A program made the translations under genes and the position numbers. From Methanobacteriota archaeon (GTDB taxonomy: Archaea > Thermoplasmatota > Poseidoniia > Poseidoniales > Thalassarchaeaceae), in NCBI GenBank assembly GCA_014239955.1, contig JAAZXW010000013.1, forward strand, positions 1-46,086: a stretch of 46,086 nucleotides of DNA, written 5' to 3'. Of the stretch, positions 1-46,086 are shown piece by piece. The notes under the pieces were generated by a model, which worked only from the letters and a program-made list of their open reading frames with translations, was not told the DNA's origin and ran no database searches. Every line of letters begins with the position of its first letter. Within the stretch, counting starts at the first letter, position 1.

Positions 1-3000
1 CCTCAAGGATTCCACTGCGACGTCCCCCGGCTGGACCCTTCGACTCTCCTTGAAGCAGGAGTAATTGGGGTGTTTCGTCTAGTTGATACCGACAAGGTCG
101 CACCTGATGCATTGCCCATCTTACAGGGAGGCTCCAATGATAACGTTGAGATGGAAGGGGAGAAGTACCTAGTCAGAGTCCTTCTCTCCGGCTCGGGTCA
201 CATCGCCGATCTACTGAAGACTGGCGTCGAAGTACGAGACTATCGTCTCGACAGGTTCGCAGATGTTTTGGTTGATTCAAAGGAAATCAGCATGCTATCC
301 GAGCAACCATTCGTCGAGTGGATTGAGCCTACCTATGCTCCGAGATTCGATAACCAAGAGGCGTCGGAGATCATCGGTGCGAATTGGGTGGTAGACTCAT
401 CGAACATGATGAGCCATGGTGGAGCGGTAACCGGGGATGGGGTTATTGTGGCTGTTATGGACTCGGGCCTTGACACTGCGGTGGAATGCAGTGGGCTTTC
501 CAATTGCAATGGCCTGAACTCGGGAGTGCATGCGGACTTCACTGGGAGGATAATGGGGGTCGTTTCATACAACAACTGCGGAGTATGCTCAGATGGAACT
601 GGTGGACCTAACGACTACAACGGCCATGGCACTCACGTAGCAGGTTCAGTTCTAGGGGATGGCAGCAACTCACCAGATGGGGAAGACAACAGTGGCATGG
701 CCCCTGGGGCGCAACTTTTCATGCAAGCAGTAGGATATGGCAACAATGACGGCTCACTTGCTACTCCTAGTTACGAAGATGCCTATGCGGAAGCATATGG
801 GGCAGGGGCTAGGGTTCACACCAACTCATGGGGCGTAGGACCTGACTCGACCAGCGGATGCAGTGGTTCGGCATGCTGGACATACTACTCATCCGACACA
901 ATGGAGTTGGACGCAGCGGCCAACGATTACCAAGACCTAACGATTCTGTTCGCGATGGGGAATGATGGCAGGGATTGCGTGTACACATCATTCGGATCGG
1001 TAAATTGCCCGAGCGGACAGAACGGGGAGGTTAATCTAGGCGCTCTAAACAGACAGGCATCAGCGAAGAACATCCTCTCAATTGGGGCGTCAGAGAATTA
1101 TCGCAATACCCTCCCTATGCATGCTATGTCCTATTTCGCCGTATGTGGCAACTGCGATTGGTATGGCAATCCGATCAAAACTGACCTTGAAGCAGATGAC
1201 CCAGAGGGCATGGCAGGCTTCTCCAACAGAGGCCCCACTAACGATGGCAGGACTAAACCAGATTTTGTGGCTCCAGGAACTTGGATTCACTCCACGAAAA
1301 CATCTCTGAGAGACGTTTGGACCGACCTTGGCGACTACTACACCGTAAAGAGGGGAACATCGATGGCGACTCCAATCACCGCTGGCTCAGTCGCACTGGT
1401 GATAGAGCACCTGAACACTCATGGCTACGACTGCAACCTTGCGAACAGCCCGACTAGCAATAACTGCCCCGATTCGGCTCTTGTTAAGGCAATCCTCAGT
1501 GCATCTGCCCATGATATGGAGGGTCAGTACAGCTCTGGAGGAGATGGTCAGAACGGGGCTGTGGAGAAGGCCCCGAACAGTCACGAGGGTTGGGGAAGGG
1601 TCGATCTCGAGAGGGCAATTGGTAGTGGATTCTCAGAAGGAATCGAGATCACTACATCGGATAGCCACTCGTTCAAATTGAGTGTTCCCGACTCAGGTAT
1701 TTCCAGCTTGAGAGTGGTTCTTTCATGGAATGAAATTGAGAATTCCCCTTCAGCAGGTACTCAACTCAGGAACGATTTAGACATTTTCCTCAAAAGTCCC
1801 ACTGGAGTCTTGCAGCCATACTCCAACGATGACGTGAACAACCTAGTTGGAATTTCCATTGATTCTCCAGATGCTGGTGACTGGGAGGTAATCGTAACCG
1901 GGGCGAGTGTAATCGATGGATCTCAGAAGTACTACTTAGCAGCCAGCGATGGCGTGCTGACAGACATGCGTCACCCCGTCTCAGACGGTTACGACGAACC
2001 TGGTTTCCAATCCGGCTCAATTTTCACCGAAACCACGATGACTAGTGGAGGCAACCACATTTGCGCGATACTTGACGATTCATCCCTTCAGTGCTGGGGA
2101 GAAAACTCATTCGGGCAACTTGGAGACGGCACGACAACCGATAGGCTAACGATGACGGAGGTGAGTCTCGATGCAGCTAGAACCGCGATGTCAATCAGCT
2201 CGGGTAGGGATCACACTTGCTCAATCCTGGATAATGGCGAGATGGAGTGCTGGGGTAGGAACAACTACGGCCAGCTTGGTGACGGGACGAATGATCAATC
2301 GATCTCACCCGTAGGGGTAAGCCTATCAGGAATACCCGTACAACTTTCCTCAGGAGAATGGCACACGTGTGCGATTATGGATGACGCTAGCCTGCAGTGC
2401 TGGGGAAGGAACGCAGACGGACAACTCGGAGATGGGACAAACACCGATAGCAGCACCCCCGTACCAGTTAGTATCGGAGAAAAGGTCCTAGCAGTCTCGG
2501 CAGGGGACGATCACACATGCGTCGTAACCGAATCGTGGGCCCTGAAATGCTGGGGGGATAACAGCAACGGGCAGTTGGGAATAGGTTCGACTTCTGCATC
2601 AAATAGCCCATCAACGGTTACTGTCGGCGGGAACGCCGTGGCAGTATCCGCAGGGGGCTCTCACACCTGTGTCCTAATCGAGGGGAACAATGTGAAGTGC
2701 TGGGGGGATAACAGCAACGGGCAGCTCGGGGATGGCGGGACAAACCAGCAGAACGACGCCGCCATAGTGGGCATCACTCTGACTGGAGCGATCGCAATTG
2801 ACTCTGGACAGAGCCATTCCTGCGCAGTGGACTCTAGTGATTCCCTCCACTGTTGGGGAGGGAGTGCAAATGGACAAGTCGGTGATGGCAGCACGTCCGA
2901 ACAAATCACATCTCCCACTGAAATCGCACTAGGGCAGAACATAGGTGCTCTATCAGTCTCATCTGGGTCATCGTACACTTGCGTTGTTGGAAGCAACGAC

Positions 3001-6000
3001 TTGGCCAGGTGCTGGGGTGGACATAGTTCTGGAGCCCTTTCCCTTGGGACCTCCCCCTCTGAGTTCACCATCGAAAGGTGGCGTTACATCAGCTCGTCGG
3101 AGAGGGATTGGAACAATAACGGCAACCTAAACATATTCGAAGTCGGCGTAAGCAATGACGATGATGGCGATGGTTTCCCGAATTCTGTCGATAGCGATTC
3201 CAGCAATCCGACCGTGGCAGCGAGCTGCTCATCTGGGTCATACGGCAGGTTCACGTGCAGGCAGGCCTCTCCTGGATACTACGTCAGTGGAACTGGTAAC
3301 ACGGTGATGACTCCGGCGAGTCCTGGACACTATGTGTTTGATGGCGGGGCAACCTCAGAAGAGCCATGCATCATAGGGGAGTTCCAGAGACTCTCTGGCC
3401 AGACCTCATGCGATGACGCAGAGCCTGGTTACTACGTTCCGGCCCCGGGAGCATCTGGTGGGACTCCCTGTCCTGCCGGCCAGTACAATGACTTGTACGG
3501 TCAGATCTCGATAGTTGCCTGCAAATGGGCCGAATCTGGTCACAGCGTCCCGGTACTCACCCAAATGACATCGGGGGCTTCGCACTCCTGTGCCATCCTG
3601 GATGACGGTTCGGTCAGCTGCTGGGGAGAGAATAGCAACGGGCAGCTCGGGGATGGTTCGAGGTCACCAAGCCTCGAGCCGGAGAAGTCCTCCATGCCCC
3701 TGGGTAGGAAGGCAGTGGAGATTTCCGCTGGTTCGTACCACACATGCACGATGTTCGACGACGGTTCAGTCCGCTGCTGGGGGTCGAATGAATTCGGACA
3801 GCTAGGGGATGGCACTACTGTCGAAAGAACGACGCCCGTCTCAGTAGACCTTGGGGAAGGAAAGAGCGCCCTGGGCATCTCATCCGGAGGATCGCATACC
3901 TGTGCGGTCCTCAATGACCGTAGCGTCAAGTGCTGGGGCCAGAATAGCAACGGGCAGCTCGGGGATGAGACGACAACCGATAGATCTGCCCCAGTACATA
4001 CAGCCATGAATGGAGAAGATGTCCTATCGGTCTCGGCTGGATCGTACCACACCTGTGCGATAATGGAAGGCAGGTCGGTAATGTGCTGGGGGGACAACTG
4101 GAATGGTCAGGTCGGGGATGGGACCAATGCCGATAGGTCGTCCCCAGTAGAAATTGAGATTCCTAGTAACAGCAGCGCAGTATCACTAGACGCAGGAGCA
4201 ATGCACACATGTCTGGGAATGAACGATGGGTCCATGTTCTGCTGGGGATACAACGCATACGGCCAGTTGGGGAACGGTGGGTATAGCAACTCCAACTCAC
4301 CCAGGACGGTCCCACTAAGTTCCAATCAGTTACTAACATCCGTCCAAGTAGGGCTGTTCCACAGTTGTGCGCTACTCGACTCAGGGCAGGTAGCCTGCTG
4401 GGGGGATAACAGCAACGGGCAGCTCGGGGATGGGTCGCAGAGTGGAAGTGGGATACCTGTAATTGTGAGCCTCGGCACGAATGCAACATCTATCTCAGTC
4501 GGCCAGAGACACTCATGTGCGATCTTGGACGATGCCAGCCTGCAGTGCTGGGGGGCCAACGAAGCAGGCCAGCTTGGGGATGGATCCAACTCTGATCGGA
4601 GCAACCCCACGGACATTGACCTTGGGCACGGCTCGAAGGAGCAACTGCCGTGCACACCCGGATCATACCAACCAAACCCATCTCAAACAACGTGCATGCT
4701 AGCTGGGAGGGGATTCATGGTCCCCCAGACAGGGCAAACAACCCAGATTGGGTGCGTGGCTGGGTACTACTCGAACCTGAAGGGGCAATCGGCATGTACA
4801 CCTGCCTCTAGGGGCTACTACGTAGCAGAGGCCGAATCATCATCTCAAACACCCTGTCCCAGTGGCCAATCGACATTGGATGAGGCCTCCACCTTCTTCG
4901 ACATGTGCTTCGCTGACTTCGACGGGGACGGCACTCCCGACCAGTTCGACACCGATGCCGACAACGACGGAGTTCCGAACGGGGACGACTACGACTGGTT
5001 GGACCCCGAAGTCTCCGCTGACTCTGATGGCGACAGGATACCCGACAGCATTGACGACGACGACGACAACGACGGTGTCAATGACACGGATGACCCATTC
5101 CCATTAGACCAAGGGGAGTGGGAAGACAAGGATGGTGACGGAATTGGGGACAACGACGACCAGGATGATGACGGGGATGGCAGGAGGGACATTTTCGACG
5201 TGTTCCCGAATGACAGTAACGAGTGGTCGGATGCCGATGGTGACGGAATTGGGGATAATTCCGACGCGGACGATGACAACGACGGCCGGTGCGATGACAC
5301 CACCTATTGGACCCCTAATGAGATCCCCCCAAACAGTGGCCCGAGCCAGGACGGGGACAACATCCCAGACTGCTACGCCTCCGCAAAGGGAGATGCGTTC
5401 CCATTCGATGCAAATGAGACTGATGACACGGATGGGGACAGCATCGGGAACAACGTGGATACTGACTGCGATGGTGATGGGTGGATCAACCCGGTCCCTT
5501 GCACAATGAACAGTGATGGGGCGAACGGCACGGATGCATTCCCTCTAGAGGACTGGAGATGGTCCGACTCGGACGGGGACGGCCACGCCGACCAGGGGAA
5601 GAACGCCGACGTTTTCCCAGATGACCCGACAGAGTGGATGGACAGCGATCGCGATAGCGTGGGCAACAACGTCGACGAGTGCCCATTCAACCCCGGGATT
5701 AACAACGAGACTGAAGACTTCATTGTACTGCTAAGCATACCTGGTAACGATCTTGGGTGTCCGATTCAAGCGATGCTCGGGGATGAGATCATAGTAGACG
5801 GATCGGAATCAGACGGCGAGGGCTTTGATGACGCAGAAGCCCCCGACTTTGACAATGACGACATTCCTGACTTGCTGGATACGGATGACGACAACGACGG
5901 GATCCCGGACACAGAGGACGGGATCCTCGGGGACGGACAGTGGTCCAGGGACCCATTCAGGCCCTTCACCTACGAGAATTGGGCCATCATCGCCATTTCG

Positions 6001-6093
6001 ATATCATTCATCGGGATGATGGGATACAGAGTGATCTGGTCGAAGAACAGGAGCATCTCCAACATCCGCTCCAAGAAGATCAGGATTCAATGA
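1..6093 (+). CDS. Giant surface subtilisin (S8) with two RCC1-like propellers and TSP3 repeats, 5' partial
   Basis: The reading frame is open to the first base, so the true start and signal peptide lie upstream; the first in-window start is GTG at 70 (residue 1 here, 2007 aa). An I9-like prodomain (about 1-105) precedes an S8 protease with Asp131 (MDSGLD), His186 (NGHGTHVAG), Asn298 (MGNDG) and Ser431 (GTSMATP), so it should be active. A jelly-roll-like segment (about 530-650) follows. Then come two blocks of seven RCC1-like blades (about 659-990 and 1168-1500), each blade with HTC...CWG.N..GQLGDG. Cys-rich GCC2/GCC3-like repeats follow each block. A long Asp-rich thrombospondin type 3 (Ca-binding) region (about 1616-1955), one C-terminal TM (about 1970-1988) and a basic tail end the protein. 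It is probably a cell-surface, outward-facing degradative enzyme; the propellers may bind substrate. The stop codon abuts a tRNA on the other strand. Confidence 0.93.
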   Translation, partial: PQGFHCDVPRLDPSTLLEAGVIGVFRLVDTDKVAPDALPILQGGSNDNVEMEGEKYLVRVLLSGSGHIADLLKTGVEVRDYRLDRFADVLVDSKEISMLSEQPFVEWIEPTYAPRFDNQEASEIIGANWVVDSSNMMSHGGAVTGDGVIVAVMDSGLDTAVECSGLSNCNGLNSGVHADFTGRIMGVVSYNNCGVCSDGTGGPNDYNGHGTHVAGSVLGDGSNSPDGEDNSGMAPGAQLFMQAVGYGNNDGSLATPSYEDAYAEAYGAGARVHTNSWGVGPDSTSGCSGSACWTYYSSDTMELDAAANDYQDLTILFAMGNDGRDCVYTSFGSVNCPSGQNGEVNLGALNRQASAKNILSIGASENYRNTLPMHAMSYFAVCGNCDWYGNPIKTDLEADDPEGMAGFSNRGPTNDGRTKPDFVAPGTWIHSTKTSLRDVWTDLGDYYTVKRGTSMATPITAGSVALVIEHLNTHGYDCNLANSPTSNNCPDSALVKAILSASAHDMEGQYSSGGDGQNGAVEKAPNSHEGWGRVDLERAIGSGFSEGIEITTSDSHSFKLSVPDSGISSLRVVLSWNEIENSPSAGTQLRNDLDIFLKSPTGVLQPYSNDDVNNLVGISIDSPDAGDWEVIVTGASVIDGSQKYYLAASDGVLTDMRHPVSDGYDEPGFQSGSIFTETTMTSGGNHICAILDDSSLQCWGENSFGQLGDGTTTDRLTMTEVSLDAARTAMSISSGRDHTCSILDNGEMECWGRNNYGQLGDGTNDQSISPVGVSLSGIPVQLSSGEWHTCAIMDDASLQCWGRNADGQLGDGTNTDSSTPVPVSIGEKVLAVSAGDDHTCVVTESWALKCWGDNSNGQLGIGSTSASNSPSTVTVGGNAVAVSAGGSHTCVLIEGNNVKCWGDNSNGQLGDGGTNQQNDAAIVGITLTGAIAIDSGQSHSCAVDSSDSLHCWGGSANGQVGDGSTSEQITSPTEIALGQNIGALSVSSGSSYTCVVGSNDLARCWGGHSSGALSLGTSPSEFTIERWRYISSSERDWNNNGNLNIFEVGVSNDDDGDGFPNSVDSDSSNPTVAASCSSGSYGRFTCRQASPGYYVSGTGNTVMTPASPGHYVFDGGATSEEPCIIGEFQRLSGQTSCDDAEPGYYVPAPGASGGTPCPAGQYNDLYGQISIVACKWAESGHSVPVLTQMTSGASHSCAILDDGSVSCWGENSNGQLGDGSRSPSLEPEKSSMPLGRKAVEISAGSYHTCTMFDDGSVRCWGSNEFGQLGDGTTVERTTPVSVDLGEGKSALGISSGGSHTCAVLNDRSVKCWGQNSNGQLGDETTTDRSAPVHTAMNGEDVLSVSAGSYHTCAIMEGRSVMCWGDNWNGQVGDGTNADRSSPVEIEIPSNSSAVSLDAGAMHTCLGMNDGSMFCWGYNAYGQLGNGGYSNSNSPRTVPLSSNQLLTSVQVGLFHSCALLDSGQVACWGDNSNGQLGDGSQSGSGIPVIVSLGTNATSISVGQRHSCAILDDASLQCWGANEAGQLGDGSNSDRSNPTDIDLGHGSKEQLPCTPGSYQPNPSQTTCMLAGRGFMVPQTGQTTQIGCVAGYYSNLKGQSACTPASRGYYVAEAESSSQTPCPSGQSTLDEASTFFDMCFADFDGDGTPDQFDTDADNDGVPNGDDYDWLDPEVSADSDGDRIPDSIDDDDDNDGVNDTDDPFPLDQGEWEDKDGDGIGDNDDQDDDGDGRRDIFDVFPNDSNEWSDADGDGIGDNSDADDDNDGRCDDTTYWTPNEIPPNSGPSQDGDNIPDCYASAKGDAFPFDANETDDTDGDSIGNNVDTDCDGDGWINPVPCTMNSDGANGTDAFPLEDWRWSDSDGDGHADQGKNADVFPDDPTEWMDSDRDSVGNNVDECPFNPGINNETEDFIVLLSIPGNDLGCPIQAMLGDEIIVDGSESDGEGFDDAEAPDFDNDDIPDLLDTDDDNDGIPDTEDGILGDGQWSRDPFRPFTYENWAIIAISISFIGMMGYRVIWSKNRSISNIRSKKIRIQ
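2041..4570 (+). repeat. Fourteen RCC1-like blade repeats in two blocks of seven
   Basis: Inside the giant subtilisin, the unit H[TS]C-x9-CWG-x-N-x2-GQLGDG recurs seven times from about 2044 to 3050 and seven times from about 3571 to 4570, spaced about 47-50 residues. Seven blades close one RCC1 propeller, so each block fits one domain. The last blade of block 1 is degenerate (CWGGHSSG). The DNA is also conserved: a 27-nt stretch is identical at 2548-2574, 2698-2724 and 4396-4422, and the last two copies stay identical for 38 nt. The conserved Cys pair per blade is compatible with disulfides in an extracellular propeller (inference). Confidence 0.85.
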
Positions 6094-6178
6094 TGGTGCA
6101 GGGAGCAGGATTCGAACCTGCGAAGCACTACGCACAGCGACCTGAACGCTGCCCCTTTGACCACTCGGGTACCCCTGC
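6094..6178 (-). tRNA. tRNA-Leu (anticodon CAG)
   Basis: On the minus strand the 7-bp acceptor stem GCAGGGG/TCCCTGC closes a type II tRNA with a long variable arm (TGCG...CGCA) and the T-arm GCAGGTTCGAATCCTGC. The anticodon stem CAGCG/CGCTG encloses the loop TTCAGGT, giving anticodon CAG (reads CUG). The 3' CCA is encoded (TGG at 6094-6096 on the plus strand). No intron is seen. The gene begins on the base after the stop codon of the convergent subtilisin gene. Confidence 0.97.
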
Positions 6179-6233
6179 CGGAGAGCTTCGTTTGAACAGC
6201 CAGACTTCAATGCAGCGCAATTCTTGACTTTGT

Positions 6234-6318
6234 TGGTGCAGGGGGCAGGATTTGAACCTGCGAAGCACTACGCACTGGGACCTAAACCCAGCCCCTTTGA
6301 CCACTCGGGTACCCCTGC
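6234..6318 (-). tRNA. tRNA-Leu (anticodon TAG)
   Basis: A type II tRNA on the minus strand with acceptor GCAGGGG/CCCCTGC, anticodon stem CTGGG/CCCAG, loop TTTAGGT (anticodon TAG) and encoded CCA. Its D-arm and variable arm match the neighbouring tRNA-Leu(CAG) 55 nt downstream, so the pair arose by duplication and may share a transcript. An AT-rich stretch (6332-6339) just upstream is a possible promoter. Confidence 0.97.
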
Positions 6319-6368
6319 TATGTCCCGTCCGAATAATTACCCACCAAGAAGTCAACGCATCCGTGTCA

Positions 6369-6387
6369 ATGACCCCAATAGGGTCAT
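6369..6387. promoter_or_regulatory. 19-nt palindrome in the gpsA promoter
   Basis: ATGACCC-CAATA-GGGTCAT is a perfect inverted repeat with 7-nt arms and a 5-nt spacer, ending 23 nt before the gpsA ATG. Its right arm overlaps a TATA-like CATAAC (6385-6390) at about -26 from the start codon, where a bound repressor would block TBP. Operator function is inferred; the regulator is unknown. Confidence 0.45.
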
Positions 6388-6410
6388 AACATGGTCTATG
6401 CGCCCCGCAG

Positions 6411-7433
6411 ATGGCAAAAATGGCTCGAATAGGTGTTCTCGGACTCGGCAACTGGGGGACCGCCCTCGCTCTAGTGTGGTGCAAGGACGGTCACAACGTC
6501 TTAGGTTGGACCGTCGAGCAAGAGGTTTACGAGTCGATGATGACCAATCACGAGAACGAGAAGTACCTGCCGGGCTACAAGATCCCGGAGCTGGATTGCA
6601 CCATGGAGATCGCTGATGTCACGGAGAGCTGCGAGATTCTGGTCCTAGCACTTCCCAGCTCGGTCATTCTAGAGGTTGTAGACATGCTGATTCCTAGCCT
6701 CAGGCCATCGCACCTACTCGTCGATCTGGCCAAGGGACTTGCCCCATCGGACGAGGGTGGTTCTGGGATGATATCCGATGCCATAGAGATGAGGCTCTCC
6801 GAAGCCGGGATGGCCAATCAGGTCGTGGTGATGACTGGTCCCACTATAGCTCCCGAGGTTGCTCGGGGAGTGATCACCAACGCACTGGTAGCATGCCGTG
6901 ACATCGGAGTGGCGGAGAGGATCACTGAACGCCTCTCGACTGACTCCCTAATCCTCACACCTGCTGAGGACCCAGTCGGGGCAGAGTTATGGGGGGCGTA
7001 CAAGAACTGCGTTGCACTAGCATGCGGTCTCGTTGACGGTCTGAAGGACACCATAGGGGGTGACAACCTCAAGGCGGCTCTGGTACTATCGGGATACAGC
7101 GAAGGAATCGAGCTACTGGCGAAGATGGGGGCCGATCCCAAGACTGCCTTCGGGCCGGCGGGTATAGGAGACCTGTATGTGACGGCAACAAGTCCACGGA
7201 GCAGGAATAGGACACTAGGTGAGAAACTGGGGTCAGGGAAGTGTCTGGATGAGTCGCTAGAAGAGATGCACATGGTGGCAGAAGGGGTGCGAGCGACTAG
7301 GATGTTCCTGAATAGGTCAGAGAGGATGGGTCACCCGACTCCATTCCTGAGCACCTTGGGGAGCCTTCTGGACGGGGGCATCGAGGTCGAGGACGCGGTC
7401 AGGAGAATGGCCGGGGCATACGAAGTGAAGTGA
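6411..7433 (+). CDS. gpsA: NAD(P)-dependent glycerol-3-phosphate dehydrogenase
   Basis: It reduces dihydroxyacetone phosphate to sn-glycerol-3-phosphate in the cytoplasm. The 340-aa length fits the family. The Rossmann motif GLGNWG is at 11-16, the conserved Lys of LAKGL at 109, the GPTIAPE motif (GPSFA-E in most GpsA) at 143-149, the catalytic Lys198 in AYKNC, and the signature GPAGIGDLYVTATSPRSRNR at 248-267. An alternative ATG three codons downstream is equally compatible. A TATA-like element and a palindrome lie just upstream, suggesting leaderless and regulated transcription. This is the bacterial-type enzyme; archaea normally make membrane lipids from glycerol-1-phosphate via EgsA. It may serve lipid synthesis of the opposite stereochemistry or glycerol metabolism. 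Confidence 0.95.
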   Translation: MAKMARIGVLGLGNWGTALALVWCKDGHNVLGWTVEQEVYESMMTNHENEKYLPGYKIPELDCTMEIADVTESCEILVLALPSSVILEVVDMLIPSLRPSHLLVDLAKGLAPSDEGGSGMISDAIEMRLSEAGMANQVVVMTGPTIAPEVARGVITNALVACRDIGVAERITERLSTDSLILTPAEDPVGAELWGAYKNCVALACGLVDGLKDTIGGDNLKAALVLSGYSEGIELLAKMGADPKTAFGPAGIGDLYVTATSPRSRNRTLGEKLGSGKCLDESLEEMHMVAEGVRATRMFLNRSERMGHPTPFLSTLGSLLDGGIEVEDAVRRMAGAYEVK

Positions 7434-7453
7434 AACCAGATCCGGTTCAATTA

Positions 7454-7915
7454 CTAGATTTGCTTCATTATTTCCAAAGTAGCACTGATCCAGTCAGCGG
7501 CATAGTCATCATAGTCCAAGTCACAGTCTATCCTTTTATTCACCCTAGAGCCGCCCTTTTCCTCAAGGAGGATGTCCCATTCCTTGCCTGATTCACAAAA
7601 GAACTCGAAGGCAGTATCGCCCAAGGCGAGAACTGCATAGCTAACACCGTCCATGCTGCCTACCTCAGATTCCTGCACAGAGTCATACAGATCCTGCGCG
7701 TTTACAGGCTGCTCCCCTTCTCCCCATGTGCTACAGATAACGATTAGCCTCTTCGCAGATGACAATGTTGCCAATGAAATGTCTTCCATGTCCATTACTG
7801 TTGGATTGAGGCCGGATATTCCGGCCAAATGTCCTGCATCTTCCGCTAGCACCTCAGCATTTCCAGTCTCTGTTCCGAAGATTAGTAGTAAGTCTCTGTC
7901 ATTCATTGCAACCAC
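7454..7915 (-). CDS. Flavodoxin (short-chain, MioC/CysJ-like)
   Basis: A 153-aa single-domain FMN protein for low-potential electron transfer. The phosphate-binding loop GTETGNAE is near the N-terminus (about 14-21), followed by the FMN loops STWGEGEQP (about 62-70) and ALGDTAFEFFCESGK (about 96-110). The 147-153 aa size fits a free flavodoxin rather than a reductase fusion. ATG at 7915 was used, but ATG three codons in (MNDRD) is also plausible. It is transcribed towards gpsA and ends 20 nt from it. Flavodoxins often replace ferredoxin in iron limitation, which suits the proposed iron importer nearby; that link is inferred. No iron-box palindrome was seen in its upstream region. Confidence 0.88.
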   Translation of the reverse strand: MVAMNDRDLLLIFGTETGNAEVLAEDAGHLAGISGLNPTVMDMEDISLATLSSAKRLIVICSTWGEGEQPVNAQDLYDSVQESEVGSMDGVSYAVLALGDTAFEFFCESGKEWDILLEEKGGSRVNKRIDCDLDYDDYAADWISATLEIMKQI

Positions 7916-8057
7916 TCGGCTATGTCGTCCACTACAGAATTAGAGTAAGCCGTACTTTCCTTGTTTACAAACTTTGGAGGTTGTTGACGTAGGCCGGTAA
8001 GGATATGAAAATGATGCTAGGGTTGATTTCCTTTGCCTGCATCGGAGGTACGTGGTT

Positions 8058-8273
8058 GTGACGGACCTAACAGATTTCGAATCACGGCTTCTGAAATGGA
8101 TTTCAGCGTCGGACTTTATTGAGGTGGCATGGTCCACAAAGAGGGCTGCGGAGGCATTCAAGGTCGAGGAGAAGGATGTGTATGAGGCATTGGCAGCATT
8201 AACACAGAAGGCCCGGGATCACATACAGATTTTCTACGATGGCGGAGCGATTAGAATAGTTGCCAACTACTAA
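8058..8273 (+). CDS. Small winged-helix-like protein
   Basis: A 71-aa protein from GTG at 8058, chosen over GTG 8052 because GGAGGT at 8043-8048 is well spaced for it. Two or three helices (DFESRLLKWIS, TKRAAEAFKVEEKDVYEALAALTQKA) are followed by a hairpin-like IQIFYDGGAIRIV, the pattern of a winged helix-turn-helix. No family was recognised. It is far shorter than a DtxR-type regulator and has no metal-binding or dimerisation domain, so calling it the regulator of the neighbouring transporter would be speculation. It converges on the permease gene, leaving 22 nt. Confidence 0.65.
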   Translation: MTDLTDFESRLLKWISASDFIEVAWSTKRAAEAFKVEEKDVYEALAALTQKARDHIQIFYDGGAIRIVANY

Positions 8274-8295
8274 CGCCTCAACTTCTCTAGCTCTT

Positions 8296-9168
8296 TTATA
8301 ATGCCCATGATGGAATAAGGACTGACAGCCATTTTGGTCTAGAGACGTCTCCTTCCTCGTTGAACTGGGACCTGGCTTTTATGGAAAGAAAATCGATGAT
8401 TACTACAACTACGAAAATCACAATCAGGTAAGCTATCACCTTGTCGTACTGGAGAAACTTGAGGTAGAGATTGATGTAGTAACCAATCCCACCTGCTCCC
8501 ACGATTCCTATGACTGTGCCATGCCTAACATTGTATTCGAACATGAAAATTGCCTGGGAAATCAAGTTATTCGCTTGCTCGGGAATCACTACACCCAAAG
8601 CCTTCTCGATCTTCGTTAGACCCATTGAATCTGCAGCTTCTAGGGAAACAATAGACATTCCTTCAATTGACTCATACTGGAGTTTTCCGAGATATCCTAC
8701 TGTATAGATTGTCATTGCAAGTATTCCCGAGAGTGGACCAAGCCCAACCAATATCACAAAGAAAATTGCCCAAATTATACTTGGTAGACTTCTGAAAGCG
8801 GCGAGGACAATTCTCGCAGTGTGCGCCACAGGAGCAGAATTGAGGTTCCTAGACGCAAGAATCGAAATTGGAAGTGAAATCAGTACTCCAAAAACTGTGG
8901 AAACAAATGCAATCTTAATCGTCTCCACCATTCCAATCCAAGCAGTTGAACAGGTGAAGTCAACTAAGGGGTAAGCAGTGCATACCGGATAGGACCGGGG
9001 TTCGAGGATAGACCAGTCGGGAGGCCAGAGTGACTCATTGAAGAATACTACTAGATTTCCCGGGCCCCTGGATAGCCTCCCCCAATCATCTACCATGCCA
9101 TCCATCAACCAGAAGCAACCTAACAGAATCATCGGGGGTGCGATTACCCATCCCCCCCTACTCATCAC
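8296..9168 (-). CDS. phnE: ABC transporter permease, PhnE family (proposed iron importer)
   Basis: A 290-aa inner-membrane permease: one N-terminal TM, an external loop with Cys residues, then about five TMs. The family signature runs from RIVLAAFRSLPSIIWA through GPLSGILAMTIYTVGYLGKLQYES, with the EAA-type coupling loop (EAADSMGLTKIEKALGVVIPEQ) around 180-200. The ATG overlaps the stop codon of the ATPase gene in an ATGA arrangement, so both are translationally coupled. The family is named for phosphonate import, but the partner binding protein looks like a transferrin lobe, so the substrate is probably ferric iron (inference). Confidence 0.9.
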   Translation of the reverse strand: MMSRGGWVIAPPMILLGCFWLMDGMVDDWGRLSRGPGNLVVFFNESLWPPDWSILEPRSYPVCTAYPLVDFTCSTAWIGMVETIKIAFVSTVFGVLISLPISILASRNLNSAPVAHTARIVLAAFRSLPSIIWAIFFVILVGLGPLSGILAMTIYTVGYLGKLQYESIEGMSIVSLEAADSMGLTKIEKALGVVIPEQANNLISQAIFMFEYNVRHGTVIGIVGAGGIGYYINLYLKFLQYDKVIAYLIVIFVVVVIIDFLSIKARSQFNEEGDVSRPKWLSVLIPSWAL

Positions 9169-9908
9169 AATACCTCCAATGCAGTAGTCTGAGAGATGAA
9201 AGGGTTTACCCTACCGTCATCGATCACGAGCATCCTGTCAGCGATTGATTTAGCCCTAGAAACATCATGTTCCACTAAGATGAGGGTTGCCGACTTTCTC
9301 CTTACATAATCAATGACCTCTGTCTGGACCTTTTCCATCGTCTTATCATCTAGCTCGCTAAGGAACTCATCGGCCAAGATAATTTGTGGGGATTGGGAGA
9401 TGGCCCTAGCAGTAGCAACCCTCCTCTGCTGGCCACCTGAGAGTCTTCGAACGGGCTCATACATTTTTTCCGAAAGATCCATCCTCTCAATTGCATCCAA
9501 AGCGGAGTTTTTCGATTGTTGGGTCGGGAAAATACGAGAGGGCCCAGAATGGCCAGCTCTAGCTCCTAGCATGACATTGTGAAGAACGCTGGCGTGACGA
9601 ACCAAACCTAGTCTCTGCGGGATGTATCCAACGGATCCCCTAGTTGGCTTGAAAGGCAATTCTGAGCCAAAGACTCTCACGATTCCAGATATGGGTTTTA
9701 TTAGGCCTGCAATTGTCCTTACTAGAGTTGTCTTACCCACTCCAGATGGGCCTGTAATGGCCACAATCTCCCCAGGGAAGATCTCGAGACGAGGGATGTC
9801 AACAAGAGGGTTATTTTTGGAGTATCCAATTCTAACTCCCTCGAGGTAGACACTCGGATTCACTTTAAGATCTTTAGAATGCATGGAGGGACTCCAACTA
9901 TTATTCAA
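9165..9908 (-). CDS. phnC: ABC transporter ATPase, PhnC family (proposed iron importer)
   Basis: A 247-aa cytoplasmic nucleotide-binding subunit. Walker A GPSGVGKT is at 53-60, the signature LSGGQQRRVATARA near 157-170, Walker B IILADEF just after it, D-loop SELDD and the H-loop His in LVEHD. All catalytic motifs are intact. It starts 3 nt after the binding-protein gene and overlaps the permease by 4 nt, giving the order binding protein-ATPase-permease in one operon. Phosphonate specificity is not supported by the binding protein. Confidence 0.93.
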   Translation of the reverse strand: MNNSWSPSMHSKDLKVNPSVYLEGVRIGYSKNNPLVDIPRLEIFPGEIVAITGPSGVGKTTLVRTIAGLIKPISGIVRVFGSELPFKPTRGSVGYIPQRLGLVRHASVLHNVMLGARAGHSGPSRIFPTQQSKNSALDAIERMDLSEKMYEPVRRLSGGQQRRVATARAISQSPQIILADEFLSELDDKTMEKVQTEVIDYVRRKSATLILVEHDVSRAKSIADRMLVIDDGRVNPFISQTTALEVL

Positions 9909-9911
9909 TAA

Positions 9912-11051
9912 TTATGATGGGATCTCAAACTTCTGATCGTAGTAAGCAGAGATACCTGGTACGTTGGAAATCAAACTGGAATAGCTTCCAAGATGTTCTT
10001 GGGTGTTAACCCTAGTCAGACCAGGAGTGTTCAGGACATTGGACAATATCTCATCTCCACAGAAGTTCTTGTCGGAAGTCGAGTTAACCTGGTGGACTGA
10101 AAGATCGTAACACCCGGTGAATGTGCTCCCCATTACCGAGTAATTCTCAACGTACATCTGGTTGTTCAGAGACATCAGTGCATTGAGAACAGCGGTTCTA
10201 GACTGCATGTCCAGCATTTCTGGATTGTACATCAACGAATGGCTGGGGGCCTGACCGAAAGCAGGAAGGGAGACGTATTGGCTCATATCTAGGCACCAGT
10301 CCTCGTCGTCAAGCGGATCTTCGTTGTCACAATACGACGCTACTGTGCTGTCTTTGGCGAATGCGACGTCTCCGACTCCCTCTGAAAGGCATTTGACTGC
10401 CCCCGCGTATCCATAATATGGAGTTCCTGAATCTGGAATCGAGGCGTCCTCATTGAAGAATCCGTAAACCGTATTTCTCATTGTTTCGACATCGTTGGGG
10501 TCTCCCACTACATTGGCATATCCATGACCAATCAGATATCCCATGGGGAGTAGCATGCCCGCGGATTTCAACCACCCTGTGTGGCACGAGGTCTTTCCCT
10601 GTAGGAGTGCAAATGGGTCTGTACTTGGGTCCCCATCAATATGTGCTGCAGCCATCTCACTGTCTGCAAGAACCCAGGCGTGTGCGTTGTAATACGTCCT
10701 TCCATCGGATTTCTGATCCGCTGCTAGAACTTGTAGGCCATACTGCTGCCAACCGACCCATGCGGCACCACCGTCCATTAGTGCAATGTCAGCATTTCCA
10801 AACCTGAGAGCTTCTATCATTGCACCATCTGAGTCGACATTGTATAGAGAAACGTCGTAATTTAGCTCATCCGCTAGATAATCCGCTAATAATTGGGGGT
10901 TCTCATTTGGATCCTCATAATCGTCCATAACCTGGTATGCGATTACTAGTGTTTCCAATTGTTCTTCGTCGTCGTTGCCTGCGCAACCGGCCATAGTAGA
11001 AGAAAATATTAGCACAACAATCAAGCTCGTAAGTGTTTTTTTTACATTCAT
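9912..11051 (-). CDS. Transferrin-like lipoprotein, PhnD-superfamily binding protein
   Basis: A 379-aa lipoprotein: signal peptide with lipobox TMAGC (Cys23), then a type II periplasmic-binding fold like one transferrin lobe. By eye against the human transferrin N-lobe: Asp93 (LMDGG) matches Asp63; Tyr121 (YNAHAWV) matches Tyr95; SCHTG at 155-159 supplies the anion-site Thr158 (Thr120), with Lys162 where transferrin has Arg124; Tyr215 (GYAGAVKC) matches Tyr188; His271 (APSH) matches His249. Cys156 and Cys221 match the Cys118-Cys194 disulfide, and GDVAFAKDSTV matches GDVAFVKHSTI. It is therefore likely to bind Fe(III), probably with carbonate, outside the cell and pass it to the permease. Automatic annotation would probably say phosphonate-binding PhnD. 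The gene abuts a DtxR-type palindrome. Motif identity is seen; iron binding is inferred. Confidence 0.87.
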   Translation of the reverse strand: MNVKKTLTSLIVVLIFSSTMAGCAGNDDEEQLETLVIAYQVMDDYEDPNENPQLLADYLADELNYDVSLYNVDSDGAMIEALRFGNADIALMDGGAAWVGWQQYGLQVLAADQKSDGRTYYNAHAWVLADSEMAAAHIDGDPSTDPFALLQGKTSCHTGWLKSAGMLLPMGYLIGHGYANVVGDPNDVETMRNTVYGFFNEDASIPDSGTPYYGYAGAVKCLSEGVGDVAFAKDSTVASYCDNEDPLDDEDWCLDMSQYVSLPAFGQAPSHSLMYNPEMLDMQSRTAVLNALMSLNNQMYVENYSVMGSTFTGCYDLSVHQVNSTSDKNFCGDEILSNVLNTPGLTRVNTQEHLGSYSSLISNVPGISAYYDQKFEIPS

Positions 11052-11068
11052 TTTAGGTCACCCTAAAA
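11051..11068. promoter_or_regulatory. DtxR/IdeR-like iron box at the transferrin-like gene start
   Basis: TTTTAGG-TCAC-CCTAAAA is a perfect 18-nt inverted repeat containing TTAGG-N4-CCTAA, the core of the DtxR/IdeR consensus. Its first base is the A of the minus-strand ATG. It lies between that ATG and a TATA-like element at 11074-11079, so bound metallo-repressor would block initiation of a leaderless transcript. The regulator gene is not in the window. Confidence 0.78.
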
Positions 11069-11073
11069 AACTG

Positions 11074-11079
11074 AAAATA
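11074..11079 (-). promoter_or_regulatory. TATA-like box of the transferrin/ABC operon
   Basis: TATTTT on the minus strand occupies -23 to -28 relative to the A of the start codon at 11051, the usual archaeal TATA spacing for transcription starting at the ATG. The iron box fills the interval. Position-based inference. Confidence 0.45.
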
Positions 11080-11094
11080 GAGGTCTTTATCAAA

Positions 11095-11110
11095 TTTAGG
11101 GTGGCCTAAA
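11095..11110. promoter_or_regulatory. Second DtxR/IdeR-like iron box, facing the divergent gene
   Basis: TTTAGG-GTGG-CCTAAA is a perfect 16-nt palindrome of the same class as the one at 11051-11068, 44 nt away centre to centre. It lies directly downstream of a plus-strand TATA-like CTTTATCAAA (11085-11094) and 24 nt before the ATG of the secreted-protein gene. It would cover the transcription start of that gene, mirroring the arrangement on the other side. Confidence 0.76.
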
Positions 11111-11134
11111 CTCACAATATTTTCCGATAGAGTC

Positions 11135-13147
11135 ATGTTCATGGGTGCTTTCATGAAACCCATGGGGAGAGTACTGCGTGCCTCTGCGATTGCTCTTGTA
11201 GTAGTTTTCTTGTCTCCAATAGGACAATTCTATGATGATCAAAAAGTCATGATTGGAGAGTATACCAGGATGGAGCAATTTGGAGGTGGTGGATCTCTGG
11301 AAGAGCAATGCAGTTCGATTACTTTCGAGGATATTTTCCTCTACAACCAGGCAATTTTCGAGGTTCGTGTCAATGATGACTGGAATAGTGCTCAGGTAGA
11401 TGCCAAGGCATGGATCAACTGGTCCCTTGCTGATGACATTAGAAACGATCTGGATTCTTTCTTGGAAGGAATTGTACCCTCGGGTGGTGATGGCTGGCTA
11501 TCTTCGGATGAAATCGATGCAATGGTTTCGATTGCTGCTGACTGTCTTGAGTACAGTATCACAAGGATAGGGATTCGAGATGGACCCCCTCACAGAGGAG
11601 GTGCAGGAGTGAGTTGGATGAACACAACTTGGGAGGATGATCAGACCAACATTGGCCATTTCAACGGAGTTCCCCCCCGACATTCACAAGCGAGGGACTG
11701 TCAGGGGTTTAGCCAGGATGGGTGCTCCGAGGTTCCAGTAGTCCCAGCTTCGGTGAGAGATTGCGACACTGGGATCAATGAATCAATGGGAGTTGATGAG
11801 TGTAGAATTGAACTATGGCTAAATGCCACAATGATGATTGATGGGGTTTCTGATCCTAATGACTTCACGATTGCGTTCAATTCGTCGAACATGAGCAATG
11901 CAAGATTGGACTTCACATTCCCGGTGATGCCGGACCTGAGAATGGACATGTGGGAGGAGTGCGAAGGGAGGTTCGTAGGTGCTGATGAGGATAATCCTCT
12001 CACAGACTCTGCACCTATCAGAGGAAGTTGCTTAGGTGACGGTTCTGCAGATTATGAATTAAGAACCAACGACGATGGTAGTCTGACTTACTCACTCAAC
12101 TCAAACTTCTCAAGAGAAGAGTGGCCATTGGGAGAAGACGTCTTTGCAGACTTCACGACATCCCCAATTCCTACCGATGAGGCTCCTACTTGGACCCAAC
12201 AAGCACCTTCTGATGGCATCTGGATCCCAGTACTCGAGGAAGGGGCAACCAAGTTATCAACCTGGGAAGAAATTGCATCTTGGTTCCATGACGAATCGGG
12301 AGTTTCCAATTTAGATGTCGTCTGCAATTCCGGAGGTAGTGAGATTTCGCAGAGCATCGATGGTTCATTGTGGATCAATGTCGACGGAGTCTCAGAAGTC
12401 TCATGTGAGGCGATCGATGCTACTGGAAAGTCCAGCGGGAACAGGACTTGGCACATCGGAGTACCAGTTACAATTTCGACCTCTGCATTAATCCTTCAAG
12501 AACAGCACCCCCTGAGGATTTTCCATTCAGAAGCATGGACTGAAGACACAACAGTGCGCCTAGCACTGATCCAGAACGGCCAGCATAGTGGGATTCAGGA
12601 ATTCCACAAAGGAAATTCATCATTTCAGGACGTGTTAATTCAACCACATGGAGTTGTTCCCGGTCCCGTCAAAATTTGGATTGAAGTAGTAGTTGGAGAG
12701 TTTTCATCCCAGAAGACCTTAGATTTGGGTATTGTAAAGGAAAGTGCACCTCCTTCACTGACCATTGGCTCTGGCATATTTGATGGTAAAATGTGGAGGG
12801 TGGGTGGACAATTCAGTGACCCAGATGGCGAGACTGTAACTTTCAACATAGCGACCAATGGGCAGGATTTGGGTCAGATTATGGTATCTGGAAATACCTG
12901 GGAGAGCGAATGGATTGATCTTAGTATGTTTACCTCCGAATTTATCGAGGTGCAGATCACAGGTTGCGACCAGTCTGGCAAGTGCACGACCACTAGCATT
13001 GCCGTAGATCTCTCATTGATGGTCGAAGAAATCCAAGACCTGCCGGGTGAGGATGAAGATTCAGTGGGAAGCATTCCCACTTTGGGCATCCCCTCACTGA
13101 TCATAGCAGTCTCGGTGGCAGTACTTTTCAGAAGACGGAGCGCGTGA
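11135..13147 (+). CDS. Secreted or surface-anchored protein divergent from the iron importer
   Basis: A 670-aa protein with no recognised family. An N-terminal signal sequence (hydrophobic ASAIALVVVFLSPIG) is preceded by four candidate starts (residues 1, 3, 7, 10); the first is listed. The mature part is Asp/Asn-rich with many N-glycosylation-type sequons and scattered Cys pairs. An EF-hand-like GGDGWLSSDEID lies near 115-126. The C-terminal third looks beta-sandwich/Ig-like, and the end is a Pro/Gly-bounded TM followed by RRRSA, resembling archaeal C-terminal surface anchors. A DtxR-type palindrome lies in its promoter, so it is probably derepressed in low iron together with the importer. 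It could bind or release iron at the surface, but nothing in the sequence proves this. Confidence 0.8.
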   Translation: MFMGAFMKPMGRVLRASAIALVVVFLSPIGQFYDDQKVMIGEYTRMEQFGGGGSLEEQCSSITFEDIFLYNQAIFEVRVNDDWNSAQVDAKAWINWSLADDIRNDLDSFLEGIVPSGGDGWLSSDEIDAMVSIAADCLEYSITRIGIRDGPPHRGGAGVSWMNTTWEDDQTNIGHFNGVPPRHSQARDCQGFSQDGCSEVPVVPASVRDCDTGINESMGVDECRIELWLNATMMIDGVSDPNDFTIAFNSSNMSNARLDFTFPVMPDLRMDMWEECEGRFVGADEDNPLTDSAPIRGSCLGDGSADYELRTNDDGSLTYSLNSNFSREEWPLGEDVFADFTTSPIPTDEAPTWTQQAPSDGIWIPVLEEGATKLSTWEEIASWFHDESGVSNLDVVCNSGGSEISQSIDGSLWINVDGVSEVSCEAIDATGKSSGNRTWHIGVPVTISTSALILQEQHPLRIFHSEAWTEDTTVRLALIQNGQHSGIQEFHKGNSSFQDVLIQPHGVVPGPVKIWIEVVVGEFSSQKTLDLGIVKESAPPSLTIGSGIFDGKMWRVGGQFSDPDGETVTFNIATNGQDLGQIMVSGNTWESEWIDLSMFTSEFIEVQITGCDQSGKCTTTSIAVDLSLMVEEIQDLPGEDEDSVGSIPTLGIPSLIIAVSVAVLFRRRSA

Positions 13148-13149
13148 AT

Positions 13150-13695
13150 ATGAGTTTCTCTGGAAGAGTGAGCCGTGAGTCCCATTTAGGGGGATTGCTA
13201 GTAGATTTCGAAGGTAGACCCCCTCGACTAGGAGCCAGAATAAGAATCTCAGGAGGGAAGATCATCGGAAGGGTGGATTAAGTACTTGGACCGATTGATT
13301 CGGCACTAATACACATCCACCCACTTTACGATGGAATAGATGCCAGGGCATCTGTCGGCTCCCCCGTCGAGATTGCCCCGAGAGATAACTCACGTCAAGG
13401 GCGCCCAAGGGGAAGGCATTCTAGTGGAAATTTCCGTGAAAGGGGAGGTCCGAGAAAAGGTCCCTATAGAGGCAATGGCGGTCGAAGCTTCCGTGACAAC
13501 AAGGGAGGCGGTCGCGGCGGGGACAGGGGTTCTGGCGGCAAGGGCGGTCGAAGCTTCCGTGACAACAAGGGAGGCGGTCGCGGGGGAAGAGGCCCGAATC
13601 AAACAAGAAGAGGGTCAAAAGGAGAAAATAGGGGCTCGAACAATTCTGGACGGAGAAGGGATTCGGGTAAGAGTGGAAGGGGCAGGAGACGTTAG
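13150..13695 (+). pseudogene. gar1: Gar1-like H/ACA RNP protein with RGG tail, interrupted by in-frame TAA
   Basis: Read from ATG 13150 (2 nt after the upstream stop) to TAG 13693, one frame gives a Gar1 domain then a Gly/Arg tail. The domain reads SFSGRVSRESHLGG..., KIIGRVD, then TAA at 13279-13281 (codon 44), then VLGPIDSALIHIHPLYDG. This matches the archaeal Gar1 core around IGxVxDVFGPV, with the stop where Asp or Glu is expected. The reading frame is unchanged on both sides, so a single substitution (for example GAA to TAA), a sequencing error or a real nonsense allele explains it. Codons about 80-181 encode an RGG-rich tail with a duplicated GGRSFRDNKGGGRGG unit; such tails typify eukaryotic GAR1, not archaeal ones. 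Gar1 works with Cbf5, Nop10 and L7Ae in RNA pseudouridylation. A longer-looking overlapping frame at 13340-13786 is a shadow. Confidence 0.75.
13477..13583 (+). repeat. Two 41-nt direct repeats in the gar1 RGG tail
   Basis: Identical 41-nt copies at 13477-13517 and 13543-13583, 66 nt apart, encode GGRSFRDNKGGGR twice. Exact DNA identity indicates a recent in-frame duplication within the Gly/Arg-rich tail. Confidence 0.9.
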
Positions 13696-13739
13696 CCTCA
13701 CACCCCAGCATTCTTCATCCGCACTATTCTGCGTGTTTT

Positions 13740-14723
13740 GTGGCGAAGAGTGCCGAGATGATTTGGCTGGATGCCATAGAGGCTAACGAAGAAGGAGACA
13801 GGTCGACAGCACTGACTCTGGCCGAAGAAGTGGTTTCACTCGAAGAAGGTCACGCTGATGCTTGGTTTGCTGTTGCTCAATGGACTCTGCCAATTGACTC
13901 ACGTGGAAAGCAGACGATGCCCAGCATGATTCAGGCGTCCAAGTCCATGGCTTCAATCAGGAAGGTGGTCGAACTGGACCCTCAAAACGAGCATGCATGG
14001 AGGATCGGTGGAGAAATCATGGTCGGGCACTTGGGGATGCTCGAACATGGACTTGAATGGTGGGAAGGGAGGAAAGAAGCTGCCCCAAGTGATGTGCTTC
14101 CCTATTTCGAGCAGGTTTCCATACTAATCAGACTTGGTTATTTCGAAGAGGCTGGAGAGTACCTGGACGTCATGGACAAGATAATCGAATCTCAACCCAG
14201 CAAGTCCTTGGAATCGAGAGCAAGGAGACTGAGGGGTATTTTCGAGGAGCAGGTTTCAATGGAGGGAGAACTGGGTTTCGAGCCACAGAACAGCAAAGAC
14301 GATTCATGGGGACTGATCAGCAGGATGAGGAAGAAGAAGCCGATTACCGAGACTTACTTCCTCCTCATGTTCGTTATGCCCATCGTTTTCTTACTGGGTT
14401 CTGCGGCTATGATGCTGTTTGAAGGGGTGCCTTATAGCACTGCAATGGTTATGCTGCTGATCATCGTAATGTACTTCGGAATTGCTCGCTTCTCCAGGAG
14501 GCTGTTGCTCAAACTGAACAGACCTGAGTCTTTCCTGAACAGGGCTATTGATATTGAGAGTTCCAGTGGCATGGTATGCGTCCCAAATGAGATAAGGGAG
14601 TCGAAACTCTACTCTCACGTAGTAAGAAGCAGAACGCCGGCGTTCCAGGAAAGGCTGGGGATGATCGAGGATTCAAGTGAGCCACTCACTGGGAAGTGGA
14701 CCCTCGACGTCCCTGAACTCTGA
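13740..14723 (+). CDS. TPR-like membrane protein of unknown function
   Basis: A 327-aa protein. The N-terminal half (about 5-170) is helical with TPR-like pairs (WLDAIEANEEGDRSTALTLAEEVVSLEEGHADAW, then a second near ASIRKVVELDPQNEHAW and a third near 120-150). A basic stretch (RMRKKK, 195-200) precedes two TMs (about 205-226 and 232-250), and a soluble C-terminus follows. The start is GTG 13740; ATG at 13758 is an alternative. It ends with TGA directly against the stop of the convergent giant gene (TGATCA at 14721-14726), so there is no room for separate terminators. It is probably a membrane-tethered scaffold; the partner is unknown. Confidence 0.78.
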   Translation: MAKSAEMIWLDAIEANEEGDRSTALTLAEEVVSLEEGHADAWFAVAQWTLPIDSRGKQTMPSMIQASKSMASIRKVVELDPQNEHAWRIGGEIMVGHLGMLEHGLEWWEGRKEAAPSDVLPYFEQVSILIRLGYFEEAGEYLDVMDKIIESQPSKSLESRARRLRGIFEEQVSMEGELGFEPQNSKDDSWGLISRMRKKKPITETYFLLMFVMPIVFLLGSAAMMLFEGVPYSTAMVMLLIIVMYFGIARFSRRLLLKLNRPESFLNRAIDIESSSGMVCVPNEIRESKLYSHVVRSRTPAFQERLGMIEDSSEPLTGKWTLDVPEL

Positions 14724-17700
14724 TCAGCCACCGCCGCCCTTCTGCTGCGAGTAGTACTGGGCATAGTACTGCGTAGCGTACTGCCGTGCCATCTGCTCCT
14801 CGTACCCTTGTGCCACTAGTTGTTGGACGTAGGCCTCAACTGGGTCCATCTCCTCAACGCCGCCGAAAGACTCCACCGAGTCCTGCTGCTCTGCAGAACC
14901 CCCACCCCGTCTCATGAAAATCATCGTCACCGCTAGAACGGCGATGAGCAGCAGGGCAACAATGCCAGCGAACATCAGAGTCGAAGAGTCCCCACTTCCC
15001 TCTTGAGGAATTACCTCTTCGTCTGACCTTGGAACGGTGTACAATTGGATCTGGTCATCGACCACATACGATCCCTCTGTGACCCTTATGTGGATGATCC
15101 CAGCATTGCCATCGAGCTCGAGATAGAGGTGAGAGATGTTCAGAGACAGTGAGTACTGGTCTCCGTCACATAGCCCATCCTGCCAGTCGAAGCGCCCGAG
15201 CGCCTTCTGGGCCGTCTTGATTCCCTCGCTCTTGTCGAAAATCGAAGTGTCATCGAGCGATGCTTCCACCTTCACGTCGCAATCAGCACTTGCATCGTTG
15301 TCGACAACGGTACCGGTGATGTTCACGATGTCGGACTCCAAAGCCGAGAATGAGTCCCCATCGGCAGTGGAGATGCTATCGAATTCCACATCCGGGGCAG
15401 AGTCTCCGAACATCTCTCCTACGACCTCGAAGAATACCCTGGTGGGAGCCTCGTTACGCAGTTCCCTCTTGTCGTAGACAGTCAACTCGATCATGATGGT
15501 GTTCTGTCCTGCTGTCAGGTTCCTGAAGGTGTAAGTCCACTCGACCTCGCTGCCGGGTAACTCGTAGACGTGCACATTGTCCCCATCCCCATTAACGGAC
15601 CAACTGAACTTCCCTATTCCAGTTCCGACGTCACTGCTGTTTGCTGAAGAGAAGCTGATGCTAGTGTCACCCGTATCAGAGAGTCGGATCCGATACTTGG
15701 GCGAATCAACCATGATCCAGTTGCCATCGGCATCCTGTTTTCCGGTCGGCGTCTGTTGGTAACCTACGAACTCGGCGAAATCGGTGAACATGGAGTCCTC
15801 CACTATTTCGATATGAGCCTCGGGCGGGGTGCTGTCCGCGTTGATGTCATTCGTGTATACCGAGATGTTGGTAATCCTGGTGTTTCCATGAGAATCATGC
15901 AGGAACAGCCAGATCCTCCACTCGGCGTCAATCTTGCAGTCAAGTTCGGCATTCTCATCTGGAACGCAGAAGGTAGCAGTCACGGGGGAGTCTGAGTCTG
16001 CTCGATGAATGTGGTTGTTGTCAGCTCCTAGTGTTTCTCCGTCCCATCCAGTCACATCCTCTCCATTGGCTGACTCAATCAACCAGTCTGCGTGAATGCC
16101 AGTCACATCGGTTTGGAATCCAAAGTCTAGTTCGGCTGAGCTCTTGATCGCAGTTCTTGCATATGCGCCCGACAATACATCAATCGATTGGGCAACCCCA
16201 TCTATCGTGAGCTCGAAGCCCTCTCCAGCAATCTCGAATCCATCGGGATATGGGGACATGTGGAAGTCCAGAAGATTGGCTAGCATCGGGAAGTTTTGGT
16301 CGCCGAATGGTTGTGACACGGCGGGGTTCTCGACATCTATGGTGGTAACAATCATCCCCCCCTGATGGTAGTTACAAGTAGACAGCAGGGACTGGCTGGG
16401 ATTTTCAGAGTCCCTGATTATGGTATGGAATGTCCCGCCATCGCTTATCTTGCCGCCCTCGGTCCCTCCTGCTGCCCCATCACTGCAGACCTGGGGTATG
16501 TTCTCAGACTTGACCTGGTTGAGGTCCAATGCTGAGAGTGCAACGTGCGTCCCTCCGTTGATTCCTGCTAGAGAGGAGGGGTTGATACCTGACATTAGCG
16601 GGTGGAATGGATCGATTAGACTGACGTTCTCGGAAAGTATACGATGGTCAACTGTGCCATTGAAATGATCCCTCATGACTACGTTCATCCCGAATGGCAG
16701 CCTATCAGGCGCGTTCGGGTTCTGTATGTCATCGAAATCAGAGTAATACGGGCCGAGGTGAACCTGCAGGGTACCCCCATCCCTCATGAACTCGATAAGT
16801 GACTCTGTCAGGGTGATGTCTGCATTGTCGGGGTTCGGAGTTCCCAGTAGTTCGTAGTAGTCCCCGTATTCAACGCTATAGTCGGTCTGCCAGGGGAGGA
16901 GTATCTTGGAGTAGTGCTCAAACCAGTCTTCCATACCGTACATGTCCCAGTCCTCTACCTCAAACTGGGTGTATGTCTTGTTCATGGCGGAAAGATCCTG
17001 CTTGACCCTCTGCAGTCTGTTCTGGTCAGTCGGGTTCGAAAGGATGGCCACATCGATGTTGTCTAGGAATTCGATGTCGAAGTACCGTTCGTTCCCTGAA
17101 GTCTCGCTCGTCTCAGTTAGAATTGACTGGAAGCTTATGTTGTACCTGTGGGTGTCGAACCAGAGGTCGTATGGAGCTGTCCAATTGGCCTGTGACCTCT
17201 GATGTGGGTCGAGTACGAAAGGCCCGTTGTCGGAGGTTTCTTCGTAGACGGTCTGGCCGGTTTCCAAATCAACTATCTTCATTGTGACCTCGTACGCACC
17301 CTCGATTACCCCATTGAGCATGGGAACTGCGAAGTCGTGTGACTTCTGTCCCTGTGGGTTCGTGGCGTATACGCATGAGTAAACGGCATCTGCTACACAG
17401 TCCAGTACATCGGCCTGGAGAAGTGTGATGTCTGCGTTGGCTATCTCGAAAAGAATTGTTGAGACGTTGTTAGCCTGGCTTATCTCAGGCTTGTCGAACC
17501 ACTTCGATGCATTGTTGGTGTTATTGTACAGTGTCATCAGGTCGATCCTGTATAGGCCGCTCTCAAAGTCATGGAGACCCATTTCAATCACTCGCCTCTG
17601 GCCGGCGTCCATCCCAGTCACTGTTTCGGTGTACGAGCCATCGTCGGTGAAGGTGTAGTCGTCCACCCTGATGTTGTCGATCGCGAAGCCAGCGTATCCC

Positions 17701-20700
17701 GCATTACCATTGACTCCATCGTCATTGGAGTAGAACCTCCACGTGAAGGTGACGTCGGCCCCTGCTAGTGAGGTGCACTCGTCCGTCCATGCGAAGGAGT
17801 CCTCAGCAGTCTGGTTGAGCAGGTGCACATGCGTCAGGTCGATCCTAGCCGTGCTGACTAGGTTGTCGGAGTCGAACCAAGATACGAAGCCGTCCTCCCC
17901 TATTCCGCCTGAGTGGTCTCCTGCGTACTCTACTTCCTCGTAGAGGCCGTTCTGATCGAAGTCCTCGCAGTAGTTGAAAATCGTCTCCGTGTATGGGTTG
18001 AATGCTAACCTCATGCCGTTCTCGTTGAGGTCAGTCCAGCTTCCGTAGATTATTCCCTGGTACACCTCCCCATCCTTGGCCCAAGACGCCTCAAGATAGG
18101 AGAAGTCCCTGACGGATTGGACGTTGCCATTCCTGTCGGAGATATGATCCCCCTCGGCGAAGTAGTCGAAGGTGAGGAATGTGAAGTCTGCACCGCTGTC
18201 TGTGAGCTCGATAGGCTCCAACGTCAGCGTCTCGTTCCAGCTGTCCCCGTAACCCTCGTCGGGATGTCCCAGCCAGTAAGCCTGGTTCTTGAACACGCCT
18301 TGGTTCTGGGGGAGCATATCGTTGGTCCCCGAGGAATCGTCCAATCTGCTTCCGTTTTCGTTTCCATCGTCCTCCCAAATCGGCTGGAATCCTGAGAAGT
18401 CCTCAGCTGCGATCAGCTCTGGGAGTGCGTTGCTGACCTTCGCTTCGATGTCGAAGTCGACGAATGTGTTGCCCCAGTTCTGCACGCCGACCGTGATTGG
18501 CATCTCCCCTGACGCATAGCGTTCTCCGTTCAGGAGATCCAGCCATGGTTCCTCGAACAGTCCTGGGTCGTACAGGTTCCTTACGGTTAGCTGGAATCTT
18601 GTCTGATCATTAGTGCTATCCTGGTCCCCTTGGCCCCCACCTAGGTTGAAGTTGGACAATACGGTTGAGATGTAGTAGGTTGTGTTGTCTACGAAGTCTG
18701 CCGTAAGTTGGACCTGCAATGACTCGCCTGCAACTAGGTCGAGGTTTGTCAGTTGCTGGCTCTCGCTGGTGGAATTACCGAAGTTCACGTCCCTAGTCCT
18801 GACTGATATGTTGTCGATAGCGAACCCATCAAGACCGGAGAAGTCTTCGGAACCCTCGGGACCTACAGTCCCCTCAAGTCCACTTCTGAAACGGAATCTG
18901 ATGTCAATGGTCTGACCGGCATAAGGAGTGAGGTCGATCGAGTCTGCCTTCTGATCAAGTTCTCCGTCTTCCCAGCAAATACCGTAGTAGACGACGCAGG
19001 AATCTCTGATTCCGCCTGAATCAGTGTAGTTGTTCCACATTGTTGTCTGCCAGTCTCCATAGAAGTTGCTGTTGTAGTCGTTGTACTCCGGGTCAGGAGC
19101 ACTGGAGACCCTCTCCTCGATTCGGTACTTTCTCTCGTTGTCCCAACCTCCATACCTCCAGACTGTCTCCCAACCAGTTCCATCGCTCCATACTTCTACG
19201 CTGCAGGAATCCTCGTACAACCACCTCTCAATGACGTCATACGGCTCGCTCAAGAAAAGCTCGAAGAAACCGGCGCTGCATATGGCATCCATGTCCAAGA
19301 ATGCGGCATCCGCTCCGGAGAGATCTATTCCCTCGAGAATCAATGCCTCGTCCATGTGGTTGTAGTATCCAGTATCCTCGGTTGAGTTACCGTCGTCGAA
19401 CACGTAGGTGTGCTCGACTCCGGACCAGAAGTAGTTCGTCGGGTTTGTATCCGCTTCCCAATATGGGTATGCGACTGGGCCGTCCCAAGACTCGTTGTTC
19501 TCTTCTGGGTTTCCGTCTGAGGCGAAGCACTTGTCAGTCCCGTTCGGCATGCACTGGTAGTCGCTGTTGTTGAAATGAGCGACATCGTACTCTTCGTAGT
19601 CTGTGGTACTGATCCAGTACCTGTCCTCATCGATGTGCCATGACGAGTTGCCGGATTCGTACTCGCCGGTGTACGAGTACTTGTTGAGGGATGCTCCACC
19701 GGAGTTGATTTCCGGCGAGGACGACTCGAAGTCGTTGAAGTAGACTACCGTGTCAGTTCCGCCGAGAACCTCCCTGACCTCTAGATCGATGTTTAGGCTA
19801 CCGTCCGAGATGGGCATCAGGCCGGTGTTCTTGACCGTAACGTTGACCCAACGGTTTCCCTCTCCGACGATGCTCTGGAAGGTAGCGGGATCGGTTACGG
19901 AAGGTTCGATCTCGACCCTAGTTATGCCTAAGTCAAAGTTGTCCAGAACCAGGACTGAGAGGTAATCGCCCTGTCCCGCGTATCCCTGAGTGTCCAGCCA
20001 CATGGCGTTATTCGAGAATCTGTAGGTGTAGTCCTCCTGCCCGATTACGACCTCTAGGGCGCTGTCATCAGCGCCTTGGAGCTGCCCTGGCATTGCCATG
20101 GTTGGCCTCCTCCCGACATCGAAAGACAGGGGTGCGAGGTACCCGTTGCTATCTGGGTCAGCGAGTAGAATCTGCACCGTGTTCAGGGCACGGAGGTTTG
20201 GCCTCAGCAGGAATGTCTGATTCTGTACCGTGGACTCCTGGGTGTCCAGCAAGGTCAGAGAAGTAGGTACGAAGAAGTCGAGTTCACCGTCTTGGTTTAC
20301 ATCGGCTATGGTGACCGAGGCTCCGAGGAAGTCTCCGAAATCAACGTAGTTCTGCTTGTCCCATCCAGAGGAGGTCTTGGTTGCATACGAAACATTCCCT
20401 GTGATGCCGTCAACTACTGCAATGATGTCTATCTCATTGACGTCGTCATCTGGAGTAGAGTCGGCGATGTCTAGCCCGTACATCGGGTAGTCGTGCTCGG
20501 CACCGAGCGTGAATTCGTGAACGGACCCAGTACCTGTGGGATCCATTGGATTCGGGTACTGACCTGTTACGCAATCGTACTCCAGTACTGTCATGTTGTC
20601 GAATGTGCCAGAAGAATACCCAACACCTGCATTATATGGGGGAGTTCGTAGAAGCCAGATGTCAAGGTCTTCACACTCTCCGGGAGCCAGGATTTCGTCG

Positions 20701-21497
20701 CCTGGATTGGTGGGGTCGGGGATTGTCTGCAAATCCTCTCCCCAGTTTCCAAGCTTCAGATATTCATAGAATCCAGTGGTTAGAGGGACAGAAATCGGAG
20801 CATGCTGGTTCGCAGGTAAGCTGTAGTCAGGGCCCCTGTATACCTGGATGAACTGGTTGGCGAACGTAGAGTCGGTCGAGGAGAAGACCACGTCGGCGTA
20901 TCCGTCGTCGTTGATGTCGCCGACGTCGAGGTCTGCGAGGTATGGGTTGATGACCGTAATCGTCTCGAACATCTCCTCCCACTCGTTAACCCTCTCGTCG
21001 CAGTCGCCCTTGAGGACGGTTAGGTTCGCGGGCCTGATGAATGACTCCCCGACGAACCTGACATTCTGCTGGTAGTAGATGACGTCGTTCACTTCATCCC
21101 CATCGACATCGGCAATCTCGACCCGGTTGCCATCGGCCACGTCTCGGAAACCGGCTCGGAACGAGTCGTTGTTTGAAATCTGGACGTCCTGCCTGTCTGC
21201 GAAACCCCCGTTTCCGTCATTGTACAGGAAGCTGATGAAGTGCCCGAAGCCGCTACCTGATGCGATGTCATTGTCACCATCGCAATCCAGATCTCCGATT
21301 GAGATGTACAGCGGATCCCTCTGGACAGCATACTGGGTGGTGTGAGAAGCGGAAGCATACGGGACTGCCGAAACAAAGAGCGATGTTAGCATCAGGAACA
21401 CTAGCCCTAATGCCCTCCTGCTCTTTCCATGCCCATGGTTTTCAGTCATGCTTTCGTTCATCATGGTTGTCCGGACATTCGGACCACTCTTATGCAT
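14724..21497 (-). CDS. Giant FG-GAP/VCBS surface protein with cytoplasmic tail motif
   Basis: A 2257-aa single-pass surface protein. A signal sequence (RRALGLVFLMLTSLFVSAVPYASA) follows a long N-terminus with possible starts at residues 1, 12, 13 and 17; a TATA-like GCATAAG just before residue 12 favours a shorter form. FG-GAP/VCBS-like Ca-binding repeats (GDLDCDGDNDIA, ADVDGDEVNDV, GDINDDGYADVV, ADVNQDGELDF) fill about 60-430, a propeller-like region. CARDB-like and MAM/immune-inhibitor-A-like modules with many Cys and Trp follow. A ThuA/amidotransferase-like segment near 1550-1700 (NIDVAILSNP, MRDGGTLQVHLGPYY) comes next, then Ig-like domains. A TM (about 2173-2195) leads to a tail PVEAYVQQLVAQGYEEQMAR ending in GGGG. 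It may be an adhesin or polymer-binding protein. No catalytic triad was identified. Confidence 0.85.
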   Translation of the reverse strand: MHKSGPNVRTTMMNESMTENHGHGKSRRALGLVFLMLTSLFVSAVPYASASHTTQYAVQRDPLYISIGDLDCDGDNDIASGSGFGHFISFLYNDGNGGFADRQDVQISNNDSFRAGFRDVADGNRVEIADVDGDEVNDVIYYQQNVRFVGESFIRPANLTVLKGDCDERVNEWEEMFETITVINPYLADLDVGDINDDGYADVVFSSTDSTFANQFIQVYRGPDYSLPANQHAPISVPLTTGFYEYLKLGNWGEDLQTIPDPTNPGDEILAPGECEDLDIWLLRTPPYNAGVGYSSGTFDNMTVLEYDCVTGQYPNPMDPTGTGSVHEFTLGAEHDYPMYGLDIADSTPDDDVNEIDIIAVVDGITGNVSYATKTSSGWDKQNYVDFGDFLGASVTIADVNQDGELDFFVPTSLTLLDTQESTVQNQTFLLRPNLRALNTVQILLADPDSNGYLAPLSFDVGRRPTMAMPGQLQGADDSALEVVIGQEDYTYRFSNNAMWLDTQGYAGQGDYLSVLVLDNFDLGITRVEIEPSVTDPATFQSIVGEGNRWVNVTVKNTGLMPISDGSLNIDLEVREVLGGTDTVVYFNDFESSSPEINSGGASLNKYSYTGEYESGNSSWHIDEDRYWISTTDYEEYDVAHFNNSDYQCMPNGTDKCFASDGNPEENNESWDGPVAYPYWEADTNPTNYFWSGVEHTYVFDDGNSTEDTGYYNHMDEALILEGIDLSGADAAFLDMDAICSAGFFELFLSEPYDVIERWLYEDSCSVEVWSDGTGWETVWRYGGWDNERKYRIEERVSSAPDPEYNDYNSNFYGDWQTTMWNNYTDSGGIRDSCVVYYGICWEDGELDQKADSIDLTPYAGQTIDIRFRFRSGLEGTVGPEGSEDFSGLDGFAIDNISVRTRDVNFGNSTSESQQLTNLDLVAGESLQVQLTADFVDNTTYYISTVLSNFNLGGGQGDQDSTNDQTRFQLTVRNLYDPGLFEEPWLDLLNGERYASGEMPITVGVQNWGNTFVDFDIEAKVSNALPELIAAEDFSGFQPIWEDDGNENGSRLDDSSGTNDMLPQNQGVFKNQAYWLGHPDEGYGDSWNETLTLEPIELTDSGADFTFLTFDYFAEGDHISDRNGNVQSVRDFSYLEASWAKDGEVYQGIIYGSWTDLNENGMRLAFNPYTETIFNYCEDFDQNGLYEEVEYAGDHSGGIGEDGFVSWFDSDNLVSTARIDLTHVHLLNQTAEDSFAWTDECTSLAGADVTFTWRFYSNDDGVNGNAGYAGFAIDNIRVDDYTFTDDGSYTETVTGMDAGQRRVIEMGLHDFESGLYRIDLMTLYNNTNNASKWFDKPEISQANNVSTILFEIANADITLLQADVLDCVADAVYSCVYATNPQGQKSHDFAVPMLNGVIEGAYEVTMKIVDLETGQTVYEETSDNGPFVLDPHQRSQANWTAPYDLWFDTHRYNISFQSILTETSETSGNERYFDIEFLDNIDVAILSNPTDQNRLQRVKQDLSAMNKTYTQFEVEDWDMYGMEDWFEHYSKILLPWQTDYSVEYGDYYELLGTPNPDNADITLTESLIEFMRDGGTLQVHLGPYYSDFDDIQNPNAPDRLPFGMNVVMRDHFNGTVDHRILSENVSLIDPFHPLMSGINPSSLAGINGGTHVALSALDLNQVKSENIPQVCSDGAAGGTEGGKISDGGTFHTIIRDSENPSQSLLSTCNYHQGGMIVTTIDVENPAVSQPFGDQNFPMLANLLDFHMSPYPDGFEIAGEGFELTIDGVAQSIDVLSGAYARTAIKSSAELDFGFQTDVTGIHADWLIESANGEDVTGWDGETLGADNNHIHRADSDSPVTATFCVPDENAELDCKIDAEWRIWLFLHDSHGNTRITNISVYTNDINADSTPPEAHIEIVEDSMFTDFAEFVGYQQTPTGKQDADGNWIMVDSPKYRIRLSDTGDTSISFSSANSSDVGTGIGKFSWSVNGDGDNVHVYELPGSEVEWTYTFRNLTAGQNTIMIELTVYDKRELRNEAPTRVFFEVVGEMFGDSAPDVEFDSISTADGDSFSALESDIVNITGTVVDNDASADCDVKVEASLDDTSIFDKSEGIKTAQKALGRFDWQDGLCDGDQYSLSLNISHLYLELDGNAGIIHIRVTEGSYVVDDQIQLYTVPRSDEEVIPQEGSGDSSTLMFAGIVALLLIAVLAVTMIFMRRGGGSAEQQDSVESFGGVEEMDPVEAYVQQLVAQGYEEQMARQYATQYYAQYYSQQKGGGG

Positions 21498-21542
21498 TGC
21501 CGAAACATGATTTTTTTCTGCGTGGCGAGATTACTACTTTGA

Positions 21543-22004
21543 TTACTTCATCTCAAGCCAACTGGGGTTGGGCGAGTAGCTTACTTCGGCTCCGCCATAG
21601 ACCTTCTCGAGCCTCCCCATTATCCAAAGCCTATCTAGGAAAATCTCGAGGTCGATTCGCTCTCGGTTCATGCGCTCGCCCACTAGTACTTCGATGGTTC
21701 CGACGTCTAGCGAAGAGTGCCCGTGCTCCCTTACTATCAGTGTTAGTAGAATCTGGAGCCATGCCTCCGCCATTGGGTCTCCAGATAGGTTATTGCTCAG
21801 GGGCTGGAGGTCCTCAATTTCGTCCAAGAAAGCCATAATTGCACGTATGTCTGGATCGGTCTTCTTCGAAATACCGTGTTCATCGGCCTCGGATTGCAAA
21901 TCCAAGCCACCCACCTCCCTCACTACCGAGGGGATTCGAGATGGATCAGGCGGTGGCCCGGGAAGTCCTTCTTCTTGCTCATCTTCTTGCTCGTCTTCTT
22001 CCAT
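21543..22004 (-). CDS. Hypothetical acidic protein, possible winged-helix C-terminus
   Basis: A 153-aa protein not recognised. The first 40 residues are acidic and disordered (EEDEQEDEQEEGLPGPPPDP). The rest is helical and ends with a helix-helix-hairpin pattern (TIEVLVGERMNRERIDLEIFLDRLWIMGRLEKVYGGAEVSYSPNPSW) that would suit a winged helix. It starts 30 nt after aconitase on the same strand, so the two are probably cotranscribed; the link may be only positional. Confidence 0.72.
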   Translation of the reverse strand: MEEDEQEDEQEEGLPGPPPDPSRIPSVVREVGGLDLQSEADEHGISKKTDPDIRAIMAFLDEIEDLQPLSNNLSGDPMAEAWLQILLTLIVREHGHSSLDVGTIEVLVGERMNRERIDLEIFLDRLWIMGRLEKVYGGAEVSYSPNPSWLEMK

Positions 22005-22034
22005 TCTAATACCTCATATTTCTCCAGTATGAAT

Positions 22035-24722
22035 TCATTTTTTTGCAAGATTTCGGAGGACCGTCGGCAGAATCCCGCCATTTCTGTAGTATTCGGCCTC
22101 GACTGGGGTCTCTAGTCTGACTATAGCGGGAAAAATTATCTCGGTACCGTCAACCTTCCTCGCTGAAACTTGAATCTCGGAGAATGGCTCCAAGTTCCCG
22201 GATGCGGGGATGCTGTAGAACTCTGAACCGTCCAGACCCAATGAGTCGGCGTCAAACCCCTGGGTGAATGCAAGAGGCAGGACCCCCATGCCAACCAAGT
22301 TGGATCTGTGTATCCTCTCGTAGGACTTCGCAATAACTGCCCTCACGCCCAGAAGGAGGGTTCCTTTGGCCGCCCAATCCCTACTGCTCCCAGAGCCATA
22401 CTGGGAACCTGCAAGGACAACGAGCTGAGTTGAGGCTTCGATGTACCTCTCGCTAGCCTCGTGAATGGGAATTACCTCACCCGTTGGGAAGTGGGTCGTG
22501 AGGCCTCCTTCCGTTCCTGGAGCGGTCTGGTTCCTCATTCTGATGTTCGCGAATGTCCCCCTCACCATAACCTCATGGTTGCCTCTTCGACTTCCGAACG
22601 AGTTGAAGTCTCTTGGCTGGACCCCATGGCTAATCAGATACCTCCCTGCCGGGCCGGAGCTTGAGAATGCCCCTGCCGGGCTGATATGATCAGTAGTTAC
22701 CGAGTCTCCTACCTTGACAAGCACCCTAGCATCCACTATTGGCTCAATTGGAGAAGGCTCTGGCTGGATTCCCTGGAAGAAGGATGGTAGTCGGACGTAA
22801 GTGGAGTTCGAATCCCAAGGGAATAGCTCACTCGCTTCACTGGGGATGGCATCCCATCTCGGTTCGCTCAAGACGTCAGAATATCTGCTAACAAACATCT
22901 CAGGCCCAATTACAGCATCCACTGTACTGCGAATCTCCTCGTCGCTGGGCCAGATATCGGCTAGCATTACGGGTTTTCCGGAGAAGTCATGGCCGAGTGG
23001 GTCTTCAGAGAAATCTATGTCCAATGAACCGGCAAGTGCGTAAGCTACAACCAGAGGGGGGCTAGCAAGATAGTTTGCCTTTATTTTCTGATGTATCCTT
23101 CCCTCGAAATTACGATTTCCAGAAAGGACGCTGCCAACAACTAGTTCCGAATTGTCAATTGCCTCCTCTATCTCTGAGTCGAGTGGTCCGGAATTCCCAA
23201 TGCAGGTTGTGCATCCGTATCCGACGACGCTGAAGCCTAGTGAGTCGAGGTCCTCTGAAAGTCCTGAAGCATCGTAGTACTCCTTGACTACTCTGCTACC
23301 TGGTGCCAGGCTAGGTTTGACCCATGGTTTGATCGATAGGCCCAGTGACCGGGCATTCCTAGCCACCAAACCGGCAGCGATCATCACACTTGGATTACTT
23401 GTGTTCGTGCAACTGGTAATTGCTGCGATAACAACGTCACCGTGCTTCAACTCGTAGTCGCGACCTGCGATAGGTGATTTGGCATCGTTTCTGCTGGTAT
23501 CTATGCCATGTCCTTGATGTCCTGTTGGGGCATTTAGGCTAGATCTCCAGTGAGACTTCATCTCGGAAAGTAAAACTCGGTCCTGTGGCCTCTTTGGACC
23601 AGATAAGGAGGGTTCTACAGTAGATAGATCTAGTCTGAGATTGGAAGTGAATTTGGGAGTTGGAGTGGAATTTTGGTATAGGAGGCCCTGGGATTCCATG
23701 TATCTCTTAACGTCCTCCACATGACTAGGTTCTCTGCCAGATAGTAGCATGTAATCGAGAGTTGTCTGATCAACAGGAAAGAATCCGCAAGTGGCTCCAT
23801 ACTCGGGAGCCATGTTTGCAATCGTCGCCCTGTCTGGGAGGCTGAGATTTGACAGACCTTGCCCGTGAAATTCCACGAACTTACTCACGCATCCGTGCTC
23901 CCTCAGCATCTCGACTATCCGGAGAGTCATGTCAGTAGCCGTGACCCCTGGTTGGAGAGAGTCGATTAGTTCGAAGCCAACGACCTCGGGAAGCAGCATA
24001 TAGATCGGTTGGCCGAGCATGACAGCCTCTGCCTCAATCCCCCCGACACCCCATCCAAGGACCCCTAAGCCGTTGATCATGGTGGTGTGCGAGTCTGTTC
24101 CAACAAGAGAGTCTGGGATCCACAATCCATCCTCTTCTCTAGCTACACTGGCAATCCACTCGAGGTTTACCTGGTGCACAATGCCCCTCCCCGGCGGTAC
24201 TGCGCGAAAGTTATCCAGGCTAAGCTGGCCCCACTTCAGGAACTTGTACCTCTCTGAGTTGCGTTCGTACTCGATTTCCAGGTTGCGCTCGCTGGCGTCT
24301 GGGAATAATCCTGAAACGTCGACCTGAACAGAGTGGTCAATCACCAAGTCCACAGGAACTTGGGGGTTAACCTTGCTTGGGTCTCCGCCGAGTTCCTTCA
24401 TCGCATCCCTTAGTGCGGCGATGTCCACAATGGCGGGGACTCCGGTGAAGTCTTGCAGAATTACCCGACTTGGACTGAATGGGATTTCCTCTGGCGTCAT
24501 TTCTGGAGACCATGAGGCGATTCTCTTAACATCATCATCGTTCACCAAAAATCCATCGCAGTTCCTCAATGCGGACTCTAGGAGAATTCGGATTGAGAAT
24601 GGGATTTCGGACAATTTGCACAGTCCGGAATCTTGCAGGGAATGCAAGTCCATGAATCGAGCCGATGACCCATCCGATTTCTCGAACTCGGACCGGGCAT
24701 TGAATGGATTATTATTCCCCAC
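22035..24722 (-). CDS. acnA: Aconitate hydratase (AcnA/IRP-type)
   Basis: It isomerises citrate to isocitrate in the TCA cycle in the cytoplasm. The 895-aa length is typical of AcnA. The [4Fe-4S] ligands are Cys438 (TSCTNTSNPSVM) and Cys504/Cys507 (GCTTCIGNSG). Other signatures are LQDFTGVPAIVD, VDLVIDHSVQVD and VGTDSHTTMINGLGVLGWGVGGIEAE in the N-terminal domains. The swivel domain has GDSVTTDHISPAGAF, YGSGSSRDWAAKG and the substrate-binding IAKSYERIHRSNL. All three iron ligands are present, so it should be active. It is downstream of the cyclophilin gene (64 nt) and upstream of a hypothetical gene, all on the minus strand. It supplies isocitrate towards the 2-oxoacid oxidoreductase encoded nearby. 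Confidence 0.97.
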   Translation of the reverse strand: MGNNNPFNARSEFEKSDGSSARFMDLHSLQDSGLCKLSEIPFSIRILLESALRNCDGFLVNDDDVKRIASWSPEMTPEEIPFSPSRVILQDFTGVPAIVDIAALRDAMKELGGDPSKVNPQVPVDLVIDHSVQVDVSGLFPDASERNLEIEYERNSERYKFLKWGQLSLDNFRAVPPGRGIVHQVNLEWIASVAREEDGLWIPDSLVGTDSHTTMINGLGVLGWGVGGIEAEAVMLGQPIYMLLPEVVGFELIDSLQPGVTATDMTLRIVEMLREHGCVSKFVEFHGQGLSNLSLPDRATIANMAPEYGATCGFFPVDQTTLDYMLLSGREPSHVEDVKRYMESQGLLYQNSTPTPKFTSNLRLDLSTVEPSLSGPKRPQDRVLLSEMKSHWRSSLNAPTGHQGHGIDTSRNDAKSPIAGRDYELKHGDVVIAAITSCTNTSNPSVMIAAGLVARNARSLGLSIKPWVKPSLAPGSRVVKEYYDASGLSEDLDSLGFSVVGYGCTTCIGNSGPLDSEIEEAIDNSELVVGSVLSGNRNFEGRIHQKIKANYLASPPLVVAYALAGSLDIDFSEDPLGHDFSGKPVMLADIWPSDEEIRSTVDAVIGPEMFVSRYSDVLSEPRWDAIPSEASELFPWDSNSTYVRLPSFFQGIQPEPSPIEPIVDARVLVKVGDSVTTDHISPAGAFSSSGPAGRYLISHGVQPRDFNSFGSRRGNHEVMVRGTFANIRMRNQTAPGTEGGLTTHFPTGEVIPIHEASERYIEASTQLVVLAGSQYGSGSSRDWAAKGTLLLGVRAVIAKSYERIHRSNLVGMGVLPLAFTQGFDADSLGLDGSEFYSIPASGNLEPFSEIQVSARKVDGTEIIFPAIVRLETPVEAEYYRNGGILPTVLRNLAKK

Positions 24723-24786
24723 TATTTCACCGAGTAGAAACGACTAGCGACGGGTAAATGAAGTTCACCCAGAATTAACGGAGCAA

Positions 24787-25818
24787 TTAGATGACCCGCG
24801 CGGAAACGATGCGAACAGGGTCGACTGGAGAGTCGTTCTGGGTTTCTAGATCGCTGATTGCATCAACATGCTCCAATCCCGAAATTACGTATCCGAAGAC
24901 GGTGTGGCAAGATGTCTTGGAGCAGTCCTTACCAGCCTCCCAATCGAGATGAAGCGCATCGCCGTCGGTAGGGACGATGTAGAACTGGCTCCCATCGGTG
25001 TTCAGGCCGGCATGTGCAGCAGCAACAGCGCCAACTGTGTGCTTCAGACCGTTCTCATGCTCGTATGGGATGTTGTAATCCTCCTTCTGCTGGCATTGGC
25101 TTTCGGGAAGCTGCTCACCATTGCAGAATCCGTAGTAATGTGCGGCGTATCCTCCAGAACCACGCATATTTTCGATGTCTCCGCCTTGGATCATGAATTT
25201 GTCAATTACCCTGTGGAACTCTACCCCGTCATACTGGAAGTTCCCTGTATGGGTCAGGAAGCTCTCCACATGCATAGGCGCATCATCCTTGTAAAACTCA
25301 ATCTGAATCTCGCCAGTTACCGACTGGCCATTGAGAACGTACTGAACTTCGAGTGCTACTATCGGGTTACTGCCATCATCAAGGAACTCAGAAACAAGCT
25401 TGATAGAGACAAGGAACGCTGCTAAGGAGAGGACCATCACAAGGAGTCCAAGAGGAGTTGGGTTCCCCTGTTCGAACATCTGGAGGCCTAGGCCAAGAGA
25501 AATTGACTTCTCGTCCATCATCGAAGCGAGCTTGTTCATGTTCCTTCGAGTCTCCTTGTTCTTGGGATCAATGGACAGGGACTTGTTGTAATTTCTGTAT
25601 GCCTTCTGCCAGTGTGATTTCTGATTCCTCTGGTCAGTGACTCCCCACTCAGTACCTGCATCTGCAGCTAGAGCGAGTGTCTTGGCCCTTTGAGCCTCGT
25701 TTTCTATGCTGCTCCAAGCTGACCTTAGTGCCCCTAGGGCTGCTTCTGGGTCATTCTTGTCACCTACGAGCTCAGTTGCATCGTCCCAAGCTTTCTGGAG
25801 TTCCGCTGGAATTGGCAC
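24787..25818 (-). CDS. Membrane-anchored cyclophilin-type peptidyl-prolyl isomerase
   Basis: A 343-aa protein in three parts. A soluble TPR-like N-terminus (about 1-115; AYRNYNKSLSIDPKNKETRRNMNKL) is followed by one TM (about 123-146) and a cyclophilin domain (about 155-343). The cyclophilin motifs FHRVIDKFMIQGGD, GSQFYIV and FGYVISGLEHVD are present, including the catalytic Arg of FHRV. Extra Cys residues (CNGEQLPESQC, CSKTSC) would suit an oxidising exterior. With no signal peptide, an N-in topology would put the isomerase outside, where it could fold the giant secreted proteins of this genome (inference). The promoter region is shared divergently with korA. Confidence 0.92.
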   Translation of the reverse strand: MPIPAELQKAWDDATELVGDKNDPEAALGALRSAWSSIENEAQRAKTLALAADAGTEWGVTDQRNQKSHWQKAYRNYNKSLSIDPKNKETRRNMNKLASMMDEKSISLGLGLQMFEQGNPTPLGLLVMVLSLAAFLVSIKLVSEFLDDGSNPIVALEVQYVLNGQSVTGEIQIEFYKDDAPMHVESFLTHTGNFQYDGVEFHRVIDKFMIQGGDIENMRGSGGYAAHYYGFCNGEQLPESQCQQKEDYNIPYEHENGLKHTVGAVAAAHAGLNTDGSQFYIVPTDGDALHLDWEAGKDCSKTSCHTVFGYVISGLEHVDAISDLETQNDSPVDPVRIVSARVI

Positions 25819-25968
25819 AGGCGGGCGAGAGCCCCCCCCTTGAAAACTGCAACGGAAGCGGCTGAAAAATAAATTGGTTAATTTTTCTATGGTAACGCAT
25901 AAGACCCTGAGTCATCGCCGACACCCTACGAGCAACCGTCTAGTGAAGCACTGGGGACCAAGAGAACA

Positions 25969-27753
25969 ATGGAAAAAATCGTCAACGATTTCGTCATCAA
26001 TGTCGCGACCGCTAACGGAACTGGTTCCCAGTCATCCAACCTAATCATCCTTCACTCAATGTTCGAGATGGGGATTCCTGTTAGTGGCAAGAACCTCTTC
26101 CCGAGCAACATCTCGGGTTTACCGACGTGGTTCATCATCAGAGTGAGCGATAAAGGATACCAAGCCCCGGGAGATGTCACCAATATCCAAGTTCTGATGA
26201 ACAAAGACACGTGGTTGAAGGACCTTGAGGGCCTTGAACCGGGGACAATAGTGATCTACAACCAGGATGTCAAACTTCCAGTAGAAAGGGAAGATTGCGT
26301 CCTACTGGGGATGCCGATGACCAAGATGGCCAGGAAAATCAATCCAAAACTTGGCAGGTTGATAGCGAACATGTACTACGTCGGAGCTATCGCACACCTC
26401 CTTGGAATTGATGATGGTGCGATTGAGAAGGCCGTACAGGATCAATTCAAGGGCAAAGAGAAGGCAGTCGAATTGAACATGCAAGCAATTTCGGAGGGAA
26501 TTTCATTTGCAAGAGAGAACTGGGAATTCGAGAGTCATTTCTGCGTTGAGAGTAGGGAGAAGAATCCGGACTCTTTCCTTATCGAAGGGAACGAGGCGGT
26601 TGCGCTTGGCGCCATCTACGGAGGGATCAGCATGCTCTCATGGTATCCGATAACACCTTCTTCCTCTCTTGCAGAGTCAGTTATCGAATGGGTTCCGGAA
26701 CTTCGCAGCGATGGTTCCGGGGGGAGTACTTGCGCCGTGATTCAGGCCGAAGACGAACTCGCTGCTGCGGGTATGGTACTTGGAGCTGGATGGGCTGGAG
26801 GAAGAGGGATGACTTGCACCAGTGGCCCAGGAATCTCCCTAATGTCTGAGTTCATCGGTTTGTTCTACTTCTCTGAGGTTCCTGGCGTAATTTGGGATGT
26901 GAACCGTGTAGGGCCTTCGACTGGATTGCCGACTAGGACCCAACAGGGCGATCTCTCAATGCTTTACGAAGCTAGCCATGGGGATACCCAGCATATCGTA
27001 CTAATTCCTGGAACAGTTGACGAGTGTTTCGAGTTCGGTTGGAGGGCCTTCGACTACGCTGAGAGGTTCCAGACAATGGTATTCGGATTCAACGACCTAG
27101 ATTTGGGGATGAACCGTTGGACTACGAATGGTTTCCAGTATCCCGATGGACCCATGGATAGAGGGAAGGTAATCAGAAGCCAAGAAGAGATGGGTGCCAT
27201 AGCAAATTACGGGAGATACCGGGATGTCGACGGTGACGGAATACCATTCAGGACATTGCCTGGAAGTGGCCTTGATCCCATCCTATACAGAGGAACGGGC
27301 CATGACGAAGACGGAATATACTCTGAAGACCCCCAGGTGTACCACGATACGATGGAGAGGCTGAAGAGGAAAATTGATGGTTCAAGGACCAATCTACCTG
27401 AACCCGTGATCAGGGAGGAGGAGGACAAAGAACTAGGAGTGATTTTCTATGGTTCCATGGAGAACACCATCGTCGAAATCGACGACATGCTCGGAGAAGC
27501 GGGCGTTTCGACAAGCACATGCAGGGTTAGGGCCCTACCCATGCACCCTGAGGTTGAGAATTTCGTTAGAAGACACGATAGGACGATTGTCCTAGAGATT
27601 AATCGTGATGGTCAACTATTCGGCATTATCCGGAAGGAGTTCCCCACTGAGTTGATACCAAAGATTCACAGCGTAGCCTACAGCGATGGAATGCCACCAA
27701 GGGCCAGAGTGTATTCCGATATGATTCTCGAAGTTTTGAACGAGGTGTCTTAA
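25969..27753 (+). CDS. korA: 2-oxoacid:ferredoxin oxidoreductase alpha subunit (gamma-alpha fusion)
   Basis: With KorB it oxidatively decarboxylates a 2-oxoacid, most likely 2-oxoglutarate, to the acyl-CoA and reduces ferredoxin. In this 594-aa protein the gamma domain comes first (about 8-180: VNVATANGTGSQSSNLI through the MTKMARKI region). The alpha domain follows from about 205 with GNEAVALGAIYGG, YPITPSSSLAE, QAEDELAAAGMVLGAGWAG and TCTSGPGISLM, and domain II with FGFNDLDLGMNRW. The fused gamma-alpha layout is the two-subunit KorAB type. The stop and the korB ATG overlap by one base (TAATG). Substrate cannot be settled from sequence alone; nearby aconitase favours 2-oxoglutarate. Confidence 0.93.
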   Translation: MEKIVNDFVINVATANGTGSQSSNLIILHSMFEMGIPVSGKNLFPSNISGLPTWFIIRVSDKGYQAPGDVTNIQVLMNKDTWLKDLEGLEPGTIVIYNQDVKLPVEREDCVLLGMPMTKMARKINPKLGRLIANMYYVGAIAHLLGIDDGAIEKAVQDQFKGKEKAVELNMQAISEGISFARENWEFESHFCVESREKNPDSFLIEGNEAVALGAIYGGISMLSWYPITPSSSLAESVIEWVPELRSDGSGGSTCAVIQAEDELAAAGMVLGAGWAGGRGMTCTSGPGISLMSEFIGLFYFSEVPGVIWDVNRVGPSTGLPTRTQQGDLSMLYEASHGDTQHIVLIPGTVDECFEFGWRAFDYAERFQTMVFGFNDLDLGMNRWTTNGFQYPDGPMDRGKVIRSQEEMGAIANYGRYRDVDGDGIPFRTLPGSGLDPILYRGTGHDEDGIYSEDPQVYHDTMERLKRKIDGSRTNLPEPVIREEEDKELGVIFYGSMENTIVEIDDMLGEAGVSTSTCRVRALPMHPEVENFVRRHDRTIVLEINRDGQLFGIIRKEFPTELIPKIHSVAYSDGMPPRARVYSDMILEVLNEVS

Positions 27754-28778
27754 TGGTGAGGCTGAACGTAATAGAACTGGAAAAATCCGAGTACACTGGT
27801 GGGAAATCCTCGTTGTGTCCAGGATGCGGGCACGACCAGATTTCGAATAATATAATCCAAGCCGCTTGGGAAAACGGCATTCAACCTGAGAAGATCGCAA
27901 AGATGAGTGGCATTGGTTGCTCTTCGAAGACCCCTGCATACTTCCTAGGAAAGAGCCACGGATTCAACACTGTTCATGGAAGGATGCCCTCGGTAACTAC
28001 GGGAGCGAACATGGTGAACAAGGACCTGAGCTTCTTGGCGGTATCGGGAGACGGGGACACCGCAAGCATAGGAATAGGGCAATTTATTCACGTCATCAGG
28101 AGGAACCTGGACATGGTGTACATCGTCGAAAACAACGGTGTCTACGGCCTCACCAAGGGGCAATACAGCGCAACTGTCGAGAAGGGCTCGAAGAAGAAGA
28201 AAGGGGTTCCCAACCAACAAGCACCGATAGACCTCTGTGCAATGGCAATTAACCTAGGATGCAGCTTCGTAGCACGCTCCTTCTCAGGTAGCAAAAAGCA
28301 GTTGACTGCACTGATTAGGGCCGCTATGAGCCATAGGGGGATGGCATTCATAGACGTCATATCCCCGTGCGTTACCTTCGCCAACAACGACGAGTCATAC
28401 AAATCCTACAACTATGTGAAGGCAAATGACGAGGTCCTCCATATCCTTGACTACATCCCCCACTTCTCTCCAATAGAGGAGGTTGAAGTCCCAGAGGGTG
28501 AATTCAGAGAGGTGAATCTGTTCGACGGTTCGACCTTGAGACTGGAGACCGTGGCGGCCGATCACGATTACACTGATGCCGTTTCTGCACTGAGTGCCAT
28601 CCACAAATCCGAGAAGGCGGAAAGGCATGTCACTGGATTGCTCTACTACAACGAGAACGTTCCCACGGCCACGGATGCACTCGGACTGAGCGAGACGCCG
28701 CTTGTTGAATTGTCCGAAGACCTTCTACGACCCAGCGAGGACAGCCTTGAGAGGGTGAATGCTGGTTTCAGGTCTTGA
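27753..28778 (+). CDS. korB: 2-oxoacid:ferredoxin oxidoreductase beta subunit
   Basis: A 341-aa thiamine diphosphate and [4Fe-4S] subunit. CPGCGH at 22-27 and Cys56 (GIGCSSK) with a later Cys (ISPCVTF) provide the cluster ligands. VSGDGDTASIGIGQF with VENNGVYGLTKGQ forms the TPP/Mg site. It follows korA with a one-base overlap, so the two are coupled. The C-terminal extension (about 245-341) is longer than in minimal beta subunits. The cytoplasmic enzyme feeds reduced ferredoxin (or the flavodoxin at 7454-7915) into metabolism. Confidence 0.95.
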   Translation: MVRLNVIELEKSEYTGGKSSLCPGCGHDQISNNIIQAAWENGIQPEKIAKMSGIGCSSKTPAYFLGKSHGFNTVHGRMPSVTTGANMVNKDLSFLAVSGDGDTASIGIGQFIHVIRRNLDMVYIVENNGVYGLTKGQYSATVEKGSKKKKGVPNQQAPIDLCAMAINLGCSFVARSFSGSKKQLTALIRAAMSHRGMAFIDVISPCVTFANNDESYKSYNYVKANDEVLHILDYIPHFSPIEEVEVPEGEFREVNLFDGSTLRLETVAADHDYTDAVSALSAIHKSEKAERHVTGLLYYNENVPTATDALGLSETPLVELSEDLLRPSEDSLERVNAGFRS

Positions 28779-28837
28779 GTGCATAGTTCTGATTACTCGG
28801 TTTTCTTGAAATATCCGGGCCTTGTCCGTGTAACACC

Positions 28838-28913
28838 AGTCCCTTGGTGTAGTGGTCCATCATATGGCGTTCTGGGCGCCATGACCCTGGTTCGAATCCG
28901 GGAGGGACTACCA
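28838..28913 (+). tRNA. tRNA-Gln (anticodon CTG)
   Basis: Acceptor stem AGTCCCT/AGGGACT, D-arm TTGGTGTAGTGGTCCATCAT, anticodon stem TGGCG/CGCCA with loop TTCTGGG (anticodon CTG), T-arm CCTGGTTCGAATCCGGG and encoded CCA. The A1-T72 pair is typical of archaeal tRNA-Gln. A TATA-like GAAATATCC lies about 25 nt upstream. No intron. Confidence 0.97.
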
Positions 28914-28927
28914 AAGGAAAAGTCACG

Positions 28928-29107
28928 CTAAACATACTGGTAGAGAAGTTGGGAAACCCAACTAATCATCATGATAATCATGAACCATCCCAATGCTAGT
29001 TTTGCTAATCTCGTGGGTTTCTTCTTTGGTGGAAACGGGTCTATTCCAGCATCCAAGGCCTGGGCAATGATCTCTAACTCCTCCTCGATAGTCTCAGGGG
29101 CCCTCAT
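28928..29107 (-). CDS. Small single-pass membrane protein (59 aa)
   Basis: ATG at 29107 opens a 59-codon frame ending in TAG at 28928. An acidic helical N-terminus (MRAPETIEEELEIIAQALDAG) and a Pro/Lys-rich linker (DPFPPKKKPTRLAK) lead to one TM (LALGWFMIIMMISWVSQLLY) near the C-terminus. It starts 4 nt after the stop of the aldo/keto reductase on the same strand, so it is probably its operon partner. The charge pattern (basic linker before the TM) predicts a cytoplasmic N-terminus. No family recognised. Confidence 0.68.
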   Translation of the reverse strand: MRAPETIEEELEIIAQALDAGIDPFPPKKKPTRLAKLALGWFMIIMMISWVSQLLYQYV

Positions 29108-29111
29108 CCCC

Positions 29112-29960
29112 TCACTTCTCCGAAGTCGGATCCCATCCTGATACGTAGGATTCTTCGAGTGATGCGAAGGCGGCTTCTGTTCCGGACAGATCTAACTCCA
29201 AAGAGCCTAGGTTCTCCTCAATACGACTGAGGTTGCTAGATTTTGGAATTGTGATCGAACCGGAGTCGATGCACCACTTTATCGCAGCCTGTGCTGGTGT
29301 ACATCCTAGGGATTTGGCGATTTTTCCGAGCTCTGGGTCCTCGACCTTGTGCCCCCTAGCTAACGGAGAGTATGCCATAGGGACTGCCCCAATTCCGGAA
29401 ATTGCTGCTCTGAGGGCTGACCTCTGAAGCCATGGGCTTATCTCGATCTGGTTCACTGATGGCATCAGAGATGCATATGAAACCATAGCGTCTAGGTGAT
29501 GAGCCCCATAGTTGCTGACTCCGATAGAACGAGTCCATCCTTTCGATAGGCATTCCTCCATTCCGGCCCAGACCGGGGCTCTTGCAGCCAGTTCCTTCGG
29601 AGGCGCGTGGACTAGGTACAGGTCCATGTAATCGAGGCCTAAGTTCTCTAGGCTCTGCTGGCACCTCTCAAGCGTCTCCTCGTGACTGTTCGCATGGGGC
29701 TGCCTGAGTTTCGTGACCACAAATATCTCCTTCCTCTCGATCCCAGACTCCCTTATCGCCTGACCCACCTCGTCCTCGTTACCATAGGCCATTGCTGTGT
29801 CAATGAGGCGGTAACCCTTCTCCAGAGCATGCTTAACAGCTGCTTTGCATTCACCTGGTTCACCCATCAAGTACACTCCAAGGCCAAAATTGGGCATCTC
29901 GATCTCGTGCATTTTTCGACCTGTTGCTGTGTCCGTGTTGGATATAGAAACTATCTCCAT
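29112..29960 (-). CDS. Aldo/keto reductase
   Basis: A 282-aa NADPH-dependent carbonyl reductase with a TIM barrel in the cytoplasm. The catalytic tetrad is Asp54, Tyr59, Lys84 and His118 (RLIDTAMAYGNE, VVTKLRQPH, YLVHAP). The cofactor end has PMAYSPLARG and the phosphate-binding ITIPKSSNLSRIEENL. It resembles the 2,5-diketo-gluconate reductase group; the substrate is unknown. It is divergent from the NUDIX-MBL gene with 74 nt between them and leads an apparent two-gene operon with the 59-aa membrane protein. Confidence 0.94.
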   Translation of the reverse strand: MEIVSISNTDTATGRKMHEIEMPNFGLGVYLMGEPGECKAAVKHALEKGYRLIDTAMAYGNEDEVGQAIRESGIERKEIFVVTKLRQPHANSHEETLERCQQSLENLGLDYMDLYLVHAPPKELAARAPVWAGMEECLSKGWTRSIGVSNYGAHHLDAMVSYASLMPSVNQIEISPWLQRSALRAAISGIGAVPMAYSPLARGHKVEDPELGKIAKSLGCTPAQAAIKWCIDSGSITIPKSSNLSRIEENLGSLELDLSGTEAAFASLEESYVSGWDPTSEK

Positions 29961-30034
29961 GCACTGCGAAGGCTAGCATGCATATTCAATCGTTATCGTA
30001 GCGAGGTTGAAGCCTCGAATCCCTTCGAGTACCC

Positions 30035-31576
30035 GTGGACGAATTGCCAAGAGGACTCGATCTACCCCCCTTGGAGGTCCGTCCCTACGTTCCCTCTGCC
30101 TCCGTAATGCTAAGCAGAGAGGCAGACGACGGATACGAAGTCTTGATGGGGCACAGGATTTCTGAGCTTCCGGCATTCCCTGATCTCTGGTCTTTCCCAG
30201 GAGGCGGTGTTAGCAGAGTAGACAGGAGAACGGCTGATAACCATCCCGAGTGGCTAGCAGAAAGGGGTGCAGACAGACTCTCCGTATTCACCCTGCTGAG
30301 GGAGATGACCGAGGAAGTGGGGATCGCCCCGGATGGTGAAGGGGGCTTCACCGAAGTGGACGACGAAGTTCGGAGGATTGTATGTAGGGACAAGTCCGGA
30401 TGGTTGGAGATGGCCGAGTCAGGTAGGATTTCCACTTCTGGTTTCGATTGCCATGTCATCACAGAGCGGATCACTCCTCCCCAATCCCCAACAAGATTCC
30501 ACAACCTATTCTTTCACGTAGCACTGGGTGATTCCGTTGCAGAGCCATCATTCCCACCCGGTCGGAGTGAATTCGATGAGTTCCGCTGGTGGAGGCCGGA
30601 GGACATCATCTCATCGTGGGAGAGGAATGACCTGCATATCCCTCCTCCGATTGTAACCATATTCAGGGACTTGATCGGGCTGATGATGGGTGGGGACCTG
30701 ATGTCCGCCTGTCAGACCATGTCCGAGAGTCCACCTTCGGGCCCTCATAGATTCGAGTATGGCCCGGGAGTGGAGTGCATTCTGATCCCAACAGATACCC
30801 TCCCTCCGTCCACGCACACGAACTGCTTCGTCCTAGGGGAAAGGGGGGGCGAGAGGCTGATCGTCGACCCTGCAATTAGGGACCAAAACGGCTTCGATCT
30901 GCTACGTCTAAAGGTCGAGGAGATCCATGCCGACGGAAGTAACGTAGTTGCTACAATCTTCACCCACCGACATCAGGACCACCTTGGCGACCTCGAGATG
31001 ATCGAGCAAATCTACCATGCCCCTGTCTGGGCAAGCGAGGAGACTCTGGAGGCCATTCCCATGGGAGGTCAGCGCAAGACCCTGGAGGACGGTGAAGCCA
31101 TTGAGATCCAGGGTCCCAGTGGAGGTTCCGTGTGGGAAGTCATGGAAACGCCTGGTCACTGCCCGGGGCAGATCTGCCTAGTCGGGGAGTCGGGGATTCT
31201 GTCTGCTGACAACTGCACAATGGTGGGGACTATCCTAGTGCCTTCCAGTGACGGGGACATGGGTGCGTACATCCAAGGTCTGGAGCGACTCAGGAGAATA
31301 GGGGCTCACACGCTATTCCCTGGCCACGGCCCCCTGATAGCGAATCCAGAACGAATACTGAGCCAGTACATCAATCACCGGAAAGCACGTCACGAGAAGG
31401 TCTTCGAGGCGATCGAGTCCGGAGCGAGGAGCCTCTCTGAGATATCTGGACGGGCATACTCGGACACGCCCGATGCTCACCCCTTGCTAGCGAAGGACCA
31501 GACTCTCTCACACCTGAAAGACCTCGTCAGCTCCGGCGGGGTAATTTGTGTCGGAGACCAATACGAGCCTGCCTAA
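30035..31576 (+). CDS. NUDIX hydrolase fused to a metallo-beta-lactamase-fold hydrolase
   Basis: A 513-aa two-enzyme fusion. The NUDIX domain (about 18-215) has GGG at 56-58 and REMTEEVGI at 89-97, with about 17 extra residues between them compared with the standard box, as in NUDT19/RP2-type CoA or nucleotide diphosphatases. The MBL domain (about 240-450) has HRHQDH (His311, His313, Asp315, His316), His375 (PGHCPG) and His431 (PGHGP), so the metal site is complete. A LACTB2-like winged-helix end (about 455-513) follows. LACTB2 relatives are endoribonucleases, so RNA or CoA-ester hydrolysis are both possible. GTG start at 30035, first gene of a plus-strand run to rqcH. Confidence 0.9.
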   Translation: MDELPRGLDLPPLEVRPYVPSASVMLSREADDGYEVLMGHRISELPAFPDLWSFPGGGVSRVDRRTADNHPEWLAERGADRLSVFTLLREMTEEVGIAPDGEGGFTEVDDEVRRIVCRDKSGWLEMAESGRISTSGFDCHVITERITPPQSPTRFHNLFFHVALGDSVAEPSFPPGRSEFDEFRWWRPEDIISSWERNDLHIPPPIVTIFRDLIGLMMGGDLMSACQTMSESPPSGPHRFEYGPGVECILIPTDTLPPSTHTNCFVLGERGGERLIVDPAIRDQNGFDLLRLKVEEIHADGSNVVATIFTHRHQDHLGDLEMIEQIYHAPVWASEETLEAIPMGGQRKTLEDGEAIEIQGPSGGSVWEVMETPGHCPGQICLVGESGILSADNCTMVGTILVPSSDGDMGAYIQGLERLRRIGAHTLFPGHGPLIANPERILSQYINHRKARHEKVFEAIESGARSLSEISGRAYSDTPDAHPLLAKDQTLSHLKDLVSSGGVICVGDQYEPA

Positions 31577-31625
31577 TCCGTGTGAACGTTCAAAACACAG
31601 TACTCGATACTGGGGATGAAGCAGC

Positions 31626-32996
31626 ATGGCTAACAAGGACCGTTGGTGGGACGAAGAGGAAGAGGCCACCTCTGAAAGCACGGGCTCGACAGACTCGAAG
31701 AAGGACGTGGAAGATCTCCTCAATGAGGCTGAGGAGAACCGGATCAGGCGTCAGGAGGAGTTGGCGCGGGCCGAGCACGAGTACAAGGTCACTCAGTTCA
31801 AGCAGCAGACGAAAGAGCTCTTGCCAGAGGGAGTTGGCGCGGGCGAGACAGCGGAAGTCAAGATTAGAGCCATTAGGGGCATGTACCGAACAGATGGTTC
31901 GATCAATGGGAAGCCAGTCAAATTCCTGGTGGACACTGGGGCCAGCTATGTTTCAATGGGTACGGAGATTCGTGAGTACGTTGGTGGGATTCAGGGGAAG
32001 AGCCAATGGATGAATACTGCCAATGGGAAATCCAAGGGACATCAAGTCGCACTCGAAGAAGTCAGAGTCGGAGGAATAGTAGTTCGAAACATAATGGGTT
32101 CCTCGAGTGATGGGATGTCCGGCATGGATGGCGAAGTACTCCTGGGGATGTCTTTCCTGAATGAGATCGAGATGAACATCGACGATGATATGATGACTCT
32201 GACCCAAACCGGTTCCGATAGGATCGGCCAAGAAGGCAAGAAGGGCGCCGGGGACGGGGTAATGGGCCTGTGGTGGCTTTCACCAGGAGAGGCAGTTTCG
32301 ATTGGGGTTGCTGCAATGATTGCAATTTTCTTCTTCGGAATGGGAGCAGTCGTTATGGCCGGGGAGCCGGTGTACGAATCTACTGCTGGAGTCGTGCTGG
32401 AAGGCACTGAGTGGTGGGAATACGAGTACGAGTACGAGGATTGCGCATATGACGAATACAATGACGTCTACTATGACTGCTATTACTGGTACGAGTATGA
32501 ATGCGGGGCTGATATACAGTACTTCTTCGACGTTGACGGTGCCGAGTTTAGGTCACAAGATAGCCTTTCATTGGGGATTTGGCCAGATTACTGTCTAGAC
32601 TACGTTGAGGACATCACCCTACCGATAGGGAGTGCGGTGACGGTTTGGTACAATGTCGACAATCCGGAAGACAGTAGCTTAGAGGAACCATTTGGAGGTG
32701 GTGCTATTCTCTTCCTCTGCTGTGGACCAATTTTCCTACTGATCTTGATTGTCACTTTGGTCAACGCCAGATTCAGCAACGGACCCAAAACCGGCTGGGG
32801 AACCGATTTTGGTATTCAATTTAATTCTGGAGGAGAACATCCGCCGGGTTACCATGGTCACGGAGGAAGATACTGGGGTCCTAGCTGGGGCCCGAGGATT
32901 CGTTTCGGAGGACCATCAAGGAGGGTGCGTACTTCCAGGAGAAGAGGAGGGAGGTCATCCGGTGGCAGAAGGTCATCCGGTGGCAGAAGAAGATGA
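31626..32996 (+). CDS. Membrane protein: retropepsin-like aspartic protease fused to a DUF3592-like domain
   Basis: A 456-aa protein. A charged coiled-coil-like N-terminus (about 1-75) precedes a single-lobe, clan AA aspartic protease (about 80-200) with the catalytic motif LVDTGAS at 101-107 (Asp103) and the later LLGMSFLNEIEMNID. TM1 (about 223-245) and TM2 (about 358-380) flank an external domain resembling DUF3592 (spacing of ADIQYFFDVDGAEFRS and SAVTVWYNVDNPEDSSLEEP). That domain holds a striking Tyr/Glu/Asp-rich stretch at 264-292 with four Cys. The cytoplasmic tail ends in Arg/Gly/Ser-rich RRRGGRSSGGRRSSGGRRR. Single-lobe proteases act as dimers; the target is unknown. It lies 49 nt after the NUDIX-MBL gene on the same strand. 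Confidence 0.85.
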   Translation: MANKDRWWDEEEEATSESTGSTDSKKDVEDLLNEAEENRIRRQEELARAEHEYKVTQFKQQTKELLPEGVGAGETAEVKIRAIRGMYRTDGSINGKPVKFLVDTGASYVSMGTEIREYVGGIQGKSQWMNTANGKSKGHQVALEEVRVGGIVVRNIMGSSSDGMSGMDGEVLLGMSFLNEIEMNIDDDMMTLTQTGSDRIGQEGKKGAGDGVMGLWWLSPGEAVSIGVAAMIAIFFFGMGAVVMAGEPVYESTAGVVLEGTEWWEYEYEYEDCAYDEYNDVYYDCYYWYEYECGADIQYFFDVDGAEFRSQDSLSLGIWPDYCLDYVEDITLPIGSAVTVWYNVDNPEDSSLEEPFGGGAILFLCCGPIFLLILIVTLVNARFSNGPKTGWGTDFGIQFNSGGEHPPGYHGHGGRYWGPSWGPRIRFGGPSRRVRTSRRRGGRSSGGRRSSGGRRR

Positions 32997-33044
32997 GCCT
33001 AGCAGAAAGAGAACTCTGAAATCAGAGGGGTTGTTCTGATTCTC

Positions 33045-33899
33045 GTGGAAGGTCTGTGGAGCGGTCCTCCAGATTTGGATGGGCATATCGCTGATGAGCA
33101 TTGGATCGAAGTGGAATCGGGAGTCTCGATAAGAGTCCTGGTTTGGAAGGCAGAGGGGGTTAGCCAGGATTCCAGAACTGTGGTAATGGTCCCAGGATGG
33201 GGTTCTCTCTTCGAGGGATGGCGTCCATTGGTCACGGAATGGGTCAAGAGCAGACATCTGATTTACATCGAGACCAGGGAGAAGGCCGGTTCGAGGTTCA
33301 ACAGGAGTATTTCCAAGGATGATTTCTCCATCGAGAGGCACTCGAAGGACATCGCAGCCGTTCTCGAGGCCATGGATGTCGATCAAACGAAGATAGACTG
33401 GTACTCGTCTTCCCTTGGCTCGACTCTCTTAATCGATGCGTTCCAGAGGGAGGAGTTGGGTGGGAGGAGCTCGGTCCTCCTTGCACCCAATCCAGACTTC
33501 AGGTTCCCACTTTGGTCGAGAATAATCATCTATTCCCCACTCCCCATGGTGGTTTTCCAGAAGATGGTGGGTTTCGTAGCATGGGTAGTGGACAGGAGGA
33601 CGAAAGAGGAGGGGCAGAAAACTCGTTATCGCAGGGCACTTCTTGCTCAAGACGTCCCCCGGATGCTCTTCTCTGCGAGATGGAATCTCGGATACAGACT
33701 TCCTGAAGACCTATCTGCAATCAAAGTCCCATGCGCGGTAATGACTGCCGTATCGGATACCCTACATGACTTCGGCAAGGTCCAGAGAATCGCAGATTCA
33801 ATTCCAAACTGCGAGATGATCAAGGTCCCTTCCAACCAGTACGCTCACGAGCCGGATGTCCTGAAGGAAATCCATGAATTCCACTCTTCCCTCCCATGA
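33045..33899 (+). CDS. Alpha/beta hydrolase
   Basis: A 284-aa protein with the alpha/beta hydrolase pattern: MVPGWGSLFEGW for the oxyanion strand, a nucleophile elbow YSSSLGST (S-x-S-x-G with the first Gly replaced by Ser), an acid in VSDTLHD and a terminal His in YAHEPDV. A lid-like insertion contains hydrophobic IIIYSPLPMVVFQKMVGFVAWVV, which could touch membrane or lipid. The GTG start at 33045 is 48 nt after the protease gene. It is a serine hydrolase, probably an esterase or lipase-like enzyme; substrate unknown. Confidence 0.85.
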   Translation: MEGLWSGPPDLDGHIADEHWIEVESGVSIRVLVWKAEGVSQDSRTVVMVPGWGSLFEGWRPLVTEWVKSRHLIYIETREKAGSRFNRSISKDDFSIERHSKDIAAVLEAMDVDQTKIDWYSSSLGSTLLIDAFQREELGGRSSVLLAPNPDFRFPLWSRIIIYSPLPMVVFQKMVGFVAWVVDRRTKEEGQKTRYRRALLAQDVPRMLFSARWNLGYRLPEDLSAIKVPCAVMTAVSDTLHDFGKVQRIADSIPNCEMIKVPSNQYAHEPDVLKEIHEFHSSLP

Positions 33900-33952
33900 G
33901 ACTCGGATTTCTCCTATCGATTCCCTGATGAAGGGCGCCGTTCCGGACGATA

Positions 33953-36103
33953 ATGAGAATCATGCGGAGTCAGTCATCCTCTTTCGAAATCGCACGAATA
34001 GTGCGAGAGATGTCAGGCATGGTTGGTGCGAGAGTCAGGAAGGCATACCAACCGCACTACGAACAGATAGTTCTGAGGCTGAACAAGAAGGGGGAACCAT
34101 CTACTGATCTAGTGATCGTGAGGGGCCTCAGAGCATACGCATCGAACAGGGATAGGCCGATGCCGACACAGCCCTCACAGTTCGCAATGATTCTGAGGAA
34201 GCACCTCAACAACTCCAGGTTAGTCGGGGTCGAGCAATTCGGGTTCGACAGGGTGATTCGTTTGGAATTCGAGCATGGTAGAGGTCGACTAAGCCTCGTG
34301 ATCGAGTTGTTCCGAGATGGTAACGTCCTGCTTCTGGATCAGGATGGAGTTATCATCCGGCCGCTTACACATGCCAAGTACGCCAGTCGTTCACTGAAGA
34401 AGGGAGAGATATACTCACCCCCTCCAGAGGCAGTGGATCCTAGGAATCTGAATAGGGCCTCTCTGGACAGGATCCTAGATGGGAGTGACCACGCTCTAAT
34501 CAGGACCCTGGCCTCAAGAGCGAATCTTGGTAGAGTCTATGGCAGTGCGGCATGCTCAATCTCCGGCATTGATGAGGAGACGCAAGCCAATTCACTGTCC
34601 GTTGAGCAGAGGGACTCCCTCGAGGGTGCTCTGACTGAGATGCTAGGTAGTCTCGATGAGGGGGATGGGGGAAACATCTGGCTTTCTGATGCAGAATCCA
34701 AGGCCTCTTGGATGGATTCCGACAACGAATCGGAAAGGGACTCGGCGGCTGCTGGAATCGTCGAGTTCTCCCCAATTAGCCTGCCATCGATGAACGAGGA
34801 AATGAGAGTGGACGTCAGTAGCCTCTCTCATGCCTACGATTTCATCTTCGGTTCCCACGATGCTGCAGCATTCATCCGAAGGGAAGAGGAGAAATTGATT
34901 GAGACCGGTGAACGCGCGGAGGACGAAAGTTCGAAGCTGACAAGGAGAGCATCCCAGCAGGAGAAAGCGATAGAGAGATTCAATCAGAGAGCGGTTATCA
35001 CCCAAGAGCTTGGCAAGTCTATTCAAGACAATTGGGAGCACGTTGATTCAATATTGGCCCAGCTTAGTGCGGCAGTAGAAAAGAGAGGGTGGCAAGATGT
35101 TGCAGAAATTGCTCATGAGGTTGTTTGGGTAGACAGTGTAAATCCGTCAAAGCATACCGTAGTTGCATTCCTTCCAGACGAGGACGGGGATCCGGGGGCC
35201 AGCGTCACTCTAGAGACTTCCAAGACTGTTCATCAGAATGCCCAGAGGTACTTCGAAGAGGCTCGAACCCAGAAGAACAAGGCAAAGGGGGCCAAAGAGG
35301 CTCTGAGGAAGACCGAGAGATCCAGGAATACTGCTGAGAAGAAGGCTGCTAAGGAGGCAGCCTCGGGAAGGCTCAAGGGGAGGAAGAGAGCTAGACGGTT
35401 TTGGTTCGAGAAGTATCGCTGGGCAGTGGTATCCGGGGGGCACCTGCTGATTGGGGGGAAAGATGCCAAGGGGAACGACGTTTTGGTCAGAAAGCATCTA
35501 TCGTCCAATGACCTGTACTTCCATGCAGACCTACATGGGGCTCCCTCTTGTTCTCTGAAGCTCAAGGATGGTCTGATTCCCAGTAGCTCACAGCAGGGGA
35601 TAGTTCCAGAAGGTGTGGCGTCTCTACAGATTTCTCAAACCCTAGGAGAGGGTTTCGAAGATGCTCGTGAATTGGGAGATTCGATTATCTCTGAAGCTGC
35701 TCAAATCTCCGTTTGCTGGTCCAGAGCTTGGGGTAGTGGTGGTGCTGCTGCGACAGCTTTCCATGCCAGATCAAGCCAGGTTTCCAAGACGACAGAGACC
35801 GGGGAGTCTCTTGCAAGGGGGTCATTCGTTGTACGAGGAGAGAGGAGTTGGCACAGAGATACCCCTCTTGAGATTGCAATCGGATTGGCAGTGGTCAATG
35901 GGGTTCCTCTGCCCGTCTCTGGTGTACCCAAGGTTATCTCGGAGATGTGCCATAGGTGGGCGAAGGTAGTCCCGGGCAGGGAGAAAAAGGACAGCGTCGC
36001 GAACATGATCTCGAAGTCTACGGGACTCGGGCAGGAAGACTTGCTTTCCTGTCTCCCTCCGGGTGGTTGCTCTATAGAAGACCACGGACTAATTCAGCCC
36101 TGA
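33953..36103 (+). CDS. rqcH: RqcH/NFACT ribosome quality control protein
   Basis: The archaeal homologue of NEMF/Tae2/RqcH (716 aa) binds stalled large ribosomal subunits with peptidyl-tRNA and directs C-terminal tailing of the nascent chain. NFACT-N (about 1-170) contains VRKAYQPHYEQIVLRL and the FGFDRVIRLEF segment with the conserved Asp-Arg. Helix-hairpin and coiled-coil regions cover about 185-500, including a Lys/Arg-rich strand AEKKAAKEAASGRLKGRKRARRFWFEK in part. NFACT-R (about 490-600) contains SGGHLLIGGKDAKGNDVL and DLYFHADLHGAPS. ATG 33953 was taken; ATG 33962 is equally possible. Its 3' end overlaps the convergent acetyltransferase by 10 nt. Confidence 0.95.
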   Translation: MRIMRSQSSSFEIARIVREMSGMVGARVRKAYQPHYEQIVLRLNKKGEPSTDLVIVRGLRAYASNRDRPMPTQPSQFAMILRKHLNNSRLVGVEQFGFDRVIRLEFEHGRGRLSLVIELFRDGNVLLLDQDGVIIRPLTHAKYASRSLKKGEIYSPPPEAVDPRNLNRASLDRILDGSDHALIRTLASRANLGRVYGSAACSISGIDEETQANSLSVEQRDSLEGALTEMLGSLDEGDGGNIWLSDAESKASWMDSDNESERDSAAAGIVEFSPISLPSMNEEMRVDVSSLSHAYDFIFGSHDAAAFIRREEEKLIETGERAEDESSKLTRRASQQEKAIERFNQRAVITQELGKSIQDNWEHVDSILAQLSAAVEKRGWQDVAEIAHEVVWVDSVNPSKHTVVAFLPDEDGDPGASVTLETSKTVHQNAQRYFEEARTQKNKAKGAKEALRKTERSRNTAEKKAAKEAASGRLKGRKRARRFWFEKYRWAVVSGGHLLIGGKDAKGNDVLVRKHLSSNDLYFHADLHGAPSCSLKLKDGLIPSSSQQGIVPEGVASLQISQTLGEGFEDARELGDSIISEAAQISVCWSRAWGSGGAAATAFHARSSQVSKTTETGESLARGSFVVRGERSWHRDTPLEIAIGLAVVNGVPLPVSGVPKVISEMCHRWAKVVPGREKKDSVANMISKSTGLGQEDLLSCLPPGGCSIEDHGLIQP

Positions 36104-36702
36104 CTTCGAGATGCCCACTCTGGGGCAGTGATTGCGTAAAGAGTCCCGTCTGTGTAGTGGTCATACAACCACTCCCTGTCCTTAGAAACACCCTCGAGTC
36201 TCATTCCCAGTCCCTCAGCAACCTTTCGGCTTGGGTAATTCTCCACTGCCGCCTCGATCACTGATCTATGGAGCATTAGGTCATCGAAGCAGTGTTCGAT
36301 CATCCTAGAGCATGCCTTGGTAATTATTCCCTGGCCCGATGAAGACTGAGAGACCCAGTACCCCAGGCCAAAGCTCCTGTTACTCCAATCAACCCAGTTC
36401 AGACTGATCACCCCCACAAGATCTCCAAATTGTCGAATAAGATAGAAGCAGAAATTGTCATCTTTTTTCTCCGACAGGCTCCTGATTAGAGCAACCTCAT
36501 CATCCACTGATGTGACGTCATCCAACCAAGGCAGCCACTCCCTCAGGTATGATCGATTTTCATCCACTATGATAAACAACTCTTCCGCATCCTTCTCCAC
36601 TGGTGAGACTATTTCCAGGCCGTCCTCCACTAGTAGTGATTTTGCTGGCTCGGGACGGGGGGAGTCGGGGTCTTCCGGCCATCCCATTGATTCAGGCATC
36701 AA
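36094..36702 (-). CDS. GNAT acetyltransferase, RimJ/RimL-like
   Basis: A 202-aa N-acetyltransferase. Family features are the N-terminal LREWLPWLDDV element, the LVGVISLNWVDWSNRSFGLGYWVS strands, an acetyl-CoA loop at SSSGQGIITKACS (Q/R-x-x-G-x-G/A type) and VENYPSRKVAEGLGMRLEG near the end. RimJ/RimL relatives acetylate protein N-termini or small molecules; the substrate here is unknown. It is convergent with rqcH (10-nt overlap) and divergent from the tryptophan dioxygenase gene. Confidence 0.9.
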   Translation of the reverse strand: MMPESMGWPEDPDSPRPEPAKSLLVEDGLEIVSPVEKDAEELFIIVDENRSYLREWLPWLDDVTSVDDEVALIRSLSEKKDDNFCFYLIRQFGDLVGVISLNWVDWSNRSFGLGYWVSQSSSGQGIITKACSRMIEHCFDDLMLHRSVIEAAVENYPSRKVAEGLGMRLEGVSKDREWLYDHYTDGTLYAITAPEWASRSQG

Positions 36703-36779
36703 CTTAGGCCACGCATTGGAGCGTTATAGTAGTTTTAATTCGGCGACAACGCTTCAAGTGGGCTACCTCATGCGAGGCT

Positions 36780-37862
36780 ATGAGCGGAAGCGGGGAGTCG
36801 GGCAATTTGACTTATGGTGACTATCTCCGACTCCACGAATTATTGGATTTACAAGGTGATGAAAGAGGAATTTCTTCCGACGAGATGCACTTCATCATCG
36901 TCCATCAGACATTTGAGTTATGGTTCAAACAGATTATTCGGGAGCTATCGGAAACAAGAGGGATTCTTTCACAGGTTCCAGTTCCAGAAGATGACATTCC
37001 TCGTGCTGTAGATCATTTGGCAAGGACGACTGAGATATTCCGATTGATGGCAAACCAGTGGACAGTCCTAGAGACGCTCACTCCACAAGGATTCCTTGCA
37101 TTCAGGGATGGCTTGGGCACTGCCTCGGGCTTCGAATCTTTCCAGATGCGTGAGTTCGAGTTTCTACTCGGGTTAAAGACGGAAGATCGAATGTTTGGAA
37201 TGGACCCGATCGAGACATTCAGGAAGCTGGCCGAGAGAGGGGAGAAAGACAGTGAGGTCTTAGCCGTGCTAGAGGCCCAGCAAGAGAATGTATCTCTCTA
37301 TGACTCATTTTTGAGATGGATAGAGAGAACTCCAATAATGGGATCTAGTTTCGAGAGTGAGGACGACGAGTCAGTAGTTAGGGATTATGTGAACTCACAC
37401 TTAGAGGCACATCTCCAGATGGGTAACGAAACACTGGGGAGAATGTCTGAGATGGATGAAGAAGTCACAAGTCGGATGAAGGAAAGGTTGGATTCTGCAC
37501 ATGACTCTGCAATCTCATTCCTTATTCCCGATGGAGAGGTTAGTCGGGTTCGTGCTGGCCTCCTATTCATCGAATCATATCGTGACTTACCGCTTCTAAC
37601 ATGGCCGAGGAAACTGATTGATGCATTCGTTGAGCTCGAGGAATCTATGGCGAAATGGAGGCATGATCATGCGCGGATGGTCGAGAGAATAATTGGAAAG
37701 AGGACTGGGACGGGGGGAACGAGTGGCGTGGACTATCTAGATGCCACTGCAAGATATCGGATTTTCAAGGACCTGTGGGAAGTTAGGACAATCCTAGTAA
37801 AGCCGCAGAATAGGCCAGATTTGCTTAATGCAGATTTTTACGGGTACACCGTAGATTCGTGA
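36780..37862 (+). CDS. kynA: Tryptophan 2,3-dioxygenase
   Basis: A cytoplasmic haem enzyme that opens the indole ring of tryptophan to N-formylkynurenine. In this 360-aa protein the substrate and haem residues are visible in EMHFIIVHQTFELWFKQ, SGFESFQMREFEFLLG, WRHDHARMVERIIGKRTGTGG (axial His in the WRxDH segment) and SGVDYLD. The distal His, Arg and Gly-rich loop are intact, so the enzyme should be active. The next kynurenine pathway genes are not here; a thiolase follows after 57 nt on the same strand. The haem requirement fits the aerobic, haem-producing neighbourhood (ctaA, ctaB). Confidence 0.95.
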   Translation: MSGSGESGNLTYGDYLRLHELLDLQGDERGISSDEMHFIIVHQTFELWFKQIIRELSETRGILSQVPVPEDDIPRAVDHLARTTEIFRLMANQWTVLETLTPQGFLAFRDGLGTASGFESFQMREFEFLLGLKTEDRMFGMDPIETFRKLAERGEKDSEVLAVLEAQQENVSLYDSFLRWIERTPIMGSSFESEDDESVVRDYVNSHLEAHLQMGNETLGRMSEMDEEVTSRMKERLDSAHDSAISFLIPDGEVSRVRAGLLFIESYRDLPLLTWPRKLIDAFVELEESMAKWRHDHARMVERIIGKRTGTGGTSGVDYLDATARYRIFKDLWEVRTILVKPQNRPDLLNADFYGYTVDS

Positions 37863-37919
37863 ATAGTGTACTTGCGTTGGCATCGTGTCATTGAAGGCTA
37901 GGTCACCAGTCGAGAGAGC

Positions 37920-39080
37920 ATGCCTGTTCCAGTTATCTGTGCTTATGCTCGAACTCCGTTTGGCAAGTTCAGAGGTTCTCTTTCCGGTTACAGCGCAGTC
38001 GATCTTGGCATTCTTACCGTGAAGGAACTCTTGGAACGAGCGGGTATCGACCCAGGAATGGGGCTGATTGACCAAGTGTACATGGGACAAGTCCTCCAAG
38101 CAGGTTGTGGCCAGGCTCCCGCTCGACAAGTTGCGATTGGGTCCGGCATGCCAGTAACCACTCCCTGCACCACCATCAACAAAGTATGCGGATCTAGCCT
38201 AAAGGCGGCAATGATTGCTGCGACAGAAATCAGGGCAGGAGTCGCCAAAGTTGTGGTAGCAGGGGGAATGGAATCGATGAGCAACGCTCCGCACATAGCA
38301 AGGGATGTCAAGAAAGGAGAAGAAGTCCCCTTCACGTCTCTTGAGTCATTATTGATGGAAGACGGACTGAAGGATGCTTTCTCGGGAGAGTCGATGGGCA
38401 ATACTGGTGATGCGGTTGCAGAGGAGCATGGAATTAGCAGAGAGGATTCAGACAGGTTCTCTGTACGCTCGCATACACTGGCAAACAACGCTTGGGAAGA
38501 AGGCTGGATTGACAAAGAAGTTTTTCCAGTTGGTTCACTGATGAGAGACGAAGGAATTCGGCCAGAGACAAACGAAGAAGTTCTTTCTGGACTCAGTGCC
38601 GCCTTCTCTGAGGAAGGCCAAGTTACTGCAGGAAATGCCAGCCAAGTCTCTGATGGGGCCTCTGCTGTTCTGATCGCTTCAGAAGAGACGGCCAAGGAGC
38701 TTGGATTGCCAATATTAGCTAGGATTGTAGAATACACAACCTCTGGAGTTGAGGCAAGCAGGGTAATGTCTGCTCCAATTCCAACAGTGAAAAGGCTCCT
38801 AAGGATTACGGGGATGACAATTGATGAGGTTGACATTGTGGAGCACAACGAGGCCTTCGCCTCTGCGTCTTGTGCCATCAAGGGATCACTAGGAATTCCG
38901 GAGGAGTCTTTCAACCCGCACGGTGGCGCCATAGCAGTCGGCCACCCTCTCGGAGCAACGGGAACTAGATGTCTGATGACTCTGGTAAATGCAATGAATC
39001 GAACTGGAGGGAAAAGGGGCATTGTTACCGTTTGTCTGGGTGGAGGGAACGCTGTAGCAATGATGATTGAGTCCCCATAG
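37920..39080 (+). CDS. Acetyl-CoA acetyltransferase (thiolase)
   Basis: A 386-aa thiolase that condenses or cleaves acyl-CoA. The acylated Cys90 is in INKVCGSSLKA, NEAFA near 315, the base His in GGAIAVGHPLGATG near 343 and the second Cys in TVCLGGGNA near 373. All catalytic residues are present, and the length fits the AtoB/PhaA type rather than the archaeal mevalonate-pathway thiolase with an OB-fold partner. The promoter is probably its own or shared with the dioxygenase. It could act in amino acid or fatty acid breakdown; the direction is not decided by the sequence. A 366-aa minus-strand frame across it is a shadow. Confidence 0.95.
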   Translation: MPVPVICAYARTPFGKFRGSLSGYSAVDLGILTVKELLERAGIDPGMGLIDQVYMGQVLQAGCGQAPARQVAIGSGMPVTTPCTTINKVCGSSLKAAMIAATEIRAGVAKVVVAGGMESMSNAPHIARDVKKGEEVPFTSLESLLMEDGLKDAFSGESMGNTGDAVAEEHGISREDSDRFSVRSHTLANNAWEEGWIDKEVFPVGSLMRDEGIRPETNEEVLSGLSAAFSEEGQVTAGNASQVSDGASAVLIASEETAKELGLPILARIVEYTTSGVEASRVMSAPIPTVKRLLRITGMTIDEVDIVEHNEAFASASCAIKGSLGIPEESFNPHGGAIAVGHPLGATGTRCLMTLVNAMNRTGGKRGIVTVCLGGGNAVAMMIESP

Positions 39081-39144
39081 CCATCCAATCGATATCAGGG
39101 TGGAGTCATAGACCTTATTTGGGGGTCTCCGGTCGAGCGCCCCG

Positions 39145-39405
39145 ATGGTTAAGCCAGCACGTGCCCACACACGCTTCGAAAAGGCCAGAATAATCGGTGC
39201 TAGAGCCCTTCAGATTAGCATGGGAGCACCGCTCTTCGTTACGGAGGACGAACTGCGCGATAAGTACATTCGCGAGTTGGTCCAACTCTATGGCGTCGAT
39301 GACGCAAAGGAGAAGGTCGTACTTGATCCAATGAAGATAGCGACTCTGGAGTACGAGCAGAATAAGATTCCGATCGATGTCGATCCGCACTTCAAGGAAG
39401 AGTGA
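39145..39405 (+). CDS. rpoK: DNA-directed RNA polymerase subunit K (Rpb6-like)
   Basis: The 86-aa archaeal RpoK/Rpb6/omega counterpart, part of the RNA polymerase core and needed for assembly. The family signature [20 protein letters not shown] and the following GAPLF are exact. The C-terminus [15 protein letters not shown] matches the usual end. CTTATTT at 39114-39120 is a TATA-like box about 28 nt upstream of the ATG, consistent with a leaderless promoter. It precedes ctaA by 33 nt. It is one of the firmest archaeal markers in the window. Confidence 0.96.
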
Positions 39406-39438
39406 AGCGTTACAGCCCCTTACAGGGAGCGATATCAT

Positions 39439-40479
39439 TTGACTGACTGGAAGGTTTCGAAGAGTCTGACGGCATGGCTGTTGGGGCTGACAATTGTCGT
39501 AATCGGGTTAGGAGGACTGATTCGAATCTATGACGCGGGAGAGTCATGTCCAGATTGGCCGTTGTGTTTCGGAACGTTGGGTTTAGATGTCTCGGAGGAA
39601 GAGCAAGAGGCTTGGTGGGCTGAGAATCCAGATGAGGTTGACTCACGAGGTTCTGGTCACAGATACTCAACATTTCAAATATTCACGGAATGGTTCCACA
39701 GATTCCTTGCTGGAGCGTTTCTTGGTCCACTCGTTCTTGTAAACTGGTATTTGCTAAGAAAAGAAGAAGATCCTGGCAAGGAAGTCAGATTCGCATCTAC
39801 TTTGACGGTAATTCTAATCATCTGGCAGGGTGCAATCGGGTGGTTGACAGTTGAGATGGATAACTTACATTGGAGTGTTGCACTTCACCTAAGCTCTGCA
39901 TTAGCATTCACAATTAGCATGTTTTGGCTATGGTTAACTATCACTATGGTGGAAGGGAGCATCCCTAGTTGGATGAAGATTGAACATGGAATCTCGAGAA
40001 GATGGAGGGGTAGAGTGACTTGGTTGTCCATCGGAGCATTCGTCACAATCTTCTCTGGCACGTTTGTGTCCACCACTCCCGGTGCCAATCTGGGATGCGG
40101 CGTGAATGGAATGCCCGATTCATGGCCTCTGTGTGGTGGTAATCTAATGGACTCAGTGGAAGACCTAGTGTTACAGTCACAAATTATCCACAGATGGTTA
40201 GTTGGCCTAATGCTGATCTCCATGGGTGCTGCCTCCTACTTCATCTGGAAAGAAGGAAAAGAGGGTTCCAAACACACACTGAGGAATTGGATATGGGTTG
40301 CAACTGGAATTTTTACCACTAATGCTTCAATTGGAGCGATTTACGTCGTCACATGGGACATGGAGGAAGGGTTCTTTGAATTCCTCTCATTGGTTCATCT
40401 TATGCTCGCTTCCCTAACTTTCCTAACCATGTCAGCAGCCTGGATAGGATGTGCTATTTCTACGGAGGAAAGGGAATGA
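39439..40479 (+). CDS. ctaA: Haem A synthase
   Basis: It oxidises haem O to haem A in the membrane for aa3-type terminal oxidase. The 346-aa protein has about eight TMs in two four-helix halves. The four conserved His are in EWFHRFLAG, ALHLSSA, IIHRWLVG and LVHLMLAS. Cys pairs lie in ESCPDWPLCFG and GCGVNGMPDSWPLCGG, as in type CtaA proteins with external disulfides. The start is TTG at 39439, preceded by AGGGAG. An insert near 50-80 (SEEEQEAWWAENPDEV) enlarges the first external loop. It overlaps ctaB by 4 nt. Confidence 0.93.
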   Translation: MTDWKVSKSLTAWLLGLTIVVIGLGGLIRIYDAGESCPDWPLCFGTLGLDVSEEEQEAWWAENPDEVDSRGSGHRYSTFQIFTEWFHRFLAGAFLGPLVLVNWYLLRKEEDPGKEVRFASTLTVILIIWQGAIGWLTVEMDNLHWSVALHLSSALAFTISMFWLWLTITMVEGSIPSWMKIEHGISRRWRGRVTWLSIGAFVTIFSGTFVSTTPGANLGCGVNGMPDSWPLCGGNLMDSVEDLVLQSQIIHRWLVGLMLISMGAASYFIWKEGKEGSKHTLRNWIWVATGIFTTNASIGAIYVVTWDMEEGFFEFLSLVHLMLASLTFLTMSAAWIGCAISTEERE

Positions 40480-41519
40480 TTCCATCTTTCATAGCGGACT
40501 ACTTCTCATTGACAAAACCGAGAGTGGTCATTCTTCTCCAAATTACTGCAATATGCGCAGTGATTGTTCATGACTCCCTCGGAGGGACAACTTTCGAAGA
40601 GTCGGTTGAAACTATACTATTGGTAATGATTGGAGGTTATCTCACTGCAGGCGGGGCTAACGCGATCAATATGTGGTACGACAGGGACATCGATCCAAAG
40701 ATGGATCGCACGGCAGGCAGGGCAATTCCCTCGGGAAGGATTGCCCCTGTATCGGCTTTAGTTTTCGGAATCTCAATTTCCATCTTGGGAGTAATATGGT
40801 TCTACGTCATGACCAATGAGGTTGCAGCCTTCTGGTCCGCATTCAGCATTCTATTCTACGTCCTAATTTACAGCATGTGGCTGAAGAGAAGTACGCCTCA
40901 GAATATTGTTATTGGGGGCATTGCGGGTTCTACCCCGCCAGTAATCGGATGGGCGGCTAGCGTAGAAGGACTCTCCATATCCGATCATTCCTTGAAAGAG
41001 TCATTAGAATCTGTAATCGATCTTGGAAGTCCGATGCCATGGTTCATGTTCACTCTTATTTTCCTCTGGACTCCTCCGCACTTCTGGGCTCTTGCCCTTT
41101 ACAGGTCTGAAGAATACGCGAAAGTTGGCGTCCCCATGTTGCCCAACGTCAAAGGTCCAGAACGAACAATTATCGAGATGAAGGTGTACTCAATTTTGTT
41201 AATCATACTTTCATTGGTCGCGCCGATATCATTTGGAGAAAATGAAGTAAACGAGTGGGTTTACCGTGTTCTCAGTTGGACAATACTGGGGCTAAGTGTT
41301 TGGTACGCTTCTACCGTATGGAGAATCGATATTTCTGAAGAGCCAGACGAAACTGGAAGAATTGCCAGTGCAGCAAGATCGTTCTTTGTTTCGATGATAT
41401 ATCTTGCACTAATGTTCGTTGTCCTGGTTACCGGTAGTTTTGGGCAAATGGGGACTACTATTGGGGCGATAATTGCTATCTCCATCATTGGTAGGGCTGA
41501 GTTCAGAGTGAGTTCATAG
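40476..41519 (+). CDS. ctaB: Protohaem IX farnesyltransferase (haem O synthase)
   Basis: A polytopic UbiA-family prenyltransferase that adds a farnesyl group to haem B, the step before CtaA. The start is set at ATG 40476, which overlaps the ctaA stop in ATGA and follows GGAGGA; a longer frame from 40449 exists but is less likely. The resulting protein has 347 aa. The prenyl diphosphate site NMWYDRDIDPKMDRT and the second site near LIYSMWLKRSTPQN are present, with WTPPHFWALALYR typical of CtaB. With ctaA it makes haem A for aerobic respiration. Confidence 0.94.
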   Translation: MIPSFIADYFSLTKPRVVILLQITAICAVIVHDSLGGTTFEESVETILLVMIGGYLTAGGANAINMWYDRDIDPKMDRTAGRAIPSGRIAPVSALVFGISISILGVIWFYVMTNEVAAFWSAFSILFYVLIYSMWLKRSTPQNIVIGGIAGSTPPVIGWAASVEGLSISDHSLKESLESVIDLGSPMPWFMFTLIFLWTPPHFWALALYRSEEYAKVGVPMLPNVKGPERTIIEMKVYSILLIILSLVAPISFGENEVNEWVYRVLSWTILGLSVWYASTVWRIDISEEPDETGRIASAARSFFVSMIYLALMFVVLVTGSFGQMGTTIGAIIAISIIGRAEFRVSS

Positions 41520-41571
41520 TTCCCGATGGCTTCAAACACCTAGCGGACCATGGGGGTACAAGGGTGGAACA

Positions 41572-42828
41572 GTGGAAGAGCATGACCTAATTTATGACTG
41601 GAATGCTATCGACTATTCCATCGAAAGAGATGAGTCGAATCACCCGCATGAGTTGTGGTTTGACGATGAAACTCTTAGAGATGGATTGCAGAGTCCAAGT
41701 GCAAGAAATCCGACTATAGAACAGAAGATAGAACTGATCGACTACATGGAGAGACTTGGGGTCCAGAAGGTAGACCTAGGGCTTCCCGGGGCTGGCCCAT
41801 TTCATGTTGACCATATAGATGCGATGCTTGAGCATATGGGGGATAGCGGATACAGTCTGAGACCTGGATGCGCGGTCAGGACTGTAGTCTCCGACATTGA
41901 ACCGCTCGTTGACTTGCAAGCAAAACATGAGAGGCAGATTCAGGCCAGCGCCTTTCTCGGAACAAGTCCGATTAGGCAGTTTGCCGAGGGGTGGACGATG
42001 GACAGGATTATCTCTACTGCGGAAAAGGCAGTCACCTTCGCTGTTGACAACGACATCCCGGTAATGTTTGTCACAGAAGATACCACAAGGAGTAAGCCAG
42101 AAGAAATTAAGGAGGTCTACTCTAGAGCCATAGAATTAGGAGCAGACAGAATTTGCGTTTGCGACACCTGTGGCCATGTAACCCCAAATGGAGTCAGAAA
42201 GCTTCTGGGGTTCATACAGGATGAGGTTATTCCAGACTCAGGAGTCAAAAGGAGAGACATCGAGGTAAACTGGCACGGCCACCAAGACAGGGGTTTGGGT
42301 GTCGCAAACAACCTAGCCGCTTACGAGGCAGGAGCCGATGTCATCCATGGAACGGCTCTGGGAGTGGGAGAAAGGGCCGGGAACGCCCCACTGGACCAGA
42401 CTCTGGTTAATCTGAGCCTAATGGGGGTGATCAAGAACGATCTAACGGCGCTTAACGAATACACGATGAAAGCGCACGAGTACGTCGAAGTTGCACTACC
42501 TCACAACTATCCCGTATTTGGGGAGGATGCCTTCGAAACCGGGACAGGGGTGCACGCATCAGCAGTGATCAAAGCAATGAACAAAGGTGACAACTGGCTT
42601 GCCGATCGAGTTTACTCTGGAGTCCCTGCTGGAGACTTCGGCCTCCAACAGGCCATTAGAATAGGGCACATGAGTGGTCGCTCAAATGTAATTCATTGGC
42701 TAGAGAGTAATGACTACGAAGCAGAGGATGATTTGGTAGCACATTTGTTCGAAGTTGCGAAGAGTCAGAGAAGAATGATGTCGGATGAGGAAATCCACTC
42801 GGTGATATCCGAGTTCAGAGGATCTTAG
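41572..42828 (+). CDS. DRE-TIM metallolyase (isopropylmalate/homocitrate synthase-like)
   Basis: A 418-aa TIM-barrel enzyme that would condense acetyl-CoA with a 2-oxoacid. The N-terminal metal and catalytic motif DDETLRDGLQSP, the VCDTCGHVTPNG strand, the metal-binding HGHQDRGLGVANNLAA and the GVGERAGNAPLDQ motif are present. The usual HxHND is HGHQD here, and the LeuA allosteric domain is missing; the end resembles homocitrate or citramalate synthases. The substrate therefore cannot be given. The start is GTG 41572, with a purine-rich AGGGTGG about 8 nt upstream. It follows ctaB by 52 nt, but a link to haem synthesis is not evident. Confidence 0.82.
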   Translation: MEEHDLIYDWNAIDYSIERDESNHPHELWFDDETLRDGLQSPSARNPTIEQKIELIDYMERLGVQKVDLGLPGAGPFHVDHIDAMLEHMGDSGYSLRPGCAVRTVVSDIEPLVDLQAKHERQIQASAFLGTSPIRQFAEGWTMDRIISTAEKAVTFAVDNDIPVMFVTEDTTRSKPEEIKEVYSRAIELGADRICVCDTCGHVTPNGVRKLLGFIQDEVIPDSGVKRRDIEVNWHGHQDRGLGVANNLAAYEAGADVIHGTALGVGERAGNAPLDQTLVNLSLMGVIKNDLTALNEYTMKAHEYVEVALPHNYPVFGEDAFETGTGVHASAVIKAMNKGDNWLADRVYSGVPAGDFGLQQAIRIGHMSGRSNVIHWLESNDYEAEDDLVAHLFEVAKSQRRMMSDEEIHSVISEFRGS

Positions 42829-42844
42829 GATGTTCATCCGGCCT

Positions 42845-42875
42845 TTCAATGGGCATTGAATGGTAAATATTACCA
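42845..42875. promoter_or_regulatory. Two adjacent perfect inverted repeats before the convertase gene
   Basis: TTCAAT-GGGC-ATTGAA (42845-42860) is directly followed by TGGTAA-ATA-TTACCA (42861-42875). They lie 17 nt after the DRE-TIM stop and about 75 nt before the convertase TATA box. They may be a terminator-like structure for the upstream gene or operators for the downstream one; the sequence does not decide. Confidence 0.4.
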
Positions 42876-42948
42876 TATTGTGCCGGGAAAAATATCTCTT
42901 GGTACGTAGTGGAACCCTGATAATCAACTAGCAACGAAACCGAACGGC

Positions 42949-42954
42949 TATATT
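42949..42954 (+). promoter_or_regulatory. TATA box of the convertase gene
   Basis: TATATT spans -28 to -23 from the ATG at 42977, the standard spacing for a leaderless archaeal transcript. This also supports the choice of that ATG. Confidence 0.6.
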
Positions 42955-42976
42955 CTTCAGTTTTTCGAGACAAAAT

Positions 42977-45900
42977 ATGAGAGTAGCCGTATTGGTTCTT
43001 GGAATCCTAATTTTTGTCCCACTGGGTCAAGTTTTAGCAGAGGTTGAGGCTGTTGATTCTGAGCCTCTTGTGTCCAAAGATGTGATGCAAACCTATTCCA
43101 GAACAGTTCAGATAGCCTTCGATAGAGTTTCTAACATCGAGTCATACGACAAAGAAGTCCTCGCTGGGGTTGATTCCTGGCTAGTAGTCACTGGGATAGA
43201 CATAGGAGATCATCACAAGACGGTAGCGAAACCAGATGAAACAGCACCTGTCGAGGTTCTCAAGGGATCTTACATTTGGACCTTCGAAGATCCTAAATCA
43301 TCACTCGGAGTTCTTACTGAGTCATTTGAACTGGAGGAAATTGAATCATTCTCTCCACTGCTGGAGAGGACTTTCTCACTTAGGTTCGAGCCGAATGACC
43401 CATACTTCGACGACCAATGGCACCTCAACAACTCCGGGCAAACCAGCGGCGAGGCTGGCGAGGATGCTAGAGTAATGGACGTCTGGGACTCCTACAACGG
43501 TTCTGGTGTCGTCATCAGTGTGATTGACGATGGTGTCGAGCACTCGCACCCTGACCTCTCCCCCAATTATCTTTCACAACACTCTTACGACTGGTGTGGC
43601 GATGACCCTGATCCAAATCCTAACTCGTTCGATGGACATGGGACGGCAGTTGCTGGGGTTGCAGCAGGGGCGGGGAACAATTCTATTGGAGTGACTGGAG
43701 CAGCTTTCGGAGCTTGGATTGCAGGGCACAGGCTGATTGCATGTGGCTTTTCAGACTCGACCTCGGCAGATGCCCTGAGTTATGATAACGACGATATAGA
43801 CATCTACTCAAACTCTTGGGGGCCATTTGACTCTGGGAACATTCTAGAAGGCCCGGGTCCGATTACTGTAGCCGCGATGGAAGACTCGGTATACAATGGC
43901 AGGTCAGGACTCGGGAACATCTACACGTGGGCTGCTGGAAATGGACTGGATGTTGATGACAATTCAAACTATGACGGATACTCCAACAGCCGATATTCGA
44001 TTGCAGTCGCAGCGATCACTCATTACGGTGACCAGTCTTGGTACTCCGAACCTGGTGCAAATATACTGGTCACAGCACACTCGAACGGAGGATCTCCAAA
44101 CTATGAGGGGATCACGACTACGGACATTACTGGAACTGGCGGATACAGCGGAGGAGATGTGACTCACGACTTCGGAGGAACCTCTAGTGCAACACCCCTA
44201 GTTTCTGGAGTAATAGCCCTGGTTCTTGAAGCGAATCCTGATTTGACTTGGAGGGACGTCCAGAACATCCTAGTCCACAGTTCTAGGAAGAACGATGCTA
44301 ATGACTCGTCCTGGAACTGGAACGGAGCTGGGCACGACGTGTCGCACAAGTTTGGCTTCGGAGCAGTCGACGCTAGTGCAGCAGTTTCGCTGGCGGAGAA
44401 CTGGAGCAGCAGCGGAGTGGAGAGTAATGCTAGTTTTGGGCCCTACATGCCCAATATCGATATTGACAATGGCCCTAGCACTTGGACCGAATTCAATCTC
44501 TCGGTTCCCATTGATTTGCGTTTAGAATCGATTGATGTCGTTGTAGATATCACGCACGATTCCAGAGGGGAGTTGGACATAGTCCTCCAAGCACCTAGTG
44601 GACATGAGTCTTGGCTTGCTGAGGAACATACTGACCCCAACAGTGACTACAATAATTGGAGATTTGGAACTGTACAGCATTGGGACGAATCATCACAAGG
44701 GAACTGGACATTGAAAGTTAGAGACTCCGTAACTGGGTCAAACTCAGGGACTGTAAATTCCTGGGAAGTAATCTTCCACGGAGTCGGCAATGTGACTGAC
44801 TCTGATGGGGATGGATGGCCGGACTACAATGACAATGATGATGATAACGATGGATGGGTGGATGTTGACGAGGTGTCTTGCGCGACTGACCCACTTGACA
44901 ACGGCTCCACGCCTTCGGACACGGACTCTGACGGGGACTGCGACTACCTCGATGACGATGACGATGGAGACGGGTTGAGTGATTACAACGAGACAGAACT
45001 TCACAAAACGGACCCATTGGATTCGGACACGGATGATGACGGCTTGGACGACTACCAAGAGGTAGTTGTCTACGGAACTAATGGAATTGATCCGGACTCA
45101 GATGACGATGGTCTGGACGACTACCAAGAGGTAGTTGTCTACGGAACTAACCCTTTGTCTCCAGACTCGGACGGAGATGGGATAAGTGACTACGACGAGA
45201 TAGAGACTTGGTTTTCGGATCCGCTAATGTATGATCCAGACAATGACTCAGACGAATATTACCATTTCCAAGACTGTGATGATAGTGATTCTAGTGTGAA
45301 TCCGGGGATGCAGGAACTGCTAAACGGAAAGGATGACGATTGCGACGGATTAGAGGATGAAGGTTACAATGAGACTGACCAAGATGAGGATGGCTTGTCG
45401 GACTGGGAAGAATTTCATGTTCACGGAACTAGCCACGAAGATCCAGATTCGGATGGAGACGGAATCTCGGATGGCCAAGAGATATTGGAGTTTGGAAGTG
45501 ACCCACTGGAAGTTGATGCTGATACTGATGGAGACGGGTCTTATTGGTTCAACGATTGTGATGACAATGACTCTAATTTTGCACCCGGGATTCCTGAGAT
45601 TCTAGATGGGATGGACAATGACTGTGATGAAGAAATCGATGAGGACTTCTTATGGATGGATTCAGATTCGGATGGGATTACTGACTACTCCGAGTTCCAC
45701 AACTACGCTACTAATCCAGAAAAAGGAGATACCGATGGTGATGGCCTTCCAGATGGGACGGAAATAAATGTGATGATGTCTGACCCACTAGTTCCTGATC
45801 CTGACTCTGATCTAGATGGTTGGTACCACTTCCAGGACTGCGATGACGAAGATTTCGATAGAGCTCCCGAGAGACCGGAAGAGCTTGATGGGAAGGACAA

Positions 45901-46086
45901 CGATTGTGACGGTTTCGTGGACGAGGACTTTTACGACATTGATAGCGATGGAGATGGCTTATCTGACTACTCAGAATATCACAACTACAGCACTATGTTC
46001 GACTCAGCGGACAGTGACCAAGATGGCATAGATGACGGGACTGAAGTTTCTCGGGGACTCTCAAGTCCAGTTTTCACAGACTATGA
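42977..46086 (+). CDS. Kexin-like proprotein convertase with TSP3 and MopE-like repeats, 3' partial
   Basis: ATG 42977 opens a frame that runs off the window (at least 1036 codons). A signal peptide (about 1-21, RVAVLVLGILIFVPLGQVLA) and a pro-region precede an S8B-type catalytic domain (about 142-475): Asp184 (VIDDGVEHSHPDL), His221 (DGHGTAVAG), Asn322 (AAGNG) and Ser403 (GGTSSATP). A P (Homo B) domain (about 505-602, from FNLSVPIDLRLESIDV to SWEVIFHG) follows, which is diagnostic of kexin/furin enzymes. The rest is Asp-rich: thrombospondin type 3-like units mixed with three MopE-like metal-binding repeats (DCDD...NDCDG, at about 45272, 45554 and 45836). It probably processes other secreted proteins or attaches to the surface through Ca. 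A C-terminal anchor is expected beyond the edge. Confidence 0.93.
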   Translation, partial: MRVAVLVLGILIFVPLGQVLAEVEAVDSEPLVSKDVMQTYSRTVQIAFDRVSNIESYDKEVLAGVDSWLVVTGIDIGDHHKTVAKPDETAPVEVLKGSYIWTFEDPKSSLGVLTESFELEEIESFSPLLERTFSLRFEPNDPYFDDQWHLNNSGQTSGEAGEDARVMDVWDSYNGSGVVISVIDDGVEHSHPDLSPNYLSQHSYDWCGDDPDPNPNSFDGHGTAVAGVAAGAGNNSIGVTGAAFGAWIAGHRLIACGFSDSTSADALSYDNDDIDIYSNSWGPFDSGNILEGPGPITVAAMEDSVYNGRSGLGNIYTWAAGNGLDVDDNSNYDGYSNSRYSIAVAAITHYGDQSWYSEPGANILVTAHSNGGSPNYEGITTTDITGTGGYSGGDVTHDFGGTSSATPLVSGVIALVLEANPDLTWRDVQNILVHSSRKNDANDSSWNWNGAGHDVSHKFGFGAVDASAAVSLAENWSSSGVESNASFGPYMPNIDIDNGPSTWTEFNLSVPIDLRLESIDVVVDITHDSRGELDIVLQAPSGHESWLAEEHTDPNSDYNNWRFGTVQHWDESSQGNWTLKVRDSVTGSNSGTVNSWEVIFHGVGNVTDSDGDGWPDYNDNDDDNDGWVDVDEVSCATDPLDNGSTPSDTDSDGDCDYLDDDDDGDGLSDYNETELHKTDPLDSDTDDDGLDDYQEVVVYGTNGIDPDSDDDGLDDYQEVVVYGTNPLSPDSDGDGISDYDEIETWFSDPLMYDPDNDSDEYYHFQDCDDSDSSVNPGMQELLNGKDDDCDGLEDEGYNETDQDEDGLSDWEEFHVHGTSHEDPDSDGDGISDGQEILEFGSDPLEVDADTDGDGSYWFNDCDDNDSNFAPGIPEILDGMDNDCDEEIDEDFLWMDSDSDGITDYSEFHNYATNPEKGDTDGDGLPDGTEINVMMSDPLVPDPDSDLDGWYHFQDCDDEDFDRAPERPEELDGKDNDCDGFVDEDFYDIDSDGDGLSDYSEYHNYSTMFDSADSDQDGIDDGTEVSRGLSSPVFTDY
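45045..45150 (+). repeat. 37-nt tandem duplication in the convertase repeat region
   Basis: Identical 37-nt copies at 45045-45081 and 45114-45150 (period 69 nt, 23 residues) encode DDYQEVVVYGTN twice. This marks a recent in-frame expansion of the TSP3-like array. Confidence 0.88.

Follow-up and report, generated by a model that had tools for sequence, protein, structure and literature searches.

Our data indicate that the first gene of an ABC transport operon in a Thalassarchaeaceae genome encodes a transferrin family member, which very probably serves as the surface-anchored binding protein of a ferric-iron importer. The gene (9912..11051, minus strand) lies in the window, by which we mean the whole stretch of DNA analyzed: one contig of 46,086 bases from a genome of 1.28 Mb that is 79% complete. 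It has an ATG start and encodes a single-lobe substrate-binding lipoprotein of 379 amino acids, with a lipobox (MAGC) and Cys23 as the predicted lipid-bearing residue. This reading rests on the family of the protein by sequence and fold, the site residues that it keeps, the operon and its operator, and the genes elsewhere that share this operator.

The lipoprotein matched the Pfam Transferrin family (PF00405) in two stretches with 72.5 bits (E = 4.6e-20, cut-off 20.3). It also passed the cut-off of the Phosphonate-bd family (PF12974; 59.5 bits, cut-off 27), yet with a lower score than for PF00405, and it stayed far below the cut-offs of the NCBIfam models for PhnD (TIGR03431; 35 bits, cut-off 261.1) and for phosphate/phosphonate-binding proteins (TIGR01098; 54.9 bits, cut-off 112.05). 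The phytotransferrin/FEA1 family (PF07692) did not appear among the matches listed up to E = 1. In a phmmer search of all PDB chains, the best match was lactoferrin (1f9b; E = 1.1e-30), and the best 60 of 104 matches were transferrins and their close kin (for instance melanotransferrin and inhibitor of carbonic anhydrase). A profile built from 57 archaeal lobes gave the same picture in the best 60 of its 102 PDB matches (best E = 7.5e-36). Among 14 control genomes, PF00405 had no match in any, whereas PF12974 was found in 12 and over its cut-off in 10, which argues that PhnD-type proteins do not ordinarily register as transferrins. We also considered a chance resemblance to transferrin, and ruled it out on the E-values of the PF00405 and 1f9b matches. 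By the sequence features that we tested, the lipoprotein is a member of the transferrin family, with the single exception of the Arg124 position, where it has a lysine.

An AlphaFold2 model of the lipoprotein, computed from 57 sequences, had a pLDDT of 88.3 and a pTM of 0.78. When this model was compared with the PDB using Foldseek, the best 50 of 785 matches (E-values up to 0.001) were all transferrins, with a best E-value of 2.8e-16. The TM-scores were moderate (about 0.45-0.58 by query length and 0.51-0.65 by the length of single-lobe targets, with an rmsd of 7-10), which we tentatively ascribe to a different hinge opening. In the predicted secondary structure, a helix follows directly on D93, Y121 is part of a strand, a loop leading into a helix contains T158 and K162, Y215 opens a helix, and H271 sits between two strands; the ligands of transferrins are placed in this way. 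The preliminary description of this DNA had proposed a single-lobe transferrin, with a comparison of transferrin and PhnD-type profiles as one means of checking it; the ranking of the profiles and the closest listed structures by both sequence and fold bear this proposal out.

Alignment with lactoferrin places the residues of the predicted binding site. The N-lobe of lactoferrin has D, Y, C, T, R, Y, C and H opposite D93, Y121, C156, T158, K162, Y215, C221 and H271 of the archaeal protein, and the C-lobe agrees as far as its printed stretch, which ends before the His. The four putative iron ligands named in the preliminary description, Asp93 (MDGG), Tyr121 (YYNAHAWV), Tyr215 (YGYAGAVKC) and His271 (PSH), are numbered correctly and align with the lactoferrin motifs. 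The same alignment confirms Thr158 within SCHTG and Lys162, of the same charge, at the place of Arg124, and it puts Cys156 and Cys221 where transferrin has its Cys118-Cys194 bridge, as had been suggested.

To distinguish what is particular to transferrins in this set of residues, two PhnD-like proteins of the same phylum serve as controls (L177 and L178, from genomes G330 and G338); both are over the PF12974 cut-off, and both genomes are absent from the 112 PF00405-bearing genomes of our phylum sample. Tyr121, Tyr215 and His271 are common to both controls. At the other positions the controls have G or S for D93, A for C156, S or P for T158, S for K162 and A for C221, and their anion loops read SLTSTSG and STTSTSG against SCHTGWLKSAG in the lipoprotein, in which the STSG type of loop was not found. 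This pattern suggests that what sets the transferrin clade apart is Asp93 together with the CHT loop, the cysteine pair and the basic residue, and that the three other ligands are more widely shared.

We identified relatives by searching with the archaeal-clade peptide patterns SCHTGWLK and SAGML[ML]PM, a search that could miss Arg-bearing bacterial transferrins. The best 80 of 251 confirmed relatives gave 77 related loci; seven stretches of viral contigs matched a pattern and none of these was confirmed as a relative. Across 57 aligned lobes, taken from the window and from the 77 loci, the six site residues (D-Y-T-K-Y-H) are intact in 52; taken singly, the Thr158 place is T in 54 of the 57 and the Lys162 place is K in 52, and both cysteines are kept in all 57. 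The five exceptions read NSSDDD (twice), ESNDDD, PRTSEE and DYTHFD, with six, six, six, five and three of the six residues changed, and they come from second lobes of two-lobed proteins (L090, L093 and L096) and from an extra gene of L053, in which both lobes are affected. Joint loss of three to six scattered residues, with the cysteines staying, is as expected if these residues form one site. Asp93 is replaced by Glu in three of the 15 rows of our first alignment (L023, and L005 and L015 in their second lobes), and a deep relative, L111, lacks the equivalents of Tyr215 and Lys162.

The transferrin gene is the first of an operon that continues with an ABC importer ATPase (9165..9908, minus strand) and an ABC importer permease (8296..9168, minus strand). 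Counting from the first start codons, the ATPase gene starts 3 bases past the stop codon of the transferrin gene and shares 4 bases with the permease gene. The partners had been described beforehand as PhnC/PhnE-type subunits. The operon context and the permease agree with this (PhnE type, TIGR01097; 217.9 bits, cut-off 216.7), but the ATPase falls short of it: PhnC (TIGR02315) is its best NCBIfam model, at 144.3 bits against a cut-off of 266.1. The order transferrin-ATPase-permease on one strand recurs in all 70 related loci with at least 1.8 kb of downstream sequence, out of the 77. In L111, L112 and L113, which come from three other families of the phylum, ABC genes also adjoin the transferrin gene, lying upstream of it in L111. 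Downstream of the operon lies a flavodoxin gene (7454..7915, minus strand), as in L034, L037 and L073; within the window no exact copy of the operator described below precedes it. A 670-amino acid protein encoded divergently from the operon (11135-13147, plus strand) shares the intergenic region with both operators and may be co-regulated; it has no Pfam match. The window also encodes a subtilase of 2007 amino acids with many RCC1 repeats (70-6093, plus strand). Rfam gave no match at the gathering score between positions 7000 and 12000.

Two predicted operators precede the transferrin gene. The proximal one, TTAGGTCACCCTAA (11053..11066), stands directly before the start codon, and the distal one, TTAGGGTGGCCTAA (11096..11109), is of the identical box type; both consist of palindromic half-sites and resemble the boxes of DtxR/IdeR. 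Between them lies a putative TATA-like element (atttgataaa; 11086..11095, minus strand), recognized by eye; in related loci we saw acttcatata and similar elements flanked by boxes (by eye, on the 21 of 77 rows inspected). The box, TTAGGN4CCTAA, is the core of the DtxR/IdeR box TTAGGTTAGSCTAACCTAA given in the available part of a review. The window's own genome has exactly two such sites, both before the transferrin gene, and the same number of sites for a backward control pattern. In 76 related upstream regions (from 78 transferrin genes, two of which had too little upstream sequence), an exact box occurs in 60, against a mean of 0.02 after mononucleotide shuffling, and a box with at most one mismatch in 67, against a mean of 0.62. 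The typical arrangement is mostly two or three 14-base boxes before a transferrin gene, and by eye exact boxes also precede the transferrin genes of L111 and L114. The nine regions that have no box are those of L090, L093, L096, L097, L098, L100, the extra L053 gene, L091 and L105. The genes with decayed lobes (L090, L093, L096 and the extra L053 copy) are thus also among those that have no box, and in L091 and L105 the gene starts look misplaced.

The genome encodes a DtxR protein (PF01325 and PF02742) that contains the stretch VACKMEH. The available part of the review names Cys102 as an iron-selective ligand, with Glu in its place in MntR, and includes manganese sensors in the DtxR family. 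Aligned by eye, the Cys of ACKMEH occupies the place of Cys102, which suggests an iron-type regulator. In L113, a DtxR-like gene with an SCDMEH stretch seems to end just upstream of the transferrin gene, as read by eye from the DNA.

Outside transferrin operons, the box is also found before genes for Fea1, FTR1 and flavodoxin. At least one exact site occurs in 54 of 60 genomes of the order Poseidoniales, but the backward control pattern is in total commoner, so that single sites elsewhere can be due to chance. We hand-picked 19 regions where a box lies away from a known transferrin gene. It precedes a gene for Fea1 (PF07692; a low-iron-inducible protein of the phytotransferrin family) in nine of them (L153, L157, L159, L160 and L167 among others), a gene for the iron permease FTR1 in one, flavodoxin in one, an M28 peptidase in two and a DUF4149 protein in one; the remaining five have no frame behind the box or were unscanned. 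One of the M28 peptidases (L156:1904-4000) carries a ZIP transporter domain and is possibly a metal-transport fusion, and the DUF4149 protein (L161:1554-1931) is encoded directly behind its box.

Among 78 genomes of the order, FTR1 occurs in eight, which belong to five genera: eight of the 14 genomes that lack transferrin and none of the 64 that bear it (hypergeometric P = 1.3e-7, uncorrected for kinship and with incomplete genomes). The other six transferrin-lacking genomes have neither protein. In the four FTR1 loci that we fetched (L202-L205), an exact box starts 66-86 bases before the match in all four. From this exclusion and the common box, the transferrin-ABC system and FTR1 look like alternatives for iron uptake that one switch controls. 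Fea1 is found in 20 of the 78 genomes and in none of the 14 controls; 19 of the 20 also have transferrin, and in at least six (G198, G206, G242, G248, G249 and G251) the Fea1 gene and a transferrin-type gene lie within about 5 kb of each other. The window's own genome has no match to PF07692. For ferrous uptake, we rejected FeoB_N as a weak test, since its matches fall mostly in frames of about 200-500 amino acids (a few of 600-640), lengths that fit other GTPases, and used FeoB_C in its place; FeoB_C is found in none of the 78 genomes, against seven of the 14 controls.

These results bear on how the operon is labeled. The available text of PMC6336850 gives phosphonate transport as a trait of the core genome of Marine Group II (MGII), and it uses neither the word transferrin nor the word siderophore. 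PF12974 is over its cut-off in 63 of the 78 genomes of the order, and all 63 carry transferrin; it is absent from 11, which also lack transferrin; the remaining four, one of them with transferrin, have only weak matches. Most of the listed PF12974 matches fall in frames as long as one or two lobes, and where we compared contigs by eye they coincide with the transferrin lobes. PF12974 outscores PF00405 in five of six relatives scanned, among which the most divergent, L111, has the highest PF12974 score; the best 60 of its 108 PDB matches are nonetheless all of the transferrin family (best E = 7.5e-29). This co-occurrence suggests that the phosphonate-transport trait of MGII is most likely the transferrin-ABC operon, and that genes annotated for phosphonate uptake in these marine archaea most likely encode a system for taking up iron. 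The preliminary description had already called the phosphonate label wrong, and both the box common to Fea1, FTR1 and flavodoxin genes and the mutual exclusion with FTR1 support it in this.

Within the order, 252 of 318 genomes, representing 20 of 22 genera, have a PF00405 match over the cut-off. In a sample of 389 genomes from the phylum, 112 have one; six of these are not from the order, of which three belong to the same class and three come from one further family each. Three loci titled Flavobacteriaceae, Deltaproteobacteria and Rhodobacteraceae (L054, L085 and L093) hold transferrin operons of the Poseidoniales type and probably come from misnamed or contaminated bins. Two lobe matches stand in tandem in 52 of the 77 related loci, 51 of 78 genes are two-lobed by frame length, and in L053 two two-lobed genes follow one another. 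In our trees, whose animal rows are partial and long-branched, the N- and C-lobes of lactoferrin pair with each other (support 100) and the archaeal N- and C-lobes fall among archaeal sequences, which suggests that two-lobed transferrins arose more than once. Two trees root the archaeal sequences differently, and AU tests rejected neither a tree that holds the archaeal transferrins together (P = 0.257) nor one that joins animal and Poseidoniales sequences apart from the deep ones (P = 0.355).

An origin of transferrins from phosphonate-binding proteins has already been proposed, according to the available part of a review. We tentatively extend this to a scenario that we hold to be somewhat short of probable as a whole: transferrin would have arisen in Thermoplasmatota-type archaea from a PhnD-type ABC binding protein through the gain of Asp63, the CHT loop, Lys/Arg and the disulfide; the eukaryotic proteins would be derived from it or share a direct ancestor with it; two-lobed forms with a decayed second lobe would have appeared separately in archaea and in animals; and Poseidoniales would still use the ABC form, some of them together with Fea1 under the same iron switch.

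For the importer itself, we infer Fe(III) and carbonate as the cargo, and likewise the docking, the release, and the identity and action of the repressor. The lipid-anchored lobe would close on Fe(III) and a synergistic anion, most likely carbonate, with Asp93, Tyr121, Tyr215 and His271 as the metal ligands and the anion held by Thr158, Lys162 and the start of the next helix. The closed lobe would then dock on the PhnE-type permease, and permease and ATPase together would open it and pass the iron inward. With ample iron, an iron-type DtxR repressor would sit on both boxes and turn the operon off.

We weighed this against other readings of the same data. The lipoprotein could be a PhnD-type binding protein for phosphonate, phosphite or phosphate that merely looks like a transferrin, as its PF12974 score over the cut-off, the PhnE-type permease, the three ligands shared with PhnD-like proteins and the higher PF12974 scores of five of six relatives might suggest, and as the MGII phosphonate-transport trait named above would imply. 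We consider this highly improbable: PF00405 scores higher on the lipoprotein itself and the NCBIfam PhnD models are far below their cut-offs, the lipoprotein has SCHTGWLK where the PhnD-like controls have their STSG loop, even L111, with the top PF12974 score, has only transferrin-family chains in its best 60 of 108 PDB matches, and neither the FTR1 exclusion nor the occurrence of the same box before Fea1, FTR1 and flavodoxin genes fits phosphonate uptake. It is also very unlikely that the gene was acquired from eukaryotes, animals or algae, and later fitted to an ABC operon. Its similarity to animal transferrins is clear and our trees do not fix the deep branch order (AU P = 0.257 and 0.355), but in other families of the phylum there are members that both the PhnD and the transferrin profile match and that have ABC genes next door, and the animal N- and C-lobes pair together, apart from the archaeal lobes.

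Within the iron-importer reading, the anion might be phosphate or a small organic chelate in place of carbonate. Bacterial FbpA uses phosphate, and the lysine in place of arginine at the anion site of 52 of 57 lobes and the kinship with phosph(on)ate-binding proteins both point the same way; against them stands the Thr-containing CHTG loop, kept as in lactoferrin, and we regard such an anion as unlikely. A different cargo altogether, manganese or another hard metal ion, with an operator that answers a manganese-type DtxR homologue, has in our view only the slightest chance. The DtxR family does include manganese sensors, as noted above, but the organism's own DtxR has, aligned by eye, Cys at the selective position, and the co-regulated genes include FTR1, Fea1 and flavodoxin.

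In the open-access full-text literature that we searched, we recognized no report of an archaeal transferrin. Transferrins themselves and their proposed origin from phosphonate-binding proteins are already known from the accessible literature. New within the literature searched, as far as our searches show, are the use of a transferrin as binding protein by an ABC importer of archaea, its iron box and the genes that share it, the mutual exclusion between transferrin and FTR1, and archaeal two-lobed forms whose second lobes have decayed. MGII are described in the available text of PMC6461757 as the planktonic archaea that are most abundant in the surface waters of the ocean, and in the available parts of the MGII papers examined, searched for iron, phosphonate and transferrin, we found no passage on their route of iron uptake. 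The transferrin-ABC system would be a main candidate for it, and would correct the phosphonate-transport trait assigned to the MGII core genome in the available text of PMC6336850. It would make transferrin chemistry accessible in a prokaryote with simple genetics, and would offer a directly testable link between phosphonate-binding proteins and transferrins that concerns the origin of transferrin. Diatom iron uptake is sensitive to ocean acidification, according to the accessible part of the literature; if uptake by these archaea depends on carbonate, it may be sensitive in the same way.

Several known systems share parts of this arrangement. In the FbpABC systems of bacteria, a binding protein hands Fe(III) to an ABC pump, and the archaeal operon would by analogy be an ABC ferric importer of the same plan; no FbpA-type match is among the families listed for the lipoprotein, whose closest family is transferrin. 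With PhnCDE importers it shares the operon layout, the PhnE-type permease, the PF12974 binding-protein family and three site residues, whereas PhnD-like controls lack Asp93, the CHT loop, Lys162 and the cysteine pair, and the archaeal operon has an iron box. The box is the core of TTAGGTTAGSCTAACCTAA as in DtxR/IdeR regulons, and the regulator has, by eye, a Cys at the iron-selective place; what differs is that these operators, predicted from the DNA, are 14-base palindromes that stand before a transferrin gene in archaea. The algal phytotransferrin ISIP2a/FEA1 (PF07692) resembles the archaeal protein in surface capture of Fe(III) by marine cells, if Fe(III) is indeed the cargo here, but the window protein has no PF07692 match, and ISIP2a works by endocytosis, as described in the available literature. 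The animal transferrins (serum transferrin, lactoferrin and melanotransferrin; PF00405) have D-Y-Y-H ligands, an SCHTG loop and a cysteine pair that align with those of the lipoprotein, and they are its closest listed folds. Unlike them, the archaeal protein is lipid-anchored, has Lys for Arg124 and, in this genome, a single lobe, and it is encoded with an ABC ATPase and permease; in our trees, whose animal rows are partial, the two-lobed forms of archaea arose apart from those of animals.
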